A DNA stretch of 64,000 nucleotides from Pseudomonas sp. MAG733B (GTDB lineage: Bacteria > Pseudomonadota > Gammaproteobacteria > Pseudomonadales > Pseudomonadaceae). Positions 1 through 64,000 of this stretch are shown here, in pieces (the first letter of the stretch is position 1; every line of letters begins with the position of its first letter). The DNA lies in contig NZ_CP145732.1 of assembly GCF_036884845.1 (NCBI RefSeq), positions 2,914,001 through 2,978,000 on the forward strand, in the 5' to 3' direction. A program made the position numbers and the translations under genes. The notes under the pieces were generated by a model. That model was not told where the DNA came from. It did no database searches and saw only the letters and a program-made list of their open reading frames with translations.

Positions 1-80
1 TATCGTTCCCGTGTCGCTGGCAATTCAGCGATCGGGTTTAGCAGCTCGGTAAATTTCAAGGCTCGCCAGTGTCACCCTAT

Positions 81-156
81 GGTGGCTGTGCGTGGGGCAC
101 TTCGGTGCGCCGGGTTCCTTGATCCCTGGTCTGCTAACCCGCGTACAGCCGCCACC
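81..156 (+). ncRNA. C4-antisense-RNA-like structured leader
   Basis: The RNA can fold as a three-way junction. The outer stem pairs GGTGG/CTGT (81-89) with ACAG/CCACC (145-156), with a three-base bulge. One inner hairpin is GCAC-TTCG-GTGC (97-108). The other pairs CGGGTT (111-116) with AACCCG (136-141) and displays a loop ending CTGCT. The 10-base box GTTTAGCAGC occurs on both sides (36-45 and 163-172), and its TTAGCAG part complements CTGCTAA at 131-137. This resembles phage-type C4 antisense RNAs, which act on boxes in their own transcript. The family name is from memory and was not checked with a covariance model. Confidence 0.55.
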
Positions 157-208
157 CAGTCCGTTTAGCAGCGACGAGTGGCAGCTCCATTGATCAAGGA
201 GTTTTACC

Positions 209-568
209 ATGTTCAAACCAACACCCAACCCCCCCGAAACCGACGACGTTTCCCCGTACGATTCCCCCGATTCCAAAAAGCTCCACGAAGCCGCCGACCG
301 CGCGTTGGATTACCATCTCAATCCTCCAAAAGACCCTGAATCACCGCGCCAACCCAGCACGATGTTCACCATCGTCCCCGACATCACCACCGAATCACTG
401 TTGGCCCATGCCTGCGAATCCCTGGCCTCGGCCAGTGTCATGGCCAGTGACCTCGCCGGGTTCGTGGAAGGCCCTCAGCGCAACGCGTTGCTGGGCATTG
501 CGCAGATCATCATGCTCGGCGAACTGGCAGTGAACCGGGCACTGGATAACCTGGATCCGCAGGGCTGA
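209..568 (+). CDS. DUF6124 family protein
   Basis: This 119-residue soluble protein has a proline-rich N-terminus (PTPNPPET), a middle segment ending in TMFTIVP, and a C-terminal helical half containing LLAHACESLASASVMASDLA and a hydrophobic GIAQIIMLGEL stretch. That layout matches the Pseudomonas DUF6124 group, whose function is unknown. The ATG follows a clear AAGGAG ribosome site about seven bases upstream. A C4-like structured RNA occupies the leader, so translation or mRNA stability may be controlled by RNA folding. No signal peptide or membrane span is visible. Confidence 0.75.
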   Translation: MFKPTPNPPETDDVSPYDSPDSKKLHEAADRALDYHLNPPKDPESPRQPSTMFTIVPDITTESLLAHACESLASASVMASDLAGFVEGPQRNALLGIAQIIMLGELAVNRALDNLDPQG

Positions 569-576
569 CACAACCC

Positions 577-709
577 TTGTGGCGAGGGAGCTTGCTCCCG
601 CTGGGTTGCGCAGCAACCCCAAATCCCGTGAGTATCTATCTCTTGATTCCACTTCAACCGGGTTTGCGACGGCTTCGCCGCCGAGCGGGAGCAAGCTCCC
701 TCGCCACAA
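577..709. repeat. REP-like inverted repeat, GGCGAGGGAGCTTGCTCCC family, copy 1
   Basis: Two 26-base arms (577-602 and 684-709) are exact inverted copies built around GCGAGGGAGCTTGCTCCCGC. Each arm is itself a small palindrome. The spacer of about 80 bases holds no gene. The same family recurs at 38151-38272. The REPIN-like arrangement between DUF6124 and the RHS gene may also act as a transcript end. Confidence 0.85.
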
Positions 710-817
710 CAATAACCGCGCCCCTGCGCAAAAAATGACTATCAGTTCTGCTAGTACCCAGCTCTCAATCCAGCGCCGATACTCGAGTTTTCAGACCCTG
801 AAAGCTCGGAGGCGCCA

Positions 818-1909
818 ATGTCTACCCCTCACATCCATCTGCTCTGCCGCAATCTATACGACCCACTGGATCGTCTGATCGGCCAAACTCACCCGGACAT
901 AGCCGCGCATCAGCGCTTCTACTGCAACAGCCGCCTAACCACCGAAATCCAAGGAGCGTTGCACTATTCCTTCGTTCAGCACGAAGACCATTTGCTGGCG
1001 CAAAAGCATTACCTGGATAACAAACACGACACCACGTTGTTGGCTACTGACCTGCAACGCTCGGTCCTGCAAGCATTGGAAGCCGGTCACCAACGGCGAC
1101 CCATTGCCTACACCACATATGGGCATCGCATTGCCGAAAGCGGCTTATCCAGTTTGTTGGGGTTCAACGGCGAACGACCTGACCCCGTGACAGGGCATTA
1201 TCTATTGGGGAATGGCTATCGTGCGTTCAACCCGGTGTTGTTGCGGTTTAACAGTCCGGACAGTCTGAGTCCATTTGGCAAGGGTGGGTTGAATTCGTAT
1301 GCGTATTGTTTAGGCGATCCGATCAATTTGACTGACTCAGACGGACATTCTGTAATTCCGGTAGCGATTGCCGGAACGCGCTGGCGACGATTCGTACCAG
1401 CACAAGTGGCGGCAAGGGTAGAAAGGAAATTAATAGATGAGACGAGGACAATTCAACTGGCTTATCCTGCTGATAGGAGGGTTTCATTAAAGCCTGGGGT
1501 AACTGTAGAACAAGCCATCGAAGCACGTCGTCAAACTGACCGGCTCAATTTTTTAGGAAAAAATGACCGGTTGTATAACGAAAAATTTCTAAACGATTAT
1601 TCTATAATAAAGCGGGAGAGTGCACTTCTGGAGAGAAATGTTGGCATACCTGCCAGCCAGAATGAACAACTTAAACTGATGAACTATATAAAAGCTGGTC
1701 GAATGAAAAAAGGCGAAGTGTATTCCTCTGAAAGATTAATTGAAGCGGCAGAAAATGGAAATTTTGATCCTGAAGTAAGGCTTAATGATCGTCCAAGTCA
1801 AACAGAGGCTATAATCTATTATCGTAATCTTCAGGGTGCACGTAACCCTAGTGCTTTCCGATATATGCAGGAGGCGAGGCGAATTAGAGAGCAGTTTTTT
1901 ATTTTGTAG
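818..1909 (+). CDS. Short RHS repeat-associated core protein with variable C-terminal domain
   Basis: Residues 1-130 carry a degenerate RHS segment (RNLYDPLDRLIGQT, YTTYGHR). The conserved RHS core follows at about 130-175 (LGFNGERPDPVTGHYLLGNGYR, FNSPDSLSPFGKGGLNSYAYCLGDPIN). The last ~185 residues are unrelated to the core, rich in Lys, Glu and Asn, and encoded by clearly more AT-rich DNA. That is the usual layout of a polymorphic toxin tip. Only the last part of a full RHS shell is present. I do not recognise the C-terminal domain. No immunity-sized gene follows: a terminator lies about 50 bases downstream. The start has a GGAGG site. Confidence 0.8.
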   Translation: MSTPHIHLLCRNLYDPLDRLIGQTHPDIAAHQRFYCNSRLTTEIQGALHYSFVQHEDHLLAQKHYLDNKHDTTLLATDLQRSVLQALEAGHQRRPIAYTTYGHRIAESGLSSLLGFNGERPDPVTGHYLLGNGYRAFNPVLLRFNSPDSLSPFGKGGLNSYAYCLGDPINLTDSDGHSVIPVAIAGTRWRRFVPAQVAARVERKLIDETRTIQLAYPADRRVSLKPGVTVEQAIEARRQTDRLNFLGKNDRLYNEKFLNDYSIIKRESALLERNVGIPASQNEQLKLMNYIKAGRMKKGEVYSSERLIEAAENGNFDPEVRLNDRPSQTEAIIYYRNLQGARNPSAFRYMQEARRIREQFFIL

Positions 1910-1961
1910 ATGATCAAAACTGTTCCAGTAGAGAGTTTTAACAGCTATACCATTTATCTTC

Positions 1962-1999
1962 AAAAAAAACCGCGGCCCCCTTCAAGGGCCGCGGTTTTT
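1962..1999. terminator. Bidirectional rho-independent terminator
   Basis: A run of eight A residues, the stem CCGCGGCCC/GGGCCGCGG, and a run of T form a hairpin with U-tracts in both directions. It can end the RHS transcript on the plus strand and the curlin operon on the minus strand. Confidence 0.9.
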
Positions 2000-2011
2000 C
2001 ACGCCGCGCGA

Positions 2012-3460
2012 TTACTGCTGCAACACTGTTGCCTGGTTGGCCGTACCAAACTGCTGCACGTTGGCGTTCTGGTAGTTGCCACTCTGATCAACACTGGCAA
2101 TGTTGCCGGTGCCGCCCTGGGTGACGTAGGCCACGTTCATGGTGTCAGCCTGTTTGATGGTGATCATGTTGTCGTCGCCATACACCTGTGCGGTGTACGC
2201 CTGGTTGCCGAGACCTTCCTGGTTGAACTCGGTGCTGTTGCCGGTGCCGTTGGTGCTGCCCTGGGCCAGGTTGGTGGTGCCGCGCTGGTCGGAGATCAGG
2301 ATGTTGTCGCTACCGTTCTGGTCGAAGTACAGCTCGTTGAACGAGTTGGTCTGGCTGACCGTGGTTTTGTTGCCGGTACCGGTCTGGTTGGTGGTCATGA
2401 TGTGGCCAATGCCGTCCTGGGTGAAGCTGGCGATGTTGCCATTGCCGGCCTGGTTGACGGTGGCGCGTTGGTTGCTGCCGAACTGGCCGCCCAGTTGCGG
2501 GCCTTTCCAGTTGCTGGCGTAGACCTTGTTGTCATTACCCACCGAGTTGGCGTTGAGCACATGGCCGTCGCCAGTCTGGTAGGTGAAGTGCACGTTGCCG
2601 GTGCCCTGTTGATAGAGCGCGACGGTGGAGCCCAGCGATTCGAACTGGTCGGCGTAGATGGCGTTGAGGTCGCCGACTTGCAGCACGGTGGCCACGTTGT
2701 CCTGGCCGAAGCTCTGGTCGACGATGGCTTCGTTGGTCTGCCCGTACTGGTTGATGGTGGCCTGGGCGTTGATCTGGGTGTCTTGCCAGACTTCGGTGCC
2801 GTTGCCGTCGCCGTACTGGTTGATGGTCAGGGTGCCGCCTTCGCCATAGCGCTGGTCGCCATAGGCATAGTTGGTGCTGCCGGCCTGGTTGATGTTGATC
2901 TGGCCGCCCATTTGAGCAATCTGTTCGGCGGTCGCGTAGTTGGCGGTGCCGTACTGGATGATCACGGCGTTGTTGGCCATGCCCAGCTGGATCTGTTCGA
3001 TGTTGGCTTCGTTGCTGTCACCGTACTGGTAGGTCTGGCCGGATGTGTTTTCCTGGCTGTCCTGATAGATGAACGAGAAGTTGCCGCTGCCTTGCTGCAG
3101 TTGCAGGGCTTCGCCGCCGCCGACACCGATCGATTGACTGGCATGGCTGACGTTGGCGCTGCCGGTCTGGGTCTGGGTGATGGTGCTGTTGTCTTCGTAC
3201 AGTTGCTCGGCGTAACCGGCGTTGTAGTCGCCGACCTGGGTCTGGGTAATGGTGCTGGTCGCGTGGTCTTGCACGGCGGCCGCGTCATTGCCCGAGCCGA
3301 GTTGCTGCTGGGTGGCGGTACTGAACGGCGCCGCGCTCTGTTTCACATCGGCGATGTTGGCGGTACCGAACTGGTTCTGGATGGACTCGCTGTCATCGGC
3401 CAATGCCTGGGCACTGATTACGACCAGTATGGCGGCGGTTATGGGCGTCAGTTTGAACAT
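2012..3460 (-). CDS. csgA: Curlin-repeat amyloid subunit, CsgA-like (large)
   Basis: A Sec signal peptide (residues 1-21, ending AQALA) precedes about twenty degenerate curlin repeats of roughly 23 residues with the pattern Q-x-G-x-x-N-x-A-x-x-x-Q (for example QQGSGNFSFIYQ, QYGTANYATAEQ, QAGNGNIASFTQ). At 482 residues it is about three times E. coli CsgA, which has five repeats. The predicted product is a secreted amyloid fibre subunit. It lies 27 bases after the CsgB-like gene and ends at the bidirectional terminator. No csgE, csgF or csgG is in the window, so the export system must be elsewhere or different. Probably the last gene of the sigma54-driven unit that starts at 7617. Confidence 0.85.
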   Translation of the reverse strand: MFKLTPITAAILVVISAQALADDSESIQNQFGTANIADVKQSAAPFSTATQQQLGSGNDAAAVQDHATSTITQTQVGDYNAGYAEQLYEDNSTITQTQTGSANVSHASQSIGVGGGEALQLQQGSGNFSFIYQDSQENTSGQTYQYGDSNEANIEQIQLGMANNAVIIQYGTANYATAEQIAQMGGQININQAGSTNYAYGDQRYGEGGTLTINQYGDGNGTEVWQDTQINAQATINQYGQTNEAIVDQSFGQDNVATVLQVGDLNAIYADQFESLGSTVALYQQGTGNVHFTYQTGDGHVLNANSVGNDNKVYASNWKGPQLGGQFGSNQRATVNQAGNGNIASFTQDGIGHIMTTNQTGTGNKTTVSQTNSFNELYFDQNGSDNILISDQRGTTNLAQGSTNGTGNSTEFNQEGLGNQAYTAQVYGDDNMITIKQADTMNVAYVTQGGTGNIASVDQSGNYQNANVQQFGTANQATVLQQ

Positions 3461-3487
3461 GATGAAACCTCCAAGTGGTGCAGTGCT

Positions 3488-3949
3488 TTAGCGATATTGA
3501 GTGACCGAGACGCTCATTCCATTGCCTGCCTGGGTCACAGCGGCTTGCTGACCCGTGCCGGCCTGGACGATGTTGGCGTCGTTGTTGTTGCCGTTCTGGG
3601 AAATCTGCGCACGGTTGTGGCTGCCCGATTGGGTAATCGATGCGGCGTTGCCGGAACCCTGCTGGTTGATCAATGCCATCAGGTCGCTGCCTTGTTGCAG
3701 GATGTAGGCTTCCTGATTGCTGCCCGACTGCACAATCTGGCCGAGCAGCGATTGGCCGTTCTGTTGCAACAGCGCGATGTTGGCCTGGCCGTTCTGGTCG
3801 ATCAGTGCTTGCTGGCCCACCGGAGGTGGCAGCTCGCCGAGATCGGCGCCGGGCGCCAGGTCATCGTTCTCCATCAAATCGTCGGCGCGTACGCCTGCGC
3901 TGCTGCAAAGCAGAAGCAGGCAGAGCAGGGCGGCGGTCGACGTTTTCAT
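3488..3949 (-). CDS. csgB: Curlin minor subunit / nucleator, CsgB-like
   Basis: This 153-residue exported protein has a signal peptide (ALLCLLLLCSSAGVRA), an acidic linker (about 23-45, DDLMENDDLAPG), then about five curlin repeats (IDQNGQANIALLQQNG, QSGSNQEAYILQQG, QQGSGNAASITQSG, QNGNNNDANIVQAG). It ends in a short VSVTQYR tail. Length and order (B before A) match CsgB, the surface nucleator of curli. A strong GC hairpin sits between it and the upstream Ig-like gene. Assignment as B rather than a second A subunit rests on size and order. Confidence 0.8.
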   Translation of the reverse strand: MKTSTAALLCLLLLCSSAGVRADDLMENDDLAPGADLGELPPPVGQQALIDQNGQANIALLQQNGQSLLGQIVQSGSNQEAYILQQGSDLMALINQQGSGNAASITQSGSHNRAQISQNGNNNDANIVQAGTGQQAAVTQAGNGMSVSVTQYR

Positions 3950-3974
3950 GGCCTTGTCCTTTGGTTGAGGGCTT

Positions 3975-4003
3975 GCCCCACCAGCCGGGTCGGCCGGTGG
4001 GGC
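3975..4003. promoter_or_regulatory. Intercistronic GC-rich hairpin
   Basis: GCCCCACC (3975-3982) pairs with GGTGGGGC (3996-4003), extended by an inner GCCG/CGGC. There is no T-run, so it is not a classic terminator. It may set the ratio of amyloid mRNA to the upstream secreted-protein mRNA by processing or by protecting the 3' part. Confidence 0.6.
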
Positions 4004-4009
4004 GAGCGC

Positions 4010-6235
4010 TTACTGCACGGTGACGTTGATGGTGCGTACAGAGCCCGGTGTGGATCGGATGGTCGCCGTCGGGTTGACCGATGGGACGACCGCGTTCGTG
4101 ACGTTCAAGGTCCAGCGCCCGGTAATTGCCACGTTGGCGGTGCCCAGGGTGACCAGACCGGTCGGCGTGGTGACCTGGATGGTCACGGTGTTGCCGAGGA
4201 TCGTCGAGGACGTACCGGTGAAGTTCCAGGTAAAGCGGTTGCCGGCACGTGCGGTGACGGTGGCAGCCGTTACGTTGAAGACTTCAAGCACCAGAGGGGG
4301 TGAGACTTGCACCGTGACGGTGACCGGTGCCGACAGGGCGCCGAGGCTGTCCCGTGCGACATAGGTAAAGGTCGTGGTGAAAGGCGCGAGGATCACCGCC
4401 GGAGGCGTGTAGGTCACTGCCGTGCCATTGATGGCCACGGCGCCGCGAAGAGGCTGCGTCACGCTGGCGATAGCCAGTGGTCCGTTGCCGTCCGGATCGC
4501 TGTCGTTGCCCAACACGTTGATGTTCACTGCGGCGGTGCCCTGGGTCGAGATGCTGTCAGCCACACCCACCGGCGCCAGATTAGGCGGCGGATTCACGGT
4601 GACAGTCACGGTCGCCGCAGTGGTCGAGGCCAGGCCTTTGGCGTCTTGAGCCTTGTAGGTGAAGGTCGCGATCAACGGAGCAGTAACCACCGCCGGCGGG
4701 GTATAGATCACCGTTGAAGTGCTGCTCAATGCCACGGAGCCGCCACCGACCGCTGGGGTCAACGACGAGATGCTCAGTGGCGTGTTGTTGTCCGGATCGT
4801 TGTCGTTGGCCACCAGGTTCAGGGTGACGGGAACACCAGCGGTGGTGGTGCCACTGTCGGCGACAGAGATCGGCGCCTGGTTTTCACCGGTGTCCGGCGC
4901 AGTACCGACCACTACGACCGGCTCGGTATCGCTGCCGCCCGAGGCCGATTTGATCGTCACGGTGGCTGGTGGCTGAGTCAGGTCGGCGACGGTCAGGCGT
5001 TGCAGGGTGCCGGACTTGGTCAACCGTCCGTAGCCTTGGGCAACCATGTCCGGTACCACCACTTCGTCAGACGAGGTGGCTTCGATCAGCAGGCTGTGAT
5101 TGCTCCAGTTGTAGCGAGCGGTCTGCACTTTCACCACGTCAGAGACTTTGCTGGATACCGCGGTCGGCCGGTTGGTGCTGGTCGGATCCGTTGCGGTGAC
5201 TACCACCACCGGAGGTACGGTGCTACCGGTCAGGCGATGGCCGAAGAACTGGCCAGTGTTGTCGCCGAGCATGCCGGTCAGGCATGGCGTTTGTGGTGGT
5301 CCGGCAACCAGGGCCACGCTTTCGCGGAAGCACAGGACCGAATTGTTCGCCGATTTGCCGAACACTTCGACCCGGGTACCAGAAGCGACGCGACGGTAAG
5401 TCGCGCGACCGATCTCCACAGCGGTTTGCGCGCGGCTGTCGAGGATCTTGCCGGACACGGTGAAGAGGTTGGTCTGGATGGTCCCGGGCGGGCCCACGAT
5501 GCGCAGGAAGTTGGTGTTGTTGGGGCTGCCTTTGATCGCCTCGGTGAGGTTCGGATCACCGACGAAGGTTTCGATGGCGCCGGTTTCCGGGTTCACTTCG
5601 GTGTAAGGGCCGTTGACACTTTGCAGGAACGGTCCGACGTCACCATTGAGCGCGCCGCTGAAGTTGCCCGGTGCGCCGATGCCGATGTCGCGGGTGATGT
5701 TGATCGCCCGACGGCCCGGGGTGGTGACGTTGACCGTTTCCACACCGTACGGGTGGGTGATGGTGTAGGTCCCGGCAACAGGCACGTTCACCCGCAGACG
5801 AATCCGCGCGAAGCTTGCCTGGTCGCCGTCGATTGGGTCTTCGGCAGAGAATGCCGCTTCGATCCCGGCCACATAGGCGTCCACGCCATACCCACCGACA
5901 TCGTTGATGCTGGTTTCGGCGAGGAACCAGAAGGCTTCCGGTGGCCAGTTATCCGGGAACACGATCGGCAACGTGTCATCGAAAAAACCGGGTTCCGGAT
6001 TCAGGATGCACATGTAGGTGGGAGCGCCCGGTGCGGTGGGTGAGCGCGAGCTGGTTGCCTTCGACTGACACAGTTCCAGTTTCAGCAGACTGCTGTCCTG
6101 GTACCACATGGGGAATTTCCCCGTGGCGAAGGTGTAGGGGCCGGGGTCGACGGCAGCGAGTTGCGCGAACGCACTGCCAGTTAGCGAGAGAGTCAGCCCG
6201 AGCGCGTTGAGCGCGAAGCGTGGCCACTTGTTCAT
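4010..6235 (-). CDS. Large secreted protein with two tandem Ig/cadherin-like modules
   Basis: The product has 741 residues from the ATG at 6235, which has a strong AGGAGG site. A longer reading frame has no ribosome site. After a signal peptide (LTLSLTGSAFAQ) comes a ~310-residue domain shared with the next upstream gene (DIGIG, GPFLQSVNGPYTE, FVGDPNLTEA). Two ~95-residue modules follow, each with NxAP...DNDPD or NDSDPD and TFTYxAxD, typical of bacterial Ig/cadherin-like adhesive domains. A C-terminal beta-rich domain ends the protein. It starts 36 bases after its paralogue and precedes csgB, suggesting a cell-surface or matrix role. I do not recognise the shared N-terminal domain. Confidence 0.8.
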   Translation of the reverse strand: MNKWPRFALNALGLTLSLTGSAFAQLAAVDPGPYTFATGKFPMWYQDSSLLKLELCQSKATSSRSPTAPGAPTYMCILNPEPGFFDDTLPIVFPDNWPPEAFWFLAETSINDVGGYGVDAYVAGIEAAFSAEDPIDGDQASFARIRLRVNVPVAGTYTITHPYGVETVNVTTPGRRAINITRDIGIGAPGNFSGALNGDVGPFLQSVNGPYTEVNPETGAIETFVGDPNLTEAIKGSPNNTNFLRIVGPPGTIQTNLFTVSGKILDSRAQTAVEIGRATYRRVASGTRVEVFGKSANNSVLCFRESVALVAGPPQTPCLTGMLGDNTGQFFGHRLTGSTVPPVVVVTATDPTSTNRPTAVSSKVSDVVKVQTARYNWSNHSLLIEATSSDEVVVPDMVAQGYGRLTKSGTLQRLTVADLTQPPATVTIKSASGGSDTEPVVVVGTAPDTGENQAPISVADSGTTTAGVPVTLNLVANDNDPDNNTPLSISSLTPAVGGGSVALSSTSTVIYTPPAVVTAPLIATFTYKAQDAKGLASTTAATVTVTVNPPPNLAPVGVADSISTQGTAAVNINVLGNDSDPDGNGPLAIASVTQPLRGAVAINGTAVTYTPPAVILAPFTTTFTYVARDSLGALSAPVTVTVQVSPPLVLEVFNVTAATVTARAGNRFTWNFTGTSSTILGNTVTIQVTTPTGLVTLGTANVAITGRWTLNVTNAVVPSVNPTATIRSTPGSVRTINVTVQ

Positions 6236-6270
6236 GATGCCTCCTGATGCAGATCTGGGCATGAGAGCGT

Positions 6271-7617
6271 TCATTGCACGATGACCACTTCTTCGGTGTC
6301 GCCGCCGCCATTGGATGACGCCACGTGAACCTTGGCCGGTGGAATCGGCGTAATGCCGGTCGTCAGGTTTTTCACCGCGCCATCGCCGCTGAGGGCGCCG
6401 ATGGCGACCCCGTTGCCGGTGGTGACGGTGAGGACCGGTGGCGAAGTTTCATCACTGGTCGAAGCCACGACAGTGATCTGTCCGCTGCTCAGGCTGTACT
6501 CGGCCTTTGAAATCACGACGAGGTCGGTCAGCGGCATGGACAAGGAGGTGGGTGTGCTGGTCGCGATGGCCAGATGGTTGTCAGCCGTCACCACCAGGTT
6601 GTTCGGCAACGTCGGGTTGGTGGAGGACTGTGCGTACCAGTGGCCGGCGGTGTTGGCCTCGGTCAGGTTCAGCACTGGGCTGTTGCTGTCCAGCGTCACG
6701 ATGGCCGGTGGCGGTGGCGCCATCACGAAAACGTCTTGTTGCGCCACCGGTGCGCTGGCACCGGCTTTACGCGAGTACGTGCTGCGTTCGGCGATGATCG
6801 GAGTTGGGCGGACTACCGTCGACAACTTGCCGGAAATGGCCATCACCGTGGTGCGCAAGTCCAGTCCGTTGGGCCCTTCGATGCGGATAAAGTTGGTGTT
6901 GAAAGGGCTGCCGGTGAAGGCTTCTTCCAGGTTTGGATCGCCAACGAACTGCTCGGCTGCACCGGTGACCGGGTTGGTCTCGGTGTAGGGGCCGTTGACG
7001 CTGCGCAGGAACGGACCGATGTCGCTTTTGAGTGCGCCATCGTAGGTTTTCGGTGTGCCGATACCGATGTCCCGGGTCATGTTGATCGCGCGGCGACCAC
7101 CGGCGGGCACGTCGAAGATGTCGACGCCGTAGGGGTGGGTGATGGTGTAGACACCGGCGGTGGGCACGTCGACCCGAATACGGATACGGCCAAAACTGAC
7201 CTGATCGCCTTCTTTCGGTTCTTCTGCGGCAAAGGCGGCTTCTACGGCGCTGACATAGGTCAGGTCGATGCCTCGGGCAGCGTCGACGATGGAGCCGTCG
7301 CCGGTAAACCAGAACGCTTCATCGGGAAAGTTGGTCGGGAAAACGATGGGTTGTGTATCGTCGAAAACACCAGGAACGGCGCCCAAAAGGCACATGTAGG
7401 ACGGCGTGCCGGGGACGCCAGGAACCCTTGAACTGACAGCTTTTGTCAGGCACAGATCAAGGGTTCGACCATGGGTGTCCTGATACCAAGAGGCGAAGCC
7501 ACCCGTGGCTGGTACGTAGGGGCCGGGATCTACAGCAAACAGCGCAGCCTGGGCAGCGCCTTGGGCCAGAGCGCTCACGATCAGGGCGATCGTGGTTTTG
7601 GACAGTAAAGGGTGCAT
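6271..7617 (-). CDS. Secreted protein of unknown function, paralogue of the downstream Ig-like protein
   Basis: The 448-residue product starts at the ATG at 7617, preceded by GAGGGA. The upstream reading frame extends into the promoter region and is rejected. A signal peptide (ALIVSALAQGAAQA) leads to a domain with AVDPGPYVPATG, WYQD, two conserved Cys regions (LCLTKA, YMCLLG), DIGIG, GPFLRSVNGPYTETNP, FVGDPNLEEA and GSPFNTNFIRI. The same motifs occur in the neighbouring gene. It ends in DTEEVVIVQ. It is the first gene after a sigma54 promoter at 7676-7691 and probably begins a unit ending in csgA. No enzyme motif was seen; inferred to be extracellular or periplasmic. Confidence 0.75.
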   Translation of the reverse strand: MHPLLSKTTIALIVSALAQGAAQAALFAVDPGPYVPATGGFASWYQDTHGRTLDLCLTKAVSSRVPGVPGTPSYMCLLGAVPGVFDDTQPIVFPTNFPDEAFWFTGDGSIVDAARGIDLTYVSAVEAAFAAEEPKEGDQVSFGRIRIRVDVPTAGVYTITHPYGVDIFDVPAGGRRAINMTRDIGIGTPKTYDGALKSDIGPFLRSVNGPYTETNPVTGAAEQFVGDPNLEEAFTGSPFNTNFIRIEGPNGLDLRTTVMAISGKLSTVVRPTPIIAERSTYSRKAGASAPVAQQDVFVMAPPPPAIVTLDSNSPVLNLTEANTAGHWYAQSSTNPTLPNNLVVTADNHLAIATSTPTSLSMPLTDLVVISKAEYSLSSGQITVVASTSDETSPPVLTVTTGNGVAIGALSGDGAVKNLTTGITPIPPAKVHVASSNGGGDTEEVVIVQ

Positions 7618-7675
7618 GAGTATTCCCTCTATCAGAGTACCTGCCCCTTGGATATGGGTCAGTTGACAGGGCTTC

Positions 7676-7691
7676 GGCAACTCCCATGCCA
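7676..7691 (-). promoter_or_regulatory. Sigma54 promoter for the secreted-protein/curlin operon
   Basis: Read on the minus strand the site is TGGCATGGGAGTTGCC, which fits TGGCAY-R-N4-TTGC with the GG and GC doublets at the correct 10-base separation. Predicted initiation is about 48 bases upstream of the 7617 ATG. The adjacent regulator gene mnxR encodes a sigma54 activator. Confidence 0.75.
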
Positions 7692-7743
7692 ACCGCAGAA
7701 AACGGCCGTGAGAGGCCCGGCGCACAGGCGTTTGCCCGGCGCT

Positions 7744-7829
7744 GGGGAAGGGTTTCCCCGGATATGGGAAAGGGGCTCTTTCCCCAGGATTGGGGGTAGA
7801 TGGGGGCAATGGGGCAGGGTGGGGGAAAG
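7744..7829. promoter_or_regulatory. Clustered GGGGAAAG/CTTTCCCC boxes, candidate MnxR upstream activator sites
   Basis: Inverted repeats GGGGAA-N4-TTCCCC (7744-7759) and GGGAAAG-N5-CTTTCCC (7766-7784), plus a half site GGGGGAAAG (7821-7829), lie 50-150 bases upstream of the sigma54 promoter. This is the distance expected for enhancer binding. The same boxes occur upstream of the multicopper oxidase promoter. Confidence 0.6.
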
Positions 7830-7899
7830 AAGCCCGCCGTCAGGCAAACTGCCAGCAGTGGGCTATAAACCTTGTAAGGGATTTCCGGGAACAACATCC

Positions 7900-9348
7900 A
7901 TGACCACGCTTGCAAAGACACTGGCCACCGACAAGGCTGACATTCGCTTGAGCACGCGCAAACAGCCGTTCAACCTGCTGCGCTGGTTTTCGCTGATCAG
8001 CATGGCGGTGATCGGCACCGTGGCGGTGGCGTTGGGTTCGGTGTCAACCAAATTCGTGATTACCGAAAGCGTGCAACGCGATGCGCTGTTGACGTCGCAA
8101 TTCATCCAGGCGATCGCCTCCGCCGAGGTGCGCCACGTGTCGATTCCCAACGTGCGGACCATGGGCGAGCTGCTCGACCCGCGCAAGGACCGCGACTTTC
8201 CCGAGGTTGACCCGCTGGCCCGCGCCAACGCCCGGGGCGAATTCCTCGATCACATCGAACACTTGCCGGACGTGATCCTCGCCAACATCTATGCCCCCGA
8301 CCGCATGATCATCTGGTCGACCAATCCGGCCCTGATGGGCACCACGATTCATGTCGATGACGATCTGGACCAGGCCTTCGCTTCGAAGCAGCCCGTGTCG
8401 GCCAGTTATCACGATGTCGACCATGCGCGCATGGAACAGAAGTTCATCACGCCACCGGAATACATCTTCATCGAAAACTACATTCCGCTGTTCGATGCCG
8501 ACGGCAACAACGTCACGGCAATGGTCGAGATCTACAAGGAGCCCAAGGACCTGATCAGTCGCATGGAGCGCGGGCTGGTGTTGATCTGGCTGGCCACGGC
8601 GTTGGGTGGCGGGCTGATTTACCTGGGGTTGTACTGGATCGTGCGCCGGGCGGCGATTCTGCTGGCGACCCAGCAAAAGCAACTGATCACCAACGAAACC
8701 TTTGTCGCCTTGGGCGAGATGTCATCGGCGGTGGCTCATAGCCTGCGCAATCCATTGGCGACCATTCGCTCCAGCGCCGAGCTGGCACTGGAATTCGACA
8801 GTGGTCCGGCGCACAAGAACATCAACGACATCATCGGTCAGGTCGATCGCATGTCGAAGTGGGTACGCGAGTTGTTGCAATCCTTGCGACCGCTCAATGA
8901 CGATGCCGAACCGGTCAACCTGGTAGCGTCGTTGCACGACAGCCTCATGGCGTTCGAGCAGCAGATTGCCAAGGGTCGGGTCAACGTAGTGTTCGAGCCC
9001 AAAGAGACACCGATGGTGTTGAGCCAGCAGGTGCAGCTCACGCAGATCCTCAACAGCTTGCTGGCCAATGCGCTGGAAGCGATGGACGAAGGCGGCACGC
9101 TGGCCATTACCCTGGAGCCGACCGATGCCCGTGGCGTGTGCGTGGTGGTCAGCGACACCGGCAAAGGCATGACCGAAGAACAGCGCGCCATGGCGTTCCG
9201 TCCGTTCTTCACCACCAAGCAGGGTGGGCTCGGCGTCGGGTTGGTGCTGGTCAAGCGGATCATGGAACGCTTCGGCGGCTCGGTGACCCTCGATAGCCGC
9301 GAAGGCGAGGGCACCAGTGTCCGTCTGTCGTTCAAGTTGGTTCCCTGA
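7900..9348 (+). CDS. mnxS1: Membrane sensor histidine kinase, MnxS1-like
   Basis: The start chosen is the ATG at 7900, giving 482 residues; an in-frame extension to 7612 has no support. One TM helix lies at about 28-50. A ~170-residue periplasmic sensor domain follows, then a second TM at about 228-252, an HisKA domain with His280 (AHSLRNP), and an HATPase domain with DTGKGMT and GGLGVGLVLVKRIMERFGG. It is a close paralogue of the kinase at 13577, sharing the sensor and TM layout. With that kinase and the sigma54 regulator at 15039 it matches the MnxS1/MnxS2/MnxR set needed for Mn(II) oxidation in P. putida GB-1. The gene name is by this arrangement, not by alignment. Confidence 0.7.
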   Translation: MTTLAKTLATDKADIRLSTRKQPFNLLRWFSLISMAVIGTVAVALGSVSTKFVITESVQRDALLTSQFIQAIASAEVRHVSIPNVRTMGELLDPRKDRDFPEVDPLARANARGEFLDHIEHLPDVILANIYAPDRMIIWSTNPALMGTTIHVDDDLDQAFASKQPVSASYHDVDHARMEQKFITPPEYIFIENYIPLFDADGNNVTAMVEIYKEPKDLISRMERGLVLIWLATALGGGLIYLGLYWIVRRAAILLATQQKQLITNETFVALGEMSSAVAHSLRNPLATIRSSAELALEFDSGPAHKNINDIIGQVDRMSKWVRELLQSLRPLNDDAEPVNLVASLHDSLMAFEQQIAKGRVNVVFEPKETPMVLSQQVQLTQILNSLLANALEAMDEGGTLAITLEPTDARGVCVVVSDTGKGMTEEQRAMAFRPFFTTKQGGLGVGLVLVKRIMERFGGSVTLDSREGEGTSVRLSFKLVP

Positions 9349-9352
9349 CAAT

Positions 9353-9401
9353 GGGGGCGAACTTTCCCCGTTAGCGGGTGTCATTCCCCAGTCGTTTTCC
9401 C
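9353..9401. promoter_or_regulatory. CTTTCCCC boxes upstream of the multicopper oxidase
   Basis: GGGG-N9-TCCCC spanning 9353-9369 and containing CTTTCCCC (9362-9369), with half sites ATTCCCC (9383-9389) and TTTTCCC (9395-9401). They lie about 75-125 bases upstream of the sigma54 promoter at 9478 and repeat the motif seen at 7744-7829. Confidence 0.55.
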
Positions 9402-9477
9402 AAGGCATGGCACATTGATGTTGATAAGCCATTGTTTTGTTGGTTATTAATACTTTTGTAAAAAGCAGTTACAAATT

Positions 9478-9493
9478 TGGCGAGCTCCTTGCA
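9478..9493 (+). promoter_or_regulatory. Sigma54 promoter for the multicopper oxidase
   Basis: TGGCGAGCTCCTTGCA matches the -24 TGG/-12 TTGCA pattern with correct spacing. Initiation is predicted about 30 bases before the ATG at 9535. Confidence 0.75.
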
Positions 9494-9534
9494 AAACCCC
9501 CATCACCCCCTTCACGCATACGAGGCGGCTGGTG

Positions 9535-12342
<2,808 letters not shown>

Positions 12343-12359
12343 ACCGGGAGGGTGTCGAC

Positions 12360-13475
12360 ATGAAGCCGCATACACCACGCACACGTGCCTTGGGCATGCA
12401 TCTGGTACTGGTGCTGGCGACCTGTTTGCTGGCCAGCCAGCTACTGGTCGCCAACCCGGCGCCGCCGACACCCGAACCCACCCCCGCACCGGCCGCCACG
12501 GCGGCTACGGCATCCACCTCGCAATCCGCCACCCCGTGGGGTGGCGACTATTTCCCCAACACGCTGCTGACTGACCAGAACGGTCGGCAGGTGCGTTTTT
12601 TCGATGACCTGATCAAGGGCAAGGTGGTGGTGATCAACTTCATCTTCACCTCGTGCAGCGACTCTTGTCCGCTGGAAACCGCACGCCTGCGCCAGGTGCA
12701 AAAGTTGCTCGGCGACCGGGTCGGCAAGGACATCTTTTTCTACTCCATCAGCATCGATCCGTTGAGCGATACCCCAGCGGTGCTCAAGGCCTATGCGCAA
12801 CGCTTCCAGGTCGGGCCGGGCTGGCAGTTCCTCACCGGGGAATTTGCCGACGTCACCGAACTGCGGCAGAAGCTCGGTTTGTTCATCGAAGGCGTCGACA
12901 ACGGTCGCAGCAAAGACCACAACCTGAGCCTGATCGTCGGTAACCAGGAAACCGGACGCTGGATGAAAGCCTCGCCTTTCGAGAACCCGTGGATTCTGGC
13001 CGATCAATTGGCAAACACTTTGCATAACTGGAAACAACCGAGCATCGCGGAAAGTTACGCCAATGCTCCTGAAATTCGTCCGCCGAGTAATGGCGAAGAA
13101 CTGTTCCGCACCCGTTGTGCGTCGTGCCACAGCCTTGGCCCACTGGACGGGCAGGGCATCGGCCTGCGCAGCATTGGCCCGGACCTGATCGGCGTGACAC
13201 GCCAACGCGATCCGGCGTGGCTCAACCGCTGGATTCGTGAACCGGACCGCATGCTTGCCGAGAAAGACCCGATCGCCATGGAGCTGTTCGAACGCTTTGA
13301 CAAGATCCCCATGCCCAACCTGCGCATGGACGAGCATTCGGCGCAGTCGATCATTGAGTTTTTGCAAGAGGAAACCGATCGCCAACATCCGCCGGTAACA
13401 CCGTTGACCGCCGGTAACGAGGAGCCCGAACACCACCATGCCATTGCAGCTCCCGACCAGACCCGGGTGCAATAG
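12360..13475 (+). CDS. SCO1/SenC domain fused to cytochrome c
   Basis: The 371-residue product has an N-terminal signal anchor (about 12-31) and a Pro/Ala linker. A SCO1/SenC thioredoxin-like domain follows with the copper motif Cys99-x3-Cys103 and His187 (SKDHNLSLIV). The C-terminal class I cytochrome c domain has CASCH (253-257) and a likely axial Met318 in IPMPNL. The start at 12360 has GGGAGG eight bases upstream, 17 bases after the oxidase stop. SCO proteins deliver copper; the haem domain could accept electrons. Together they suggest copper loading and an electron outlet for the upstream oxidase. This partner role is inferred from position. Confidence 0.85.
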   Translation: MKPHTPRTRALGMHLVLVLATCLLASQLLVANPAPPTPEPTPAPAATAATASTSQSATPWGGDYFPNTLLTDQNGRQVRFFDDLIKGKVVVINFIFTSCSDSCPLETARLRQVQKLLGDRVGKDIFFYSISIDPLSDTPAVLKAYAQRFQVGPGWQFLTGEFADVTELRQKLGLFIEGVDNGRSKDHNLSLIVGNQETGRWMKASPFENPWILADQLANTLHNWKQPSIAESYANAPEIRPPSNGEELFRTRCASCHSLGPLDGQGIGLRSIGPDLIGVTRQRDPAWLNRWIREPDRMLAEKDPIAMELFERFDKIPMPNLRMDEHSAQSIIEFLQEETDRQHPPVTPLTAGNEEPEHHHAIAAPDQTRVQ

Positions 13476-13498
13476 TGGCGAAATACCTCCATTGCTCA

Positions 13499-13516
13499 GG
13501 CATTGCGATCAATGCC
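13499..13516. promoter_or_regulatory. Perfect inverted repeat upstream of mnxS2
   Basis: GGCATTG-CGAT-CAATGCC lies about 60 bases before the mnxS2 start in the only gap of this gene string. Possible operator or mRNA hairpin. It does not match the GGGGAAAG boxes, and no sigma54 promoter was found here. Confidence 0.35.
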
Positions 13517-13576
13517 ACCTACACTGATTCGAAACACGGCTGAAAAGGCTTGAATACCAGCAACCAGGACAGTCCC

Positions 13577-15070
13577 ATGCAGACACTGGACGAACAAAAA
13601 AAACCTGCGCCGAGTGCACCGGCAGCAGAAGGCAAGGATTGGCGGCCGCCGTTCAATCTGGTGCGCTGGTTCTCGTTGGCGAGCTTTTTCATCATTGCCG
13701 CGGTGGCGCTGGGGCTGGGCTACATTTCCACGCGTTTTGTGGTGGAAGAGAGTATCGAGCGCGATTCAATGCTGACCGCGCAGTTTGTTCAGGCCATTGG
13801 CGAGGCCGAAATTCGTCATGCCCAGATCACGCCGACCCGGACCATGGGCGAGATGCTCGACCCGCGGGATGAAAACGCTTACCCCGATGTCGATCCAGCG
13901 GCCCGTGCATCTTCGCGCATCGAGTTTCTCGACCATGTGGAGCATCTGCCGGACATTCTGCTGGCCACGGTCTATGCGCTGGATCGCACGGTGGTGTGGT
14001 CGACCAACCCGGAACTGATCGGCGTGAAGATTGAAGACGACGAAGAGCTGGACGAGTCCTTCGAAATGAAGGAACCGGTGTCCACCAGTTACCACGAAAT
14101 CGATGAGGAGCGTCCCGAGCAACGTTTGCTGCGTGAACCGCAATACCTGTTCATCGAGAACTACATCCCGATGTTCAACGCCGACAAAAGCAAAGTGATT
14201 GCCATGGTCGAAATCTACAAGGAGCCGGCGGATCTGGTGGAACGCATCCAGCGCGGGTTCAAGTCGATCTGGCTGGCGACCCTGCTCGGTGGCGCGGCGA
14301 TTTACCTCGGACTGTTCTGGATCGTGCGGCGCGCGGCCATGCTGTTGCAGAGCCAGCAAAAACAACTGGTCGCCAACGAAACCTTTGTCGCGCTAGGGGA
14401 AATGTCCTCGGCGGTTGCCCACAGCCTGCGCAATCCGCTGGCGAACATCCGCTCCAGCGCCGAACTGGCCCAGGAAATCGCCAGCCAGAGCGCGCAGAAA
14501 AACATCGGCGACATCATCAGTCAGGTCGACCGCATGTCACGCTGGGTCCGCGAGTTGCTGGTGTCGTTGCGCCCGGTCAATGACGACTACGAAGAGGTCG
14601 ATCTGGTGCTGGCCATCGACGATACCCTCGGCGCCTTTGAACCGCTGATCAAACGCTCGAACGTCGAGGTGCGCTTCACGCCGAAAAGCGTTCCACCGGT
14701 CGTCAGCCAACAGGTGCTGCTCACGCAGATTCTCAATAGCCTGTTTGCCAATGCCCTGGAAGCCATGCCCAAGGGCGGAGTGTTGAGTATCGAGATTGAA
14801 ACACCGGCGCCGGGGCAGGTATGCATGATCCTCAACGACACCGGCAAAGGCATGACCAAGCAGCAACAGCAAATGGTCTTCAAGCCGTTTTTCACCACCA
14901 AACAAGGAGGGTTGGGCGTAGGCCTGGCCCTGGTCAAAAGAATAATGGAGCGTTTCGAAGGTTCGGTCGAACTGACCAGCCAGGAGCAGGAAGGAACCCG
15001 CGTAAGTCTGAACTTTAAAGTAGCAACGGGAGGGGAATATGGAGCACAGCATACTGCTGGTCGAGGATGA
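13577..15070 (+). CDS. mnxS2: Membrane sensor histidine kinase, MnxS2-like
   Basis: The 497-residue product starts at ATG 13577 (AGGA seven bases upstream); a TTG 27 bases earlier is less likely. Layout: TM at about 29-52, periplasmic sensor region, TM at about 230-252, HisKA with His282 (AHSLRNPLANIRSS), and HATPase with NDTGKGMT and GGLGVGLALVKRIMERFEG. It is highly similar to the kinase at 7900 throughout, including the periplasmic part (FLDHVEHLPDILLATVYALD versus FLDHIEHLPDVILANIYAPD), so the pair arose by duplication. It overlaps the regulator gene by 32 bases, indicating co-translation. Confidence 0.72.
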   Translation: MQTLDEQKKPAPSAPAAEGKDWRPPFNLVRWFSLASFFIIAAVALGLGYISTRFVVEESIERDSMLTAQFVQAIGEAEIRHAQITPTRTMGEMLDPRDENAYPDVDPAARASSRIEFLDHVEHLPDILLATVYALDRTVVWSTNPELIGVKIEDDEELDESFEMKEPVSTSYHEIDEERPEQRLLREPQYLFIENYIPMFNADKSKVIAMVEIYKEPADLVERIQRGFKSIWLATLLGGAAIYLGLFWIVRRAAMLLQSQQKQLVANETFVALGEMSSAVAHSLRNPLANIRSSAELAQEIASQSAQKNIGDIISQVDRMSRWVRELLVSLRPVNDDYEEVDLVLAIDDTLGAFEPLIKRSNVEVRFTPKSVPPVVSQQVLLTQILNSLFANALEAMPKGGVLSIEIETPAPGQVCMILNDTGKGMTKQQQQMVFKPFFTTKQGGLGVGLALVKRIMERFEGSVELTSQEQEGTRVSLNFKVATGGEYGAQHTAGRG

Positions 15071-16469
15071 TGAACTCCTCGCCGAGAATATTCAGACTTA
15101 CCTGGAGCGCAAGGACTTCGAGGTGACTGTCTGCCACTCGGCTGAAGACGCACTGGATCAATTGAAGACGTTCTTGCCTGACGTGGTGCTGACCGATAAC
15201 TCGTTGCCGGGCATGAGTGGTCACGATCTGATCCAGAAGCTGCGCATCAACGCGCCGGATCTGAAAGTGATCATGATGACCGGCTACGGCAACGTCGAAG
15301 ACGCCGTCGTGGCGATGAAGGAAGGCGCGTTCCACTACGTGACCAAACCCGTGGCTTTGCCGGAGCTCAAGTTGCTGCTGGACAAGGCGTTGGCCACCGA
15401 ACGCATGGAACGCACGCTGTCGTTCTATCAGGAACGCGAAGCGCAGAAATCCGGGGTTCAGGCACTGATCGGTGATTCCGCGCCGATGGTCTACCTCAAG
15501 GGCACCATCGCCCAATTGCTCGACGCCGAACGCCGAATGGCCAACTCCGACCTGCCGCCGGTGCTGGTGGAAGGCGAGACCGGCACCGGTAAGGAACTGG
15601 TGGCCCGCGCCCTGCATTTCGATGGCCCGCGCAGCAAAGGGCCGTTCATTGAGTTCAACTGCGCCTCGATTCCTTCCAACCTGGTGGAGTCGGAGCTGTT
15701 CGGCCACGAGAAGGGCGCCTTCACCGACGCCAAGGATCGTCGCGTGGGGTTGGTGGAGGCGGCCGACGGCGGCACACTGTTCCTCGATGAAGTAGGGGAA
15801 ATGGATCTGATTCTGCAGGCCAAGCTGCTGAAGTTGCTGGAAGACCGGACCATCCGCCGGGTCGGTTCGGTGAAGGAGCGCAAAGTCGATCTGCGGGTGA
15901 TCAGCGCCACCAACTGCAACCTCGAACAGATGGTCCAGCAGGGCAAGTTCCGCCGCGACCTGTTTTTCCGCCTGCGCATCATTTCGATCAAGGTGCCGCG
16001 CCTGTATGCCCGGGGTGAAGACATTCTGTTGCTGGCCCGGCATTTCCTGGGCACCCACGGCAAACGCTATGGCAAACCGCACCTGCGCTTCAGCGATCAG
16101 GCCGAAGATCTTCTGCTCAATTACACCTGGCCGGGCAATGTGCGGGAATTGCGCAACATGCTCGAACAGACCGTGCTGCTGGCCCAGAGCGACACCATTG
16201 CGGCCCATCAGTTGAATGTGTGCCTGAGCCTGGTGGATGAGCCGGCGATGTTTCAACACGAAATGCCACCCAGCGAACCGCGTCCGATCTACAACGGCAC
16301 CGAGTCGATGAACCTGCCGGAAGTCGAGCGTGACATGGTACGCAAGATGCTCGACAAGACCGACTGGAACGTCACCAAGTCCGCACGGCTGCTGGGCCTG
16401 AGCCGCGACATGCTGCGTTACCGGATCGAAAAACTGGGCCTGGCGCGTCCGGACAAACGGCAGTGGTAG
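15039..16469 (+). CDS. mnxR: Sigma54-dependent NtrC-family response regulator, MnxR-like
   Basis: Receiver domain 1-120 has acidic Asp10/Asp11, phosphoacceptor Asp53, Thr81 and Lys103. The AAA+ domain has Walker A GETGTGKE (179-186), the sigma54-contact loop GAFTDA (226-231, usual form GAFTGA) and Walker B GGTLFLDE (244-251). A FIS-type helix-turn-helix lies at about 440-470 (KSARLLGLSRDMLRYRIEKLGL). GGGAGG precedes the ATG, which lies inside mnxS2. The product activates sigma54 promoters when phosphorylated; two such promoters lie in this locus (9478 and 7691). Naming follows the MnxS1/S2/R arrangement. Confidence 0.75.
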   Translation: MEHSILLVEDDELLAENIQTYLERKDFEVTVCHSAEDALDQLKTFLPDVVLTDNSLPGMSGHDLIQKLRINAPDLKVIMMTGYGNVEDAVVAMKEGAFHYVTKPVALPELKLLLDKALATERMERTLSFYQEREAQKSGVQALIGDSAPMVYLKGTIAQLLDAERRMANSDLPPVLVEGETGTGKELVARALHFDGPRSKGPFIEFNCASIPSNLVESELFGHEKGAFTDAKDRRVGLVEAADGGTLFLDEVGEMDLILQAKLLKLLEDRTIRRVGSVKERKVDLRVISATNCNLEQMVQQGKFRRDLFFRLRIISIKVPRLYARGEDILLLARHFLGTHGKRYGKPHLRFSDQAEDLLLNYTWPGNVRELRNMLEQTVLLAQSDTIAAHQLNVCLSLVDEPAMFQHEMPPSEPRPIYNGTESMNLPEVERDMVRKMLDKTDWNVTKSARLLGLSRDMLRYRIEKLGLARPDKRQW

Positions 16470-16475
16470 CGTTGC

Positions 16476-16859
16476 CTACAAGGCCGGGCTCTGCCCGCTC
16501 AAGCACGCCAGCATGCAGGTCGGGTCGATGACCTCCTGGTTCACGTAGACGCCGCGCTCCTCATCGTAGGTGCGAATGAACACACGAACGGTGGCATCGG
16601 CTACCGTCGGCAACCGCGAGTCGGAAAACACGTGCTCGCTGGACACCGGGATGAACGTCTGGGGTGACGTCGAAATGTAGGCCCCCGGTGGCACTGTGCT
16701 CAGTGAGGGCGGCGCGGGGTGGGCGAAGGGTTGGTCGGCCCCGTAATAGTGGAATTCAGTGGTCGATTGGTCGGTTTGCATCAGGCTGTCGTCCGCCTGT
16801 GCCCAAGTGGCGGTGGTCAGGCAAAGGGCAAGCAACAGCGTTTGTTCGGTCTTCTTCAT
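16476..16859 (-). CDS. Small exported protein of unknown function
   Basis: The 127-residue product starts at 16859. A longer frame to 16904 lacks a ribosome site and would bury the signal peptide. The signal (LLLALCLTTATWAQA) is followed by DDSLMQTDQSTTEFHYY, a Pro-rich stretch, and a segment VRVFIRTYDEERGVYVNQEVIDP ending in CMLAC, a possible disulfide. It is convergent with mnxR with only six bases between stops. No known family was recognised. Location beside the Mnx-type cluster is suggestive only. Confidence 0.65.
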   Translation of the reverse strand: MKKTEQTLLLALCLTTATWAQADDSLMQTDQSTTEFHYYGADQPFAHPAPPSLSTVPPGAYISTSPQTFIPVSSEHVFSDSRLPTVADATVRVFIRTYDEERGVYVNQEVIDPTCMLACLSGQSPAL

Positions 16860-17036
16860 GGCAGCACCTGCGGCATCGGATTTCGCGCATATCCCCAAGG
16901 CCATTAACTATAGCGTTCCCGTGGGCAAGCGTCGGCGGGGTGCGGTTTACAAGATCGCAACAAAAGCCTGATGGGGCTGTTTCAAACCATGATCTAGACT
17001 CGGGCCTCAATCAAAGACCCGATACTGGAGCGTGCA

Positions 17037-17843
17037 ATGGAATTGCCAACAAAAGAAAACGCCATCGCCAGCAACCGCGAGGCCTGGAACGACTCTGCCC
17101 GCCACCACAAAGACTCTCCTGAATGGCAAGTGCACTGGAATGCGGTGGCTCATGCGGATTTTTCTTGCCTGGATGACACCCTGACCGGTGTGCTGACCGA
17201 GGTCGGTGTCGACGGCAAGGACGTGGTGCAACTGGGCTGTAACAATGGCCGTGAAAGCCTTTCCCTGTTTGCCTTGGGCGCCCGGCTGGTGGTGGGTGTC
17301 GACCAGTCTGTGGCGTTTCTCGAACAGGCGCGGGAACTGGCATCGCGTTCACCTCATGCACCAACGTTCATCGAGGCCGACATTCATCACTTGCCCGGTG
17401 AGCTGCATGAGCGTTTTGATGTGGCGCTGATCACCATCGGCGTATTGGGCTGGATGCCGGACATCGGCGAATTCTTCCGCCATGTGGCGAAAGCCTTGAA
17501 ACCGGGCGGTGCGCTGGTGGTGTACGAAACCCATCCGTTCCTGGAAATGTTCGACCCCGAGGCAGCGGACCCTTATGGCTTGGCCAGTTCGTATTTTCGC
17601 CGTGAGCCGTTCGTGCAAAACGAACCGATCGTCTACGAAGGAAAAGTCGAACAACAGGCTGCGCCGTCCTATTGGTTCGCCCACACCCTGGGCGACATTT
17701 TCAGCGCTGCCATTGCGGTAGGGCTACAGATCAGCCACTTCAAGGAGTATCCGCATTCCAACCGCGAGGAACTCTATGACCGCTATCAGCAGCAGGCCGC
17801 GCAGTTGCCGATGTGTTTTACGTGCGTGGCGGTCAAGCGCTGA
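17037..17843 (+). CDS. Class I SAM-dependent methyltransferase
   Basis: The 268-residue soluble protein has a Rossmann methyltransferase core. Motif I is VVQLGCNNGRESL (about 62-75), motif II GVDQS, a post-II acidic segment is FIEADIHHLPG, and motif IV is FDVALITIGVLGWMPD, followed by LKPGGALVVYETHPF. This pattern is typical of small-molecule or ubiquinone/tellurite-type methyltransferases. The substrate cannot be told. The start ATG follows GGAGCG. It is monocistronic and ends at a strong terminator. Confidence 0.85.
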   Translation: MELPTKENAIASNREAWNDSARHHKDSPEWQVHWNAVAHADFSCLDDTLTGVLTEVGVDGKDVVQLGCNNGRESLSLFALGARLVVGVDQSVAFLEQARELASRSPHAPTFIEADIHHLPGELHERFDVALITIGVLGWMPDIGEFFRHVAKALKPGGALVVYETHPFLEMFDPEAADPYGLASSYFRREPFVQNEPIVYEGKVEQQAAPSYWFAHTLGDIFSAAIAVGLQISHFKEYPHSNREELYDRYQQQAAQLPMCFTCVAVKR

Positions 17844-17854
17844 AGGTAAGGTCA

Positions 17855-17884
17855 CAAGCCGAAGCAATCGCTTCGGCTTGTTTT
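17855..17884. terminator. Bidirectional terminator
   Basis: An 11-base perfect stem CAAGCCGAAGC/GCTTCGGCTTG with loop AATC and a following T-rich run lies between the convergent methyltransferase and ppnN genes. Confidence 0.85.
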
Positions 17885-17891
17885 CCTTGGG

Positions 17892-19265
17892 TTACGCAAC
17901 CACCCGATAACACGGCACATACGCCGCACCACCAGGCAGTTTCATCCGGTGCTGGGCAACGAACGCCTTGAGCAACTGATCCAGCGGCTGCATGACCGCC
18001 GCATCGCCACGGATCTGGTACGGACCGTGTTGTTCGATCAGGCGAATGCCCTTGTCCTTGACGTTACCGGCGACGATGCCGGAGAACGCCCGACGCAGGT
18101 TGGCCGCCAGTTCGTGGGCCGGCAGGTCGCGGCTCAGTTTCAGGTTGGCCATGTTTTCGTGGGTCGGGTCGAACGGGCGCTGGAAGCCTTCGTCGATTTT
18201 CAGCAGCCAGTTGAAGTGGAACGCGTCGTTGCGTTCGCGGCGGAACTGCTTCACCGCTTTGAGACCCGCGGTCATCTGCCGGGCAACTTCGGCCGGATCG
18301 TCGATGATGATCTGGTAATGCTGCTTGGCGGCTTCACCCAGCGTGGCACCGACAAAGGCGTCCAGTTGCTCCAGGTACGGCGCGGCATGTTTCGGCCCGG
18401 TGAGGATGACCGGGAAGGGCAGGCCTTCGTTGTCCGGGTGCATCAGGATGCCGAGCAGGTACAGGAACTCTTCGGCCGTACCGGCACCGCCCGGGAAGAT
18501 GATGATGCCGTGGCCAACGCGGACGAAGGCTTCCAGGCGTTTCTCGATGTCCGGCAAGATCACCAGTTCGTTGACGATCGGGTTCGGTGCCTCGGCGGCA
18601 ATGATCCCGGGCTCGGTCAGGCCGAGGTAACGACCGCCGTGGATGCGCTGCTTGGCGTGGGCGATGGTCGCGCCTTTCATCGGGCCTTTCATCACGCCGG
18701 GGCCGCAACCGGTGCACACGTCCAGGCTGCGCAGGCCCAGTTCGTGGCCGACTTTCTTGGTGTATTTGTATTCTTCGGTGTTGATCGAGTGGCCACCCCA
18801 GCACACCACGATCTTCGGCTCGACGCCGGGGCGCAGGGTGCGGGCGTTTCGCAGCAGGTGGAAGACGTAGTCGCTGATGCCTTGGGAGGTGCTGAGGTCG
18901 ATGCGTTGGCTGTCGAGTTCGTTTTCGGTGTAGACGATGTCGCGCAGGGCGCTGAACAGCATTTCACGGGTGCTGGCGATCATTTCGCCGTCGACGAAGG
19001 CGTCGGCCGGGGCGTTCAGCAGTTCCAGGCGTACGCCGCGGTCTTGTTGGTGAATGCGGATTTCGAAGTCCTTGTAGGCTTCGAGGATGGTCTTGGCGTT
19101 ATCGACGTGGGCGCCGGTGTTGAGGATGGCCAGGGCGCATTGGCGGAAGATGTCGTAGGTGCTGCCGGATCCGGCTTCGCTCAGTTGCTGGACTTCCCGT
19201 TGGGAGAGCGTTTCCAGGCTGCCTTTCGGGCTGACCGAAGCGTTGATTACTTGTCGTTGGGTCAT
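17892..19265 (-). CDS. ppnN: Pyrimidine/purine-5'-nucleotide nucleosidase (YgdH/PpnN, LOG family)
   Basis: At 457 residues this matches the long LOG-family proteins. The central Rossmann-like domain carries VCWGGHSI, CTGCGPGVMKGPMKGA and the LOG signature FPGGAGTAEEFLYLLG. N- and C-terminal extensions (DUF4478- and DUF3412-type) flank it. The family hydrolyses nucleoside monophosphates to base plus ribose 5-phosphate and binds (p)ppGpp in E. coli. The start ATG lies 10 bases after GGATC. It is transcribed alone. Confidence 0.9.
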   Translation of the reverse strand: MTQRQVINASVSPKGSLETLSQREVQQLSEAGSGSTYDIFRQCALAILNTGAHVDNAKTILEAYKDFEIRIHQQDRGVRLELLNAPADAFVDGEMIASTREMLFSALRDIVYTENELDSQRIDLSTSQGISDYVFHLLRNARTLRPGVEPKIVVCWGGHSINTEEYKYTKKVGHELGLRSLDVCTGCGPGVMKGPMKGATIAHAKQRIHGGRYLGLTEPGIIAAEAPNPIVNELVILPDIEKRLEAFVRVGHGIIIFPGGAGTAEEFLYLLGILMHPDNEGLPFPVILTGPKHAAPYLEQLDAFVGATLGEAAKQHYQIIIDDPAEVARQMTAGLKAVKQFRRERNDAFHFNWLLKIDEGFQRPFDPTHENMANLKLSRDLPAHELAANLRRAFSGIVAGNVKDKGIRLIEQHGPYQIRGDAAVMQPLDQLLKAFVAQHRMKLPGGAAYVPCYRVVA

Positions 19266-19480
19266 TCAATGATCCTTAAAACGATGACATTCGCGCAGGA
19301 ACAACGAATGACATCCGAATAGTGTGTATCCATGAAAGAAGATGGCACGAACTGCGCGGTCTCGCCATGTCCCCGATTGACGATGAAAAGATGAAAAGGA
19401 GCCCCAGCATAGCTAAATCCCTCGCGGAGGCGATAATGGCCCGTTGTCTTTTTGCCTCTGACTCAAGGAAACCCGACGTA

Positions 19481-20008
19481 ATGTTCGAAATCCAGCCGAT
19501 GAACGCCGAGACCTACCGGCAACAGACGCGGCGCAGCACGCTGATCATTGCCCTGACTTTCGTGGCGTTGGCGATGGCGCTGTCCACGGCGGCGGTGGCG
19601 TTGTTCGGCGAACCCGGCGGGGACAACCTGCGGTTCAACATCGGCGGCGTGTTTGCCGCGGTGCTGCTGATGGCGGCGCTGATGCGCAAGGTGTTCTGGA
19701 CCCAGGAATGGATGGCGCCAGCGGTCTATAGTTGGCAACTCAAGCGTAGCCTGATGAGCGTGACCAATGTCATGCACCACGTTACGGCTGCCGTGGACGC
19801 GGGCGATCCGACCGCGATGAAGCTGCTGCGCTTCTATCATCTGGGGTTGAACCAGATGCACCAACTGGATGGTAACTCCAGCGACCATGGGCAATTACGC
19901 CGGGAAATGCAGGAGCACGAGGCGAAGATGCAAGCATTGGGGCTTGATCCCGAGCAGACGCGACTGGATCCGGCGTGGCTGGAGGCGGTGAAGCGCACAT
20001 CAGGCTAA
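19481..20008 (+). CDS. DUF3087 family membrane protein
   Basis: The 175-residue product starts at ATG 19481 (AAGGAAA upstream); the frame open from 19322 has no ribosome site. Two TM helices (about 20-42 and 52-70) precede a cytosolic helical part with TNVMHHVTAAVDAGDPTAMKLLRFYH and LGLDPEQTRLDPAWLEAV. Sequence and layout match DUF3087, a gamma-proteobacterial family of unknown role. Confidence 0.75.
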   Translation: MFEIQPMNAETYRQQTRRSTLIIALTFVALAMALSTAAVALFGEPGGDNLRFNIGGVFAAVLLMAALMRKVFWTQEWMAPAVYSWQLKRSLMSVTNVMHHVTAAVDAGDPTAMKLLRFYHLGLNQMHQLDGNSSDHGQLRREMQEHEAKMQALGLDPEQTRLDPAWLEAVKRTSG

Positions 20009-20098
20009 TCCCGATGGCGTGGCCGTCATGCGGCAGGCATAGTGAGTAAAAAACGAGCAGGAAGCCTCGTTTTTCACAACAATCAGGGAGCGAGTGTC

Positions 20099-21652
20099 AT
20101 GGGGCATCCGTCCATTTACGACCGTATCGAAAAAGACCGGCCCGGTGTCGCCCGGCTCAAGGTCCGCTCGGCAGTGACGCTGCTGATTGCCGTGTGCCTG
20201 TCGATGGCGGTGATCGTCATCTGGGAAGCCTGGAGTTCGCGCCAGTACCACCTGCATGACAAGGAAGTGGCGATGTCCAACCTTGCGCAGACCCTTGCCT
20301 CGCAGGCGCAAGCGTCGATCAAGCAGGCTGATACGCTGCTGTTTGCCCTGGTCGATCGCCTGGAAAACGAGGGCGTCGACCAGACCCGGCTCAACCGTTT
20401 GCAGCGCTTGCTCAGTGCCCAGCGCAGTGAACTGAGCCAGGTTCATGGCTTGTTCGTTTATGACGAAACCGGGCAGTGGATCGCCAATTCCAATGGCGCC
20501 GAAGTCGGCGTCGCCAATAATTCCGATCGCGAATATTTTATTTTCCACCGCGATCACTCTGATCGCGGGCCGCACATCGGGCCTTCGATCAAGAGCCGCT
20601 CCAGCGGCGAATGGATCATGACCGTGTCACGGCGGATCAACCATCCCGATGGCAGTTTTGCCGGCGTGGCGCTGGCGACGATCTATCTCAGTCATTTCCT
20701 GCAGCTCTACGACAGCATCGACATGGGCAACAACGGGGTGATCAACCTGATCGCCGACAACGCCAGCATCGTCGTGCGTCGGCCGTTCAATGAGGCGGAC
20801 ATCGGCTCCAGTCTGGCCAAGAGCCCGCTGTTCACGCAGTTGCTGCCCAAGGACAGCGCGGGTACGGCGATGCTCAAGTCGACCATCGACGGTGTCGAGC
20901 GGGTGGTGGGCTATCGCCGGGTCGAGGGCTATCCGCTGATTGTGTTTGCCGCGTTGAACAAGGACGAAGTGCTGGCCGGCTGGCGCAAGGAATCGTTGCT
21001 CAGTGCGGCCATCGTTTCGTTGTTGCTGGGTTTTCTGGGCGTGCTCGGCTATCGCCTGATCAAGTTGATGCAGCAGCAGAACCGCATCCAGGTCGAGTTG
21101 CTCGGATACCAGGAAAAACTCCTCGGACTCAATCGCAACCTGGAGTTGCTGGCGCTGGAAGATGCGCTGACCGGATTGGCCAACCGCCGCCAGTTCGACC
21201 TGTTCATTCAAGCCGAAACGGGGCGCGCGCGGCGCAACTTGACCGGTCTCTCGCTGCTGATGATCGATGTCGATCATTTCAAGGCGTTCAACGATCGCTA
21301 TGGACACCTGGCCGGTGACGAGTGTTTGCGCGCGATCGCGACCGTCATCACCGGGCATATCCAGCGCCCCGGCGACCTGGCCTCGCGTTTTGGTGGCGAG
21401 GAGTTTGCCGTGGTGCTGCCCGGCACCGACTACGTGGGGGCGTTTCTGGTGGCGGAAAAAATCCGTCGGGCGGTGCAGTCGGCGAACCTGCTGCACAGTG
21501 AAAGTCCCGTAGGTGTGGTTACGGTCAGCGTCGGCGTGTGTGGCTACGATCCGGCGTCCCAAACCCGCACCGAGGACCTGATCGGTGCCGCCGACAAGGC
21601 GTTGTACGTGGCCAAGGCCAGCGGGCGGAACATGAGCGTGATTGCCAACTGA
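20099..21652 (+). CDS. Diguanylate cyclase with periplasmic sensor domain
   Basis: The 517-residue product starts at ATG 20099 (AGGGAG site). TM1 lies at about 27-48. A ~250-residue extracytoplasmic dCache-like domain (ISNGAEV-type core WIANSNGAEVGVANNSDREYF) follows, then TM2 at about 303-322 and a GGDEF domain. The active-site GGEEF is at 432-436 and the inhibitory RxxD site RPGD at 423-426, five residues before RFGGEEF, so c-di-GMP synthesis with product inhibition is predicted. The signal is unknown. It stands alone between DUF3087 and a convergent LysR gene. Confidence 0.9.
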   Translation: MGHPSIYDRIEKDRPGVARLKVRSAVTLLIAVCLSMAVIVIWEAWSSRQYHLHDKEVAMSNLAQTLASQAQASIKQADTLLFALVDRLENEGVDQTRLNRLQRLLSAQRSELSQVHGLFVYDETGQWIANSNGAEVGVANNSDREYFIFHRDHSDRGPHIGPSIKSRSSGEWIMTVSRRINHPDGSFAGVALATIYLSHFLQLYDSIDMGNNGVINLIADNASIVVRRPFNEADIGSSLAKSPLFTQLLPKDSAGTAMLKSTIDGVERVVGYRRVEGYPLIVFAALNKDEVLAGWRKESLLSAAIVSLLLGFLGVLGYRLIKLMQQQNRIQVELLGYQEKLLGLNRNLELLALEDALTGLANRRQFDLFIQAETGRARRNLTGLSLLMIDVDHFKAFNDRYGHLAGDECLRAIATVITGHIQRPGDLASRFGGEEFAVVLPGTDYVGAFLVAEKIRRAVQSANLLHSESPVGVVTVSVGVCGYDPASQTRTEDLIGAADKALYVAKASGRNMSVIAN

Positions 21653-21662
21653 CCTTCGCCTG

Positions 21663-22580
21663 TTACACAAACAGGTCGATGCCCTGCACCAGTTGCCTGG
21701 CGAGGTGTGGCTGCTTGAGTTTTTCCAGCCACCAGTTCAGGGCGCGACCGTCGTGATCGCCGCGCCAGCCGGCATACAGAATGTTTGGCTCGCGCGGGTC
21801 GGCCATCTGCTTTTCCACCAGTGTCCCGTTGTCCAGCAACGAACTGACCCGATGCCTGGGCAACCAGCCCACGCCCAACCCGGCGCACTGTGCGAGGATT
21901 TTTGCGCGCATGGTCGCCACCGCCAGCACCGGTTGCCCGCCAGAAACACCGTAGGTTCGACCCTCGGTGGTTCTCGACGAATCGGCCACGACAATCGCCC
22001 GGTGCTGCGTCACCGTCGCCCTGGAAATCGGCTCCTTGGCCTTGGCCAGTGCATGCTTTGGCGAAACGGCGAACACCCATTCCATTTCCCCCAACTGCAT
22101 CCAGCGCAACGACGGAATTGCCGGTGGTTCGTTGGTGGCACCAATGACCAAATCGGCGCGGCCTTCACGCAGGGCTTCCCAGACTCCTTTGAGCACTTCC
22201 TGGGTGACCCGCAGCGGTACGCCGGAACCCAGCGCATCGAACTCGCGGATCACCGGGATCAGGTTTTCGAACTCCAGCAATTCATCGGTGACGATCCACA
22301 ACCGGCTCTCCCAGCCATTGGCCACTTGCTGCACCCGTTGCGTCAGGCGCGAGACATCCTCCATCAACCGCGATGCTTCGTTGACCAGCAACTCACCGGC
22401 CGGGGTCAGTTGCAAGCGATAGCGACGACGGTCGAACAGCAAGGCATCGAAACGCTCTTCCAGTTGCCGCGCGGCATAGGACACCGTGGACGGTGCCTTG
22501 CCCAGTTTGACGGCGGCCCGCGACAGGCTGCCGGTTTCGCGGATGGCCTCCAGCAATGCCAGGTCTTCAATCGACAGCAT
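21663..22580 (-). CDS. LysR-family transcriptional regulator
   Basis: The 305-residue protein has an N-terminal winged helix-turn-helix (about 1-60; TGSLSRAAVKLGKAPSTVSYAARQLEERF) and a periplasmic-binding-fold effector domain (about 88-300). It is the last gene of a minus-strand series after a DapA-like gene and a DUF2784 gene, with short gaps. LysR genes are more often divergent from their target. Effector unknown. Confidence 0.88.
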   Translation of the reverse strand: MLSIEDLALLEAIRETGSLSRAAVKLGKAPSTVSYAARQLEERFDALLFDRRRYRLQLTPAGELLVNEASRLMEDVSRLTQRVQQVANGWESRLWIVTDELLEFENLIPVIREFDALGSGVPLRVTQEVLKGVWEALREGRADLVIGATNEPPAIPSLRWMQLGEMEWVFAVSPKHALAKAKEPISRATVTQHRAIVVADSSRTTEGRTYGVSGGQPVLAVATMRAKILAQCAGLGVGWLPRHRVSSLLDNGTLVEKQMADPREPNILYAGWRGDHDGRALNWWLEKLKQPHLARQLVQGIDLFV

Positions 22581-22601
22581 GGTTTCAGCCTTTGGTTAAA
22601 G

Positions 22602-22961
22602 TCAGGACTTTTGTTTGATCACTCGAAGATAGACCACCCCATTGACCAGCAACACCAAACCGGCCAGCCACAACTGAATCGCCGGAGTCAGCCCAGCCGG
22701 ATAAATCACTGGCCACACATAATATTCGATGAATCCGCCGCCATAACCGCTTTGTCCGGCGGCGTGGCGCATCAGGTTTTCCCAGTGCGTCAGAGGGCAG
22801 GGCAGGTGGAAAAACTCCACCGCCACACCCCACGCAGCAGCGGGCAAGTGCCACCAGATCAGGCGGCGCCATTTGAGCACCAGCAACCCACCGAACAACA
22901 CGAACAGGATGAACGTCAGGTGAAACAGCACCAGCCCATCGGCGGCGATTCGGTAGAGCAT
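22602..22961 (-). CDS. DUF2784 membrane protein
   Basis: The 119-residue integral membrane protein has about three to four TM helices, the motif HLTFILFVLFGGLLVLKWRR near the N-terminus, HLPCPLTHWEN and a C-terminal WLAGLVLLVNGVVYLRV. These match DUF2784. Start 22961 has GGGAG upstream; a start six codons earlier is possible. Function unknown. Confidence 0.8.
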   Translation of the reverse strand: MLYRIAADGLVLFHLTFILFVLFGGLLVLKWRRLIWWHLPAAAWGVAVEFFHLPCPLTHWENLMRHAAGQSGYGGGFIEYYVWPVIYPAGLTPAIQLWLAGLVLLVNGVVYLRVIKQKS

Positions 22962-23021
22962 GGCGGCTCCCGCAGGCATCAGGCGAATCGCTCCATGGTA
23001 CTCGGGCCAATGGCCGACGCT

Positions 23022-23891
23022 CTATCGATTGTTCAGTGCGCCGAGAACAGCCTTCAAGTGCGTCACCATGGCTTCGCTGCTGCGTAGCATCGGCGCGCGC
23101 AGTTCATCGTCGATCAAGCCTTCAAGGGCCAGTGCGGTTTTGACCGGGGCGGGATTGGGTTCGATGAACAGGCTTTGAATCAGCGGCAGCAGCTCGAAGA
23201 ATGTGCTGCGGGCGGCGGCCAATTGATTGTCGCGAACCTGTTGGTACAGCGCGACAAAGCGCTCGGGATGTACATGCGCCGACGCGGCAATCGCGCCTTT
23301 GGCGCCGAGGCACAAGGCGCTGAAAATCTGGTTGTCCTCACCGCACAACACATCGACTTTTCCGGAAGTCAGCAACGCCAGGGTGTTGTTCAGATTGCCG
23401 CCGCAATCCTTGATCGCGACGATCCGCTCGTGGGCGACGATGTTGAGCAAGGTCGCCTGTTCGAAGGCCACGCCGGTGCGGTAGGGAATATCGTAGAGAA
23501 TCAGCGGCACGCTTGAAGCGTCGGCAACGGTCTTGAAAAACGCCTCAAGTCCGGCCTGGGAGGGGCGGATGTAATACGGCGCCGGCACCAGCAAACCTGC
23601 CACCGGACGCTTGAGGATTTCGCTCTGGAATTGCAGCAATTCAGTCAGGTTGTTGCCGGCCAGGCCCATCACCACGCGGTGCGCAGGGACTTGCTCCAGC
23701 ACCGCATCGAGCACCGCCAGTTGCTCATGCTTGCCCATCGCGGCGGGTTCGCCGGTGGTGCCACAGACAATCAGGCCGTCGACGCCTTTTTCCAGCAAGT
23801 GGTTGACCAGACGCTGCAGGCCGACGAAATCGATGGCGCCGTTGTGGAACGGCGTGACGAGCGGAACCCAGATACCTTGAAACGATGACAT
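23022..23891 (-). CDS. DapA-family aldolase (dihydrodipicolinate synthase/N-acetylneuraminate lyase superfamily)
   Basis: The 289-residue TIM-barrel protein has the family residues at E. coli DapA positions: Thr45 (GTTGEPA), Tyr133 (LYDIPYRTG) and Schiff-base Lys161 (AIKDCGG). Length fits DapA. Real DapA usually sits with purC/bamC in Pseudomonas. Here the neighbours are DUF2784 and LysR genes, so it may be a paralogue acting on another pyruvate-derived substrate. Arg138 (YRTG) favours a lysine-pathway-type reaction. Ribosome site AGGAGA. Confidence 0.88.
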   Translation of the reverse strand: MSSFQGIWVPLVTPFHNGAIDFVGLQRLVNHLLEKGVDGLIVCGTTGEPAAMGKHEQLAVLDAVLEQVPAHRVVMGLAGNNLTELLQFQSEILKRPVAGLLVPAPYYIRPSQAGLEAFFKTVADASSVPLILYDIPYRTGVAFEQATLLNIVAHERIVAIKDCGGNLNNTLALLTSGKVDVLCGEDNQIFSALCLGAKGAIAASAHVHPERFVALYQQVRDNQLAAARSTFFELLPLIQSLFIEPNPAPVKTALALEGLIDDELRAPMLRSSEAMVTHLKAVLGALNNR

Positions 23892-24175
23892 GCGCTTTCT
23901 CCTGATGGTTGACCGATTTCGTCACCGTCAGGAGCGTAGAAGGAAGTAAGCAAGGGGAGGGTGATCCGTCGCGCTCAATGTCCTGTCAGCTCATCTGACG
24001 GGACAGCGCGCCCCGGTCACATGAGCGACTGTTTCTTCGATTTGAGGGTGCGCGCAACGCAACCTTGCGCCTTGGCAATAGAGCCAATGACGGAAGAGTT
24101 GTGATTGAAGGTTGCGGACATCTTTGCTTACACCCTGATTGAGGCGCCCAGTTTTAAAAGGCCGGGCACCGTTTG

Positions 24176-25111
24176 TCAATCACGAAAATCGGCGAACTCC
24201 GCGCGCATCCGTCCGTTGTGCTTGGCTTTGTAGAGCAATTGATCGACCTGTTCGACGAATTCCAGCGCCGTGGCGTGCTGCGAGGCGTGGGTGGTGCCAA
24301 CGCCGAGGCTCACGCTGAGCACGGATGAAACGGCGGAAAACTCATGGGCGATTTGTTGCTGGCGAATCAGGTGCAGGCATTTGTGCGCCACCAACCTGGC
24401 GGACTCGGCATCGGTTTCCGGCAGCAGCCAGACGAACTCTTCGCCGCCGATCCGCGCAATGAAATCCCGTGGCCGGTTAGCCGCCAGCGACAAGGTGCGG
24501 GCTACGTGGCGCAGGCATTCGTCGCCCTTGATGTGGCCGTAATGGTCGTTGTACTGCTTGAAATAATCGATATCCAGAACCAGCACCGACAGCGGCGATC
24601 CCGTGCGCTGGGCGGTGGCCCATTCCCGCTCCAGCACGGTGTCGAACATGCGCCGGTTGGCGATGCCGGTCAGACCGTCCTGGTAGGAATATTCTTCGAG
24701 CTGCTTTTGCAGGCGAATCAGGTGTTCTTCGGTTTTCTTGCGTTCGCTGATGTCGAACATGAACCCCACCAGCGCCTCGACCTCGCCGTCCTTGCGCACC
24801 ACGTGCACCACATCGCGGATCCACACGTATTCACCGCTGTGGGTCAGCGCGCGGTAGTCCGCTTCATGGTCGACCCCGGCCCGGGATTGCGAGACGCAGA
24901 ACTCCACCACGTAATCGCGATCGTCCGGGTGCATGCGCTCGACCCAGTCATTAACGCCAACCCAACTGTCCTGTTTCCAGCCCAACAGACTTTCGATCTG
25001 CGGCCCGATGTAACTGAACGTCATGGTTTTCCAGTTGATTCGCCATGGAATCGCCTTGGTCGACTCAAGCAGGGTTTTGTAGACGTCGCTGTCGGTTTCG
25101 AGTGGATTCAT
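24176..25111 (-). CDS. PAS-GGDEF diguanylate cyclase
   Basis: The 311-residue cytosolic protein has an N-terminal PAS fold with PAC segment (about 10-125; IESLLGWKQDSW, MFDISERK), a short coiled-coil linker, and a GGDEF domain with active site GGEEF (222-226) and I-site RPRD (213-216). No membrane helix is present, so a soluble or redox/light-type ligand is likely. It predicts c-di-GMP synthesis. Transcribed alone; a ~280-base gap before it (23892-24175) holds no gene that I can support. Confidence 0.9.
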   Translation of the reverse strand: MNPLETDSDVYKTLLESTKAIPWRINWKTMTFSYIGPQIESLLGWKQDSWVGVNDWVERMHPDDRDYVVEFCVSQSRAGVDHEADYRALTHSGEYVWIRDVVHVVRKDGEVEALVGFMFDISERKKTEEHLIRLQKQLEEYSYQDGLTGIANRRMFDTVLEREWATAQRTGSPLSVLVLDIDYFKQYNDHYGHIKGDECLRHVARTLSLAANRPRDFIARIGGEEFVWLLPETDAESARLVAHKCLHLIRQQQIAHEFSAVSSVLSVSLGVGTTHASQHATALEFVEQVDQLLYKAKHNGRMRAEFADFRD

Positions 25112-25285
25112 GAAGGGCCTGCACCTTGAAGGAAAAAATGCAGCGCCATCATGTTGCTACTACTTTGGCGGCGCAAGCGGGCAGCCGATGAATGGCACGG
25201 AGTCGCGGTATTGAGCAAGATTGTTCAAGCCATTGGCCGCGACTGCTGGCACAGTCTGGGGTCTTTCCCCTGGTTGTAGAGCGAT

Positions 25286-25984
25286 ATGTCCAACTCACAC
25301 TTGCCGCGCAGTGCGTTCCTTCGCGGCGCCGCAGCGATCATGCCGCTGTCCCTGGCAACCGCGCCTTGGGGCTTGCTGGCCGGGTCCATGGCCATCGAAG
25401 CCAATCTCACGCCCCTGCAAGGCCAGGGTTTGTCGAGCATCGTGTTCGCCGGTGCCGCGCAACTGGTGGCCATCGGCATGCTCAAGGGCGGCGCCGGGAT
25501 CTTTTCGATCCTGCTGACCACGTTGTTGCTCACCTCCCAGCATTTGCTTTACGGGATGAGTCTGCGTTCGGTGATTTCGCCGTTGCCGGGGCGCTGGCGC
25601 GTAGGGTTGGGTTTTTTGCTCACCGATGAATTGTTCGCCCTGACCAGCCAGCACGACAAACAACAATTCGACCGCTGGTTCGCGTTGGGTGTCGGCCTGA
25701 CGTTCTACATCGCCTGGAACCTCTTCACCCTGGCCGGCATCGTGCTCGGCAGCAGCATTCCCGGCCTGGAACACCTGGGCCTGGATTTCTCCATCGCCGC
25801 CACCTTCATCGCCCTGATCACTCCGGTGGTGCGCAATGTGCCGACCGTGGTCTGCGTCGCGGTTTCGCTGTTCTGCTCGGTGCTGTTCAGCTATTGGCAA
25901 TGGGGCTCGGCGCTGGTGCTGTCGGGATTGGCGGGGATGACCGCCGGGTTTATCTGCAACAAGTTCCAGGGAGCGCGCACATGA
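25286..25984 (+). CDS. azlC: Branched-chain amino acid exporter large subunit, AzlC family
   Basis: The 232-residue protein has about six TM helices and AzlC hallmarks: RGAAAIMPLSLATAPWGLLAGSMA near the N-terminus, GAAQLVAIGMLKGGAG and LRHLLYGMSLR-type LLTSQHLLYGMSLR. With AzlD it forms a two-component exporter for branched-chain amino acids and analogues. Its stop overlaps the azlD start (ATGA), implying translational coupling. Confidence 0.88.
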   Translation: MSNSHLPRSAFLRGAAAIMPLSLATAPWGLLAGSMAIEANLTPLQGQGLSSIVFAGAAQLVAIGMLKGGAGIFSILLTTLLLTSQHLLYGMSLRSVISPLPGRWRVGLGFLLTDELFALTSQHDKQQFDRWFALGVGLTFYIAWNLFTLAGIVLGSSIPGLEHLGLDFSIAATFIALITPVVRNVPTVVCVAVSLFCSVLFSYWQWGSALVLSGLAGMTAGFICNKFQGART

Positions 25985-26295
25985 TGGTCTGGGCAGTGAT
26001 TTTCGGCATGGGCGTGTTGGTGTTTCTCAATCGCTACGTTTTTCTCGAACCGCGGCTGCCGGTACGCTTGAGCAGTAACGCCCGGCAGTTCCTCGGCTTC
26101 GCCGTGCCGGGCATGTTGACCGCGATCTGCGGGCCGATCGTGTTCATGCCCGAGAAACAGCTGAATCTGCAATGGGACAACCCGTACCTGATCAGTTCGC
26201 TGGTGGCCGTCGGCCTGGTGCTCTACACCCGCAACACCTTGCTCAGCATGCTGTTGAGCATGGGTTTTTTCTTTTTGCTGCGTTGGTGGCTGTAA
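25981..26295 (+). CDS. azlD: Branched-chain amino acid exporter small subunit, AzlD family
   Basis: The 104-residue protein, from the ATG that overlaps the azlC stop, has four hydrophobic segments and the AzlD pattern VFLNRYVFL near the N-terminus, PVRLSSNARQFLGFAVPGMLTAI and RNTLLSMLLSMGFFFLLRWW. A longer in-frame opening inside azlC is not the start. Confidence 0.85.
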   Translation: MMVWAVIFGMGVLVFLNRYVFLEPRLPVRLSSNARQFLGFAVPGMLTAICGPIVFMPEKQLNLQWDNPYLISSLVAVGLVLYTRNTLLSMLLSMGFFFLLRWWL

Positions 26296-26361
26296 GCCGG
26301 GCAGGCGAATCTGTTCTACGCTTGAAATTGATGACCGATCCCTTCAGGAAGAGAGGTGAAC

Positions 26362-26517
26362 ATGGCAAATGACCCCAAGCGTCCGGACCCGGATGAAGAC
26401 ATGGATGAACCGACGGAAGAAGAGATTGAGCGGCAGAGAAAAGCGGAGAAGACCTGGAAACATGACGACAGCCGCGAGCTGTCGGATCGCGATATCGAAA
26501 TCCCGTTGAAGCCTTGA
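26362..26517 (+). CDS. Small acidic protein, 51 residues
   Basis: ATG at 26362 follows AGAGGTGA. The product is highly charged and hydrophilic (DPDEDMDEPTEEEIERQRKA, then RELSDRDIEIPLKP). No hydrophobic core is apparent, so it may be disordered or a partner protein. Codon use looks like the neighbours. The family resembles short conserved Pseudomonas hypotheticals. A REP-like hairpin follows 18 bases downstream. Confidence 0.6.
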   Translation: MANDPKRPDPDEDMDEPTEEEIERQRKAEKTWKHDDSRELSDRDIEIPLKP

Positions 26518-26534
26518 TCAAAGGCTTTCCCTAT

Positions 26535-26560
26535 GTGGGGGCGAGCAGGCTCGCTCCCAC
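26535..26560. repeat. Single REP-like hairpin
   Basis: GTGGGGGCGAGC-AG-GCTCGCTCCCAC is an almost perfect palindrome, a lone copy of the GTGGGAGCGRGC family. It lies between convergent small genes and may act as an mRNA 3' end. Confidence 0.75.
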
Positions 26561-26568
26561 AACATTAT

Positions 26569-26796
26569 TCAAACAGCCTCATTCCAGCGAATCTGGGTGA
26601 TTCCCAATTGGCAGGCATCTGCACGCGCGGCTTCGAGGCTGGCGGGTGTCGACATTTGGTGGCTGCCTGAGGGAAGCGCATGGACTGAGGCCGAATGAAT
26701 GGCTTGGCCATCGGAGAAGTTCACCGCCAGTTTAAAAAAATGCTGGCGCACGCCGTCAAATACGTAATGCACGGCATAGGGCACGAGTTCGCTCAT
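26569..26796 (-). CDS. Small conserved hypothetical protein, 75 residues
   Basis: The ATG at 26796 has an excellent AGGAGG site eight bases upstream, fixing the start; the longer open frame to 27069 is not used. The protein (YAVHYVFDGVRQHFFKLAV, then ATSLEAARAD-like SLEAARADACQLG) has a compact beta-alpha look without signal peptide. No known family was recognised with confidence. Confidence 0.65.
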   Translation of the reverse strand: MSELVPYAVHYVFDGVRQHFFKLAVNFSDGQAIHSASVHALPSGSHQMSTPASLEAARADACQLGITQIRWNEAV

Positions 26797-26998
26797 GTAT
26801 TCCTCCTGAAGCGAGCCGGAACATTGGCTCAGTAGTCGATTAGGGGATTCAGAGAGATCTGCGATGCAAACGGCGTGAAGAGACAGGGTGCAGAAATAAG
26901 ACGACTGAAAAAGAAAGAGGCTCAGCGAGCCTCTTGTCTTCAGAGTGGTGCGTGGGCGGGTTCGTTCAGTTTTTCTGCCGAAAGGCCCCGACCAAGGT

Positions 26999-27286
26999 TC
27001 AAGCGTCGTCCAGCGGCATGAAATCTGGATGAGAGGCTCGAAAACCCAACGTCTTGTCGATCCAGGCATTCAGTTCGTTGACCATCACCGGAGGCATGCC
27101 CGGGTAGCTTTCGAGGGTTGAATTCAGGACCGCGTTTATATTGGGGATTGAACGCAAGTTACGGGTTTCTATGTATTGCCCGATAAAGCAGTCGAGTTGG
27201 TAGTGTTCTGTCTTTGTAAGATAAACACACGCCAGACCCACGACTTGATTATTTATAAAATCGTCGCGCAATTTAGTTCTCTGCAA
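26999..27286 (-). CDS. Hypothetical protein, 95 residues, AT-rich
   Basis: The frame opens at TTG (27286) with no good ribosome site, so the true start is uncertain. The translated product (LRDDFINNQVVGLACVYLTK, PGMPPVMVNELNAWIDKTLGF) looks protein-like, with a hydrophobic centre. Base composition is more AT-rich than adjacent genes, as is the following non-coding stretch 27287-27530. Possibly a recently acquired gene. Function unknown. Confidence 0.45.
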   Translation of the reverse strand: MQRTKLRDDFINNQVVGLACVYLTKTEHYQLDCFIGQYIETRNLRSIPNINAVLNSTLESYPGMPPVMVNELNAWIDKTLGFRASHPDFMPLDDA

Positions 27287-27530
27287 GGCTTGTTGTATGG
27301 AATTTCCTTAGTTATTGACTCTTTGGTCAACTGGGTGATGCAACTGGAAATGCGGCGCGAATACTAGCGTTAGCGACAAAAAATGTATGCAATGCGACTC
27401 TATAGTCAGACCAGCGGTTAACTGTGCGATGCAAGTGTTAATTGACTGAAACAGGTGTTGTAACGCTAATAACTTGGTGTTCAACGGAGGGTCGTTATTT
27501 ATGACTGTGTCGCTGTCGTTATTGACACTT

Positions 27531-28211
27531 TCAGGTCACCTCAACAATTAACTCCGCGCCTTGGTTTCTCGCGTTGCCAACCGCTTTAGTGACCTTGTGC
27601 CAGTGGAATGCATCGCTGTCTTCACCCTGCAAAAGCAACATTTGCTCGGCGCGTTCCCTGGGCGTCGCCGGGTCCAGCCATTCCCGCGCCAGTTCTGCCG
27701 AGAACACCACCGGTCGTCGGTCATGAATGTCCACCATGCCGCCTGCGCTGTCGGCGGTGATGATGACAAACCCGTCGTCGTCCCTCGGTGGAGCGCTTCC
27801 AATCGGGAATTGCCCGATCGCCGCACACAACACCGGCCCATGATCGCGCCGGCGAATCAGCCAGGGTTGCCGTGTGCCGTCTCCTGCATCGACCCATTCG
27901 AACCAGTTATCGACCGGACAGATCGCGCGGTGCGGCCAGATCGCGCGGAAGAATGGGCCGTGGGCAACTTTTTCGACCCGCGCATTGATCGGTGCTGCGC
28001 GATCCTTGGCCCAGTGCGGTCGCCAACCCCAGCGCTGCGAATCGGCATGCAAGCCGTCGTCCTCCAGATGCAACAGCGCAAGTTGCGTGGTGGGCGCAGC
28101 GTTGTAGCGGGCCAGGGGCTGATCGCCGACGTGATTGATCAGCGCGTCGGGAATGCTCAGCACCGCCACGAAATCGTGGATACCCCGGTATTGCGACAGT
28201 CTTCCGCACAT
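27531..28211 (-). CDS. yedK: SOS-response-associated peptidase, HMCES/YedK family
   Basis: The 226-residue protein has the catalytic Cys2 exposed after Met removal (MCGR), YNAAPTTQ, NARVEKVAHGPFF, WFEW and DIHDRRPVV, the canonical HMCES/YedK signature in order. The family makes a covalent thiazolidine link to abasic sites in single-stranded DNA and protects them. The site after HDR is usually HxRMP; here it is RRP, a small departure. Ribosome site GGAGG. Confidence 0.9.
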   Translation of the reverse strand: MCGRLSQYRGIHDFVAVLSIPDALINHVGDQPLARYNAAPTTQLALLHLEDDGLHADSQRWGWRPHWAKDRAAPINARVEKVAHGPFFRAIWPHRAICPVDNWFEWVDAGDGTRQPWLIRRRDHGPVLCAAIGQFPIGSAPPRDDDGFVIITADSAGGMVDIHDRRPVVFSAELAREWLDPATPRERAEQMLLLQGEDSDAFHWHKVTKAVGNARNQGAELIVEVT

Positions 28212-28250
28212 CGACTGAATCCTCCGGCCAAGGCTTTCAGTCTAGTTGCC

Positions 28251-28964
<714 letters not shown>

Positions 28965-28967
28965 GGC

Positions 28968-29804
28968 TCAATCCTCTGCGCTTTGGCCGTTGAACGTGTC
29001 GCGCCAGGCCAGGAAGCGTTTCTCCAGGCTGGCGAGCAGGCCGTCGCTGAGTTTGCCCAGCAACGCCAGGACGATGATGGCGGCCAGCACGATGTCCGGG
29101 CGTGAAGTCTCGCGACCGTCGCTGAGCAGATAGCCCAGGCCTTTGGTGGCGGCGATCAGTTCGGCGGCCACCAGAAACATCCAGGCCAGGCTCAGGCCGC
29201 TGCGCAATCCGGTGAACAGGCCGGGCAGGGCGGCAGGCAGCAGAATCCGTTGCACCAAGCGGCGACGACTGAACCCGTACATCTGCCCGACCTCCACCAG
29301 TTTGCGGTCGATGTTGCGGATCGCCGCGACGCCGTTGAGGTACACCGGGAAGAACGCACCGATGGCAATCAGGACGATTTTCGAAGTCTCGTCGATGCCC
29401 AGCCACAGCAGCAACAGCGGCACCCAGGCCAGGCTCGGGATCGAGCGCAGGCCGGCGAACGTCGGTTCCAGCCAGGCTTCGGCTTCACGGCTCAAACCGA
29501 CCCACGCGGCGAACAACAGCGCCAGGCTTGCACCGATGACGAAGCCCAGTAGTACGCGCAACAGGCTGGCGCTGATGTGCTTCCACAGCGCGCCTTCAGC
29601 GAGGTCTTTGAGGGTCAGGGCGATTTCGCTGGGGGCGGGCATTTGGTAGGACGGCAGCCAGCCGATGCGCACGACGAATTCCAGCACCAGAAGGATCAGT
29701 ACGGGCAGCGCCAGGCCTTTGAGGCGCTGGCGCCAGGTATCGCTCAGGCGTCGCGGTGCGGGCAATGCCAGGTGCGTGGGCAGGCTTTTGCTTTTGCTGG
29801 TCAT
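28968..29804 (-). CDS. ABC importer permease, SsuC/TauC type
   Basis: The 278-residue protein has about six TM helices and the EAA-like loop GFSRRRLVQRILLPAALPGLFTGLRSGL, close to SsuC. Its ATPase follows directly. A REP-like inverted repeat separates it from the binding-protein gene upstream. Confidence 0.88.
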   Translation of the reverse strand: MTSKSKSLPTHLALPAPRRLSDTWRQRLKGLALPVLILLVLEFVVRIGWLPSYQMPAPSEIALTLKDLAEGALWKHISASLLRVLLGFVIGASLALLFAAWVGLSREAEAWLEPTFAGLRSIPSLAWVPLLLLWLGIDETSKIVLIAIGAFFPVYLNGVAAIRNIDRKLVEVGQMYGFSRRRLVQRILLPAALPGLFTGLRSGLSLAWMFLVAAELIAATKGLGYLLSDGRETSRPDIVLAAIIVLALLGKLSDGLLASLEKRFLAWRDTFNGQSAED

Positions 29805-29828
29805 GAGGGACTCCAGTCACGACAAGAT

Positions 29829-29908
29829 CAAAAGATCGCAGCCTGCGGCAGCTCCTGCATTGGGATATGCGTTTCCCTGTAGGAGCTGCCGCAGGCTGCG
29901 ATCTTTTG
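29829..29908. repeat. REP-like inverted repeat, GATCGCAGCCTGCGGCAGCTCC family
   Basis: Arms 29829-29859 and 29878-29908 are near-perfect inverted copies of CAAAAGATCGCAGCCTGCGG plus flank, separated by an 18-base loop. It lies inside the ABC operon, between the binding-protein and permease genes, where it may lower expression of the membrane components relative to the binding protein. Confidence 0.8.
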
Positions 29909-29911
29909 CTG

Positions 29912-30898
29912 TTACTGACGAGCAACGGTTTCCTTGAACCCGGTGTCGATCAACTGATCGATCACCTGATCGACGTTCACACCACGGCGTACCAGTTCCT
30001 CGGAAACCAGAATCGGTGCGGCGGCTTTCGAGGCGATCACATCCTTGGCCGTCAGTTGCGGGCTGCTCAGGTCGGTACGTGACAGTTGCAGCTTGGCCAC
30101 TTCCAGCGGCAGGCCGGATTCGGTGGCGAGCAGTTTCGCCAGTTCTTCAGGATTTTTTACCGCCCATTCCCGGGCTTGTTCGTACGCCTTCAGCACCGTG
30201 TCGATGGTTTGCGGATGTTCCTTGGCGTAGCTGTCGGTGACGCTGACCACGCCATAACTGTTGAAACCGGTGTTGCGGTACAGCAGACGCGAACCGGCCT
30301 GGACCTGGCTGGCGGCCATGTGCGGATCGAGTCCGGCCCAGGCGTCGACATCACCTTTTTCCAGCGCGGTGCGACCGTCCGGGTGCTGCAAGTGCACGAG
30401 TTCCACATCGTCCTTGCTCAGGCCGGCCTGTTGCAGGCTGCGCAGGGTGAACAGGTACGGATCGGTGCCTTTGGTGGCGGCGATTTTCTTGCCTTTGAGG
30501 TCGGCTACGGTTTTATACGGTGAGTCCTTGCGCACCACCAACGCCGTCCATTCGGCGCGGCTATAGACGTAAACCGATTTGATCGGGCTGCCGTTGGCGC
30601 GGCTGAGTACCGCTGCGAGGCTGGCGGAAGAAGCGAAATCCACGCCGCCGCTGTTGAGGTATTCCAGCGAGCGGTTACTGCCTTGGCTCAACACCCAACT
30701 GACCTTGGTCTGGGGCAGGGCCTTTTCCAGAAAGCCGAAATGCTTGAGGACCAGGCTGACCGGCGAATAGTAGGCGTAATCCAGATGCACTTCGGCCGGC
30801 GGCGCTTCAACCGCCTGGGCCACGGGTTGCAGGCTCAGGGCCAGGGCGCAGGCGCCAAGCAGAGACCTGACAATGGGAAAACGGAAGGTGGGTTTCAT
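29912..30898 (-). CDS. ABC importer substrate-binding protein, SsuA-like
   Basis: The 328-residue protein starts at ATG 30898, giving a Sec signal (LLGACALALSLQPVAQAVEA); the frame to 30967 is not used. It has SsuA/NMT1-type features: VHLDYAYYSPVSLVLKHFG, SGGVDFASSASLAAVLSRANG, YVYSRAEWTALVVRKDSPYKTVADLKGKKIA and DVDAWAGLDPHMAAS. It probably binds an alkanesulfonate or similar small anion. First gene of the minus-strand importer operon. Confidence 0.85.
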   Translation of the reverse strand: MKPTFRFPIVRSLLGACALALSLQPVAQAVEAPPAEVHLDYAYYSPVSLVLKHFGFLEKALPQTKVSWVLSQGSNRSLEYLNSGGVDFASSASLAAVLSRANGSPIKSVYVYSRAEWTALVVRKDSPYKTVADLKGKKIAATKGTDPYLFTLRSLQQAGLSKDDVELVHLQHPDGRTALEKGDVDAWAGLDPHMAASQVQAGSRLLYRNTGFNSYGVVSVTDSYAKEHPQTIDTVLKAYEQAREWAVKNPEELAKLLATESGLPLEVAKLQLSRTDLSSPQLTAKDVIASKAAAPILVSEELVRRGVNVDQVIDQLIDTGFKETVARQ

Positions 30899-31194
30899 GG
30901 GCGGCTCCGGGCAAGGCGGCGAGATTCTTATGTCCAAAAAATTAATTTCATCGAATGCTTCCTGCATAAATGGAATATTGCAGGCTCTGTGCCATGTCCG
31001 CGGGTTCGCGGGTTTTCAAGGCTTGCAGCGAAGTGGAAGTAGCGGTGGGCTGTACCCCGGAAAGCAGTCTGTTGAGTCGCTGTTGCTGAGCCAACACTGC
31101 ATGTCGCGAGTCATGAGCTTATGCGTAAATCGAATTTAAAAAGCCCCTTGTAAGAGCGTTATGGTCTAGCGCAATCACCTTCAAGGAGCCCCCG

Positions 31195-32142
31195 ATGAAC
31201 CTGTCCCGATTCGTGCGCGGTCTGTTGACCAGCGCGCTGTTTGCCGCGCCCATGGCCTACGCCGCCGAACCTGTCGTCCTGCATATCGGCGACCAGAACT
31301 ACTACAACATTCGCGCCTCGGTGGAAGCTTCTGGAGTGTTGAAAGACGCGCCGTACACGGTCGACTGGAAGCACTTCCAGGCCGCCGCGCCGCTGGCTGA
31401 AGCCTTGAACACCGGGGCGCTGGACCTGGGCTTTCTCGGCGATTCGGGTTTTCTGTTCCTCGCTGCCAAGCAGGCACCGGTCAAGCTGATCGGCGTGTCG
31501 CGGCAGAACCCGGACACCATTGCCTTGCTGGTGCCCAAGGATTCGCCGGTCAAGACCATTGCGGATCTCAAGGGCAAGAAAGTCGCCTACTGGCCCGGCG
31601 CCTGGAGCCAGCAACTGACGCTGCGCGCCTTGGAAAAAGCCGATATGCCGGAAGACTACGTCGACTTCATCAAGCTGATGCCGATCGATGCCGCCGCCGC
31701 GTTGCCCCAGGGCAGCATCGATGCCTTCCCGGTGTGGGAACCGTACATTTCCCAGCAGATCCTGTTCTCCGGCGCCCGGCCGATTCTCACCGCAAAAAAC
31801 CTGATGCCAGGCCTCAGTGCCATCGCCGCATCGACGCCGTCCATCGACAGCAAGCGTGAAGCCATCGCCGACTTTCTCGGGCGCCTGAAAAAGGCCCGGG
31901 CCTGGGTGGATAACAACACGGACGAATACGCCGACCTGTGGGCGAAGAAGGCCAATCTCGACCAGAACGTTTCCCGCCATTGGTTGCGTCAGGCCCACAT
32001 GACCGTCGGCCCGGTGGATGCGCAGGCCGCCAAGGATTTGCAGAGCACCGCGGACTTCCTGTTCAAGGTCAAGGCACTGCCGACGGAACTGGCAACCGCG
32101 CCGATCATCGATGGCTCATTCCAACAGGCGCTGGCGCAGTAA
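31195..32142 (+). CDS. Second SsuA-like substrate-binding protein, divergent
   Basis: The 315-residue protein has a signal peptide (LLTSALFAAPMAYAA) and the motifs HIGDQNYYNIRASVEASG, LNTGALDLGFLGDSGFLFLAAK, KDSPVKTIADLKGKKVAYWPG and IDAFPVWEPYISQQ. AAGGAG precedes the ATG. It is divergent from the ABC operon across a 296-base AT-richer gap (30899-31194) that should hold both promoters. It lacks its own permease and may feed the neighbouring transporter, giving it a second specificity. Confidence 0.85.
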   Translation: MNLSRFVRGLLTSALFAAPMAYAAEPVVLHIGDQNYYNIRASVEASGVLKDAPYTVDWKHFQAAAPLAEALNTGALDLGFLGDSGFLFLAAKQAPVKLIGVSRQNPDTIALLVPKDSPVKTIADLKGKKVAYWPGAWSQQLTLRALEKADMPEDYVDFIKLMPIDAAAALPQGSIDAFPVWEPYISQQILFSGARPILTAKNLMPGLSAIAASTPSIDSKREAIADFLGRLKKARAWVDNNTDEYADLWAKKANLDQNVSRHWLRQAHMTVGPVDAQAAKDLQSTADFLFKVKALPTELATAPIIDGSFQQALAQ

Positions 32143-32186
32143 ACGAGCCCCGGAACCAAACACTGTGTACCCTTATCCAACCTCGG

Positions 32187-32204
32187 CCCGCAGCTTCCTG
32201 CGGG
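32187..32204 (+). terminator. Weak terminator-like hairpin
   Basis: CCCGCAG-CTTC-CTGCGGG stem without a T-run, 45 bases after the binding-protein stop. Confidence 0.35.
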
Positions 32205-32279
32205 TCGATGAAGGATGAACGGGCGAAGGAATTTTGCCGTTTGACGTGTTGACCAAAACGGTCTGGCCCAAGGCAAAAC

Positions 32280-33179
32280 ATGAAACAGGTGTTCAAGGTT
32301 CTATTGGCGTGCGCCATGGCGGTCGGTCTGCTGGGCTGTATCGCTGCTCCCATCGAAATGACGCCGCAGACCGAACAACGGCTGCTCGCGCAACCACCGA
32401 TCCGCTTTCTGCTGACATTCGATGACGGCCCCAGCGCGTCGAGTTTCTGGAATCCGACCGAAACCGTGCTCGATAGCCTGGCGAAAAATCCGCTGCAACC
32501 GGACATCAAAGCGGTGTTCTTCGTGCAGACCCGCGCCACTCGGGCCGGTAACAGTGAGATCGGCCGCGCGGTCATGCATCGCGAGCGCGATGCCGGGCAC
32601 ATTCTGGCCTTCCACACGGCCACGCCGTCGCACACCAATCATCGCTCGCTGGACGCGCAAGAACTGGAGCAGGCGCTCACCGATGGCTGTGCCGACATCG
32701 CCGCGATCACCGGTGCGCCGCCGACCTTGGTGCGCCCGCCATTCTGGAGTTACGACAAACGCACTTTCGCTGCCTATCAACAGCATGGCTTGCATGTGTT
32801 GCTGACCGACCTGAGCGCCAACGACGGCAAAATCTGGGGCTTCAACGCCAGCCCGCGACGCCGCTCGCACATGCTGCGTTCGATGTCTGAAGTGCGCGAG
32901 CGCATCGCCCGCGGCGAGCTGCCGGTGGTGGACGGGGTGATCCCGGTGGTGGTGACCTTTCACGACCTCAATCGCTACACCGCCCGGCATACCCGCGAGT
33001 ACCTGCAGATCCTGCTCGACAGCGCTCAGGCGACCGGCGTGAAGACCGCAGACCAGCCGTTTTACAACGACACCGCCGAACTGCAACGGGCCGCAATGGC
33101 GCGTACGTTGCGTGACAGTGCTCAGCCGGTTGAATTGCCGGGGGTCTGGAACTGGATCTGGAAGGACAATGCCCACTGA
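32280..33179 (+). CDS. Polysaccharide deacetylase lipoprotein (NodB homology)
   Basis: The 299-residue product has a lipobox ending Cys20 (GLLGC). The NodB domain has motif 1 FLLTFDDGPSAS, motif 2 HTATPSHTNH (metal His residues) and motif 3 RPPFWSYDK, with a later VVTFHDLNRYT. It should remove acetyl groups from an envelope or matrix polysaccharide. Transcribed alone, with AAGG eight bases before the ATG. Confidence 0.88.
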   Translation: MKQVFKVLLACAMAVGLLGCIAAPIEMTPQTEQRLLAQPPIRFLLTFDDGPSASSFWNPTETVLDSLAKNPLQPDIKAVFFVQTRATRAGNSEIGRAVMHRERDAGHILAFHTATPSHTNHRSLDAQELEQALTDGCADIAAITGAPPTLVRPPFWSYDKRTFAAYQQHGLHVLLTDLSANDGKIWGFNASPRRRSHMLRSMSEVRERIARGELPVVDGVIPVVVTFHDLNRYTARHTREYLQILLDSAQATGVKTADQPFYNDTAELQRAAMARTLRDSAQPVELPGVWNWIWKDNAH

Positions 33180-33290
33180 AAATCTGTTCAAAGTGAGAGG
33201 CATTTAACATTTATTGCTGGCGCAAAATCTTCAAAGCGGAACTATGCTGAAACGGATCCAATCCGATTAACAGTCGCCGAGGCACCGGCC

Positions 33291-33530
33291 ATGGTTCCTA
33301 TTTCAGTCCTTTGCAGCATTGTAGAGTCCGGTTTTGAGCCGCTGGCTTGCGAATGCACGGAAACCTTGGGATTGTTGCGTATCGAGGTTTACGAGCGTCA
33401 ACCCCGGTGCGTCAAACTGCGGATCGATAACGTTTCGACCGAGCAATTGACCAGCGTGCGCGCAATCTCTGATTTTGTCGGCGAGTTGCGTACCGAAATG
33501 AAGGCAGGGCGCCGGGCGTTTGCCGGTTGA
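33291..33530 (+). CDS. DUF1652 family protein
   Basis: The 79-residue protein has the DUF1652 pattern IVESGFEPLACECTE, a beta segment LLRIEVYERQPRCVKLRIDN and a C-terminal helix VRAISDFVGELRTEM. The family is confined to Pseudomonas and its role is unknown. It ends two bases before the convergent catR stop. Confidence 0.8.
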   Translation: MVPISVLCSIVESGFEPLACECTETLGLLRIEVYERQPRCVKLRIDNVSTEQLTSVRAISDFVGELRTEMKAGRRAFAG

Positions 33531-33532
33531 TC

Positions 33533-34417
33533 CTAGCCTCGGGGCAACAGCTCATCGATCATCCGCAAACAATGGTTCAACCCCGGCGACACATCGCCCA
33601 CCCGCCGACTGAGAATGATCGGCGAGGTCGCGTTGTCTTCCAGTAACGGCGTGAAGCCGATGTCGTCGCGGTGCAGCAATTGCACCGAGGCCGGCACCAG
33701 CGTAACCCCGATCCCGGCTCCCACCAGACCGATTGCTGTTTGCAGCTCGTTGGTCCATTGCGCGACGTGGATGCTCACCCCATAAGATTCGAACAGTGCG
33801 ATGACGTGGTCGGCATAGCTCGGTCGCGGATTGCCGGGGTACAGCACAAAGGGTTCTTTGGCGAGATCGCGCAGGCTGATGGGACCGGCAAGCAGCGGGT
33901 GGCCGGCGGGCAGGGCGGCGACCAGGCGGTCTTCGGTCAATACGGTCTGGATGATGGCCGGATCGTCGATGCGGATACGCCCGAAGCCGATGTCGATGCG
34001 TCCGGCCTTCAGCGCCTGCACCTGCTGCAACGTGGTCATTTCCGAAAGCCCCAGCTCCAGCTCCAACGGCTCGCCACTGCGTAAGCGACGAATCAGCTCG
34101 GGCAGCACGCCGTACAACGTCGATGGCGCAAAACCGATGCCCAGCCAGGTCTTTTCCCCCAGGCCAATGCGCCGCGTGTTGTCGCAAACCTTGTTCAGTT
34201 GTTCGAGCAGGGCGGTGGAGTGTTCATGGAAAAACCGCCCGGCGTCGGTCAGCTTCAGCGGGCGCCCGCGTTCCAGCAGCATCACACCGAGTTCGTCTTC
34301 CAGTTGCTGGATCTGCCGGCTCAACGGTGGCTGGGCGATGTGCAGCAGTTCGGCGGCGCGGGTGAAGTTGAGGGTTTGAGCCAATACCTGGAAATAACGC
34401 AGGTGACGCAGTTCCAT
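33533..34417 (-). CDS. catR: LysR regulator of the catechol genes, CatR
   Basis: The 294-residue protein starts MELRHLRYF with a winged helix at 1-60 (LNFTRAAELLHIAQPPLSRQIQQLE), the form shared by CatR, BenM and CatM. The effector domain has the family's GFAPSTLYGVLPELI. It is divergent from catB with an ATAC-N7-GTAT site between them. Known homologues activate catBCA with cis,cis-muconate and repress their own gene. Confidence 0.9.
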   Translation of the reverse strand: MELRHLRYFQVLAQTLNFTRAAELLHIAQPPLSRQIQQLEDELGVMLLERGRPLKLTDAGRFFHEHSTALLEQLNKVCDNTRRIGLGEKTWLGIGFAPSTLYGVLPELIRRLRSGEPLELELGLSEMTTLQQVQALKAGRIDIGFGRIRIDDPAIIQTVLTEDRLVAALPAGHPLLAGPISLRDLAKEPFVLYPGNPRPSYADHVIALFESYGVSIHVAQWTNELQTAIGLVGAGIGVTLVPASVQLLHRDDIGFTPLLEDNATSPIILSRRVGDVSPGLNHCLRMIDELLPRG

Positions 34418-34443
34418 GGAGCCTCCGTACGCGAATCGGTTGC

Positions 34444-34458
34444 ATACCTTTAAGGTAT
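34444..34458. promoter_or_regulatory. CatR binding site in the catR-catB intergenic region
   Basis: ATACCTTTAAGGTAT is a perfect ATAC-N7-GTAT palindrome, the site form known for CatM/BenM/CatR regulators. It lies about 27 bases before catR and 87 before catB. TATATT at 34475-34480 is a plausible -10 for catB. Confidence 0.75.
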
Positions 34459-34544
34459 CAAGTCAGACCAATTCTATATTGGCGTCGCGAAAAAAGCCGT
34501 ACGAGAATCGATTCCAGAACTCCAAGAACCTGATGGGTATCGAA

Positions 34545-35693
34545 ATGCTTGCTACTGCCATTGAATCGATCGAGACGATCATCGTCGATCTGCCGACCAT
34601 CCGCCCGCACAAGCTGGCGATGCACACCATGCAGAACCAGACCCTGGTGATCATTCGCGTGCGATGCGCGGATGGCATCGAAGGCATCGGCGAGTCCACC
34701 ACCATCGGTGGCCTGGCTTACGGCAACGAAAGCCCCGACAGCATCAAGACCAACATCGACACGCACTTCGCACCTCTGTTGATCGGCCAGGACAGCGGCA
34801 ACGTTAACGCCGCGATGTTGCGTCTGGAGCGCAGCATCCGTGGCAACACCTTCGCCAAATCCGGTATCGAAACCGCGTTGCTCGACGCCCAGGGCAAGCG
34901 TCTTGGTCTGCCGGTCAGCGAATTGCTCGGCGGTCGCGTTCGTGACGCGCTGCCGGTGGCCTGGACCCTGGCCAGCGGCGACACCGAAAAAGACATCGCC
35001 GAAGCGGAAAAAATGCTCGACCTGCGCCGCCATCGCATCTTCAAGCTGAAGATCGGTGCCGGTGAGGTCAATCGCGATCTGGCCCACGTCATTGCCATCA
35101 AGAAAGCCCTCGGCGACCGCGCCAGCGTGCGGGTCGACGTCAATCAGGCCTGGGAGGAAGCCGTCGCAATCCGTGCCTGCCGCATTCTCGGCACCAATGG
35201 CATCGACCTGATCGAACAGCCGATCTCGCGCAACAACCGCGCCGGCATGGCCCGCCTGAATGCCATGAGCCCGGCGCCGATCATGGCCGATGAATCCATC
35301 GAATGCGTGGAAGATGCGTTTAACCTGGCGCGCGAAGGCGCGGCTTCGGTGTTCGCTTTGAAGATTGCCAAGAACGGTGGGCCGCGCGCCGTGTTGCGCA
35401 CCGCCTCCATCGCCGAAGCGGCCGGTATCGCTCTGTACGGCGGCACCATGCTCGAAGGTGGCCTCGGTACGATGGCCTCGGCGCATGCTTTCGTTACCCT
35501 GAACAAACTGGCGTGGGACACCGAGTTGTTCGGCCCGCTGCTGCTGACCGAAGACATTCTCAGCGAACCGCTGGTGTATCGCGATTTTGAACTGCACGTG
35601 CCGAAAACCCCGGGTCTGGGCCTGAGCCTGGATGAAGAGCGCCTGGCGTTTTTCCGCCGCGACAAAACTTCCACTGCCATTCATCAAGCCTGA
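34545..35693 (+). CDS. catB: Muconate cycloisomerase
   Basis: The product has 382 residues from ATG 34545 (MLATAIESIETIIVDLPTIRPHKLA), which agrees with other CatB N-termini; ATG 34533 is an alternative. It is an enolase-superfamily barrel: the KxK base is KLKIGAG (about 167-171), metal ligands lie in RVDVNQ, DLIEQP and ADESIE, and the C-terminal Lys is in ALKIAKNGG. It converts cis,cis-muconate to muconolactone. Followed 10 bases later by catC. Confidence 0.95.
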   Translation: MLATAIESIETIIVDLPTIRPHKLAMHTMQNQTLVIIRVRCADGIEGIGESTTIGGLAYGNESPDSIKTNIDTHFAPLLIGQDSGNVNAAMLRLERSIRGNTFAKSGIETALLDAQGKRLGLPVSELLGGRVRDALPVAWTLASGDTEKDIAEAEKMLDLRRHRIFKLKIGAGEVNRDLAHVIAIKKALGDRASVRVDVNQAWEEAVAIRACRILGTNGIDLIEQPISRNNRAGMARLNAMSPAPIMADESIECVEDAFNLAREGAASVFALKIAKNGGPRAVLRTASIAEAAGIALYGGTMLEGGLGTMASAHAFVTLNKLAWDTELFGPLLLTEDILSEPLVYRDFELHVPKTPGLGLSLDEERLAFFRRDKTSTAIHQA

Positions 35694-35703
35694 GGAGAGC
35701 ATT

Positions 35704-35994
35704 ATGCTGTTCCACGTAAAAATGACCGTGAACCTGCCGGTCGACATGAATCCTGAAGCGGCCAATAAATTGAAGGCTGACGAAAAAGCCCTGGCCCAGC
35801 GCCTGCAAGAGCAGGGCAAGTGGCGCCACCTGTGGCGCATCGCCGGGCACTACGCCAATTACAGCGTGTTCGATGTCGACAGCGTTCAGGAACTGCATGA
35901 CCTGCTGATGCAACTGCCGCTGTTTCCGTACATGGCCATCGAAATCGACGCGATGTGCCGGCATCCTTCTTCCATCCGTGACGATGACCGCTGA
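35704..35994 (+). CDS. catC: Muconolactone delta-isomerase
   Basis: The 96-residue protein (MLFHVKMTVNLPVDM, WRHLWRIAGHYANYSVFDVDS, LPLFPYM) fits CatC in length and sequence. It converts muconolactone to 3-oxoadipate enol-lactone. The ATG at 35704 has a GAGGAG site, 10 bases after catB. It forms decamers in studied homologues. Confidence 0.95.
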   Translation: MLFHVKMTVNLPVDMNPEAANKLKADEKALAQRLQEQGKWRHLWRIAGHYANYSVFDVDSVQELHDLLMQLPLFPYMAIEIDAMCRHPSSIRDDDR

Positions 35995-36049
35995 GCCCAG
36001 CCTGTTCAGCTCGCTACGCTAATAATTACAAGATGAGGAACCCACCAAA

Positions 36050-36979
36050 ATGAACGTCAAGATTTCCCACACTGCTGAAGTACAAAAGTTTCTCGAAGAG
36101 GCCAGCGGCCTGCTCAACGATCAGGGCAATCCGCGCACCAAAGCCCTGGTCTACCGCATTCTGCGTGACTCGGTGAACATCATCGAAGACCTCGCGGTGA
36201 CCCCGGAAGAGTTCTGGAAAGCGGTCAACTATCTCAACGTGCTGGGCGCGCGCCAGGAAGCCGGGCTGGTGGTGGCCGGGCTCGGTCTGGAACATTACCT
36301 CGACCTGCTGATGGACGCCGAAGACGAACAGGCCGGCAAATCCGGCGGTACGCCACGCACCATCGAAGGCCCGCTGTACGTGGCCGGCGCGCCGCTGTCC
36401 GAAGGCGAAGCGCGCCTCGATGACGGCGTTGATCCGGGTGTGACCCTGTTCATGCAAGGTCGCGTGTTCAACACCGCTGGCGAACCTCTGGCCGGTGCCG
36501 TGGTGGACGTTTGGCACGCCAACACTGGCGGCACGTACTCGTACTTCGATGCCTCGCAGTCGGAATTCAACCTGCGCCGCCGCATCGTCACCGATGCCGA
36601 AGGCCGCTACCGTTTCCGCAGCATCGTGCCGTCGGGTTATGGCTGCCCGCCGGACGGTCCGACCCAGCAACTGCTCGATCAACTGGGCCGTCACGGTCAG
36701 CGTCCGGCGCACATTCACTTCTTCATTTCCGCGCCGGATCATCGCCACCTGACCACCCAGATCAACCTGGATGGCGAAAAGTACCTGCATGACGATTTCG
36801 CCTACGCCACCCGTGACGAGCTGATCGCCAAGATCACCTTCAGCGATGATCAGGCCCGTGCGGCGGCTCATGGTGTCAGCGGTCGCTTTGCCGAGATCGA
36901 ATTCGATTTCACCCTGCAATCGTCTGCCCAGCCTGACGAGCAGCAGCGTCATGAGCGGGTTCGCGCACTGGAAGATTGA
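36050..36979 (+). CDS. catA: Catechol 1,2-dioxygenase
   Basis: The 309-residue intradiol dioxygenase has an N-terminal helical dimer domain. The non-haem Fe(III) ligands are visible as Tyr in GPLYVAG, Tyr in PSGYGCPPDGP, and two His in RPAHIHFF. It cleaves catechol to cis,cis-muconate. Last gene of catBCA, 55 bases after catC with its own GAGGAA site, followed by a REP-like repeat that probably ends the transcript. Confidence 0.95.
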   Translation: MNVKISHTAEVQKFLEEASGLLNDQGNPRTKALVYRILRDSVNIIEDLAVTPEEFWKAVNYLNVLGARQEAGLVVAGLGLEHYLDLLMDAEDEQAGKSGGTPRTIEGPLYVAGAPLSEGEARLDDGVDPGVTLFMQGRVFNTAGEPLAGAVVDVWHANTGGTYSYFDASQSEFNLRRRIVTDAEGRYRFRSIVPSGYGCPPDGPTQQLLDQLGRHGQRPAHIHFFISAPDHRHLTTQINLDGEKYLHDDFAYATRDELIAKITFSDDQARAAAHGVSGRFAEIEFDFTLQSSAQPDEQQRHERVRALED

Positions 36980-36988
36980 TCGCACAAT

Positions 36989-37085
36989 CCCTGTGGGAGC
37001 GGGCTTGCTCGCGAAAGCGGAGTGTCAGTCAACGTAGATGTTGAAGCTGACTTCGCCTTCGCGAGCAAGCCCGCTCCCACAGGGG
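36989..37085. repeat. REP-like inverted repeat, GTGGGAGCGGGCTTGCTCGC family, copy 1
   Basis: Arms CCTGTGGGAGCGGGCTTGCT (from 36990) and its inverse (to 37084) enclose a 43-base spacer. Same family as 53744-53835, with a similar spacer (TGTCAGTCRACGT). Confidence 0.85.
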
Positions 37086-37175
37086 TTTCGGTTAACTGTC
37101 TGGATTATCTCAAGCCACTGACGCAGTGTTCTAGAATGACCCGAAGCAACCTATAACAACAACGAGAGTGACCCG

Positions 37176-38135
37176 ATGATGCAAGCTCAACTGTTGAGTC
37201 AGCGCAGCAGAGTATTCGACCATGCCGACCCGTATGCGGTGTCGGGCTACGTCAATCAGCACGTCGGTAACCACTGCATTCTCATGCCTCGCGCCGGCAG
37301 CCCGCTGGCCAGTCTCGATCATCGCAAGTTCGCCAGCCTCGACCTGTGCCGCATCAGCTACGGCGCCAGTGTGCGAGTCACCTCTGGCGCGCTGGAGAGC
37401 ATCTATCACCTGCAAGTGCTGCTGCGCGGCAACTGCCTGTGGCGTGGGCACGGCCAGGAGCATTACTTCGCGCCGGGTGAACTGCTGCTGATCAACCCCG
37501 ACGATCCGGTGGACCTGACCTATTCCGCCGATTGCGAAAAATTCATCCTCAAAATCCCCACCCATCTGTTCGAGTCCGTCTGCGATGAGCAGCGCTGGCG
37601 CTATCCGGGGCAGGGCGTGCGATTCCTGGAGAACCGCTATCAGCTCAATGAACTGGAAGGCTTCGTCAACTTGCTGGCAATGATCTGCCAGGAAGCCGAG
37701 TCCACCGAGCAGATCCCCAGGGTGCAGGAGCATTACACGCAGATCATTGCCAGCAAGATGCTTGGCCTGATGAAGACCAATGTCAGCCGCCTTGAATTGG
37801 GCTCGCAGACTGCCACTTTCGAAGCAATTGCCGATTACATCGCGAACCATCTCAAGCAAGACATCGACAGCGAAGAACTGGCACGCCAGGCCAGCATGAG
37901 CCTGCGTTCGCTGTACGGCCTGTTTGAACGCAATGCCGGCGTCACGCCGAAAAACTACATCCGCCAGAAACGCCTGGAACGCATCAACGCCTGCCTGAGC
38001 GACCCGACCTGCAACGTGCGCAATGTTACGGAGGTGGCGATGGATTACGGCTTCCTGCATTTGGGACGGTTTTCCGACAGCTACCGGAAGCAGTTTGGGG
38101 AGTTGCCTTCGGATACCCTCAAACGCCGGCACTGA
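37176..38135 (+). CDS. benR: AraC/XylS-family activator of benzoate genes, BenR
   Basis: The 319-residue protein has an N-terminal effector-binding cupin-like domain (HYFAPGELLLINPDDPVDL) and a C-terminal AraC double helix-turn-helix (about 215-315; LARQASMSLRSLYGLFERNAG, VTEVAMDYGFLHLGRFSDSYRKQFGE). It resembles XylS/BenR and sits just before benABCD. Benzoate is the effector in homologues. The first of two adjacent ATG codons is used. Confidence 0.92.
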   Translation: MMQAQLLSQRSRVFDHADPYAVSGYVNQHVGNHCILMPRAGSPLASLDHRKFASLDLCRISYGASVRVTSGALESIYHLQVLLRGNCLWRGHGQEHYFAPGELLLINPDDPVDLTYSADCEKFILKIPTHLFESVCDEQRWRYPGQGVRFLENRYQLNELEGFVNLLAMICQEAESTEQIPRVQEHYTQIIASKMLGLMKTNVSRLELGSQTATFEAIADYIANHLKQDIDSEELARQASMSLRSLYGLFERNAGVTPKNYIRQKRLERINACLSDPTCNVRNVTEVAMDYGFLHLGRFSDSYRKQFGELPSDTLKRRH

Positions 38136-38150
38136 ATTCACTGAACAACC

Positions 38151-38272
38151 TGTGGCGAGGGAGCTTGCTCCCGCTCGGCTGCGCAGCAGTCGCAAATCCT
38201 ACCGACGCGGTGTGCCTGACCGAATGCTGAGGGCCGCTGCGCGACCCAGCGGGAGCAAGCTCCCTCGCCACA
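38151..38272. repeat. REP-like inverted repeat, GGCGAGGGAGCTTGCTCCC family, copy 2
   Basis: Arms TGTGGCGAGGGAGCTTGCTC and inverse, as at 577-709, separate benR from the benA promoter. Confidence 0.85.
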
Positions 38273-38294
38273 GTTTTAACGTCGCGCCTCCACT

Positions 38295-38330
38295 TGCACA
38301 AAACGGATAAAGGTCTGCACCCCGCGGATA
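38295..38330 (+). promoter_or_regulatory. BenR tandem operator before benA
   Basis: Two exact TGCA-N6-GGATA boxes (38295-38309 and 38316-38330) lie in direct repeat 21 bases apart. This is the XylS/BenR site (TGCA-N6-GGNTA). The second ends 64 bases before the benA ATG. Confidence 0.88.
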
Positions 38331-38394
38331 GTCCGCCCCATTGTCCCGTCCTAGCATTGGCACTGCCTGAACAATAACAATGGAGGCGGCGGCC

Positions 38395-39759
38395 ATGACC
38401 CTGCGACCCGAATACGTGCATTCCCTGCTTGAAGACGATCCCGAGCAGGGCCTCTATCGCTGCAAACGCGAGATGTTCACCGACCCCCGGTTGTTCGATC
38501 TGGAGATGGAACACATCTTCGAGGGCAACTGGCTGTACCTGGCCCACGAAAGCCAGATCCCCAACATCAACGATTTCTACACCACCACCATGGGGCGTCA
38601 GTCGATCTTCATCGCGCGCAACAAGGACGGTGTGCTCAACGCCTTCATCAACGCCTGTAGCCACCGCGGCGCGATGCTGTGCCGGCACAAGTCCGGGAAC
38701 AAGAGCTCCTACACCTGCCCGTTCCATGGCTGGACGTTCAACAACTCCGGCAAGTTGCTCAAGGTCAAAGACCCGGCCAACGCCGGCTATCCTTCGAGTT
38801 TCAACTGCGAAGGCTCCCACGACCTGACCAAGGTTGCGCGTTTCGAGTCCTATCGCGGTTTCCTGTTTGGCAGTCTCAAGGCTGATGTCTTGCCGCTGGT
38901 CGAGCACCTCGGCGAGTCGGCGAAGATCATCGACATGATCGTCGACCAGTCCGCCGATGGCCTGGAAGTGCTGCGCGGTTCTTCCAGCTACATCTACGAA
39001 GGCAACTGGAAACTCACCGCCGAAAACGGCGCCGACGGTTACCACGTCAGCTCTGTGCACTGGAACTACGCGGCCACCCAGAACCAACGCAAACAGCGTG
39101 AAGCCGGTGACACCAACCCGACCATGAGCGCCGGTAGCTGGGCCAAGCAGGGCGGTGGTTTCTATTCCTTCGACAAGGGCCACATGCTGCTCTGGACCCG
39201 TTGGTCCAACCCTGAGGATCGTCCGCTGTACGAACGTCGCGACGAGCTGGCGCAAGATTTCGGCAAGGCTCGCGCGGACTGGATGATCGAGAACTCGCGC
39301 AACCTGTGCCTGTACCCGAACGTGTACCTGATGGACCAATTCAGTTCGCAGATTCGCATCGCCCGACCGATCTCGGTCAATCGTACGGAAATCACCATTT
39401 ACTGCATCGCCCCCAAAGGCGAAAGCGACCACGCGCGCTCAAGCCGGATTCGTCAGTACGAAGACTTCTTCAACGTCAGCGGCATGGCTACGCCGGACGA
39501 TCTGGAAGAATTCCGCTCCTGCCAGACCAGTTACCAGGGCAGCGTCACGACGTGGAACGACATGTCCCGCGGCGCCGAACACTGGATCGAAGGCGCCGAC
39601 GAGGCAGCCAAGGAAATCGATCTGCATCCACTACTCAGTGGCGTGCGCACCGAGGACGAAGGCCTGTTCGTGCTGCAACACAAATACTGGCAGCAGACCA
39701 TGCTCAAGGCGCTGGCGGCCGAGCAGTCGAAGCTGATCGCCGTGGAGGACGTGCAATGA
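38395..39759 (+). CDS. benA: Benzoate 1,2-dioxygenase large subunit
   Basis: The product has 454 residues from ATG 38395 (GGAGG eight bases upstream); the ATG at 38380 overlaps that site. Rieske [2Fe-2S] ligands are CSHRG and CPFHGW. The mononuclear iron site is [13 protein letters not shown]. It dihydroxylates benzoate to the cis-diol carboxylate with BenB and BenC. The stop overlaps the benB start (ATGA). Confidence 0.95.
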
Positions 39760-40244
39760 ACATTTCCTATGAAGCGGTGCGCGATTTCCTCTATCGCGAA
39801 GCGCGCTACCTCGACGACCGGCAGTGGGACGAATGGCTGGAAATGTACGCTCCCGACGCGACGTACTGGATGCCGTCGTGGGACGACAACGACGAGTTGA
39901 CCGAAGACCCGCAGCGGGAAATCTCGCTGATCTGGTACGGCAACCGCACCGGCCTGGAAGACCGCGTCTTCCGCATCAAGACCGAGCGCTCCAGCGCCAG
40001 CGTGCCGGACACGCGCACCTCCCACAACATCAGCAACATCGAGCTGCTGGAACAGGCCGACGGACTGTGCAAGGTGCGCTTCAACTGGCACACCCTGAGC
40101 TTTCGCTACAAGACCGTCGACAGCTATTTCGGCAGCAGTTTCTACACCCTCGACGTGCGCGGTGAAAACCCGCTGATCAAGGCCAAGAAAGTGATCCTGA
40201 AGAACGACTACGTTCGCCAGGTCATCGATGTTTACCACTTGTGA
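39756..40244 (+). CDS. benB: Benzoate 1,2-dioxygenase small subunit
   Basis: The 162-residue cone-fold beta subunit ([53 protein letters not shown]) fits the ring-hydroxylating dioxygenase small-subunit family. The start is fixed by the four-base overlap with benA. Confidence 0.95.
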
Positions 40245-40254
40245 GGCTGCCGTC

Positions 40255-41268
40255 ATGACCCATTCCATAGCATTCAATTTTGAAGACGGCGTCACCCGGT
40301 TCATCGACGCCAATGTGGGCGAAACCGTGGCCGATGCTGCGTACCGCCAGGGCATCAATATTCCGCTGGACTGCCGCGACGGCGCCTGCGGCACCTGCAA
40401 GTGTTTTGCCGAAGCCGGCCGCTACGATCTGGGCGAGGAGTACATCGAAGATGCCCTCAGCGCAGAAGAGGCCGAACAGGGTTTTGTCCTGACCTGCCAG
40501 ATGCGCGCCCAGAGTGATTGCGTGGTGCGGGTGCCGACCTCCTCGGAAGTCTGCCGCACGCGTCAGGCCAGTTACGACGCGACCATCAGCGCCGTGCGCC
40601 AGTTGTCCGACAGCACCATTGCGCTGTCGATCAAGGGCGAGGCGTTGAGCAAACTGGCGTTCCTGCCGGGGCAATACGTGAACCTGGGCATTCCCGGCAG
40701 CGAGCAGACTCGCGCGTACTCGTTCAGCTCGTTGCAGCGCGACGGCGAGGTCAGTTTTCTGATCCGCAACGTGCCGGGCGGTCTGATGAGCAGTTTCCTC
40801 ACCGGCATGGCCAAGGCTGGCGACAGCATGAGTCTGGCCGGTCCTCTGGGCAGTTTCTACCTGCGTGATATTCGTCGTCCGTTGCTGTTGCTGGCGGGTG
40901 GCACCGGATTGGCGCCGTTTACCGCGATGCTGGAAAAAATCGCCGAGCAGGGCAGTGATCATCCGCTGCATTTGATCTACGGCGTGACTCACGATTTTGA
41001 CCTGGTAGAGCTGGATCGACTTGAGGCCTTCGCTGCGCGCATCCCGAATTTCACCTATAGCGCCTGTGTCGCCAGCCCGGACAGTCAGCACCCGCTCAAG
41101 GGCTACGTGACCCAGCACATCGAGCCAAAGCATTTGAACGATGGTGACGTCGACGTCTACCTGTGCGGCCCGCCGCCGATGGTCGAGGCGGTCAGCCAGT
41201 TCATTCGCGAAAAAGGCATCGCGCCGGCGAACTTCTACTACGAAAAATTCGCCGCCAGCGCGGCGTGA
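40255..41268 (+). CDS. benC: Benzoate dioxygenase electron-transfer component
   Basis: The 337-residue product starts at ATG 40255, ten bases after benB. An N-terminal plant-type [2Fe-2S] ferredoxin has CRDGACGTCKCF and a later LTCQM Cys. It is followed by an FAD domain (RAYSFSS) and an NAD domain (LLAGGTGLAPFTAML, YLCGPPPMVEAV). It passes electrons from NADH to BenAB. Confidence 0.95.
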   Translation: MTHSIAFNFEDGVTRFIDANVGETVADAAYRQGINIPLDCRDGACGTCKCFAEAGRYDLGEEYIEDALSAEEAEQGFVLTCQMRAQSDCVVRVPTSSEVCRTRQASYDATISAVRQLSDSTIALSIKGEALSKLAFLPGQYVNLGIPGSEQTRAYSFSSLQRDGEVSFLIRNVPGGLMSSFLTGMAKAGDSMSLAGPLGSFYLRDIRRPLLLLAGGTGLAPFTAMLEKIAEQGSDHPLHLIYGVTHDFDLVELDRLEAFAARIPNFTYSACVASPDSQHPLKGYVTQHIEPKHLNDGDVDVYLCGPPPMVEAVSQFIREKGIAPANFYYEKFAASAA

Positions 41269-41275
41269 GGTGCTC

Positions 41276-42049
41276 ATGGACAGATTCACAGACAGAGTCG
41301 CGCTGATTACCGGCGCCGCCCAAGGCATCGGTCGACGTGTTGCCGAACGCATGGCGGCGGAAGGGGCGAAGTTGATTCTGGTCGATCGCTCCGAGCTGGT
41401 GTTCGAGTTGCAGCAGCAATTGGCGCCGGATTGCCAGGTGCTGGCGCTGACTGCCGATCTTGAGCAGTACGAGGAATGCGACCGGGTGATGCAAACGGCT
41501 GTCGAGCGTTTCGGGCGTCTCGATGTACTGATCAATAACGTCGGCGGCACGATCTGGGCCAAGCCGTTCGAGCATTACGAAGCGTCGCAGATCGAGGCAG
41601 AAGTCCGTCGCTCGTTGTTCCCGACGTTGTGGTGCTGCCATGCCGCATTGCCGTTCATGCTGGAGCAGGGCAGCGGTGCAATCGTCAACGTCTCGTCGAT
41701 CGCCACCCGCAGCGTCAACCGCGTGCCGTATGGCGCGGCGAAGGGCGGAGTGAATGCGCTGACCGCTTGCCTGGCGTTCGAAACCGCTGGGCGCGGGGTT
41801 CGGGTCAATGCCACTGCACCTGGTGGCACCGAAGCGCCGCCGCGCCGGGTTCCACGCAACACGGCCGAGCAAAGTGCCGAGGAAAAAATCTGGTATCAAC
41901 AGATCGTCGACCAGACCCTCGACAGCAGTTTGATGAAACGCTACGGCACGCTGGATGAACAGGCCGGGGCTATTCTGTTTCTGGCCAGCGATGAGGCGTC
42001 GTATATCACCGGCATGATCATGCCGGTGGGTGGCGGCGATCAGGGCTGA
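41276..42049 (+). CDS. benD: Benzoate diol dehydrogenase
   Basis: The 257-residue short-chain dehydrogenase has TGAAQGIGRR, NNVGG, Ser in NVSSIATRS and the YxxxK pair in PYGAAKGG. It oxidises and decarboxylates the cis-diol to catechol, which feeds catA. It starts seven bases after benC. No benK, benE or porin gene follows, unlike many Pseudomonas ben clusters. Confidence 0.94.
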   Translation: MDRFTDRVALITGAAQGIGRRVAERMAAEGAKLILVDRSELVFELQQQLAPDCQVLALTADLEQYEECDRVMQTAVERFGRLDVLINNVGGTIWAKPFEHYEASQIEAEVRRSLFPTLWCCHAALPFMLEQGSGAIVNVSSIATRSVNRVPYGAAKGGVNALTACLAFETAGRGVRVNATAPGGTEAPPRRVPRNTAEQSAEEKIWYQQIVDQTLDSSLMKRYGTLDEQAGAILFLASDEASYITGMIMPVGGGDQG

Positions 42050-42061
42050 CGCAGTGCTGGA

Positions 42062-42424
42062 CTACAAACGACGCTGAAAGGCTTTGACGATCCTGAGCGT
42101 GGCGTCGCTGGTGTTGAGGTTCTGCACTGAATCAAGCGGGAACCAGATGCAGTCGAAGATCTCGTTTTGCGGCCGAACGGCTTGGGCATTCAGCACCGAT
42201 GCCTCGAAGACATGGTGGCGGGTGTTGCCGGTTTCCAGTTCCATCAGGTACAGCATGTCGTCGGCGCCGAGCCCGGTTTCTTCCTGCAGTTCACGCATTG
42301 CCGCGCCCGCGGTGGTCTCACCGGGCTCGACCTTGCCGCCGGGCAATGTCCAGCGAGACCTTGGTTTGCGCACCAGCAGAATGTGTCGGTCCAGCTCGCA
42401 AATGACGGTTGCGCGTACTTTCAT
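42062..42424 (-). CDS. NUDIX hydrolase
   Basis: The 120-residue single-domain protein has a complete Nudix box ([24 protein letters not shown], about 29-52: written here as G-x5-E-x7-REL-x-EE-x-G). It hydrolyses a nucleoside diphosphate linked to some group; substrate not predictable. Convergent with benD, 12 bases between stops. Confidence 0.88.
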
Positions 42425-42633
42425 GTGTTACCTGAATACCGGTTGTCATCAAACTGTCATGAAACTGCAATATTCGAGCCGGCTCCCCTTTCACCGGTAT
42501 CTGGCTATTTGGAGCGGTTGAGGCGCCTGAAAGTGCCGGAATCCTGACACGACGTCTGGTCGTCATCTTCGCGAGGTGTGGGTGTAAGGTAGGTGCGTTA
42601 GCCTTGGATATCATTGCCGAGATGGAGGTGACC

Positions 42634-42825
42634 ATGAGTGTTCCGATGCTGAACAAAATGCACATGAACGGTTATGACGTACTCAGCGTGAACAACGGCC
42701 CTTGGCGGGTCTGCACCAAAGGTGACCGGCTGGGGTCATTTGGCAGCCGGGAGGAAGCACTGGCGTTTGCGGCGTCTCTTCCGGGCTACAAGTCGCGGTC
42801 GAGCAGGCAAGCCAGCAACCAGTAA
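42634..42825 (+). CDS. Small conserved hypothetical protein, 63 residues
   Basis: ATG 42634 has a strong GGAGGTG site. The product (NGYDVLSVNNGPWRVCTKGD, then LGSFGSREEALAFAASLPGY) has the beta-beta-beta-alpha look of a small DUF2188-like fold, but that is only a resemblance. It ends in a Ser/Arg/Gln tail and is followed by a strong terminator. Confidence 0.7.
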   Translation: MSVPMLNKMHMNGYDVLSVNNGPWRVCTKGDRLGSFGSREEALAFAASLPGYKSRSSRQASNQ

Positions 42826-42843
42826 GCGCATTGACGCTACGTT

Positions 42844-42869
42844 AAAGCCCCGGCATGTCGGGGCTTTTT
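42844..42869 (+). terminator. Rho-independent terminator
   Basis: AAAGCCCCG-GCATGT-CGGGGCTTTTT, 18 bases after the 63-residue gene. Confidence 0.9.
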
Positions 42870-42895
42870 GTTGTGTCAGTGCGGTTGATTAGCGG

Positions 42896-43135
42896 TCATT
42901 GGGCCTTGTTGCGGGTAATGATTTTGGCCTTCACTTCTTCGGCATAGCCAGACAGTCGTTGTTCATCACCCTGAAACAAGTCGCACAGCCTCCTGACCGC
43001 TTCTGCATCGACGTCGTTGCCAGTCAGGCGCAACTGCTCTGCGATGCGTAAGAGCTCGACCGCCGACCAGCGCAGATCCGAGGCCAGGCCTTGCAGATCG
43101 CGCCGAAGCGCCTGTTCCGATTCGTTAAGCCACAT
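42896..43135 (-). CDS. Small helical protein, 79 residues
   Basis: ATG 43135 follows AGGAGG. The protein is all-helical and charged (LNESEQALRRDLQGLASDLR, AVRRLCDLFQGDEQRLSGYA), without signal peptide. Family not recognised. Confidence 0.65.
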   Translation of the reverse strand: MWLNESEQALRRDLQGLASDLRWSAVELLRIAEQLRLTGNDVDAEAVRRLCDLFQGDEQRLSGYAEEVKAKIITRNKAQ

Positions 43136-43304
43136 GTTGACCTCCTGTAACTCTGTGCTTCGAAATTTTAGACCCATTTGTGCCGTGGGGCATTGTGTTC
43201 TTCTGAAACCGCACCGCTCCCTTTGGTCGGGAAATTTGCGCGATCGGCAAAATTCGCTGTCGTAGTGAAGTACCGATTTTTCGGCAGGGCGGGGTCAGTT
43301 CAAA

Positions 43305-43523
43305 ATGACGACAACTGATGACTTCAGGGCGCGTGCCCATGAGCTGATCGCCGATCTGGATGCGGCCACCAGCGAAATGATGAATCTCATTTCCGAGCAT
43401 CAGCTCAGTGGACCGGAATGGGATCGGGTAAGCCTGTGGCAACACGAGGCCTACGAACGATGGATGAGCTATTTGAACGAGCGGACGTACGCGGACCCCG
43501 GTGATCACAACGCCAGTCGCTGA
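43305..43523 (+). CDS. Small hypothetical protein, 72 residues
   Basis: The product (TDDFRARAHELIADLDAATS, WQHEAYERWMSYLNERTYAD) is helical, soluble and aromatic-rich. The ribosome site is weak (GGGG 12 bases upstream). Codon use is normal for the region. No family recognised. Confidence 0.6.
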   Translation: MTTTDDFRARAHELIADLDAATSEMMNLISEHQLSGPEWDRVSLWQHEAYERWMSYLNERTYADPGDHNASR

Positions 43524-43596
43524 AGTGCGATGCGGTTCATGGATATCCGCGCGGTAGCAGGCTACATTTTATTTTTTCAGGATTTAAGGAAGCTTC

Positions 43597-43938
43597 ATGC
43601 AGAGTCGGATGTTGATGGGGGGAGCCGTTTTGGCGTTGCTGGCGGGTTGCTCGTTGCCAGCGTCCCTGGTGCCAGGCGAGCCGAATTACAACAAGCAGAG
43701 TGACAAGATTCCCAAGGACGTAGCGGCGTGCGTGTTGCCGGCATGGCAAAAGGAGATTTCCAAGACGACTCAGACATCGATTTCCAACGGCTACCGCATC
43801 ACCGCGCCGAGCATCATCACGGCCGATGAAGTGCTGGATATCGTGAAATACAAGGACGGCAGCCGGGTTTCGCTTTACCAGGGGCCGCCCTGGGCCAAGT
43901 CAGGGGCGATGCGCCAGGCAGTGCGTGACTGCCTGTAG
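43597..43938 (+). CDS. Small lipoprotein, 113 residues
   Basis: A lipoprotein signal ends at Cys18 (ALLAGCSLP). The mature part (VAACVLPAWQKEI, NGYRITAPSIITADEVLDIVKYKDGSRVSLYQG) is a small domain with two further Cys residues, one near each end. AAGGAA precedes the ATG. Ends three bases before the convergent Rrf2 stop. Function unknown. Confidence 0.75.
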   Translation: MQSRMLMGGAVLALLAGCSLPASLVPGEPNYNKQSDKIPKDVAACVLPAWQKEISKTTQTSISNGYRITAPSIITADEVLDIVKYKDGSRVSLYQGPPWAKSGAMRQAVRDCL

Positions 43939-43941
43939 GTT

Positions 43942-44511
43942 TCAGTCGGAGATTTCGGTGACCTGGATAAGCTGATCGTCGCTTGTCTGGGCGCCGCCGG
44001 TGCCTTTCTTTTCCCGGCGATCATTCATCCAGTTGTCGACCTTTGCGCTGAACTCTGCCGGGGCTTTGCGTCCGACCTTGCGGGCAATGTCCAGAATGGT
44101 TTGCTGATCCAGCGCCTCTTCCATGCGCTTCTGCGCCGTCAGCATCGCGCCATGCACCGAGCAGTGGCCGTCCAGCGCCCACGCGGGGGCTTCGCCTTCG
44201 AACAGCGCACATCTGCCGCGAATCTCCCGGCATTCGAAAATAGCCTTGCGCCCGTCGATGGCGTTGACGATATCCAGCAGGGTGATTTCGTCAGCAGGGC
44301 GGGCCAGCTTGAAACCGCCGCGAACACCTTCGGTGGCGACCACCAGTTTTGCCTTGGCCAGTTTGGTGAAGATTTTCGCCAGATAGTCCAGAGGCACGCC
44401 TTGCAACTCTGCCAGGTCGCGCACGCTCGCTTCGCGGGAGTCGCCGCCATTGCCCACCAGGAAAATCAGGCAGTGGATGCCGTACTCGACACCCGCGCTG
44501 TAAAGAGACAT
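43942..44511 (-). CDS. Rrf2-family transcriptional regulator
   Basis: The 189-residue protein has an N-terminal winged helix (SVRDLAELQGVPLDYLAKIFTKLAKAKLV, TEGVRGGFKLARP) typical of Rrf2. Three Cys (C-x6-C-x15-C within CREIRGRC...GHCSVH) could hold an Fe-S cluster. The C-terminal tail is longer than in IscR or NsrR. It is divergent from an NDH-2-like oxidoreductase, the probable target, with an inverted repeat between. Redox or NO sensing is possible. Confidence 0.88.
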   Translation of the reverse strand: MSLYSAGVEYGIHCLIFLVGNGGDSREASVRDLAELQGVPLDYLAKIFTKLAKAKLVVATEGVRGGFKLARPADEITLLDIVNAIDGRKAIFECREIRGRCALFEGEAPAWALDGHCSVHGAMLTAQKRMEEALDQQTILDIARKVGRKAPAEFSAKVDNWMNDRREKKGTGGAQTSDDQLIQVTEISD

Positions 44512-44544
44512 ATCGATCTCCGACTAATGTTGTCGCAAATATTA

Positions 44545-44563
44545 CCAGCTGATCGTTAGCTGG
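44545..44563. promoter_or_regulatory. Inverted repeat, possible Rrf2 operator
   Basis: CCAGCT-N7-AGCTGG lies 34-52 bases upstream of the Rrf2 gene start in the 292-base divergent gap. The rest of the gap holds no gene. Confidence 0.4.
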
Positions 44564-44803
44564 ACAATCAATGTGCCGATTTTTCGTTTTTCGTGCTGAG
44601 GCCTTTAGAAGTGCCGGTTTACGGGGGTTCCTGATGAGTATCGATTTGATCGATGCGAACCATTGAAAAAAATCTGTTGCGGCTTTTAACTCGGATCAAT
44701 AGAGTCGCCGTTGTCAGGTCTGGAGCGAAAAGCGTCTTTCAACAAAAAAGCGCGCAACGACGCACTGATCCTTCAACAAAATTCAATGCCCCTGGAGTGA
44801 CAA

Positions 44804-46003
44804 ATGAAACAGCACATTTTGGTAATCGGCGCAGGTTTCGGTGGCATGTGGACCGCTTTGAGCGCCACGCGTCTGTTCGACATTCACGGCCACAGCGACT
44901 ACGACGTTACGGTGCTGGCGCCTCAGGCCGAGTTGCGCGTCCGTCCACGTTTCTACGAACCGAATGCCCACCAACTGGCCGCTCCAATCGGCAAGCTGTT
45001 CGATGACGTCGGCGTGAAGTTCATCAAAGGCGCTGCCGAGACCATCGACGTTGCGCAAAAAAGCGTTGGCTACATCGACGCCTCGGGCAATAAACAAGTC
45101 TGCATCTACGACAAACTCGTTCTGGCTACCGGTAGCCGCCTCGCACTGCCGAACACTCCCGGCGTGTCTGAACATGCGTTCGACGTCGACCAGATCGAAC
45201 AGGCCATACGTCTGGAAAACCACCTAAAAGCCCTGGTCAACCAGCCAGAAACCCAGGCACGCAACACCGTCGTGGTGGCCGGCGGAGGGTTTACCGGGAT
45301 CGAAACGGCGACTGAAATGCCAACCCGTTTGCGCGCCATCCTGGGTGATCGGGCAGATATCAACGTGATCATCGTTGATCGCGGCGACAAGGTTGGCGGC
45401 TCCATGGGCCCGCAAATCGCCGAGAAAATCGCTGAAGCCAGTGTTGAAACCGGCGTGAAGTGGTACCTCAAAGCCTCGGTCGTATCCGTCGACGAAAACG
45501 GTGTGAACTTGTCCGATGGCCAGCGCATCGACGCCAACACCGTGGTCTGGACTACCGGTGTACGCGCCAGTTCGCTGACCGAGCAGATCCCGGCCGAACG
45601 CGATCACCTTGGCCGTCTGCACGTTGATGCACACCTCAAGGTCATCGGCCAGGACGATATCTACGCGACCGGCGACGTCGCTTACGCGGCCAGCGATGAC
45701 ATCGGCAACTACGCGCTGATGACCTGCCAGCACGCCATCGTGTTGGGCCGTCATGCCGGCAACAACGTGGCTGCGCAGATCCTCGGCGTGGACCCGACGC
45801 CATATCGCCAGCCTAAATACGTCACTTGCCTGGATCTGGGCGCGTGGGGTGCGGTTTACACCGAAGGTTGGGATCGCCAGGTGAAACTGACCGGGCAGGA
45901 AGGGAAGGAGCTGAAGACGCAGATCAACACCGTGTGGATCTATCCGCCGGCGGATCGTGCATCGGCTTGGGCGGCGGCGGATCCGTTGATTCCGATTGCT
46001 TGA
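44804..46003 (+). CDS. NDH-2-like FAD/NAD(P)-dependent oxidoreductase
   Basis: The 399-residue protein has two dinucleotide folds: VIGAGFGGM (FAD, about 6-14) and VVAGGGFTGIE (NAD(P), about 152-162), plus the FAD-binding YATGDVAYA near 285. It resembles type II NADH dehydrogenases and sulfide:quinone reductase relatives. No membrane-anchoring C-terminal helix is obvious and no redox Cys pair is visible. Start has GGAG. Ends in a strong terminator. Likely regulated by the divergent Rrf2 protein. Confidence 0.85.
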   Translation: MKQHILVIGAGFGGMWTALSATRLFDIHGHSDYDVTVLAPQAELRVRPRFYEPNAHQLAAPIGKLFDDVGVKFIKGAAETIDVAQKSVGYIDASGNKQVCIYDKLVLATGSRLALPNTPGVSEHAFDVDQIEQAIRLENHLKALVNQPETQARNTVVVAGGGFTGIETATEMPTRLRAILGDRADINVIIVDRGDKVGGSMGPQIAEKIAEASVETGVKWYLKASVVSVDENGVNLSDGQRIDANTVVWTTGVRASSLTEQIPAERDHLGRLHVDAHLKVIGQDDIYATGDVAYAASDDIGNYALMTCQHAIVLGRHAGNNVAAQILGVDPTPYRQPKYVTCLDLGAWGAVYTEGWDRQVKLTGQEGKELKTQINTVWIYPPADRASAWAAADPLIPIA

Positions 46004-46020
46004 TGCGTGTTGATTAAACG

Positions 46021-46053
46021 AATCCCGCCCGGAGTTTCCAGGCGGGATTTTTT
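46021..46053 (+). terminator. Rho-independent terminator
   Basis: AATCCCGCC/GGCGGGATT stem followed by seven or more T, just after the oxidoreductase gene. Confidence 0.9.
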
Positions 46054-46123
46054 TGCGTGTGCGTCAGGCGAAAAAAAGGCCGCCGCAACCCGACGTTGCG
46101 GCGACCCGAGGGTGACTCCTGAA

Positions 46124-47278
46124 TCAATGTGCGCCAGCGGCCTTGTTCAGATCGCTTTCAGTCCATTCGGTGTACACGCACGCGTCCGCCGTAGCCCAGC
46201 GCACCTGCACCGGATCACCCGCCTTGAGCGGCATGCCGGCCGCCGAGAGTGCCTTGACGGTCATCGATGTACCGCCGGAAGTCACCACGCTGCAGGTCTG
46301 GCTTTCGCCGAGGAACAACACTTCCACGACCTTGGCCGAGACTTCGTTCCAGCCGGCGGCCAGCGGCTGCTGGATCGCTTGCTGCACACTCAGGGCGACG
46401 GCTTTTTCCGGGCGCACCATCAACAACACATCCTGGTCGGTTTTCAGTCCGGCGCTCAGGCGAATCGACAGTGCCTGGCCTTCAAAAGTCGCCACGGCGT
46501 TGCCTTGGGCCTTGAGCTTGAGGAAGTTCGAGTTGCCGAGGAACGAGGCGACGAAGGCATTCGGCGGGTTCTGGTACAAGTCGTAGCCGCTGCCCAAACC
46601 GACGATCTTGCCGTGGCTGAAAATCGCGATGCGCTGGGACAGGCGCATGGCTTCTTCCTGATCGTGGGTTACGTAGACGATGGTGATGCCCAGGCGCCGA
46701 TGCAGTTGGCGCAGTTCATCCTGCAAGTCTTCCCGCAGTTTCTTGTCCAGCGCGCCAAGGGGTTCGTCCATCAGCAGGATGCGTGGTTCGTAGACCAGCG
46801 CCCGCGCAATCGCGACCCGTTGCTGTTGGCCGCCGGACAGTTGCGACGGGCGACGATGGGCGAACTGCTCCAGTTGCACCAGTTTGAGCATGGCATCGAC
46901 CCGGCGCTCGCGTTCGGCGGCGGCGAGTTTGCGGATGGCCAGCGGGAACGCGATGTTGTCGCGCACCGACAGGTGCGGAAACAGCGAGTAGCGCTGGAAT
47001 ACCATGCCGATGTCGCGCTTGTGCGGCGGCACGTTGACCAGCGACTGGCCGTTGACCAGGATCTCGCCGCTGCTCGGGGTTTCGAAACCGGCGAGCATCG
47101 ACAGCGTGGTGCTTTTGCCGGACCCGCTGGAGCCGAGGAAGGTCAGGAATTCGCCGTCCTTGATGTCCAGCGAGATGTTGTCCACGGCGGCAAAGTCGCC
47201 GTAGTGCTTGTTCAGGTTACGCAGGCTGACCAGGGGTTTGTCATCTTGCTGCGCGGCATCTTTGATCACTGCACTCAT
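46124..47278 (-). CDS. Polyamine-type ABC importer ATPase (PotA family)
   Basis: The product has 384 residues from ATG 47278; the longer frame reads into the permease gene. It has Walker A GSSGSGKST, Q-loop VFQRYSLFPHLSV, signature LSGGQQQRVAIARAL, Walker B ILLMDEPLGALD, His in VTHDQEEAM and a C-terminal TOBE domain (about 290-375). Last gene of a four-gene importer operon whose promoter carries a GntR-type half operator. Confidence 0.9.
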   Translation of the reverse strand: MSAVIKDAAQQDDKPLVSLRNLNKHYGDFAAVDNISLDIKDGEFLTFLGSSGSGKSTTLSMLAGFETPSSGEILVNGQSLVNVPPHKRDIGMVFQRYSLFPHLSVRDNIAFPLAIRKLAAAERERRVDAMLKLVQLEQFAHRRPSQLSGGQQQRVAIARALVYEPRILLMDEPLGALDKKLREDLQDELRQLHRRLGITIVYVTHDQEEAMRLSQRIAIFSHGKIVGLGSGYDLYQNPPNAFVASFLGNSNFLKLKAQGNAVATFEGQALSIRLSAGLKTDQDVLLMVRPEKAVALSVQQAIQQPLAAGWNEVSAKVVEVLFLGESQTCSVVTSGGTSMTVKALSAAGMPLKAGDPVQVRWATADACVYTEWTESDLNKAAGAH

Positions 47279-47295
47279 GTCGTACTCCTGGGCGC

Positions 47296-48105
47296 TCAGG
47301 CGCTGATTTCGTTGCGCCGGCGCAAGGCAGCGGCGATGACCATGACCAATACCGAGAGGCCGATCAGCAGCGTCGAAGCGACGGCGATCACGGGCGTCAG
47401 GTCCTGGCGCAAAGTGGTCCACATTTTCACGGGAAGGGTTTGCAGGGTCGGGCTGGCCATCATCACGCTCAGCACCACTTCATCCCACGACACAAGGAAG
47501 GCGAAGAGGGCGCCGGCGACCATGCCCGGACGAATCGCCGGGAAGGTCACCTTGAACACCGCTTGCAGGCGCGAGGCGCCGCAGATCACCGCGGCATCCT
47601 CGATTGACTGATCAAACAGCTTCAGCGAGTTGATGATCGAGATGATGGTGAACGGCAACGCGACGATCACATGGCTGACGACGAAGGCGAACATGGTCCC
47701 GGTGTAGCCGAGTTTCAGGAACAGCGCATACACCGCCACGGCGATGATCACCAGCGGCACGATCATCGGCAGGGTGAACAGGCCGTAGAGCATTTCCCGG
47801 CCGGGGAAGCGGCCACGCACCAGCGCGAACGCGGTCGGCAGGCCCAGCGCGACGGCGAAGAATGTGGTCAGCACCGCGACTTTCAGGCTGGCCATCGCCG
47901 CGTTCATCCAGTCGGCGTTGGAGAAGAACTGGCCGTACCATTTCAGCGTCCAGCCCGGTGGCGGGAACACCAGCCATTGCGACGAGCCGAACGACAGCAG
48001 CACGATGAACACGATCGGCAGCAGCAGGAACAGACCGATCAGCCCGGTGGTGAAATACAGGCCGAAGCGCATGCGTCGGCTCATGGCATTGGGGGTCAGG
48101 AGCAT
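47296..48105 (-). CDS. ABC importer permease (PotC type)
   Basis: The 269-residue protein has six TM helices and the EAA loop EDAAVICGASRLQAVFKVTFPAIRPG. It pairs with the permease at 48112 and the ATPase 17 bases downstream. Confidence 0.9.
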   Translation of the reverse strand: MLLTPNAMSRRMRFGLYFTTGLIGLFLLLPIVFIVLLSFGSSQWLVFPPPGWTLKWYGQFFSNADWMNAAMASLKVAVLTTFFAVALGLPTAFALVRGRFPGREMLYGLFTLPMIVPLVIIAVAVYALFLKLGYTGTMFAFVVSHVIVALPFTIISIINSLKLFDQSIEDAAVICGASRLQAVFKVTFPAIRPGMVAGALFAFLVSWDEVVLSVMMASPTLQTLPVKMWTTLRQDLTPVIAVASTLLIGLSVLVMVIAAALRRRNEISA

Positions 48106-48111
48106 GACGGC

Positions 48112-49038
48112 TTACCTCGCGTTGCTGGCGCCAACCGGGGATTCCGGCTGAAGCTTCAGGTAGAAGTAGAACAACACCAGCGTGATCACGATCAGCAACG
48201 CGGCACCGGCGCTCGCCAGGCCCCAGTTGAGGAACGACTGCACCTGCTGAATGATGAACTCGGGCAGCATCATGTTATGCGCACCACCCAGCAAGGCCGG
48301 GGTGACGTAGTAACCGAGGGACATCACGAACACCATCAAGCCACCGGAAAACAGCCCCGGCCGGCACAGCGGCAGGAACACCCGGAAGAAGTTGGTCCAC
48401 GGACTGGCGCCGCAGATCGAACCGGCCTGCAGGATCATCGGGTCGATGGCCTGCATGGTCGCCTGCAACGGCAGCACGATGAACGGAATCATGATGTAGC
48501 TCATGCCGATCACCACGCCGGTGAGGTTATGCACCATCTCCAGCGGTTGATCGATGATGCCCATCGCCATCAGCGCCTTGTTGATCACCCCTGAAGCTTG
48601 CAGCAGCACCAGCCAGGAGTAGGTGCGGGCGAGGAGGCTGGTCCACATCGACAGCAGCACGATGCTCAGGATCCAGCGGCCCCAGCCACGCGGCACCAGG
48701 GTGATCGCCCAGGCCAGCGGGAAGCCCAGCAACAGGCTGAACAATGTCACCAGTCCGGCCACTGAGAAGGTGTTGAGCAAGACCCGCGCATACGCCGAGT
48801 TGGCGAACAGTTGCTCGTAGTTGCCCAGCCCCGGCACCGGTTCCAGCACGCCGCGCAGCAGCAGGCCGATCAATGGCGCGAGAAAGAACAGACCGAGGAA
48901 CAGCAAAGCCGGGATCAGGTTGCTCGAACCACGCCAGCGCTGTGCCAGGGTCGGGGATTGCGTCGGGGCCTTGCCGGCAGCGCCAATGGCGCTCCCGACT
49001 GGCGCAGGTTGAGGGGACGCGGTTGCCGCCATTTTCAT
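48112..49038 (-). CDS. ABC importer permease (PotB type)
   Basis: The product has 308 residues from the ATG overlapping the binding-protein stop (ATGA). A Pro/Ala-rich cytosolic N-terminus precedes six TM helices and an EAA-type loop (QAGSICGASPWTNFFRVFLPLCRPG). Confidence 0.9.
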   Translation of the reverse strand: MKMAATASPQPAPVGSAIGAAGKAPTQSPTLAQRWRGSSNLIPALLFLGLFFLAPLIGLLLRGVLEPVPGLGNYEQLFANSAYARVLLNTFSVAGLVTLFSLLLGFPLAWAITLVPRGWGRWILSIVLLSMWTSLLARTYSWLVLLQASGVINKALMAMGIIDQPLEMVHNLTGVVIGMSYIMIPFIVLPLQATMQAIDPMILQAGSICGASPWTNFFRVFLPLCRPGLFSGGLMVFVMSLGYYVTPALLGGAHNMMLPEFIIQQVQSFLNWGLASAGAALLIVITLVLFYFYLKLQPESPVGASNAR

Positions 49039-50066
49039 TTGACCAGCCATTCGTTCCACCGTGTCGCGATGGCCGGACCGTTCTTGGCCCAGTACGCGAA
49101 ATCAAGAGTGATCTGATCCTTTGCATAGGCCGTCGGCAGGTTAGGGGCGAGCACCGAATCCAGGCGCGCCACGCTGTCGACGTTGACCGGGGCGTAGGCG
49201 GTCAGGTTGGAGAAGTCGGCCTGTCCTTTGGCGCTGCTGGCATTGGCCAGGAACTTCATCGCCGCGTCCTTGTTTTTCGAACCCTTTGGAATGACCAGGA
49301 TGTCAGCCATCACCAGGTTCTGTTTCCAGCTTACGCCGACCGGAGCACCGTCTTCTTGCAGTGCGTGAATCCGGCCGTTCCAGAACTGGCCCATGCTCGC
49401 TTCGCCGGAGGCCAGCAGCTGTTGCGACTGCGCGCCGCCGCCCCACCAGACGATGTCTTTCTTGATGGTGTCGAGTTTCTTGAAGGCGCGATCCAGGTCC
49501 AGCGGATAGAGCTTGTCGGCGGCGACGCCATCGGCCAGCAACGCCAGTTCCAGCACGCCGGGGCTCGGCCATTTGTAGAGGGCGCGTTTGCCGGGCCAGG
49601 TCTTGGTGTCGAACAGCGCGGACCAGTCCTGAGGCTTGTTGGCGCCGAGCTTGCTTTCGTTGTAGCCGAGGACGAAGGAGAAGAAGAACGAGCCGACACC
49701 GTGATCGCTAACAAACCGTGGGTCGATCTTGTCGCGCTCGATGACTTTGAAGTCGAGGGGTTCGAGCAGGCCTTCGGCGGCGGCGCGTAAGGCGAAGTCG
49801 GCTTCGACGTCGACCACGTCCCACTGCACGTTGCCGCTCTCGACCATGGCTTTGAGTTTGCCGTAGTCGGTCGGGCCGTCCTGCACCACGGTGATGCCGC
49901 TGGCCTTGCTGAACGGATCGGCCCAGGCCTGCTTCTGCGCATCCTGGGTGCTACCGCCCCAGCTGACGAAGTTGACGCTCTCGGCGGCCATCAATGCTTG
50001 GCTGGTCACGCTCAGCAGTCCCGCAAAAAACACTGCGGTAACACGTTTGTTCAACACCATCTTCAC
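49035..50066 (-). CDS. ABC importer substrate-binding protein (PotD/PotF type)
   Basis: The 343-residue protein has a signal peptide (GLLSVTSQALMAAE). The mature N-terminus NFVSWGGSTQDAQKQAWADPF, and WDVVDVEADFALRAAAEGLLEP, LYKWPSPGVLELALLADG and GRIHALQEDGAPV, fit the spermidine/putrescine-type binding-protein group, whose members also carry other cationic or heterocyclic compounds. First gene of the operon; a GntR-like operator lies about 105 bases upstream. Confidence 0.88.
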   Translation of the reverse strand: MKMVLNKRVTAVFFAGLLSVTSQALMAAESVNFVSWGGSTQDAQKQAWADPFSKASGITVVQDGPTDYGKLKAMVESGNVQWDVVDVEADFALRAAAEGLLEPLDFKVIERDKIDPRFVSDHGVGSFFFSFVLGYNESKLGANKPQDWSALFDTKTWPGKRALYKWPSPGVLELALLADGVAADKLYPLDLDRAFKKLDTIKKDIVWWGGGAQSQQLLASGEASMGQFWNGRIHALQEDGAPVGVSWKQNLVMADILVIPKGSKNKDAAMKFLANASSAKGQADFSNLTAYAPVNVDSVARLDSVLAPNLPTAYAKDQITLDFAYWAKNGPAIATRWNEWLVK

Positions 50067-50166
50067 GCCCTCATTGTTGTGTTTATGAGCGGGGCTTTCA
50101 CTGCCCGGCTATCGGGAGCTGTAGGTCCGTCGAGTCAGTTCTGACTGTCCGGTCTATGGAATATCA

Positions 50167-50186
50167 TATTATGGTATTCCAGGCTT
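50167..50186 (-). promoter_or_regulatory. Degenerate GntR operator upstream of the importer operon
   Basis: TATTATGGTATTCCA retains the left half (TATTATGGTAT) of the palindrome found at 51491 and 57334, with one mismatch in the right half (TTCCA for TACCA). Confidence 0.55.
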
Positions 50187-50267
50187 TGTGCAAGCGGTTT
50201 GCCTTACCGGCTATCAGCCGAATCGAGATTTTTGAGGGAACGGGCGCCTTTCCGCGAACCGATTTTC

Positions 50268-50333
50268 GTAGGAGCAAGGCTTGCCCGCGATAGCGCCCTT
50301 AAGATCGCCATCGCGGGCAAGCCTTGCTCCTAC
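50268..50333. repeat. REP-like inverted repeat, GTAGGAGCAAGGCTTGCCCGC family
   Basis: Arms GTAGGAGCAAGGCTTGCCCG and inverse lie between the ribB stop and the importer promoter. A single copy of this family is seen in the window. Confidence 0.8.
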
Positions 50334-50349
50334 AGGTATGGCGTTCACC

Positions 50350-51462
50350 CTATTGCCCGCTAAACGGGATGCTCTCGACCACCTCCAGGTCATACCCGGT
50401 CAATCCCGCATACTTCAACGGCGGCCCGAGATGCCGCAGCTTGCCCACGCCCAGGTTCTGCAAAATCTGCGCACCCGTACCCACTTCCGAATAGATCCGC
50501 GATTGCGAGCGGCTGAACTGTCGCGGCGGCTGGGTCAGTTGCGGCACTCGTTCAAGCAACGCTTGCGACGATTCGTGATTGGCCAGCACCACCACCACAC
50601 CGCGACCTTCTTCTGCCACACGTTGCAATGCGGCCCACAGCGTCCAGTTGGAAGGGCCGCTGTATTCGGCGCCGACCAGATCGCGCAGCGGGTCGATCAC
50701 ATGCACACGCACCAGCGTCGCTTCTTCGCGACGAAGGTCACCCATGACCATTGCCATGTGGACACCGCCCTCGATGCGATCCTCAAAGGTGATCAGACGA
50801 AAGGTGCCATGCACGGTAGGCAATTCGCGTTCGCCGATGCGCTCGACCGTGTGCTCGGTGCTCAGGCGATAGTGAATCAGGTCGGCGATGGTGCCGATCT
50901 TGATCCCGTGCCGGCGCGCGAACACTTCCAGGTCCGGGCGTCGGGCCATGGTGCCGTCGTCGTTCATCACCTCGACGATCACCGAAGCCGGGGTGAAGCC
51001 GGCCAGCCGTGCCAAATCGCAACCGGCCTCGGTATGTCCGGCACGGGTCAGCACGCCGCCTTCGCGGGCGCGCAACGGGAAGATATGGCCGGGTTGCACG
51101 ATGTCTGCGGCACTGGCCCCGTGAGCGACGGCGGCCGCTACGGTGCGCGCGCGGTCGGCGGCGGAAATGCCGGTGGTGACGCCGATGGCCGCTTCGATGG
51201 ACACGGTGAACGCGGTGCTGAACACGCTGCCGTTGCTCGGCACCATCTGCTCCAGTCCCAGGCGCTGGCAATGTTCATCGGTCAAGGTCAGGCAGATCAG
51301 GCCTCGGGCTTCGCGGGCCATGAAGCTGATGGCTTCGGCGGTGCAGCAGTCGGCGGCCAGCAGCAGATCGCCTTCGTTTTCCCGGTCTTCGTCGTCGACC
51401 AGCAGGACCATTTTGCCGAGGCGATAGTCTTCGATGATTTCTTCAATACTGTTGAAAGCCAT
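50350..51462 (-). CDS. ribB: 3,4-dihydroxy-2-butanone-4-phosphate synthase with degenerate RibA-like C-terminus
   Basis: The 370-residue product has an intact N-terminal DHBP synthase domain (1-205; DDEDRENEGDL, HGASAADIVQPGHIFPL, RAGHTEAGCDLARL). The C-terminal GTP cyclohydrolase II-like domain (210-365) lacks the three zinc Cys residues and the RGIGL arginine motif, so only the RibB activity (flavin precursor synthesis) is expected. Such RibB-X proteins are usual in Pseudomonas. Its promoter shares a perfect GntR operator with the divergent DUF1330 gene, tying flavin supply to the adjacent catabolic operon. Probably a second, inducible ribB. Confidence 0.88.
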   Translation of the reverse strand: MAFNSIEEIIEDYRLGKMVLLVDDEDRENEGDLLLAADCCTAEAISFMAREARGLICLTLTDEHCQRLGLEQMVPSNGSVFSTAFTVSIEAAIGVTTGISAADRARTVAAAVAHGASAADIVQPGHIFPLRAREGGVLTRAGHTEAGCDLARLAGFTPASVIVEVMNDDGTMARRPDLEVFARRHGIKIGTIADLIHYRLSTEHTVERIGERELPTVHGTFRLITFEDRIEGGVHMAMVMGDLRREEATLVRVHVIDPLRDLVGAEYSGPSNWTLWAALQRVAEEGRGVVVVLANHESSQALLERVPQLTQPPRQFSRSQSRIYSEVGTGAQILQNLGVGKLRHLGPPLKYAGLTGYDLEVVESIPFSGQ

Positions 51463-51490
51463 GCTCGAATCTCAGTGTCTGTTTTTGTCG

Positions 51491-51512
51491 GTATTATGGT
51501 ATACCATGATAC
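51491..51512. promoter_or_regulatory. GntR operator between ribB and the DUF1330 gene
   Basis: The perfect core ATGGTATACCAT (51496-51507) is flanked by GTAT and ATAC, making a 22-base near-palindrome. It fits the FadR-type TNGT-N-ACNA logic and lies 29 bases before ribB and 23 before the DUF1330 ATG. Confidence 0.85.
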
Positions 51513-51534
51513 AAAACAAACTGCGAGGTCACTT

Positions 51535-51831
51535 ATGAAGGCGTACTGGATTGCTCACGTGGACATCACCGACCCCGATCAATACAGCCAATACACCCAG
51601 CGGGCGCCGAAGGCGTTTGCCGAGTTCGGTGGGCGGATACTGGCGCGGGGAGGGCGTAGCGAAGCGATGGAAGGACGGCCGACGCCGCAGCGCAGTGTGG
51701 TGATCGAGTTTGATTCCTACGAACAGGCAGTGGCGTGCTATCGCTCGGCGTTGTATCAGGAGGCGAAAGGGCATCGCGAAGGTGTGGCGTTGGCAGAGGT
51801 CATCATCGTCGAGGGCGTGGCACCGCTTTAA
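51535..51831 (+). CDS. DUF1330 family protein
   Basis: The 98-residue ferredoxin-like dimeric fold protein (AYWIAHVDITDPDQYSQYTQ, GGRILARGG, RSVVIEFDSYEQAVACYRS) is clearly DUF1330. The family is often found with catabolic genes and its activity is unclear. It is divergent from ribB under the shared GntR operator and is the only plus-strand gene of the regulon. Confidence 0.88.
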   Translation: MKAYWIAHVDITDPDQYSQYTQRAPKAFAEFGGRILARGGRSEAMEGRPTPQRSVVIEFDSYEQAVACYRSALYQEAKGHREGVALAEVIIVEGVAPL

Positions 51832-51845
51832 CAAACACCATCTAA

Positions 51846-51941
51846 CCCTGTGGGAGCCAGCCTGCTGGCGATTGCGGTAGTTCATTCAACATCAGTGGTG
51901 ACTGAACTGGCGCTATCGCTAGCAGGCTAGCTCCCACAGGG
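51846..51941. repeat. REP-like inverted repeat, GTGGGAGCYAGCCTGCTGGC family
   Basis: Arms CCCTGTGGGAGCCAGCCTGC and inverse (with small changes) lie between the convergent DUF1330 and NUDIX genes. Confidence 0.8.
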
Positions 51942-51952
51942 AATGGGGGTTA

Positions 51953-53271
<1,319 letters not shown>

Positions 53272-53329
53272 GGGGTCCGCTCTTTAAGTTGGCTGTCCAT
53301 GCCAGACGGGCATCAAAACAGCCGAGGGG

Positions 53330-53719
53330 TTAACTGGAGGCCTCGGCGTCGGCTTCGGCGAAGGCTTCACGGGCGAGCCGGAAACTGTCCACGGCTGCGG
53401 GCACTCCGCAATAAATACCGACCTGAAGCAGAATTTCGCGTATTTGCTCACGACTCAAGCCGTTACGCAAGGCGCCGCGCACATGCAGTTTGAGTTCATG
53501 CGGCCGGTTGAGCGCCGAGATCATCGCCAGATTGATCATGCTGCGTTCCTTGAGCGACAAACCCTCGCGGCCCCAGACGTGGCCCCAGCAGTACTCGGTG
53601 ACCATCTCCTGCAACGGGCGGGTGAAGTCGTCGGCGTTGTCGATGGAGCGCTGCACATAGGCTTCACCCAATACCTGGGTGCGGATCTTCAGGCCTTTTT
53701 CGTACTTTTCGTTAATCAT
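53330..53719 (-). CDS. Carboxymuconolactone decarboxylase-like (CMD/AhpD) protein
   Basis: The product has 129 residues from ATG 53719 (GAGGAG site). The all-helical CMD fold has EYCWGHVWGREGLSLKERSMINLAMISALNR, HVRGALRNGLSREQIREILLQVGIYCGVPAA. It lacks the AhpD CxxC, so it resembles gamma-carboxymuconolactone decarboxylase. No protocatechuate pathway genes are adjacent; its reaction here is unknown. A REP-like repeat separates it from the flavin reductase gene. Confidence 0.85.
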   Translation of the reverse strand: MINEKYEKGLKIRTQVLGEAYVQRSIDNADDFTRPLQEMVTEYCWGHVWGREGLSLKERSMINLAMISALNRPHELKLHVRGALRNGLSREQIREILLQVGIYCGVPAAVDSFRLAREAFAEADAEASS

Positions 53720-53743
53720 AAATTCTCCTCGCACCACAAATCC

Positions 53744-53835
53744 CCTGTGGGAGCGGGCTTGGTCGCGAAGGCGGTATGTCAGTCGACGTTAATGTTGAAT
53801 GATCGACCGCTTTCGCGAGCAAGCCCGCTCCCACA
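53744..53835. repeat. REP-like inverted repeat, GTGGGAGCGGGCTTGCTCGC family, copy 2
   Basis: Inverted arms as at 36989-37085, inserted within the catabolic operon between the CMD-like and flavin reductase genes. Confidence 0.85.
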
Positions 53836-53855
53836 TTGGGTTTTGTGTATGCCTG

Positions 53856-54341
53856 TCAGGCCAGGGTCGGCAACGGGCCCAACTTGCCCTTGTGATAAAT
53901 CATCGGTGTCACCGGTTGCTTGGGCATGATCAGGTTCTTCACCGCGCCGACGATGATCGCGTGGTCGCCGCCGTCGTATTCGCGCCACAGTTCGCACTCG
54001 ATGATTGCCGTGGCTTTGGCAAGGATCGGGTTGCCCAGTTCGCTCAGGTGCCAGTCGATGCCGTTGGCCTTGTCCTTGCCTTTACCGGCGAAGGCGTAGG
54101 CTTCGGCGGTCTGGTCGGCGGACAGCAAGTGAATCGCGAACTGCTTGCTGTCGCGCAGCACCGGGTAGGTGTCGGAGCCGTAGTTGGGGCAGAACAGCAC
54201 CAGTGCCGGGTCAATCGACAGCGCACTGAAGGCGCTGGCGGTGATGCCGACGATGCCGCCGTCCGGGCCCAGGGTGGTGACCACCGTGACGCCGGACGGG
54301 AACGAGCTCATCACGTCTTTGTAAATGCCGGGTTCGATCAT
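53856..54341 (-). CDS. Flavin reductase (RutF/HpaC type)
   Basis: The 161-residue flavin reductase-like protein has FPSGVTVVTT, GITASAFSALSIDPALVLFCPN, FAIHLLSADQ and GGDHAIIVGAV, the full family signature. It should supply reduced FMN or FAD to a two-component monooxygenase. No oxygenase large component is encoded in this window. AGGAG precedes the ATG; 12 bases from the aldehyde dehydrogenase stop. Confidence 0.88.
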   Translation of the reverse strand: MIEPGIYKDVMSSFPSGVTVVTTLGPDGGIVGITASAFSALSIDPALVLFCPNYGSDTYPVLRDSKQFAIHLLSADQTAEAYAFAGKGKDKANGIDWHLSELGNPILAKATAIIECELWREYDGGDHAIIVGAVKNLIMPKQPVTPMIYHKGKLGPLPTLA

Positions 54342-54353
54342 TTTGCAGGACTC

Positions 54354-55835
54354 CTAGCGCATCACAAACGGGTCAGGCATTGGCGCCTGGGAGAGGTTGA
54401 TCCACACCGTTTTCAGCTCGGTGTAGGCCAGCACCGAATCGATGCCGCTTTCGCGTCCATAGCCACTGTTCTTGAAACCGCCGATCGGCGCCATGGCCGA
54501 CACCGCGCGGTAGGTGTTGACCCAGATAATCCCCGAACGCACGTCCCGGGCCAGACGATGGGCGCGGCCCAGATCGCGGGTCCAGATGCCGGCAGCGAGG
54601 CCGAACTGTGAGTCGTTGGCAATCGCCAGCGCCTCGGCTTCGTCCTTGAAACGGATGACCGAGGCCACCGGGCCAAAGACCTCTTCCTGCATGATCTTCA
54701 TCGAGTTGTGGTCGCACTCGAACAGCGTCGGTTCGTAGAACCAACCGTCACCGACGTTGGTTGGACGCTTGCCACCCAGGCGCAGTTTTGCGCCTTCAGC
54801 GATGGCATCGGCCACCAAACCTTCGACCACGGCCAGCTGCTGCGCGGTGGCCATCGGGCCCATTTCGCTGCTGTCTTCCTGCGGGTTGCCGATGCGGATG
54901 CGCTGGGCGCGCTCCACCAGCCGACCGATGAATTCGTCGTAGATTTCGTCCTGCACCAACAGCCGCGAACCAGACACGCAGCTCTGCCCGGAGGCAGCAT
55001 AGATCCCGGCGATGGCACCGTTGATCGCGCTGTCGAGGTCGGCGTCGGCGAAGATGATGTTCGGTGATTTGCCGCCCAGTTCCAGCGACAATTTTGCGAA
55101 GTTTTCGGCGCTGCTGCGCACCACATGCCGAGCCGTGGCCGCGCCGCCGGTGAAGGCGATTTTGCGGATTAGCGGATGGCGGGTGAGGGCAGCGCCGGTG
55201 CTCGGGCCGTAACCGGTGACGACGTTGACCACGCCCGGGGGAATCCCGGCTTCCAGTGCCAATCGGGCCAGTTCGAGAATGGTCGCCGAGGCGTGTTCCG
55301 ACGGCTTGATCACGATGGTGTTGCCGGCGGCGAGTGCCGGAGCCAGTTTGATCGCGGTCAGGTACAGCGGACTGTTCCACGGAATGATCGCGGCGACCAC
55401 GCCCATGGCTTCGTGCACGGTGTAGGCAAACAGATCCGGCTTGTCCAGCGGCAGGGTGCCGCCCTCGAGCTTGTCCGCCAGGCCTGCGGTGTAGTGGAAG
55501 AACTCTGGCAAATAGCCGACCTGACCGCGGGTTTCGCGGATCAGCTTGCCGTTGTCGCGGCTTTCCAGCTGCGCCAGTTGTTCCTTGTTTTCGGCGATCA
55601 GGTCGCCCAGGCGCCGCAGCAATTTGCCGCGAGCGGTGGCGGTCAAGCCGCGCCAGGCCGGGCTGTCGAAAGCGGTTTGAGCGGCTTGTACGGCGCGCTC
55701 GACATCGGCTTCGTCGGCATCGGGCAGTTCAGCCCAGGGTTCGGCCAGCGCCGGGTTGAGGCTTTCGAAAGTCTTGCCGGACAGGGCATCGACCCATTCA
55801 CCGCCGATGCACATCTGGAAGCGTGCGAGTGTCAT
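54354..55835 (-). CDS. Aldehyde dehydrogenase
   Basis: The 493-residue NAD(P)-dependent enzyme has the cofactor loop VVTGYGPSTGAALTRHP, general base Glu in LELGGKSPN and catalytic Cys in ASGQSCVSGSRL (about 287-293). It overlaps the hydrolase stop by four bases. Substrate probably an aldehyde made by the upstream steps of this unknown pathway. Confidence 0.92.
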   Translation of the reverse strand: MTLARFQMCIGGEWVDALSGKTFESLNPALAEPWAELPDADEADVERAVQAAQTAFDSPAWRGLTATARGKLLRRLGDLIAENKEQLAQLESRDNGKLIRETRGQVGYLPEFFHYTAGLADKLEGGTLPLDKPDLFAYTVHEAMGVVAAIIPWNSPLYLTAIKLAPALAAGNTIVIKPSEHASATILELARLALEAGIPPGVVNVVTGYGPSTGAALTRHPLIRKIAFTGGAATARHVVRSSAENFAKLSLELGGKSPNIIFADADLDSAINGAIAGIYAASGQSCVSGSRLLVQDEIYDEFIGRLVERAQRIRIGNPQEDSSEMGPMATAQQLAVVEGLVADAIAEGAKLRLGGKRPTNVGDGWFYEPTLFECDHNSMKIMQEEVFGPVASVIRFKDEAEALAIANDSQFGLAAGIWTRDLGRAHRLARDVRSGIIWVNTYRAVSAMAPIGGFKNSGYGRESGIDSVLAYTELKTVWINLSQAPMPDPFVMR

Positions 55836-56665
55836 GCAACGATCCCCTTTATATGGTTTTGTCGGGCGTGCGCCGTGTCGAGAAACTCCAGCAACAGCTG
55901 GTTGACCAGGCGCGGCGATTCTACGGGCATCATATGCCGCTGCTCGGCGAGTACGGCAACCGTCGCGCCGGGAATCCGTTGGGCCAGTTGTTCGGCCATG
56001 TCCGGGGTCGAGCCAGGGTCCAGCTCGCCGGTGGCGATCAGCGTCGGCACCTGGATGTTGCCCAGGTCCTCGGCGCGGTACATGTCCTGAGTGGCAAACA
56101 ATTCGTAGGTGGTCAGGTAACCCTGCGGGTCATTGCCGGCCAGCGTCTGGCGAATCGCGGCGATCTGCGCCGGATTGGCCGCTTGATATTCGCGGCTGAA
56201 CCAGCGTGACAATGCCGCTTCGGCATTGGCGTCCGGCCCGTGTACGGCGGCCTGACTGGTGCGGGCGATGACACCGGCACGTTGTTCGGCGGTGCGATTG
56301 AACACGCTGTTGAGCACCACCAGACTTTGCAGGCGTTGCGGGTAATGCAGGGCAAAAGCCCGCGCCACCAACCCGCCCATGGAAAAACCGATCACCGCTG
56401 CCTTGGGCAGTTGCAGGTGATCGAGCAGCTCCAGCAACTGGTCGGCATAACCGAGCAGCGGCGTGCCGTTTTCCGGGCGCGGGCTGGCGCCATGACCCAG
56501 CATGTCGTAGGCAATGACGCGGTATTTCGTGGCCAGGCCAACGATCTGGCCGCCCCACATTTCTTTGTTCAGGCCCACGCCGTGGATCAAGACCACGGGC
56601 TGGCCTTGGCCGGTCGCCAGGTAACTGGTGCCAGCCGGGGTGCGTTCAGCGGTGAGCCGAATCAT
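55832..56665 (-). CDS. Alpha/beta hydrolase
   Basis: The product has 277 residues from ATG 56665 (AGGAG six bases upstream; a start 15 bases earlier would cover that site). It has oxyanion motif LIHGVGLN, nucleophile elbow GFSMGG (Ser about 96), Asp in ATGELDPGS and His in AEQRHMMPVE. It resembles 3-oxoadipate enol-lactonase and RutD-like enzymes. Cytosolic. Overlaps the aldehyde dehydrogenase gene. Confidence 0.9.
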   Translation of the reverse strand: MIRLTAERTPAGTSYLATGQGQPVVLIHGVGLNKEMWGGQIVGLATKYRVIAYDMLGHGASPRPENGTPLLGYADQLLELLDHLQLPKAAVIGFSMGGLVARAFALHYPQRLQSLVVLNSVFNRTAEQRAGVIARTSQAAVHGPDANAEAALSRWFSREYQAANPAQIAAIRQTLAGNDPQGYLTTYELFATQDMYRAEDLGNIQVPTLIATGELDPGSTPDMAEQLAQRIPGATVAVLAEQRHMMPVESPRLVNQLLLEFLDTAHARQNHIKGIVA

Positions 56666-56707
56666 GGAGCGCTCCTGCATGCCTTCTTGTTGTAGTGACC
56701 GACCGGC

Positions 56708-57298
56708 TTACTGGGCTTTTTCGGCGGCCAGTTCTTCCAGGTCGATGTAGCGGTTGCCGATGCGTGGGTGCAGGCGGCCGCCGTCGGCGCAACCCAGCAC
56801 CACGACGATTTCGTCCGCGCGCGGGGCATCTTCGATCTGCATTTCCAGAGTGATGTAGTGCGAACGCAGGCCTTCGTCGTCCTTGTGCATCATCGGGATC
56901 TGGATCGACGTGCCCGGGCCGCCGCGCTTGTTGGTGAAGCTCAGGTAACTCTTGGCCTTGACCGCTTCGCGGTAGTGATTGCCGAAGCGCAGGGTGTGGA
57001 TCACCGCGGAGGCGTGCTCGATTTCACCGTCGGCGCCGACCACGGCAGCCTTGCCATAGGCTTCGATCTTCTCGGCACAGCCGATGATGCCCACCAGACG
57101 CTCAACCATCAGCGCGCCGAGGTCGGAGCAGTTGGCGCGGATCTGCGGTTTCAGGTCTTCGACGAAACCGTTGCCCAGCCACGGGTTCTTCATCACCACG
57201 GCCAGACCGACCATGGTCACGGGCGTGTCGGTGGCCTTGCCGCCTTCGATGAAGGTTTCTTCGACATAGCTGACGATCTTGCGGATTTCGAAACTCAT
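56708..57298 (-). CDS. AA_synth family protein (DUF1185)
   Basis: The 196-residue protein (EIRKIVSYVEETFIEGGK, GLAVVMKNPWLGNGF, GKAAVVGADGEIEHASAVIH, GPGTSIQIPMMHKDD, VVVLGCADGGRLHPRIGN) fits the AA_synth/DUF1185 family. Known structures show a chorismate-mutase-like trimer fold; the reaction is unproven. First gene of the operon, directly downstream of the perfect GntR operator. Ribosome site GGAGCAG. In this company it is the best candidate for the pathway-defining step. Confidence 0.88.
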   Translation of the reverse strand: MSFEIRKIVSYVEETFIEGGKATDTPVTMVGLAVVMKNPWLGNGFVEDLKPQIRANCSDLGALMVERLVGIIGCAEKIEAYGKAAVVGADGEIEHASAVIHTLRFGNHYREAVKAKSYLSFTNKRGGPGTSIQIPMMHKDDEGLRSHYITLEMQIEDAPRADEIVVVLGCADGGRLHPRIGNRYIDLEELAAEKAQ

Positions 57299-57333
57299 GA
57301 GCTGCTCCGTATCAGGGTGGAATGTGTCTGTGC

Positions 57334-57355
57334 GTATGATGGTATACCATAATAC
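57334..57355. promoter_or_regulatory. GntR operator upstream of the AA_synth operon
   Basis: Core ATGGTATACCAT (57339-57350) flanked by GTAT and ATAC, essentially the reverse complement of the 51491-51512 site, 36 bases before the first gene of the operon. Confidence 0.85.
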
Positions 57356-57511
57356 CGGTTGTGCAAGAGCCTGATTCGGGTTTCTGGTCGGAAGGCGATG
57401 AAAAGCGGGAGACCGGTTGCTTTGTCCGTTAGGCGCTATCTACTGGCTTACTAGCGTTAGTCGGCAATCCTTAAGCGCGTTAGAGTCGGCTCACGTTCCT
57501 GGCAAACCCGG

Positions 57512-58519
57512 ATGACCCCGATGACACGCCCTCGCTTCCTACCCGACAATTTCACCCTGACCCTGATCGGCGTGGTGCTGCTCGCCAGTTTGCTGCCCGC
57601 CAGCGGACAAGTGGCGGTGGGCTTTGGCTGGTTGACCAACGCCGCCATCGCACTGCTGTTTTTCCTGCACGGCGCCAAGCTTTCACGCGAGTCGATCATT
57701 GCCGGTGCCGGCCATTGGCGCCTGCATTTACTGGTGTTCAGCCTGACCTTCGTGCTGTTCCCGCTGATCGGCCTGGCGCTCAAGCCATTGCTGTCACCAA
57801 TGATCGGCGCCGACCTGTACATGGGCATGCTCTACCTCTGTGCGTTGCCCGCGACTGTGCAGTCCGCAATCGCCTTTACCTCGCTGGCGCGCGGTAACGT
57901 GCCAGCTGCGATTTGCAGCGCCGCCGCATCCAGTCTGTTCGGGATCTTCCTCACGCCGTTGCTGGTGACCCTGCTGCTGGACGTGCACGGCAACGGCGGC
58001 TCGACCCTCGATGCGATCGTCAAGATCAGCGTGCAACTGTTGCTGCCGTTCATCGCCGGGCAAATCGCGCGACGCTGGATCGGCGCGTGGGTCGGGCGCA
58101 ACAAGAGTTGGCTGAAGTTCGTGGATCAGGGTTCGATTTTGCTGGTGGTCTACGGCGCATTCAGCGAAGCGGTGAACGAAGGCATCTGGCACCAGATCCC
58201 GTTGCGCGACCTGGCGGGTCTGGTCGTGGCCTGCTGCGTGGTCCTGGGCCTGGTATTGGTCGCGTCCACCGTGCTGGGCAAAGTCTTCGGCTTCAATCAG
58301 GAAGACCGCATCACCATCCTCTTCTGCGGCTCGAAGAAAAGCCTGGCCACCGGCGTACCGATGGCCCAGGTGTTGTTCGCCGGCAGCACCATCGGCGTAT
58401 TGATCCTGCCGCTGATGCTGTTCCATCAGATTCAATTGATGGTCTGTGCGGTGCTGGCGCAGCGTTATGCCAAGCGCCAGGAATCGGTGACGGAGTTGAT
58501 GGGGCAGGTGGATCCGTAG
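57512..58519 (+). CDS. Bile acid:sodium symporter (BASS) family transporter
   Basis: The 335-residue protein has about nine to ten TM helices and BASS hallmarks: LLFFLHGAKLSRESI, LCALPATVQSAIAFTSLARGN and FCGSKKSLATGVPMAQVLF, an ECGMQ-region equivalent. It matches the bacterial YfeH-like subgroup. It probably moves an organic anion with sodium. Upstream gap 57299-57511 holds only the GntR operator; this gene is divergent from the AA_synth operon and could also respond to it. Confidence 0.88.
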   Translation: MTPMTRPRFLPDNFTLTLIGVVLLASLLPASGQVAVGFGWLTNAAIALLFFLHGAKLSRESIIAGAGHWRLHLLVFSLTFVLFPLIGLALKPLLSPMIGADLYMGMLYLCALPATVQSAIAFTSLARGNVPAAICSAAASSLFGIFLTPLLVTLLLDVHGNGGSTLDAIVKISVQLLLPFIAGQIARRWIGAWVGRNKSWLKFVDQGSILLVVYGAFSEAVNEGIWHQIPLRDLAGLVVACCVVLGLVLVASTVLGKVFGFNQEDRITILFCGSKKSLATGVPMAQVLFAGSTIGVLILPLMLFHQIQLMVCAVLAQRYAKRQESVTELMGQVDP

Positions 58520-58638
58520 GTTCGGACGCAACAAACAGTTATGTGATTTTGGTATCAGTGCTATCCAATTAGTGCTGTTTATCAATCAATACCTTAAAAG
58601 GTAAGTTGCTCTCTGCGATGACAAGCCGAGAGCAATTG

Positions 58639-59733
58639 ATGATCCAGCCACTTATCCGCAAGTTCATTCCCGCAACAGCCAAGGCCGGCTCTCTGTGTGT
58701 CGCGTTATGCACCAGCGCATTTGTCAGTGCCGATGACCGCAGTCCGTTGGTTATCAAGGATCAGGGCAGCCTGATCGCCGGCGGCGGGCGAATCACCCAG
58801 CCAGGCAAGTTTGATCCCTACAAACCGATGATTCCCGATGGTCAGAGCTACCACGGGGACCATGTCTACGCGTTCTATCAGGTCCCGGTCGACGCTCGTC
58901 CGCTGCCGATTGTCATGTGGCATGGCGCAGGACAATCGGCAAAGTCCTGGGAGACCACGGCAGACGGACGTGAAGGGTTCCAGAACATCTTTTTGCGTCG
59001 CGGCTTTTCCACCTGGTTGATCGACCAGCCGCGCCGTGGCGATGCGGGCCGCAGTCTGGTTGAAGCGACGATCAAGCCGATACCGGATGAGCAGATGTGG
59101 TTCAACCAGTTCCGCATCGGTGTCTGGCCAAATACCTTTGAGGGTAGTCAGTTTCCACAAGGGCAGGCTGCACAGGAACAGTTCTTCCGTTCGATGACGC
59201 CCAACACCGGTCCCTACGACATCGAGGTGGTTTCCGATGGCGTCCGCGCGCTTCTGGAAAAGACCGGCCCTGCGATTCTGTTCACCCACTCGCAGGGTGG
59301 CGGTCCCGGTTGGCTGACGGCGATCAAAAGCCGAAATGTGAAGGCCATCGTGGCGTTCGAACCGGGCAGCAGTTTCGTGTTTCCGGAGGGTGAAGCGCCC
59401 CCACCAATTCCCAGCGCATTCGACACGCTCTCGGCACACGTTGTATCGAAGGCGCAGTTCGAAGCGCTGACCCGGATCCCCGTCGTCATCTTCTATGGCG
59501 ACAACATCCCCGACAAACCGGTACGGCTGCCCGCACAAGACAGTTGGCGCGCGCGGCTTGAAATGGCGCGGCTATGGCGCGACACGGTGAACCGGCATGG
59601 CGGTGACGTCACGCTCATTCATTTGCCGGAAATCGGCATCACAGGCAACAGCCACTTTCCGTTTTCGGACATCAACAACGTCGAGATCGCGGATCTGGTT
59701 TCGAAGTTTCTCGCAGAAAAAAACCTGGATTAA
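58639..59733 (+). CDS. Exported alpha/beta hydrolase, esterase-like
   Basis: The product has 364 residues from ATG 58639, with an ATG 21 bases earlier possible. A signal peptide (AKAGSLCVALCTSAFVSA) precedes an alpha/beta hydrolase: oxyanion MWHGAGQSAKSWE, nucleophile elbow THSQGG (Ser about 207; Thr replaces the first Gly of GxSxG), and a late His in NSHFPFSDINN. The fold resembles AB-hydrolase 'secreted esterase' groups. First of three exported gene products in a row. Confidence 0.85.
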   Translation: MIQPLIRKFIPATAKAGSLCVALCTSAFVSADDRSPLVIKDQGSLIAGGGRITQPGKFDPYKPMIPDGQSYHGDHVYAFYQVPVDARPLPIVMWHGAGQSAKSWETTADGREGFQNIFLRRGFSTWLIDQPRRGDAGRSLVEATIKPIPDEQMWFNQFRIGVWPNTFEGSQFPQGQAAQEQFFRSMTPNTGPYDIEVVSDGVRALLEKTGPAILFTHSQGGGPGWLTAIKSRNVKAIVAFEPGSSFVFPEGEAPPPIPSAFDTLSAHVVSKAQFEALTRIPVVIFYGDNIPDKPVRLPAQDSWRARLEMARLWRDTVNRHGGDVTLIHLPEIGITGNSHFPFSDINNVEIADLVSKFLAEKNLD

Positions 59734-59756
59734 AAAACATCGGCAGGAGCATTCAT

Positions 59757-60812
59757 ATGATTCGAAGCGCAGTTAAGGCCACTTTCATGGCCGCCATGAT
59801 CGGGATGTCTGGCGTCGAGGTTGAGGCCGCCGACTACAAGCAGAATCCGTTCACACTGACTTATGGTGGCGCCATCACCAAAAACGAGCCGGGCAAGGTC
59901 AATATCCATACGGTCACCTACAAGCTCAACGGCCTGGATATCTCCGCCAACGTTTACACCCCAGCCAACTATGACTCGACCAAGAAATACCCGGTGGTCG
60001 TCGTGGCGCATCCCAACGGCGGGGTGAAAGAGCAGGTTGCCGGCTTGTATGCCCAGCGTCTGGCTGATCAGGGCTACATCACCATCACGGCAGATGCGGC
60101 GTATCAGGGCGCCAGTGGCGGTGAGTCGCGCAATGTGGACAAGCCATCGAACCGCATCGAAGACATTCATGGCATGGCGGATTTCATCGCCGGTTATCCT
60201 GGCGTCGATACGGCGCGGCTGGGATTGCTCGGCATCTGCGGCGGTGGTGGTTATTCGTTGGCGGCGGCGCAAACCGACAAGCGCTTCCAGTCGATCGCGA
60301 CCCTGAGCATGTTCAACTCAGGGCTGGTGCGTCGCAATGGCTACCGGGACTCGCAACTGTCCACCATTGAGCAGCGCTTGCAGCAGGCGTCCGCCGCGCG
60401 CGCACAGGAAGCGGCCGGTGGAGAAATTCTCTATACCGGCGATGCCAAACTGACCGATGAGCAGATCGCCAAGCTGCCGTTTGATCTGTATCGCCAGGGC
60501 TTCGAGTATTACGGCAAGACCCACGCACACCCGAACTCGACCTTCCGCTACACCACGAGCAGCCTGCTGGACCTGATGCGTTTCGACGCCACCAATCAGA
60601 TCGAGCTGATCGACAAACCGTTACTGATGATCGCGGGCAGCAAGGCCGACAGCCTGTACATGTCCGAGCAGGCTTTCGCCAAGGCCACGGGAACACAGGA
60701 CAAGAAACTGTTCACCATCGACGGCGCGACCCACATCGAAACCTATTGGGTGCCCGCGTATGTGGACGTCGCCATGGACCAGTTGACCGCGTTCTACGCC
60801 AGAACCCTCTGA
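59757..60812 (+). CDS. Exported dienelactone-hydrolase-like protein
   Basis: The 351-residue protein has a signal peptide (ATFMAAMIGMSGVEVEA) and an alpha/beta fold with VVVAHPNGGVKEQ and elbow GICGGGG, where Cys replaces Ser as in dienelactone hydrolase. His lies in DGATHIETYWVP. The Cys nucleophile suggests lactone or activated-ester substrates. GGAG ribosome site, 23 bases after the previous gene. Confidence 0.85.
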   Translation: MIRSAVKATFMAAMIGMSGVEVEAADYKQNPFTLTYGGAITKNEPGKVNIHTVTYKLNGLDISANVYTPANYDSTKKYPVVVVAHPNGGVKEQVAGLYAQRLADQGYITITADAAYQGASGGESRNVDKPSNRIEDIHGMADFIAGYPGVDTARLGLLGICGGGGYSLAAAQTDKRFQSIATLSMFNSGLVRRNGYRDSQLSTIEQRLQQASAARAQEAAGGEILYTGDAKLTDEQIAKLPFDLYRQGFEYYGKTHAHPNSTFRYTTSSLLDLMRFDATNQIELIDKPLLMIAGSKADSLYMSEQAFAKATGTQDKKLFTIDGATHIETYWVPAYVDVAMDQLTAFYARTL

Positions 60813-60830
60813 TTTGAAGGAACCGTCATC

Positions 60831-61985
60831 ATGAAAAATACCCTTTTGGGGATCGCGGTGTGTGCTGCGGCCCCCTTTGCCTGCGCCGACGGTGCCAGTG
60901 AAACCGGAGCCGCCCAGCAGATCAGCCGGGCAGGCAGTCAGACTTCGGTCGCGGGGCCGGCGGATTCTTTCACCGGGCGGGTGCGTGTCGATCCGTTATT
61001 TCCGGCTTCCGGTGAGATCAATGCGTCCGGTGCGTACGTCACCTTCGAACCGGGCGCACGTTCAGCCTGGCATACCCATCCTGCAGGCCAGCGTTTGGTG
61101 GTGGTCTCCGGTGTCGGCTTGACCCAGGAATGGGGCAGGCCTGTACAGGAAATCCATCCGGGCGACGTGATCGTCTGCCCGCCGGGCGTCAAGCATTGGC
61201 ACGGTGCCGCACCCTCGAGCGCGATGACTCACCTGGCCGTGACCGGCGCGGTCGACGGCAAGAGTGTGGATTGGCTGGAGAAGGTCACCGATGATCAATA
61301 CAGTGCCCATGATCCTGTGACGCCACCGTCGACGACCAAAGAATTTCCAGTCTCTGAGGAACTGTCCGCCAAACAGCAAGCCATTCCATTGATAGCGGCT
61401 GCCATGGCCACGAGCGACATGCCGTGGCTCAAGGTTGCCTTGAACCGGGGACTGGATGCAGGGCTGACCGTCAGCGAAGCGAAAGAAATACTGGTGCAAC
61501 TCTACGCCTACAGCGGTTTTCCCCGCAGTCTCAACGCGCTCGGCGAGCTGATGAAAGTCGTGGAGGCGCGCAAACAACGTGGCGTTCAGGACGATCCGGG
61601 GCGCGAACCCGGTCGCGCGATTCCGACCGGCAGCGAACTGCTGGCGGCGGGCAAGGCCAACCAGACGCGCATTGCCGGCGCGCCTGTGCAAGGGCCATTG
61701 TTCGATTTCGTCCCGGTCATCAACCAATACCTGCAAGCGCATTTGTTCGGCGACATTTTCGAGCGCGACAACCTGGACTGGCAAAGTCGTGAGCTGGCCA
61801 CGGTCGCGGCGCTGGCCGTCACCCCCGGCGTCGAGTCGCAGTTGCGCTCGCACATGGCCGCCAGCCTGCGAGTCAGCCTGAGCGCTGCGCAATTGCGTCA
61901 ATTGGTCCAGTTGCTGGCAGAACAGGGTGATGTTGAAGCGGCCAGGCGTGCGGGCGAGGCGTTGGACGCCGCTCAGCCCAAATAG
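60831..61985 (+). CDS. Exported cupin-carboxymuconolactone decarboxylase fusion
   Basis: The 384-residue protein has a signal peptide ([15 protein letters not shown]). A cupin domain (about 55-150; [31 protein letters not shown], metal His/Gln residues) is followed by a CMD-type helical region (about 190-370, with two copies of the CMD pattern: [25 protein letters not shown] and [10 protein letters not shown]...[17 protein letters not shown]). Cupin-CMD proteins are usually cytosolic; export is unusual. It runs 13 bases into the convergent LysR gene. Confidence 0.85.
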
Positions 61986-62866
61986 CGCAGAGCTTCGCGC
62001 AGCAAAGTGAAGGCCGGTGAACTCTGGCGTCGGCTCGGATAGTAGAGGTGATAGCCAGAGAACGGCTCGCACCAGTCGGCCAGCACGCGAATCAATCGAC
62101 CTTGCGCGACATGTTCCTGCACCAGATCTTCCGGCATATAGGCCAATCCCAACCCCTGAAGGGCAGCCTCCAGGCGCATGGCGATGTTGTTGAACACCAG
62201 TTGTCCTTCGACTCGCACCTTCAGCTCCTGCCCGTTCTTTTCGAACTCCCAAAGGTACAGACCACCGTAGGTGGGCATGCGCAAAGTGATGCCGTTGTGC
62301 CCCGTCAAATCGCCCGGAACGACAGGTTTCGAATACCGGGCGAAGTATGCCGGGGAGCCGACAACCGCCATGCGCATGTCGGGACCGATGCGCATCGCGA
62401 TCATGTCCTTGGCGACCTGCTCGCCCAACCGTACTCCAGCGTCGAAGCCTTGCGCGACGATGTCGGTCAGGCCGTAGTCGACGATGATTTCGATACTGAG
62501 ATCCGGGTTGTCGGGCAGCACCTTCGCGAGCACGGGATGCAGGATGGTAATCGCCGAATGCTCGCCCGCGGTAATGCGCAATTTGCCTGCCGGCTTGTCA
62601 CGGAATTCGCTGAGCAATGCCAGTTCTGTATCGATCTCTTCGAAGCGGGGAGCGATCACCTGCAGCAAATGTTCGCCTGCTTCTGTGGCGGACACACTGC
62701 GCGTGGTGCGAGCCAGCAGCCGGACACCCAGGCGTTCTTCCAGTTGGCGCATGGCACGGCTCAAAGCAGGTTGCGACATGCCCAGTCTGGCGGCAGCGCG
62801 AGTGAAACTGCGCTCCTGTGCGACGGCGGCAAAAATTGCGAGCTGGTCGTAGCTTTCTGCGGTCAT
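61973..62866 (-). CDS. LysR-family transcriptional regulator
   Basis: The 297-residue protein has an N-terminal winged helix ([29 protein letters not shown]) and an effector domain (about 90-290). AGGAG precedes the ATG. It is convergent with the cupin-CMD gene, with 13 bases of overlap, so it probably regulates the three exported genes or a distant set. Effector unknown. Confidence 0.9.
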
Positions 62867-62930
62867 TAATACGCTCCTGGTATGAACCGTAAGCGATTAT
62901 GCCGATAAAGTCGTCACTCAAACATCAGGC

Positions 62931-62953
62931 AAAAAAAAGCCGCCTATGAAGGC
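62931..62953 (-). terminator. Possible terminator on the minus strand
   Basis: Read on the minus strand, a short stem GCCT-TCAT-AGGC plus GGC is followed by eight T. The stem is short. It could end the ppk2 transcript before the LysR gene. Confidence 0.4.
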
Positions 62954-63019
62954 AGCAATAAAAAAGCACGCGGTGTATGGCGTGAGTATTGCGGCAACCA
63001 GGTTACAGAGTGATGACAG

Positions 63020-63051
63020 CGATTGTGCGCCCGCATCAAGGCGCACAATCG
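63020..63051. promoter_or_regulatory. Perfect 12-base hairpin after ppk2
   Basis: CGATTGTGCGCC-N8-GGCGCACAATCG lies 12 bases after the ppk2 stop. There is no T-run, so it is probably an mRNA-stabilising or processing hairpin. Confidence 0.6.
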
Positions 63052-63062
63052 AGCCTGCGCCC

Positions 63063-63980
63063 TCAGTACATCTGCGGCACGATGATTTCCGGTGGCGTCG
63101 GGCTGCGCGAATAGTCTTCCTGGCGCAGGCGTTCGGGCAGTTCGATCACCGGTAATTCGACTTCTTCATAGGGCATTTGCCCGAGCAGGTGATGGATGCA
63201 GTTGAGCCGGGCCTTTTTCTTGTCGTCGGCTTGCACCACCCACCACGGCGCTTCGGCGATGTGGGTGCGGTCGAGCATGATTTCCTTGGCCTTGGTGTAG
63301 GCCTCCCAGCGTCGGCGGGACTCAAGGTCCATGGGGCTGAGTTTCCATTGCTTGAGCGGGTCATGGATGCGGCTGAGAAAGCGCAAATGCTGTTCCTGGT
63401 CGGAGATCGAGAACCAGTATTTGATCAACTGGATGCCGGAGCGGGCGAGCATCCGTTCGAATTCAGGCACGGTGCGGAAGAACTCTTCGTATTGGTCCTC
63501 GTTGCAGAACCCCATGACTTGCTCGACGCCTGCGCGGTTGTACCAGCTGCGGTCGAACAACACGATTTCACCCGCCGCCGGCAGGTGCGAAACGTAGCGC
63601 TGAAAGTACCACTGGGTGCGTTCGCGGTCGTTGGGGGCGGGCAGGGCGGCGACACGGCAGACCCGAGGATTGAGGCGCTGGGTGATGCGCTTGATCACGC
63701 CGCCTTTGCCCGCCGCATCGCGCCCTTCGAACAGGATCACCACCTTGTGCCCGGTCTTCACCACCCAACTCTGCAACTTCACCAGCTCACCTTGCAGGCG
63801 GAACAGCTCGCTGAAGTAACGGCGACGTTCCTGCCTTTCCGGGCTCTCGCCGAGATGATCATCGAACAGTGCTTCGAGGTCGTGATCGTCCTCCAGCAAC
63901 TCCAGCTCCAGTTCTTCGTCGCTGTGATCGAGCAGTTCGCGGTGGATGCGTTGCATCAGGGTGTCGTTGGTCAACAGCAT
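63063..63980 (-). CDS. ppk2: Polyphosphate kinase 2
   Basis: The 305-residue single-domain PPK2 has a charged N-terminal helix region (DEELELELLEDDHDLEALFD), Walker A GRDAAGKGG (86-94), Walker B LFDRSWYNR (141-149) and the lid APNDRERTQWYFQRY. It transfers phosphate between polyphosphate and nucleotides, mainly to make GTP/ATP. The start lies 20 bases inside the right window edge, so upstream sequence cannot be assessed. A perfect hairpin follows the stop. Confidence 0.92.
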   Translation of the reverse strand: MLLTNDTLMQRIHRELLDHSDEELELELLEDDHDLEALFDDHLGESPERQERRRYFSELFRLQGELVKLQSWVVKTGHKVVILFEGRDAAGKGGVIKRITQRLNPRVCRVAALPAPNDRERTQWYFQRYVSHLPAAGEIVLFDRSWYNRAGVEQVMGFCNEDQYEEFFRTVPEFERMLARSGIQLIKYWFSISDQEQHLRFLSRIHDPLKQWKLSPMDLESRRRWEAYTKAKEIMLDRTHIAEAPWWVVQADDKKKARLNCIHHLLGQMPYEEVELPVIELPERLRQEDYSRSPTPPEIIVPQMY

Positions 63981-64000
63981 GGTCAGAACTCCCGACGAAG

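Follow-up and report, generated by a model that had tools for sequence, protein, structure and literature searches.

In Pseudomonas sp. MAG733B and its relatives, one promoter architecture, a sigma54-type -24/-12 site with an inverted repeat (dyad) CCCC-N6-GGGG/T above it, precedes four operons, and in this genome it is nearly unique to them. As the curlin operon (P448-P754-csgBA) and the mcoA operon have this architecture in common, the regulator MnxR likely activates both, along with mnxG and a type II secretion-csgEFG operon. From the DNA and its conservation, we regard a manganese oxidase/curli regulon as well supported. What is new here is the coupling of the manganese oxidases to curli; control of mnxG and mcoA by MnxSR and the gene order of the locus were already known. 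A first-pass annotation had put the oxidase and curli-like genes under a single MnxR/sigma54 switch. This reading is supported by synteny and by the rare common promoter architecture, and further backed by retention of that architecture where the curlin operon has moved and by the tight association of curlin with mnxG in both presence and loss. The link extends further than was seen at that time, since the mnxG and type II secretion-csgEFG operons share the architecture.

Gene content of the locus

The window analysed is a stretch of 64,000 nt (NZ_CP145732.1, 2,914,001-2,978,000, forward strand) of the 6.65 Mb genome; its relevant features are listed in Table 1. Two paralogous HisKA kinases and an NtrC-type regulator had been assigned to a MnxS1/MnxS2/MnxR layout, and together with mcoA and SCO1 they follow the published order. 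In MnxR, receiver, AAA+ sigma54-interaction and Fis-type helix-turn-helix domains were all found. The sigma54-contact loop, canonically GAFTGA in NtrC-type activators, reads GAFTDA, as it does in 67 of 68 relatives; in the remaining one, a loop was not found. McoA carries the four copper-site motifs typical of multicopper oxidases, which are present in 80 of 80 relatives as well.

Table 1. Features of the mnx-curlin locus (positions are those of the window)
Feature	Position	Strand	Remarks
csgA-like curlin gene	2012..3460	-	482 aa; PF07012 3.7e-22
csgB-like curlin gene	3488..3949	-	153 aa; PF07012 1.4e-19
P754	4010..6274	-	secreted-looking, bacterial Ig/cadherin-like repeats; PF17963, PF17803, PF17892
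P448	6271..7617	-	secreted-looking, gene 1 of curlin operon; no Pfam or NCBIfam match
Predicted sigma54 -24/-12 site TGGCATGGGAGTTGCC	7676..7691	-	74 nt before P448
Inverted repeat CCCCAATCCTGGGG	7782..7795	-	CCCC-N6-GGGG; predicted MnxR site of curlin operon
mnxS1-like sensor histidine kinase gene	7900..9348	+	HisKA, HATPase_c
Inverted repeat CCCCGTTAGCGGGT	9366..9379	+	CCCC-N6-GGGT, one half imperfect; predicted MnxR site of mcoA
Predicted sigma54 -24/-12 site TGGCGAGCTCCTTGCA	9478..9493	+	before mcoA
mcoA-like multicopper oxidase gene	9535..12342	+	935 aa; Cu-oxidase_2 7.7e-9
SCO1/SenC + cytochrome c domain protein gene	12339..13475	+	PF02630 1.8e-20, PF00034
mnxS2-like sensor histidine kinase gene	13550..15070	+	HisKA, HATPase_c
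mnxR-like NtrC-type response regulator gene	15039..16469	+	Response_reg PF00072, Sigma54_activat PF00158, HTH_8 PF02954
CsgE, CsgF, CsgG	just outside window (L094)		PF10627, PF10614, PF03783

Both curlin proteins score above the cut-off for the PF07012 curlin repeat, and the CsgA-like protein contains 22 matches to [QS]xGxxN, many of them spaced by about 23 residues. We call the system curli-like because the two proteins remain below the cut-offs of the NCBIfam CsgA model (5e-38, 130.4 bits; equivalog cut-off 160) and CsgB model (89.3 bits; cut-off 165).

Promoters and inverted repeats

The divergent sigma54 promoters lie exactly where the first-pass annotation had placed them, each with GG at -24, GC at -12 and ten bases between. 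With one mismatch allowed, the whole window contains 12 sigma54 matches against 8.9 expected, no more than chance, and the case for the promoters rests therefore on their position and conservation. The form TGGYR-N7-TGC occurs in 1.65% of dinucleotide shuffles, per intergenic region. A TGG(C/T)A site was found in 61/61 orthologous curlin promoter regions, with a -12 element of TTGC (41), CTGC (1), TTGT (7) or GTGT (12), i.e. GC at -12 in 42 regions and GT in 19. These 19 belong to species of a group that we informally label P. koreensis-like; the dyad stays in them, and the altered -12 element weakens the sigma54 reading of their curlin promoters. Of 68 mcoA regions, 67 have their best GG/GC site 24-64 nt upstream of the estimated start, the exception being L019.

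The paired boxes proposed upstream of these promoters are present at the places given (CTTTCCCC at 7778-7785, GGGGAAAG at 7822-7829, CTTTCCCC at 9362-9369), but they occur in no more than 22/61 curlin and 37/68 mcoA orthologous regions. The 20-base regulator box GGGGAAAG-N5-CTTTCCC has one perfect match in the window (7766-7785) and four with up to three mismatches, which is near chance (2.04 expected). We therefore rejected it, poorly conserved as it is, in favour of the CCCC-N6-GGGG/T inverted repeat that overlaps it and lies some 75-100 nt upstream of the -24/-12 site. Conservation between species, named by the first-pass annotation as its test, holds for the overlapping dyad and, the 19 altered -12 elements apart, for the promoters; that of the boxes is poor. 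In a loose form the dyad is found in 61/61 curlin and 66/68 mcoA regions. The strict form CCCCNANNNTGGGG is present in 55/61 curlin regions, against 0.18 expected in shuffles, and in 0/68 mcoA regions; 62/68 of the latter contain CCCCN6GGGK, for which single-base shuffles give 0.36/68.

Four operons with one architecture

The strict dyad, a pattern derived from the curlin site, was found at 8 sites (9 rows) in the 6.65 Mb genome, compared with 4 rows for the pattern read backwards. Two further sites lie before mnxG and before the type II secretion-csgEFG operon. The other five (L098-L102) are over open frames and show no sigma54 match at the spacing of the island, in a scan that did not re-find the minus-strand site of L098. 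A composite pattern of dyad plus sigma54 site gave six matches in the genome and none in the backward control. Four of the six precede mnxG, the type II secretion-csgEFG operon, P448-P754-csgBA and mcoA; the fifth belongs to a di-haem peroxidase gene, and the sixth, at 3690677, overlaps a gene of the opposite strand and was taken as chance.

The mnxG gene, named by its size and neighbours, and the type II secretion-csgEFG operon are located just outside the window. The latter starts with a receiver-only regulator gene (RR), and T2SSE, PilN, T2SSM, secretin and pseudopilin motifs were detected between the mnxG operon and csgEFG. Two other candidates were not retained as members: P142 (16476-16904, minus strand) lacks a dyad, and of 15 loci examined 2 have a sigma54-like site; the second McoA paralogue (L096 here; L080 and L082-L086) lacks the dyad in 6 of 7 cases, L082 having one CCCC-N6-GGGG at a different position.

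Conservation and co-occurrence

For mcoA we considered 80 named loci, the best 80 of 594 confirmed; mnxS1 is located upstream of mcoA in 67 of these and is absent from this place in 13. Seven of the 67 end too early for the curlin side to be counted. All 60 with at least 5 kb of room contain divergent P448, P754, csgB-like and csgA-like genes; the csgA and csgB matches of one locus, L081, are fragments. The two other promoters were each counted in the 30 best loci plus nine fetched ones. The promoter of the RR-secretion-csgEFG operon has a sigma54 site in 39/39 and two dyads in 38/39 loci, and that of mnxG a sigma54 site in 39/39. Of the dyads, that of mnxG is the least conserved: among the 30 best loci it is near its usual place in 22, elsewhere in one and absent by the pattern used in seven, and it was found in six of the nine putida-type and divergent genomes, where some are loose or displaced.

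Across 298 genomes, curlin accompanies MnxG in 96 of 96 cases, compared with 7 of 202 genomes without MnxG; like all co-occurrence counts given here, these ignore descent, and the genomes are not phylogenetically independent. In 93 of 102 genomes, CsgG is encoded 8.2-8.9 kb below RR and in the same orientation. Where curlin is present without mnxR (n = 7), no strict dyad was found within the 10 kb fetched in any of the seven genomes.

Proposed regulation and alternative explanations

We propose that MnxS1 and MnxS2 likely phosphorylate MnxR when Mn(II) is present, and that MnxR dimers bound to the dyad would activate transcription by sigma54 polymerase, so that the mcoA operon, P448-P754-csgBA, mnxG and the type II secretion-csgEFG operon are switched on together. 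Judging from the product families (MnxG and McoA as Mn oxidases, SCO1 and cytochrome c as helpers for copper and haem, the type II apparatus, CsgEFG and the CsgA/CsgB-like subunits), oxidases and an amyloid matrix would then be placed outside the cell at the same time. As a speculation, the matrix may hold the oxide and the enzymes near the cell, or seed the mineral. If true, the making of a mineral would be tied to the building of a protein matrix, and the role of this matrix in mineral formation would be open to direct test via csgBA or the 14-base dyad.

Curlin operon and mnxS1 adjoin in most fluorescens-type loci, so their DNA features could be co-inherited. The two might be neighbours merely by common descent, with the curlin operon under its own control unrelated to manganese, a reading with which the changed -12 element of one clade would agree. 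However, in 11 of 11 sampled genomes whose curlin operon is away from mnxR (21 kb to 1.3 Mb, or on another contig), the sigma54 site and the dyad are kept, the latter strict in eight and one base off in three. Together with the recurrence of this architecture before mnxG and the secretion-csgEFG operon, and with the lack of curlin in all seven genomes that have mnxR and no mnxG, this makes simple neighbourhood very improbable. It also appears unlikely, if not quite to that degree, that the operons are co-regulated by some other sigma54 activator binding the dyad, with MnxR acting indirectly. Within the 298 genomes, RR, the marker of the secretion-csgEFG operon, occurs in 102 of 103 mnxR genomes and in 0 of 195 others, and the conserved block at mcoA contains no NtrC-type gene other than mnxR. 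Moreover, mnxR is needed for Mn oxidation in P. putida GB-1 (cited in PMC11409713; papers given by PMC number are drawn on here from the parts of their text available to us). The assignment of the dyad to MnxR is a prediction from sequence, and both this and the GAFTDA loop leave some room for another activator. So does the finding that, within colonies, mnxG and mcoA differ in when and where they are expressed (PMC11930936); further regulators may accordingly be involved.

Co-expression under MnxR would still allow different functions of the fibres. Tentatively, and as a proposal that falls somewhat short of probable, we consider MnxR to control a programme dedicated to making manganese mineral outside the cell, in which fibres, CsgEFG, type II secretion and the two oxidases form one regulon, and the amyloid would be an obligate partner of MnxG and a scaffold for Mn oxide, MnxG and amyloid being kept or lost as a unit. 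Alternatively, the curlins may be co-expressed for general biofilm adhesion in stationary phase, with Mn oxidation as a separate stationary-phase output and no oxide-holding matrix. We think this rather doubtful, though by no means far-fetched: curli are generally adhesion fibres (PMC3056050), and mnxG and mcoA are switched on in stationary phase (PMC11930936), yet curlin tracks MnxG rather than mnxR or the secretion genes. The seven genomes with mnxR and no mnxG (among them G223, 73% complete) retain mnxR and RR, and in six of them secretion genes beside RR, whereas curlin and a true CsgG are absent from all.

Relation to known systems

As in the curli of E. coli and P. putida, there are two curlin-repeat subunits and CsgE, CsgF and CsgG. 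In contrast to those systems, the subunit genes share an operon with P448 and P754, which precede them, the CsgA-like protein is longer with its 22 repeat matches, and csgEFG closes a type II secretion operon. Curli are known to be regulated by CsgD, whereas NtrC-type/sigma54 control is predicted here. It would represent curli that are controlled through NtrC/sigma54 and linked with an operon for type II secretion. In P. putida, csgAB and csgEFG were described as two clusters by Wu et al. (PMC3056050). The gene set of P. putida GB-1 reported by de Vrind et al. 2003 is type II-like as well; in the present genome, such a set is seen to adjoin csgEFG.

MnxSR is a positive regulator of mnxG and mcoA (PMC9765421), and Pseudomonas sp. 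MS-1 loses Mn oxidation when rpoN is disrupted by an insertion (PMC11409713). PmnxG and PmcoA have been predicted to be IHF-sigma54 promoters and require both Mn and stationary phase for activity; the sigma54 sites so predicted upstream of mnxG and mcoA agree with our own, whereas the common inverted repeat is not named in the available text, which calls both the regulation of bacterial Mn biomineralisation and its physiological function unknown (PMC11930936). MS-1 and DSV-1 share the order mnxS1-mcoA-SCO1-mnxS2-mnxR with our locus, and, like P. putida GB-1, a sigma54-type regulator and two multicopper oxidase operons; in GB-1, mcoA is at another place (PMC11409713). The available text of that paper contains neither curli nor amyloid, and thus describes no divergent curlin operon. 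P. psychrophila DSM 17535 (L032), a relative of MS-1 and DSV-1, has the same block including the curlin genes.

The first-pass annotation had taken the link to amyloid to be undescribed, and our full-text searches agree, with no curli-mnx link among the matches listed. PMC3056050 alone among these combined curli with mnxG, and treats them separately as far as its accessible text goes; no paper was retrieved that names amyloid and manganese oxide along with both Mn-oxidizing and Pseudomonas. Term searches found neither curli nor amyloid in the accessible portion of PMC11930936, nor curli in that of PMC9634551, and the part of PMC8218464 at hand added nothing on curli.

P448 and P754

Two structure models of P448 reached a pLDDT of 37 (model 1) and 50.6 (model 2); the latter, still of low confidence, shows an ordered, beta-rich structure in its C-terminal part alone. 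A PDB sequence search gave no convincing match, and among the 50 Foldseek matches listed the hits were generic Ig-like ones with a query TM of at most 0.20. Due to the low pLDDT and the generic matches, we rejected a fold assignment and built no claim on it. P448 has 1903 homologues out of 7998 candidates scored, mostly named "hypothetical protein" among the 120 matches listed. The N-terminal part of P754 is akin to P448: its residues 8-441 match the P448 gene of another locus (L234) with 47%.

Gene order and conservation of the locus

The window covers bases 2914001–2978000 of a one-contig Pseudomonas genome of 6.65 Mb. Its right-reading genes follow the order mnxS1-mcoA-SCO1-mnxS2-mnxR, as published for Pseudomonas sp. 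MS-1 and DSV-1 (PMC11409713). A homology search confirmed 594 stretches related to the mcoA locus, of which the best 80 were analysed. In 67 of these 80, mnxS1 lies upstream of mcoA, the other 13 mcoA copies being without it. In sixty of the mnxS1-bearing loci the sequence extends 5 kb or more past mnxS1 (seven are on contigs that end too early), and in all 60 the genes for the secreted-looking proteins P448 and P754, csgB and csgA are divergent from mnxS1; in one, L081, the csgA and csgB matches are fragments. Many mcoA loci retain a gene that converges on mnxR (16476–16904, minus strand) and encodes a small, secreted-looking protein; the protein is without a Pfam family, and the gene does not share the promoter architecture of the regulon.

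Features of the mnx-curlin locus and of related loci in the same genome (window coordinates unless a locus or contig is named)
Feature	Position	Strand	Remark
csgA-like	2012-3460	-	left-reading set; domain search
csgB-like	3488-3949	-	left-reading set; domain search
P754	4010-6274	-	left-reading set
P448	6271-7617	-	left-reading set
sigma54-type site TGGCATGGGAGTTGCC	7676-7691	-	curlin side
mnxS1	7900-9348	+	right-reading set; domain search
sigma54-type site TGGCGAGCTCCTTGCA	9478-9493	+	mcoA side
mcoA	9535-12342	+	right-reading set; domain search
SCO1/cytochrome c	12339-13475	+	right-reading set; domain search
mnxS2	13550-15070	+	right-reading set; domain search
mnxR	15039-16469	+	right-reading set; domain search
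RR-type II-like secretion-csgEFG operon	L094:4393-14013		~10.6 to 1.0 kb left of window; opens with RR, closes with csgEFG
Second McoA copy	L096, C1:4830231-4833011		1144-aa frame
Di-haem CCP_MauG gene	L203:3614-5737 (C1:3614-5737)	-	dyad + sigma54 layout TGGCAAATTAATTGC

Promoters of the curlin operon and mcoA

The first-pass annotation had placed one sigma54 site before the oxidase gene and another before the curlin genes; both positions were confirmed and both sites are of sigma54 type. Since one-mismatch sigma54 patterns are common in the window (12 observed, 8.9 expected), the case rests on position and conservation rather than on the raw match. On the mcoA side, the distance from the best site to the estimated start downstream of it is 24–64 nt in 67/68 regions (L019 being the exception). 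Ahead of P448, the -24 element TGG(C/T)A is present in 61/61 regions, and the -12 element reads TTGC in 41, CTGC in one, TTGT in seven and GTGT in 12, the last two variants (19/61) all stemming from a P. koreensis-like group (an informal label). The fixed pattern TGGYR-N7-TGC was found in 42/61 curlin regions (shuffles 1.06) and 53/68 mcoA regions (shuffles 1.3).

According to the alignment of orthologous intergenic regions, the conserved element further upstream is an inverted repeat. The GGGGAAAG/CTTTCCCC box that had been read from the single sequence overlaps these dyads, but is itself conserved in just 22/61 curlin and 37/68 mcoA regions. The curlin-side dyad (CCCCAATNCTGGGG-like, mostly 176–180 nt before P448) occurs in its loose form in 61/61 regions and in its strict form, CCCCNANNNTGGGG, in 55/61 vs 0.18/61 in dinucleotide shuffles. 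On the mcoA side, a CCCCGTTAGCGGGT-like dyad was detected in 66/68 regions in the loose form and in 0/68 in the strict form.

Curlin operons away from mnxR

Among 14 curlin regions hand-picked from putida-like and divergent genomes, 11 have the curlin operon apart from mnxR, either on the same contig (nine, 21 kb to 1.3 Mb away) or on another (two). All 11 keep the order P448-P754-csgB-csgA, with a TGGCAC-type sigma54 site 69–85 nt ahead of where P448 is matched. Their dyads, at -173 to -191, have the strict form in eight cases and deviate from it by one base in three. In G204 the operon, with sigma54 site and dyad, is adjacent to the mnxR locus. In G271 (L171) csgBA adjoins mnxS1 and P448-P754 is shortened by an internal deletion, with TGGTATGGAACTTGC and CCCCAACCCTGGGT kept ahead of it. 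The most divergent members, G027, G060 and G042 (MnxR identity 71–72%), show no mcoA between the curlin operon and the kinase-mnxR pair from which it diverges, and keep sigma54 site and dyad (one base off in G042). The last of the 14 regions, on contig 24 of G042, holds an additional, compact csg cluster that differs in type.

Genome-wide search

The strict dyad, as taken from the curlin promoters alone, occurs at eight sites (nine rows) in the 6.65-Mb genome, the pattern read backward giving four rows. Of the seven other sites, two are found to the left of the window, at distances of 10.8 and 22.8 kb. One of the pair stands 181 nt before the gene for a 1948-aa multicopper oxidase and has TGGCATGCAGATTGCT below the dyad; by size and neighbours (SCO1, SCO1, periplasmic binding/cytochrome c, SurA, the domain scan having skipped the gene directly after the oxidase) this is a putative mnxG. 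The other is followed 44 nt later by a second dyad and, below that, by TGGCATGAAGTGTGCG; downstream come genes for a receiver-only response regulator (RR) and for type II secretion, then csgE-csgF-csgG. As csgE and csgF start in ATGA overlaps with the preceding genes, csgEFG look like the end of the RR-secretion operon. No GspF-type domain was found among the scanned ORFs of this operon. TTTGCC repeats form a run (L094:14470–14560) that separates csgG from the gene at the window's left edge.

A composite pattern built from the mnxG, RR, P448 and mcoA promoters (CCCCN6GGGK, 74–104 bases, TGGYRN7TGC) has six matches in 6.65 Mb and none in the backward control: these four operons, one di-haem CCP_MauG gene and one site over coding sequence. 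For the RR promoter, sampled in the best 30 of 102 matches plus six putida-type and three divergent loci, a sigma54 site was present in 39/39 and two dyads in 38/39. The mnxG promoter has its sigma54 site in 30/30 best, 6/6 putida-type and 3/3 divergent loci; of the best 30 loci, 22 have the dyad close to its usual position, one has it elsewhere and seven lack it by the pattern used, and it was found in 6/9 putida-type and divergent loci, some loose or displaced.

Co-occurrence and loss

One draw of 298 genomes, with counts that take no account of descent, contained curlin in 103, MnxR in 103, MnxG in 96, RR in 102, McoA-type oxidase in 93 and true CsgG (E < 1e-40; weak paralogues raise the tally to 181) in 102. 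Curlin is present in 96/96 MnxG genomes vs 7/202 without MnxG. These seven curlin-positive genomes, which lack MnxR, have compact csg clusters and no strict dyad within the 10 kb examined. Seven further genomes carry MnxR without MnxG: RR is kept in 7/7, and curlin and true CsgG are absent in 7/7, an absence that is weak for G223 (73% complete). In six of these seven genomes type II genes adjoin RR (contig ends truncate three of the stretches), RR standing alone in the G266 stretch. Judged from MnxR identities of 92–93, 85, 78 and 67%, the seven genomes look like about four lineages rather than seven independent events. CsgG lies 8.2–8.9 kb below RR in 93/102 genomes; the nine exceptions are the seven MnxG-less genomes, G137 without a CsgG match and G076 with CsgG on another contig. 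A 34-residue csgG 3' remnant beside the type II genes in G163 (L232), P448-P754 retained without csgBA in G277 (L231/L236) and the internal deletion in G271 are traces of partial loss.

Proposed regulation

In the proposed scheme MnxS1/MnxS2, probably in response to Mn(II) during stationary phase, would phosphorylate MnxR; mnxG and mcoA reporters need both Mn and stationary phase (PMC11930936). Phosphorylated MnxR would bind the predicted dyad sites and, perhaps assisted by IHF bending as predicted for the mnxG and mcoA promoters (PMC11930936), activate sigma54 polymerase at mnxG, mcoA, RR-secretion-csgEFG and P448-P754-csgBA. Positive regulation of mnxG and mcoA by MnxSR has been reported (PMC9765421), and in MS-1 an rpoN insertion abolished Mn oxidation (PMC11409713). 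Two-component control of mnxG/mcoA (PMC9765421), the gene order of the mnx locus (PMC11409713), the sigma54 prediction for PmnxG and PmcoA (PMC11930936) and csgAB plus csgEFG in P. putida (PMC3056050) are already in print. As to the earlier statement that the amyloid link is undescribed, no coupling of curli to MnxSR was found among the matches listed from the open-licence literature that was searched.

Within this scheme, binding by MnxR, expression of the curlin genes and use of their fibres are inferences. Counter-points are the -12 change in one clade of curlin promoters, the weak mnxG dyad, the mcoA dyad being imperfect in one half, and the scores of the csgA-like and csgB-like proteins, which are below the cut-off. 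A further one is the MnxR loop: sigma54 activators usually have GAFTGA, whereas the window protein and 67/68 relatives have GAFTDA, which could be a variant sigma54 contact.

Further candidates

The CCP_MauG gene is likely a fifth target of the dyad/sigma54 architecture. It was found in 26/199 genomes, all 26 carrying mnxR; as the draw probably held 61 mnxR genomes, most of these are without it. Of its 26 promoters, 16 have a sigma54 site, 21 a dyad (in some cases at an unusual distance) and 15 both.

A second McoA paralogue (~73–78%) in L080 and L082–L086 is directly followed by sequence like the Ig-like C-terminal region of P754 (43–47%), a combination that may link an oxidase to a matrix-type domain; the second copy in the window's genome probably has the same continuation. 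Elsewhere on this contig (L204:2710–4858, C1:3690.7–3692.9 kb), three neighbouring exported-looking proteins are N/G/A-rich; neither of the two tested has a Pfam match. The trio might represent another fibre system.
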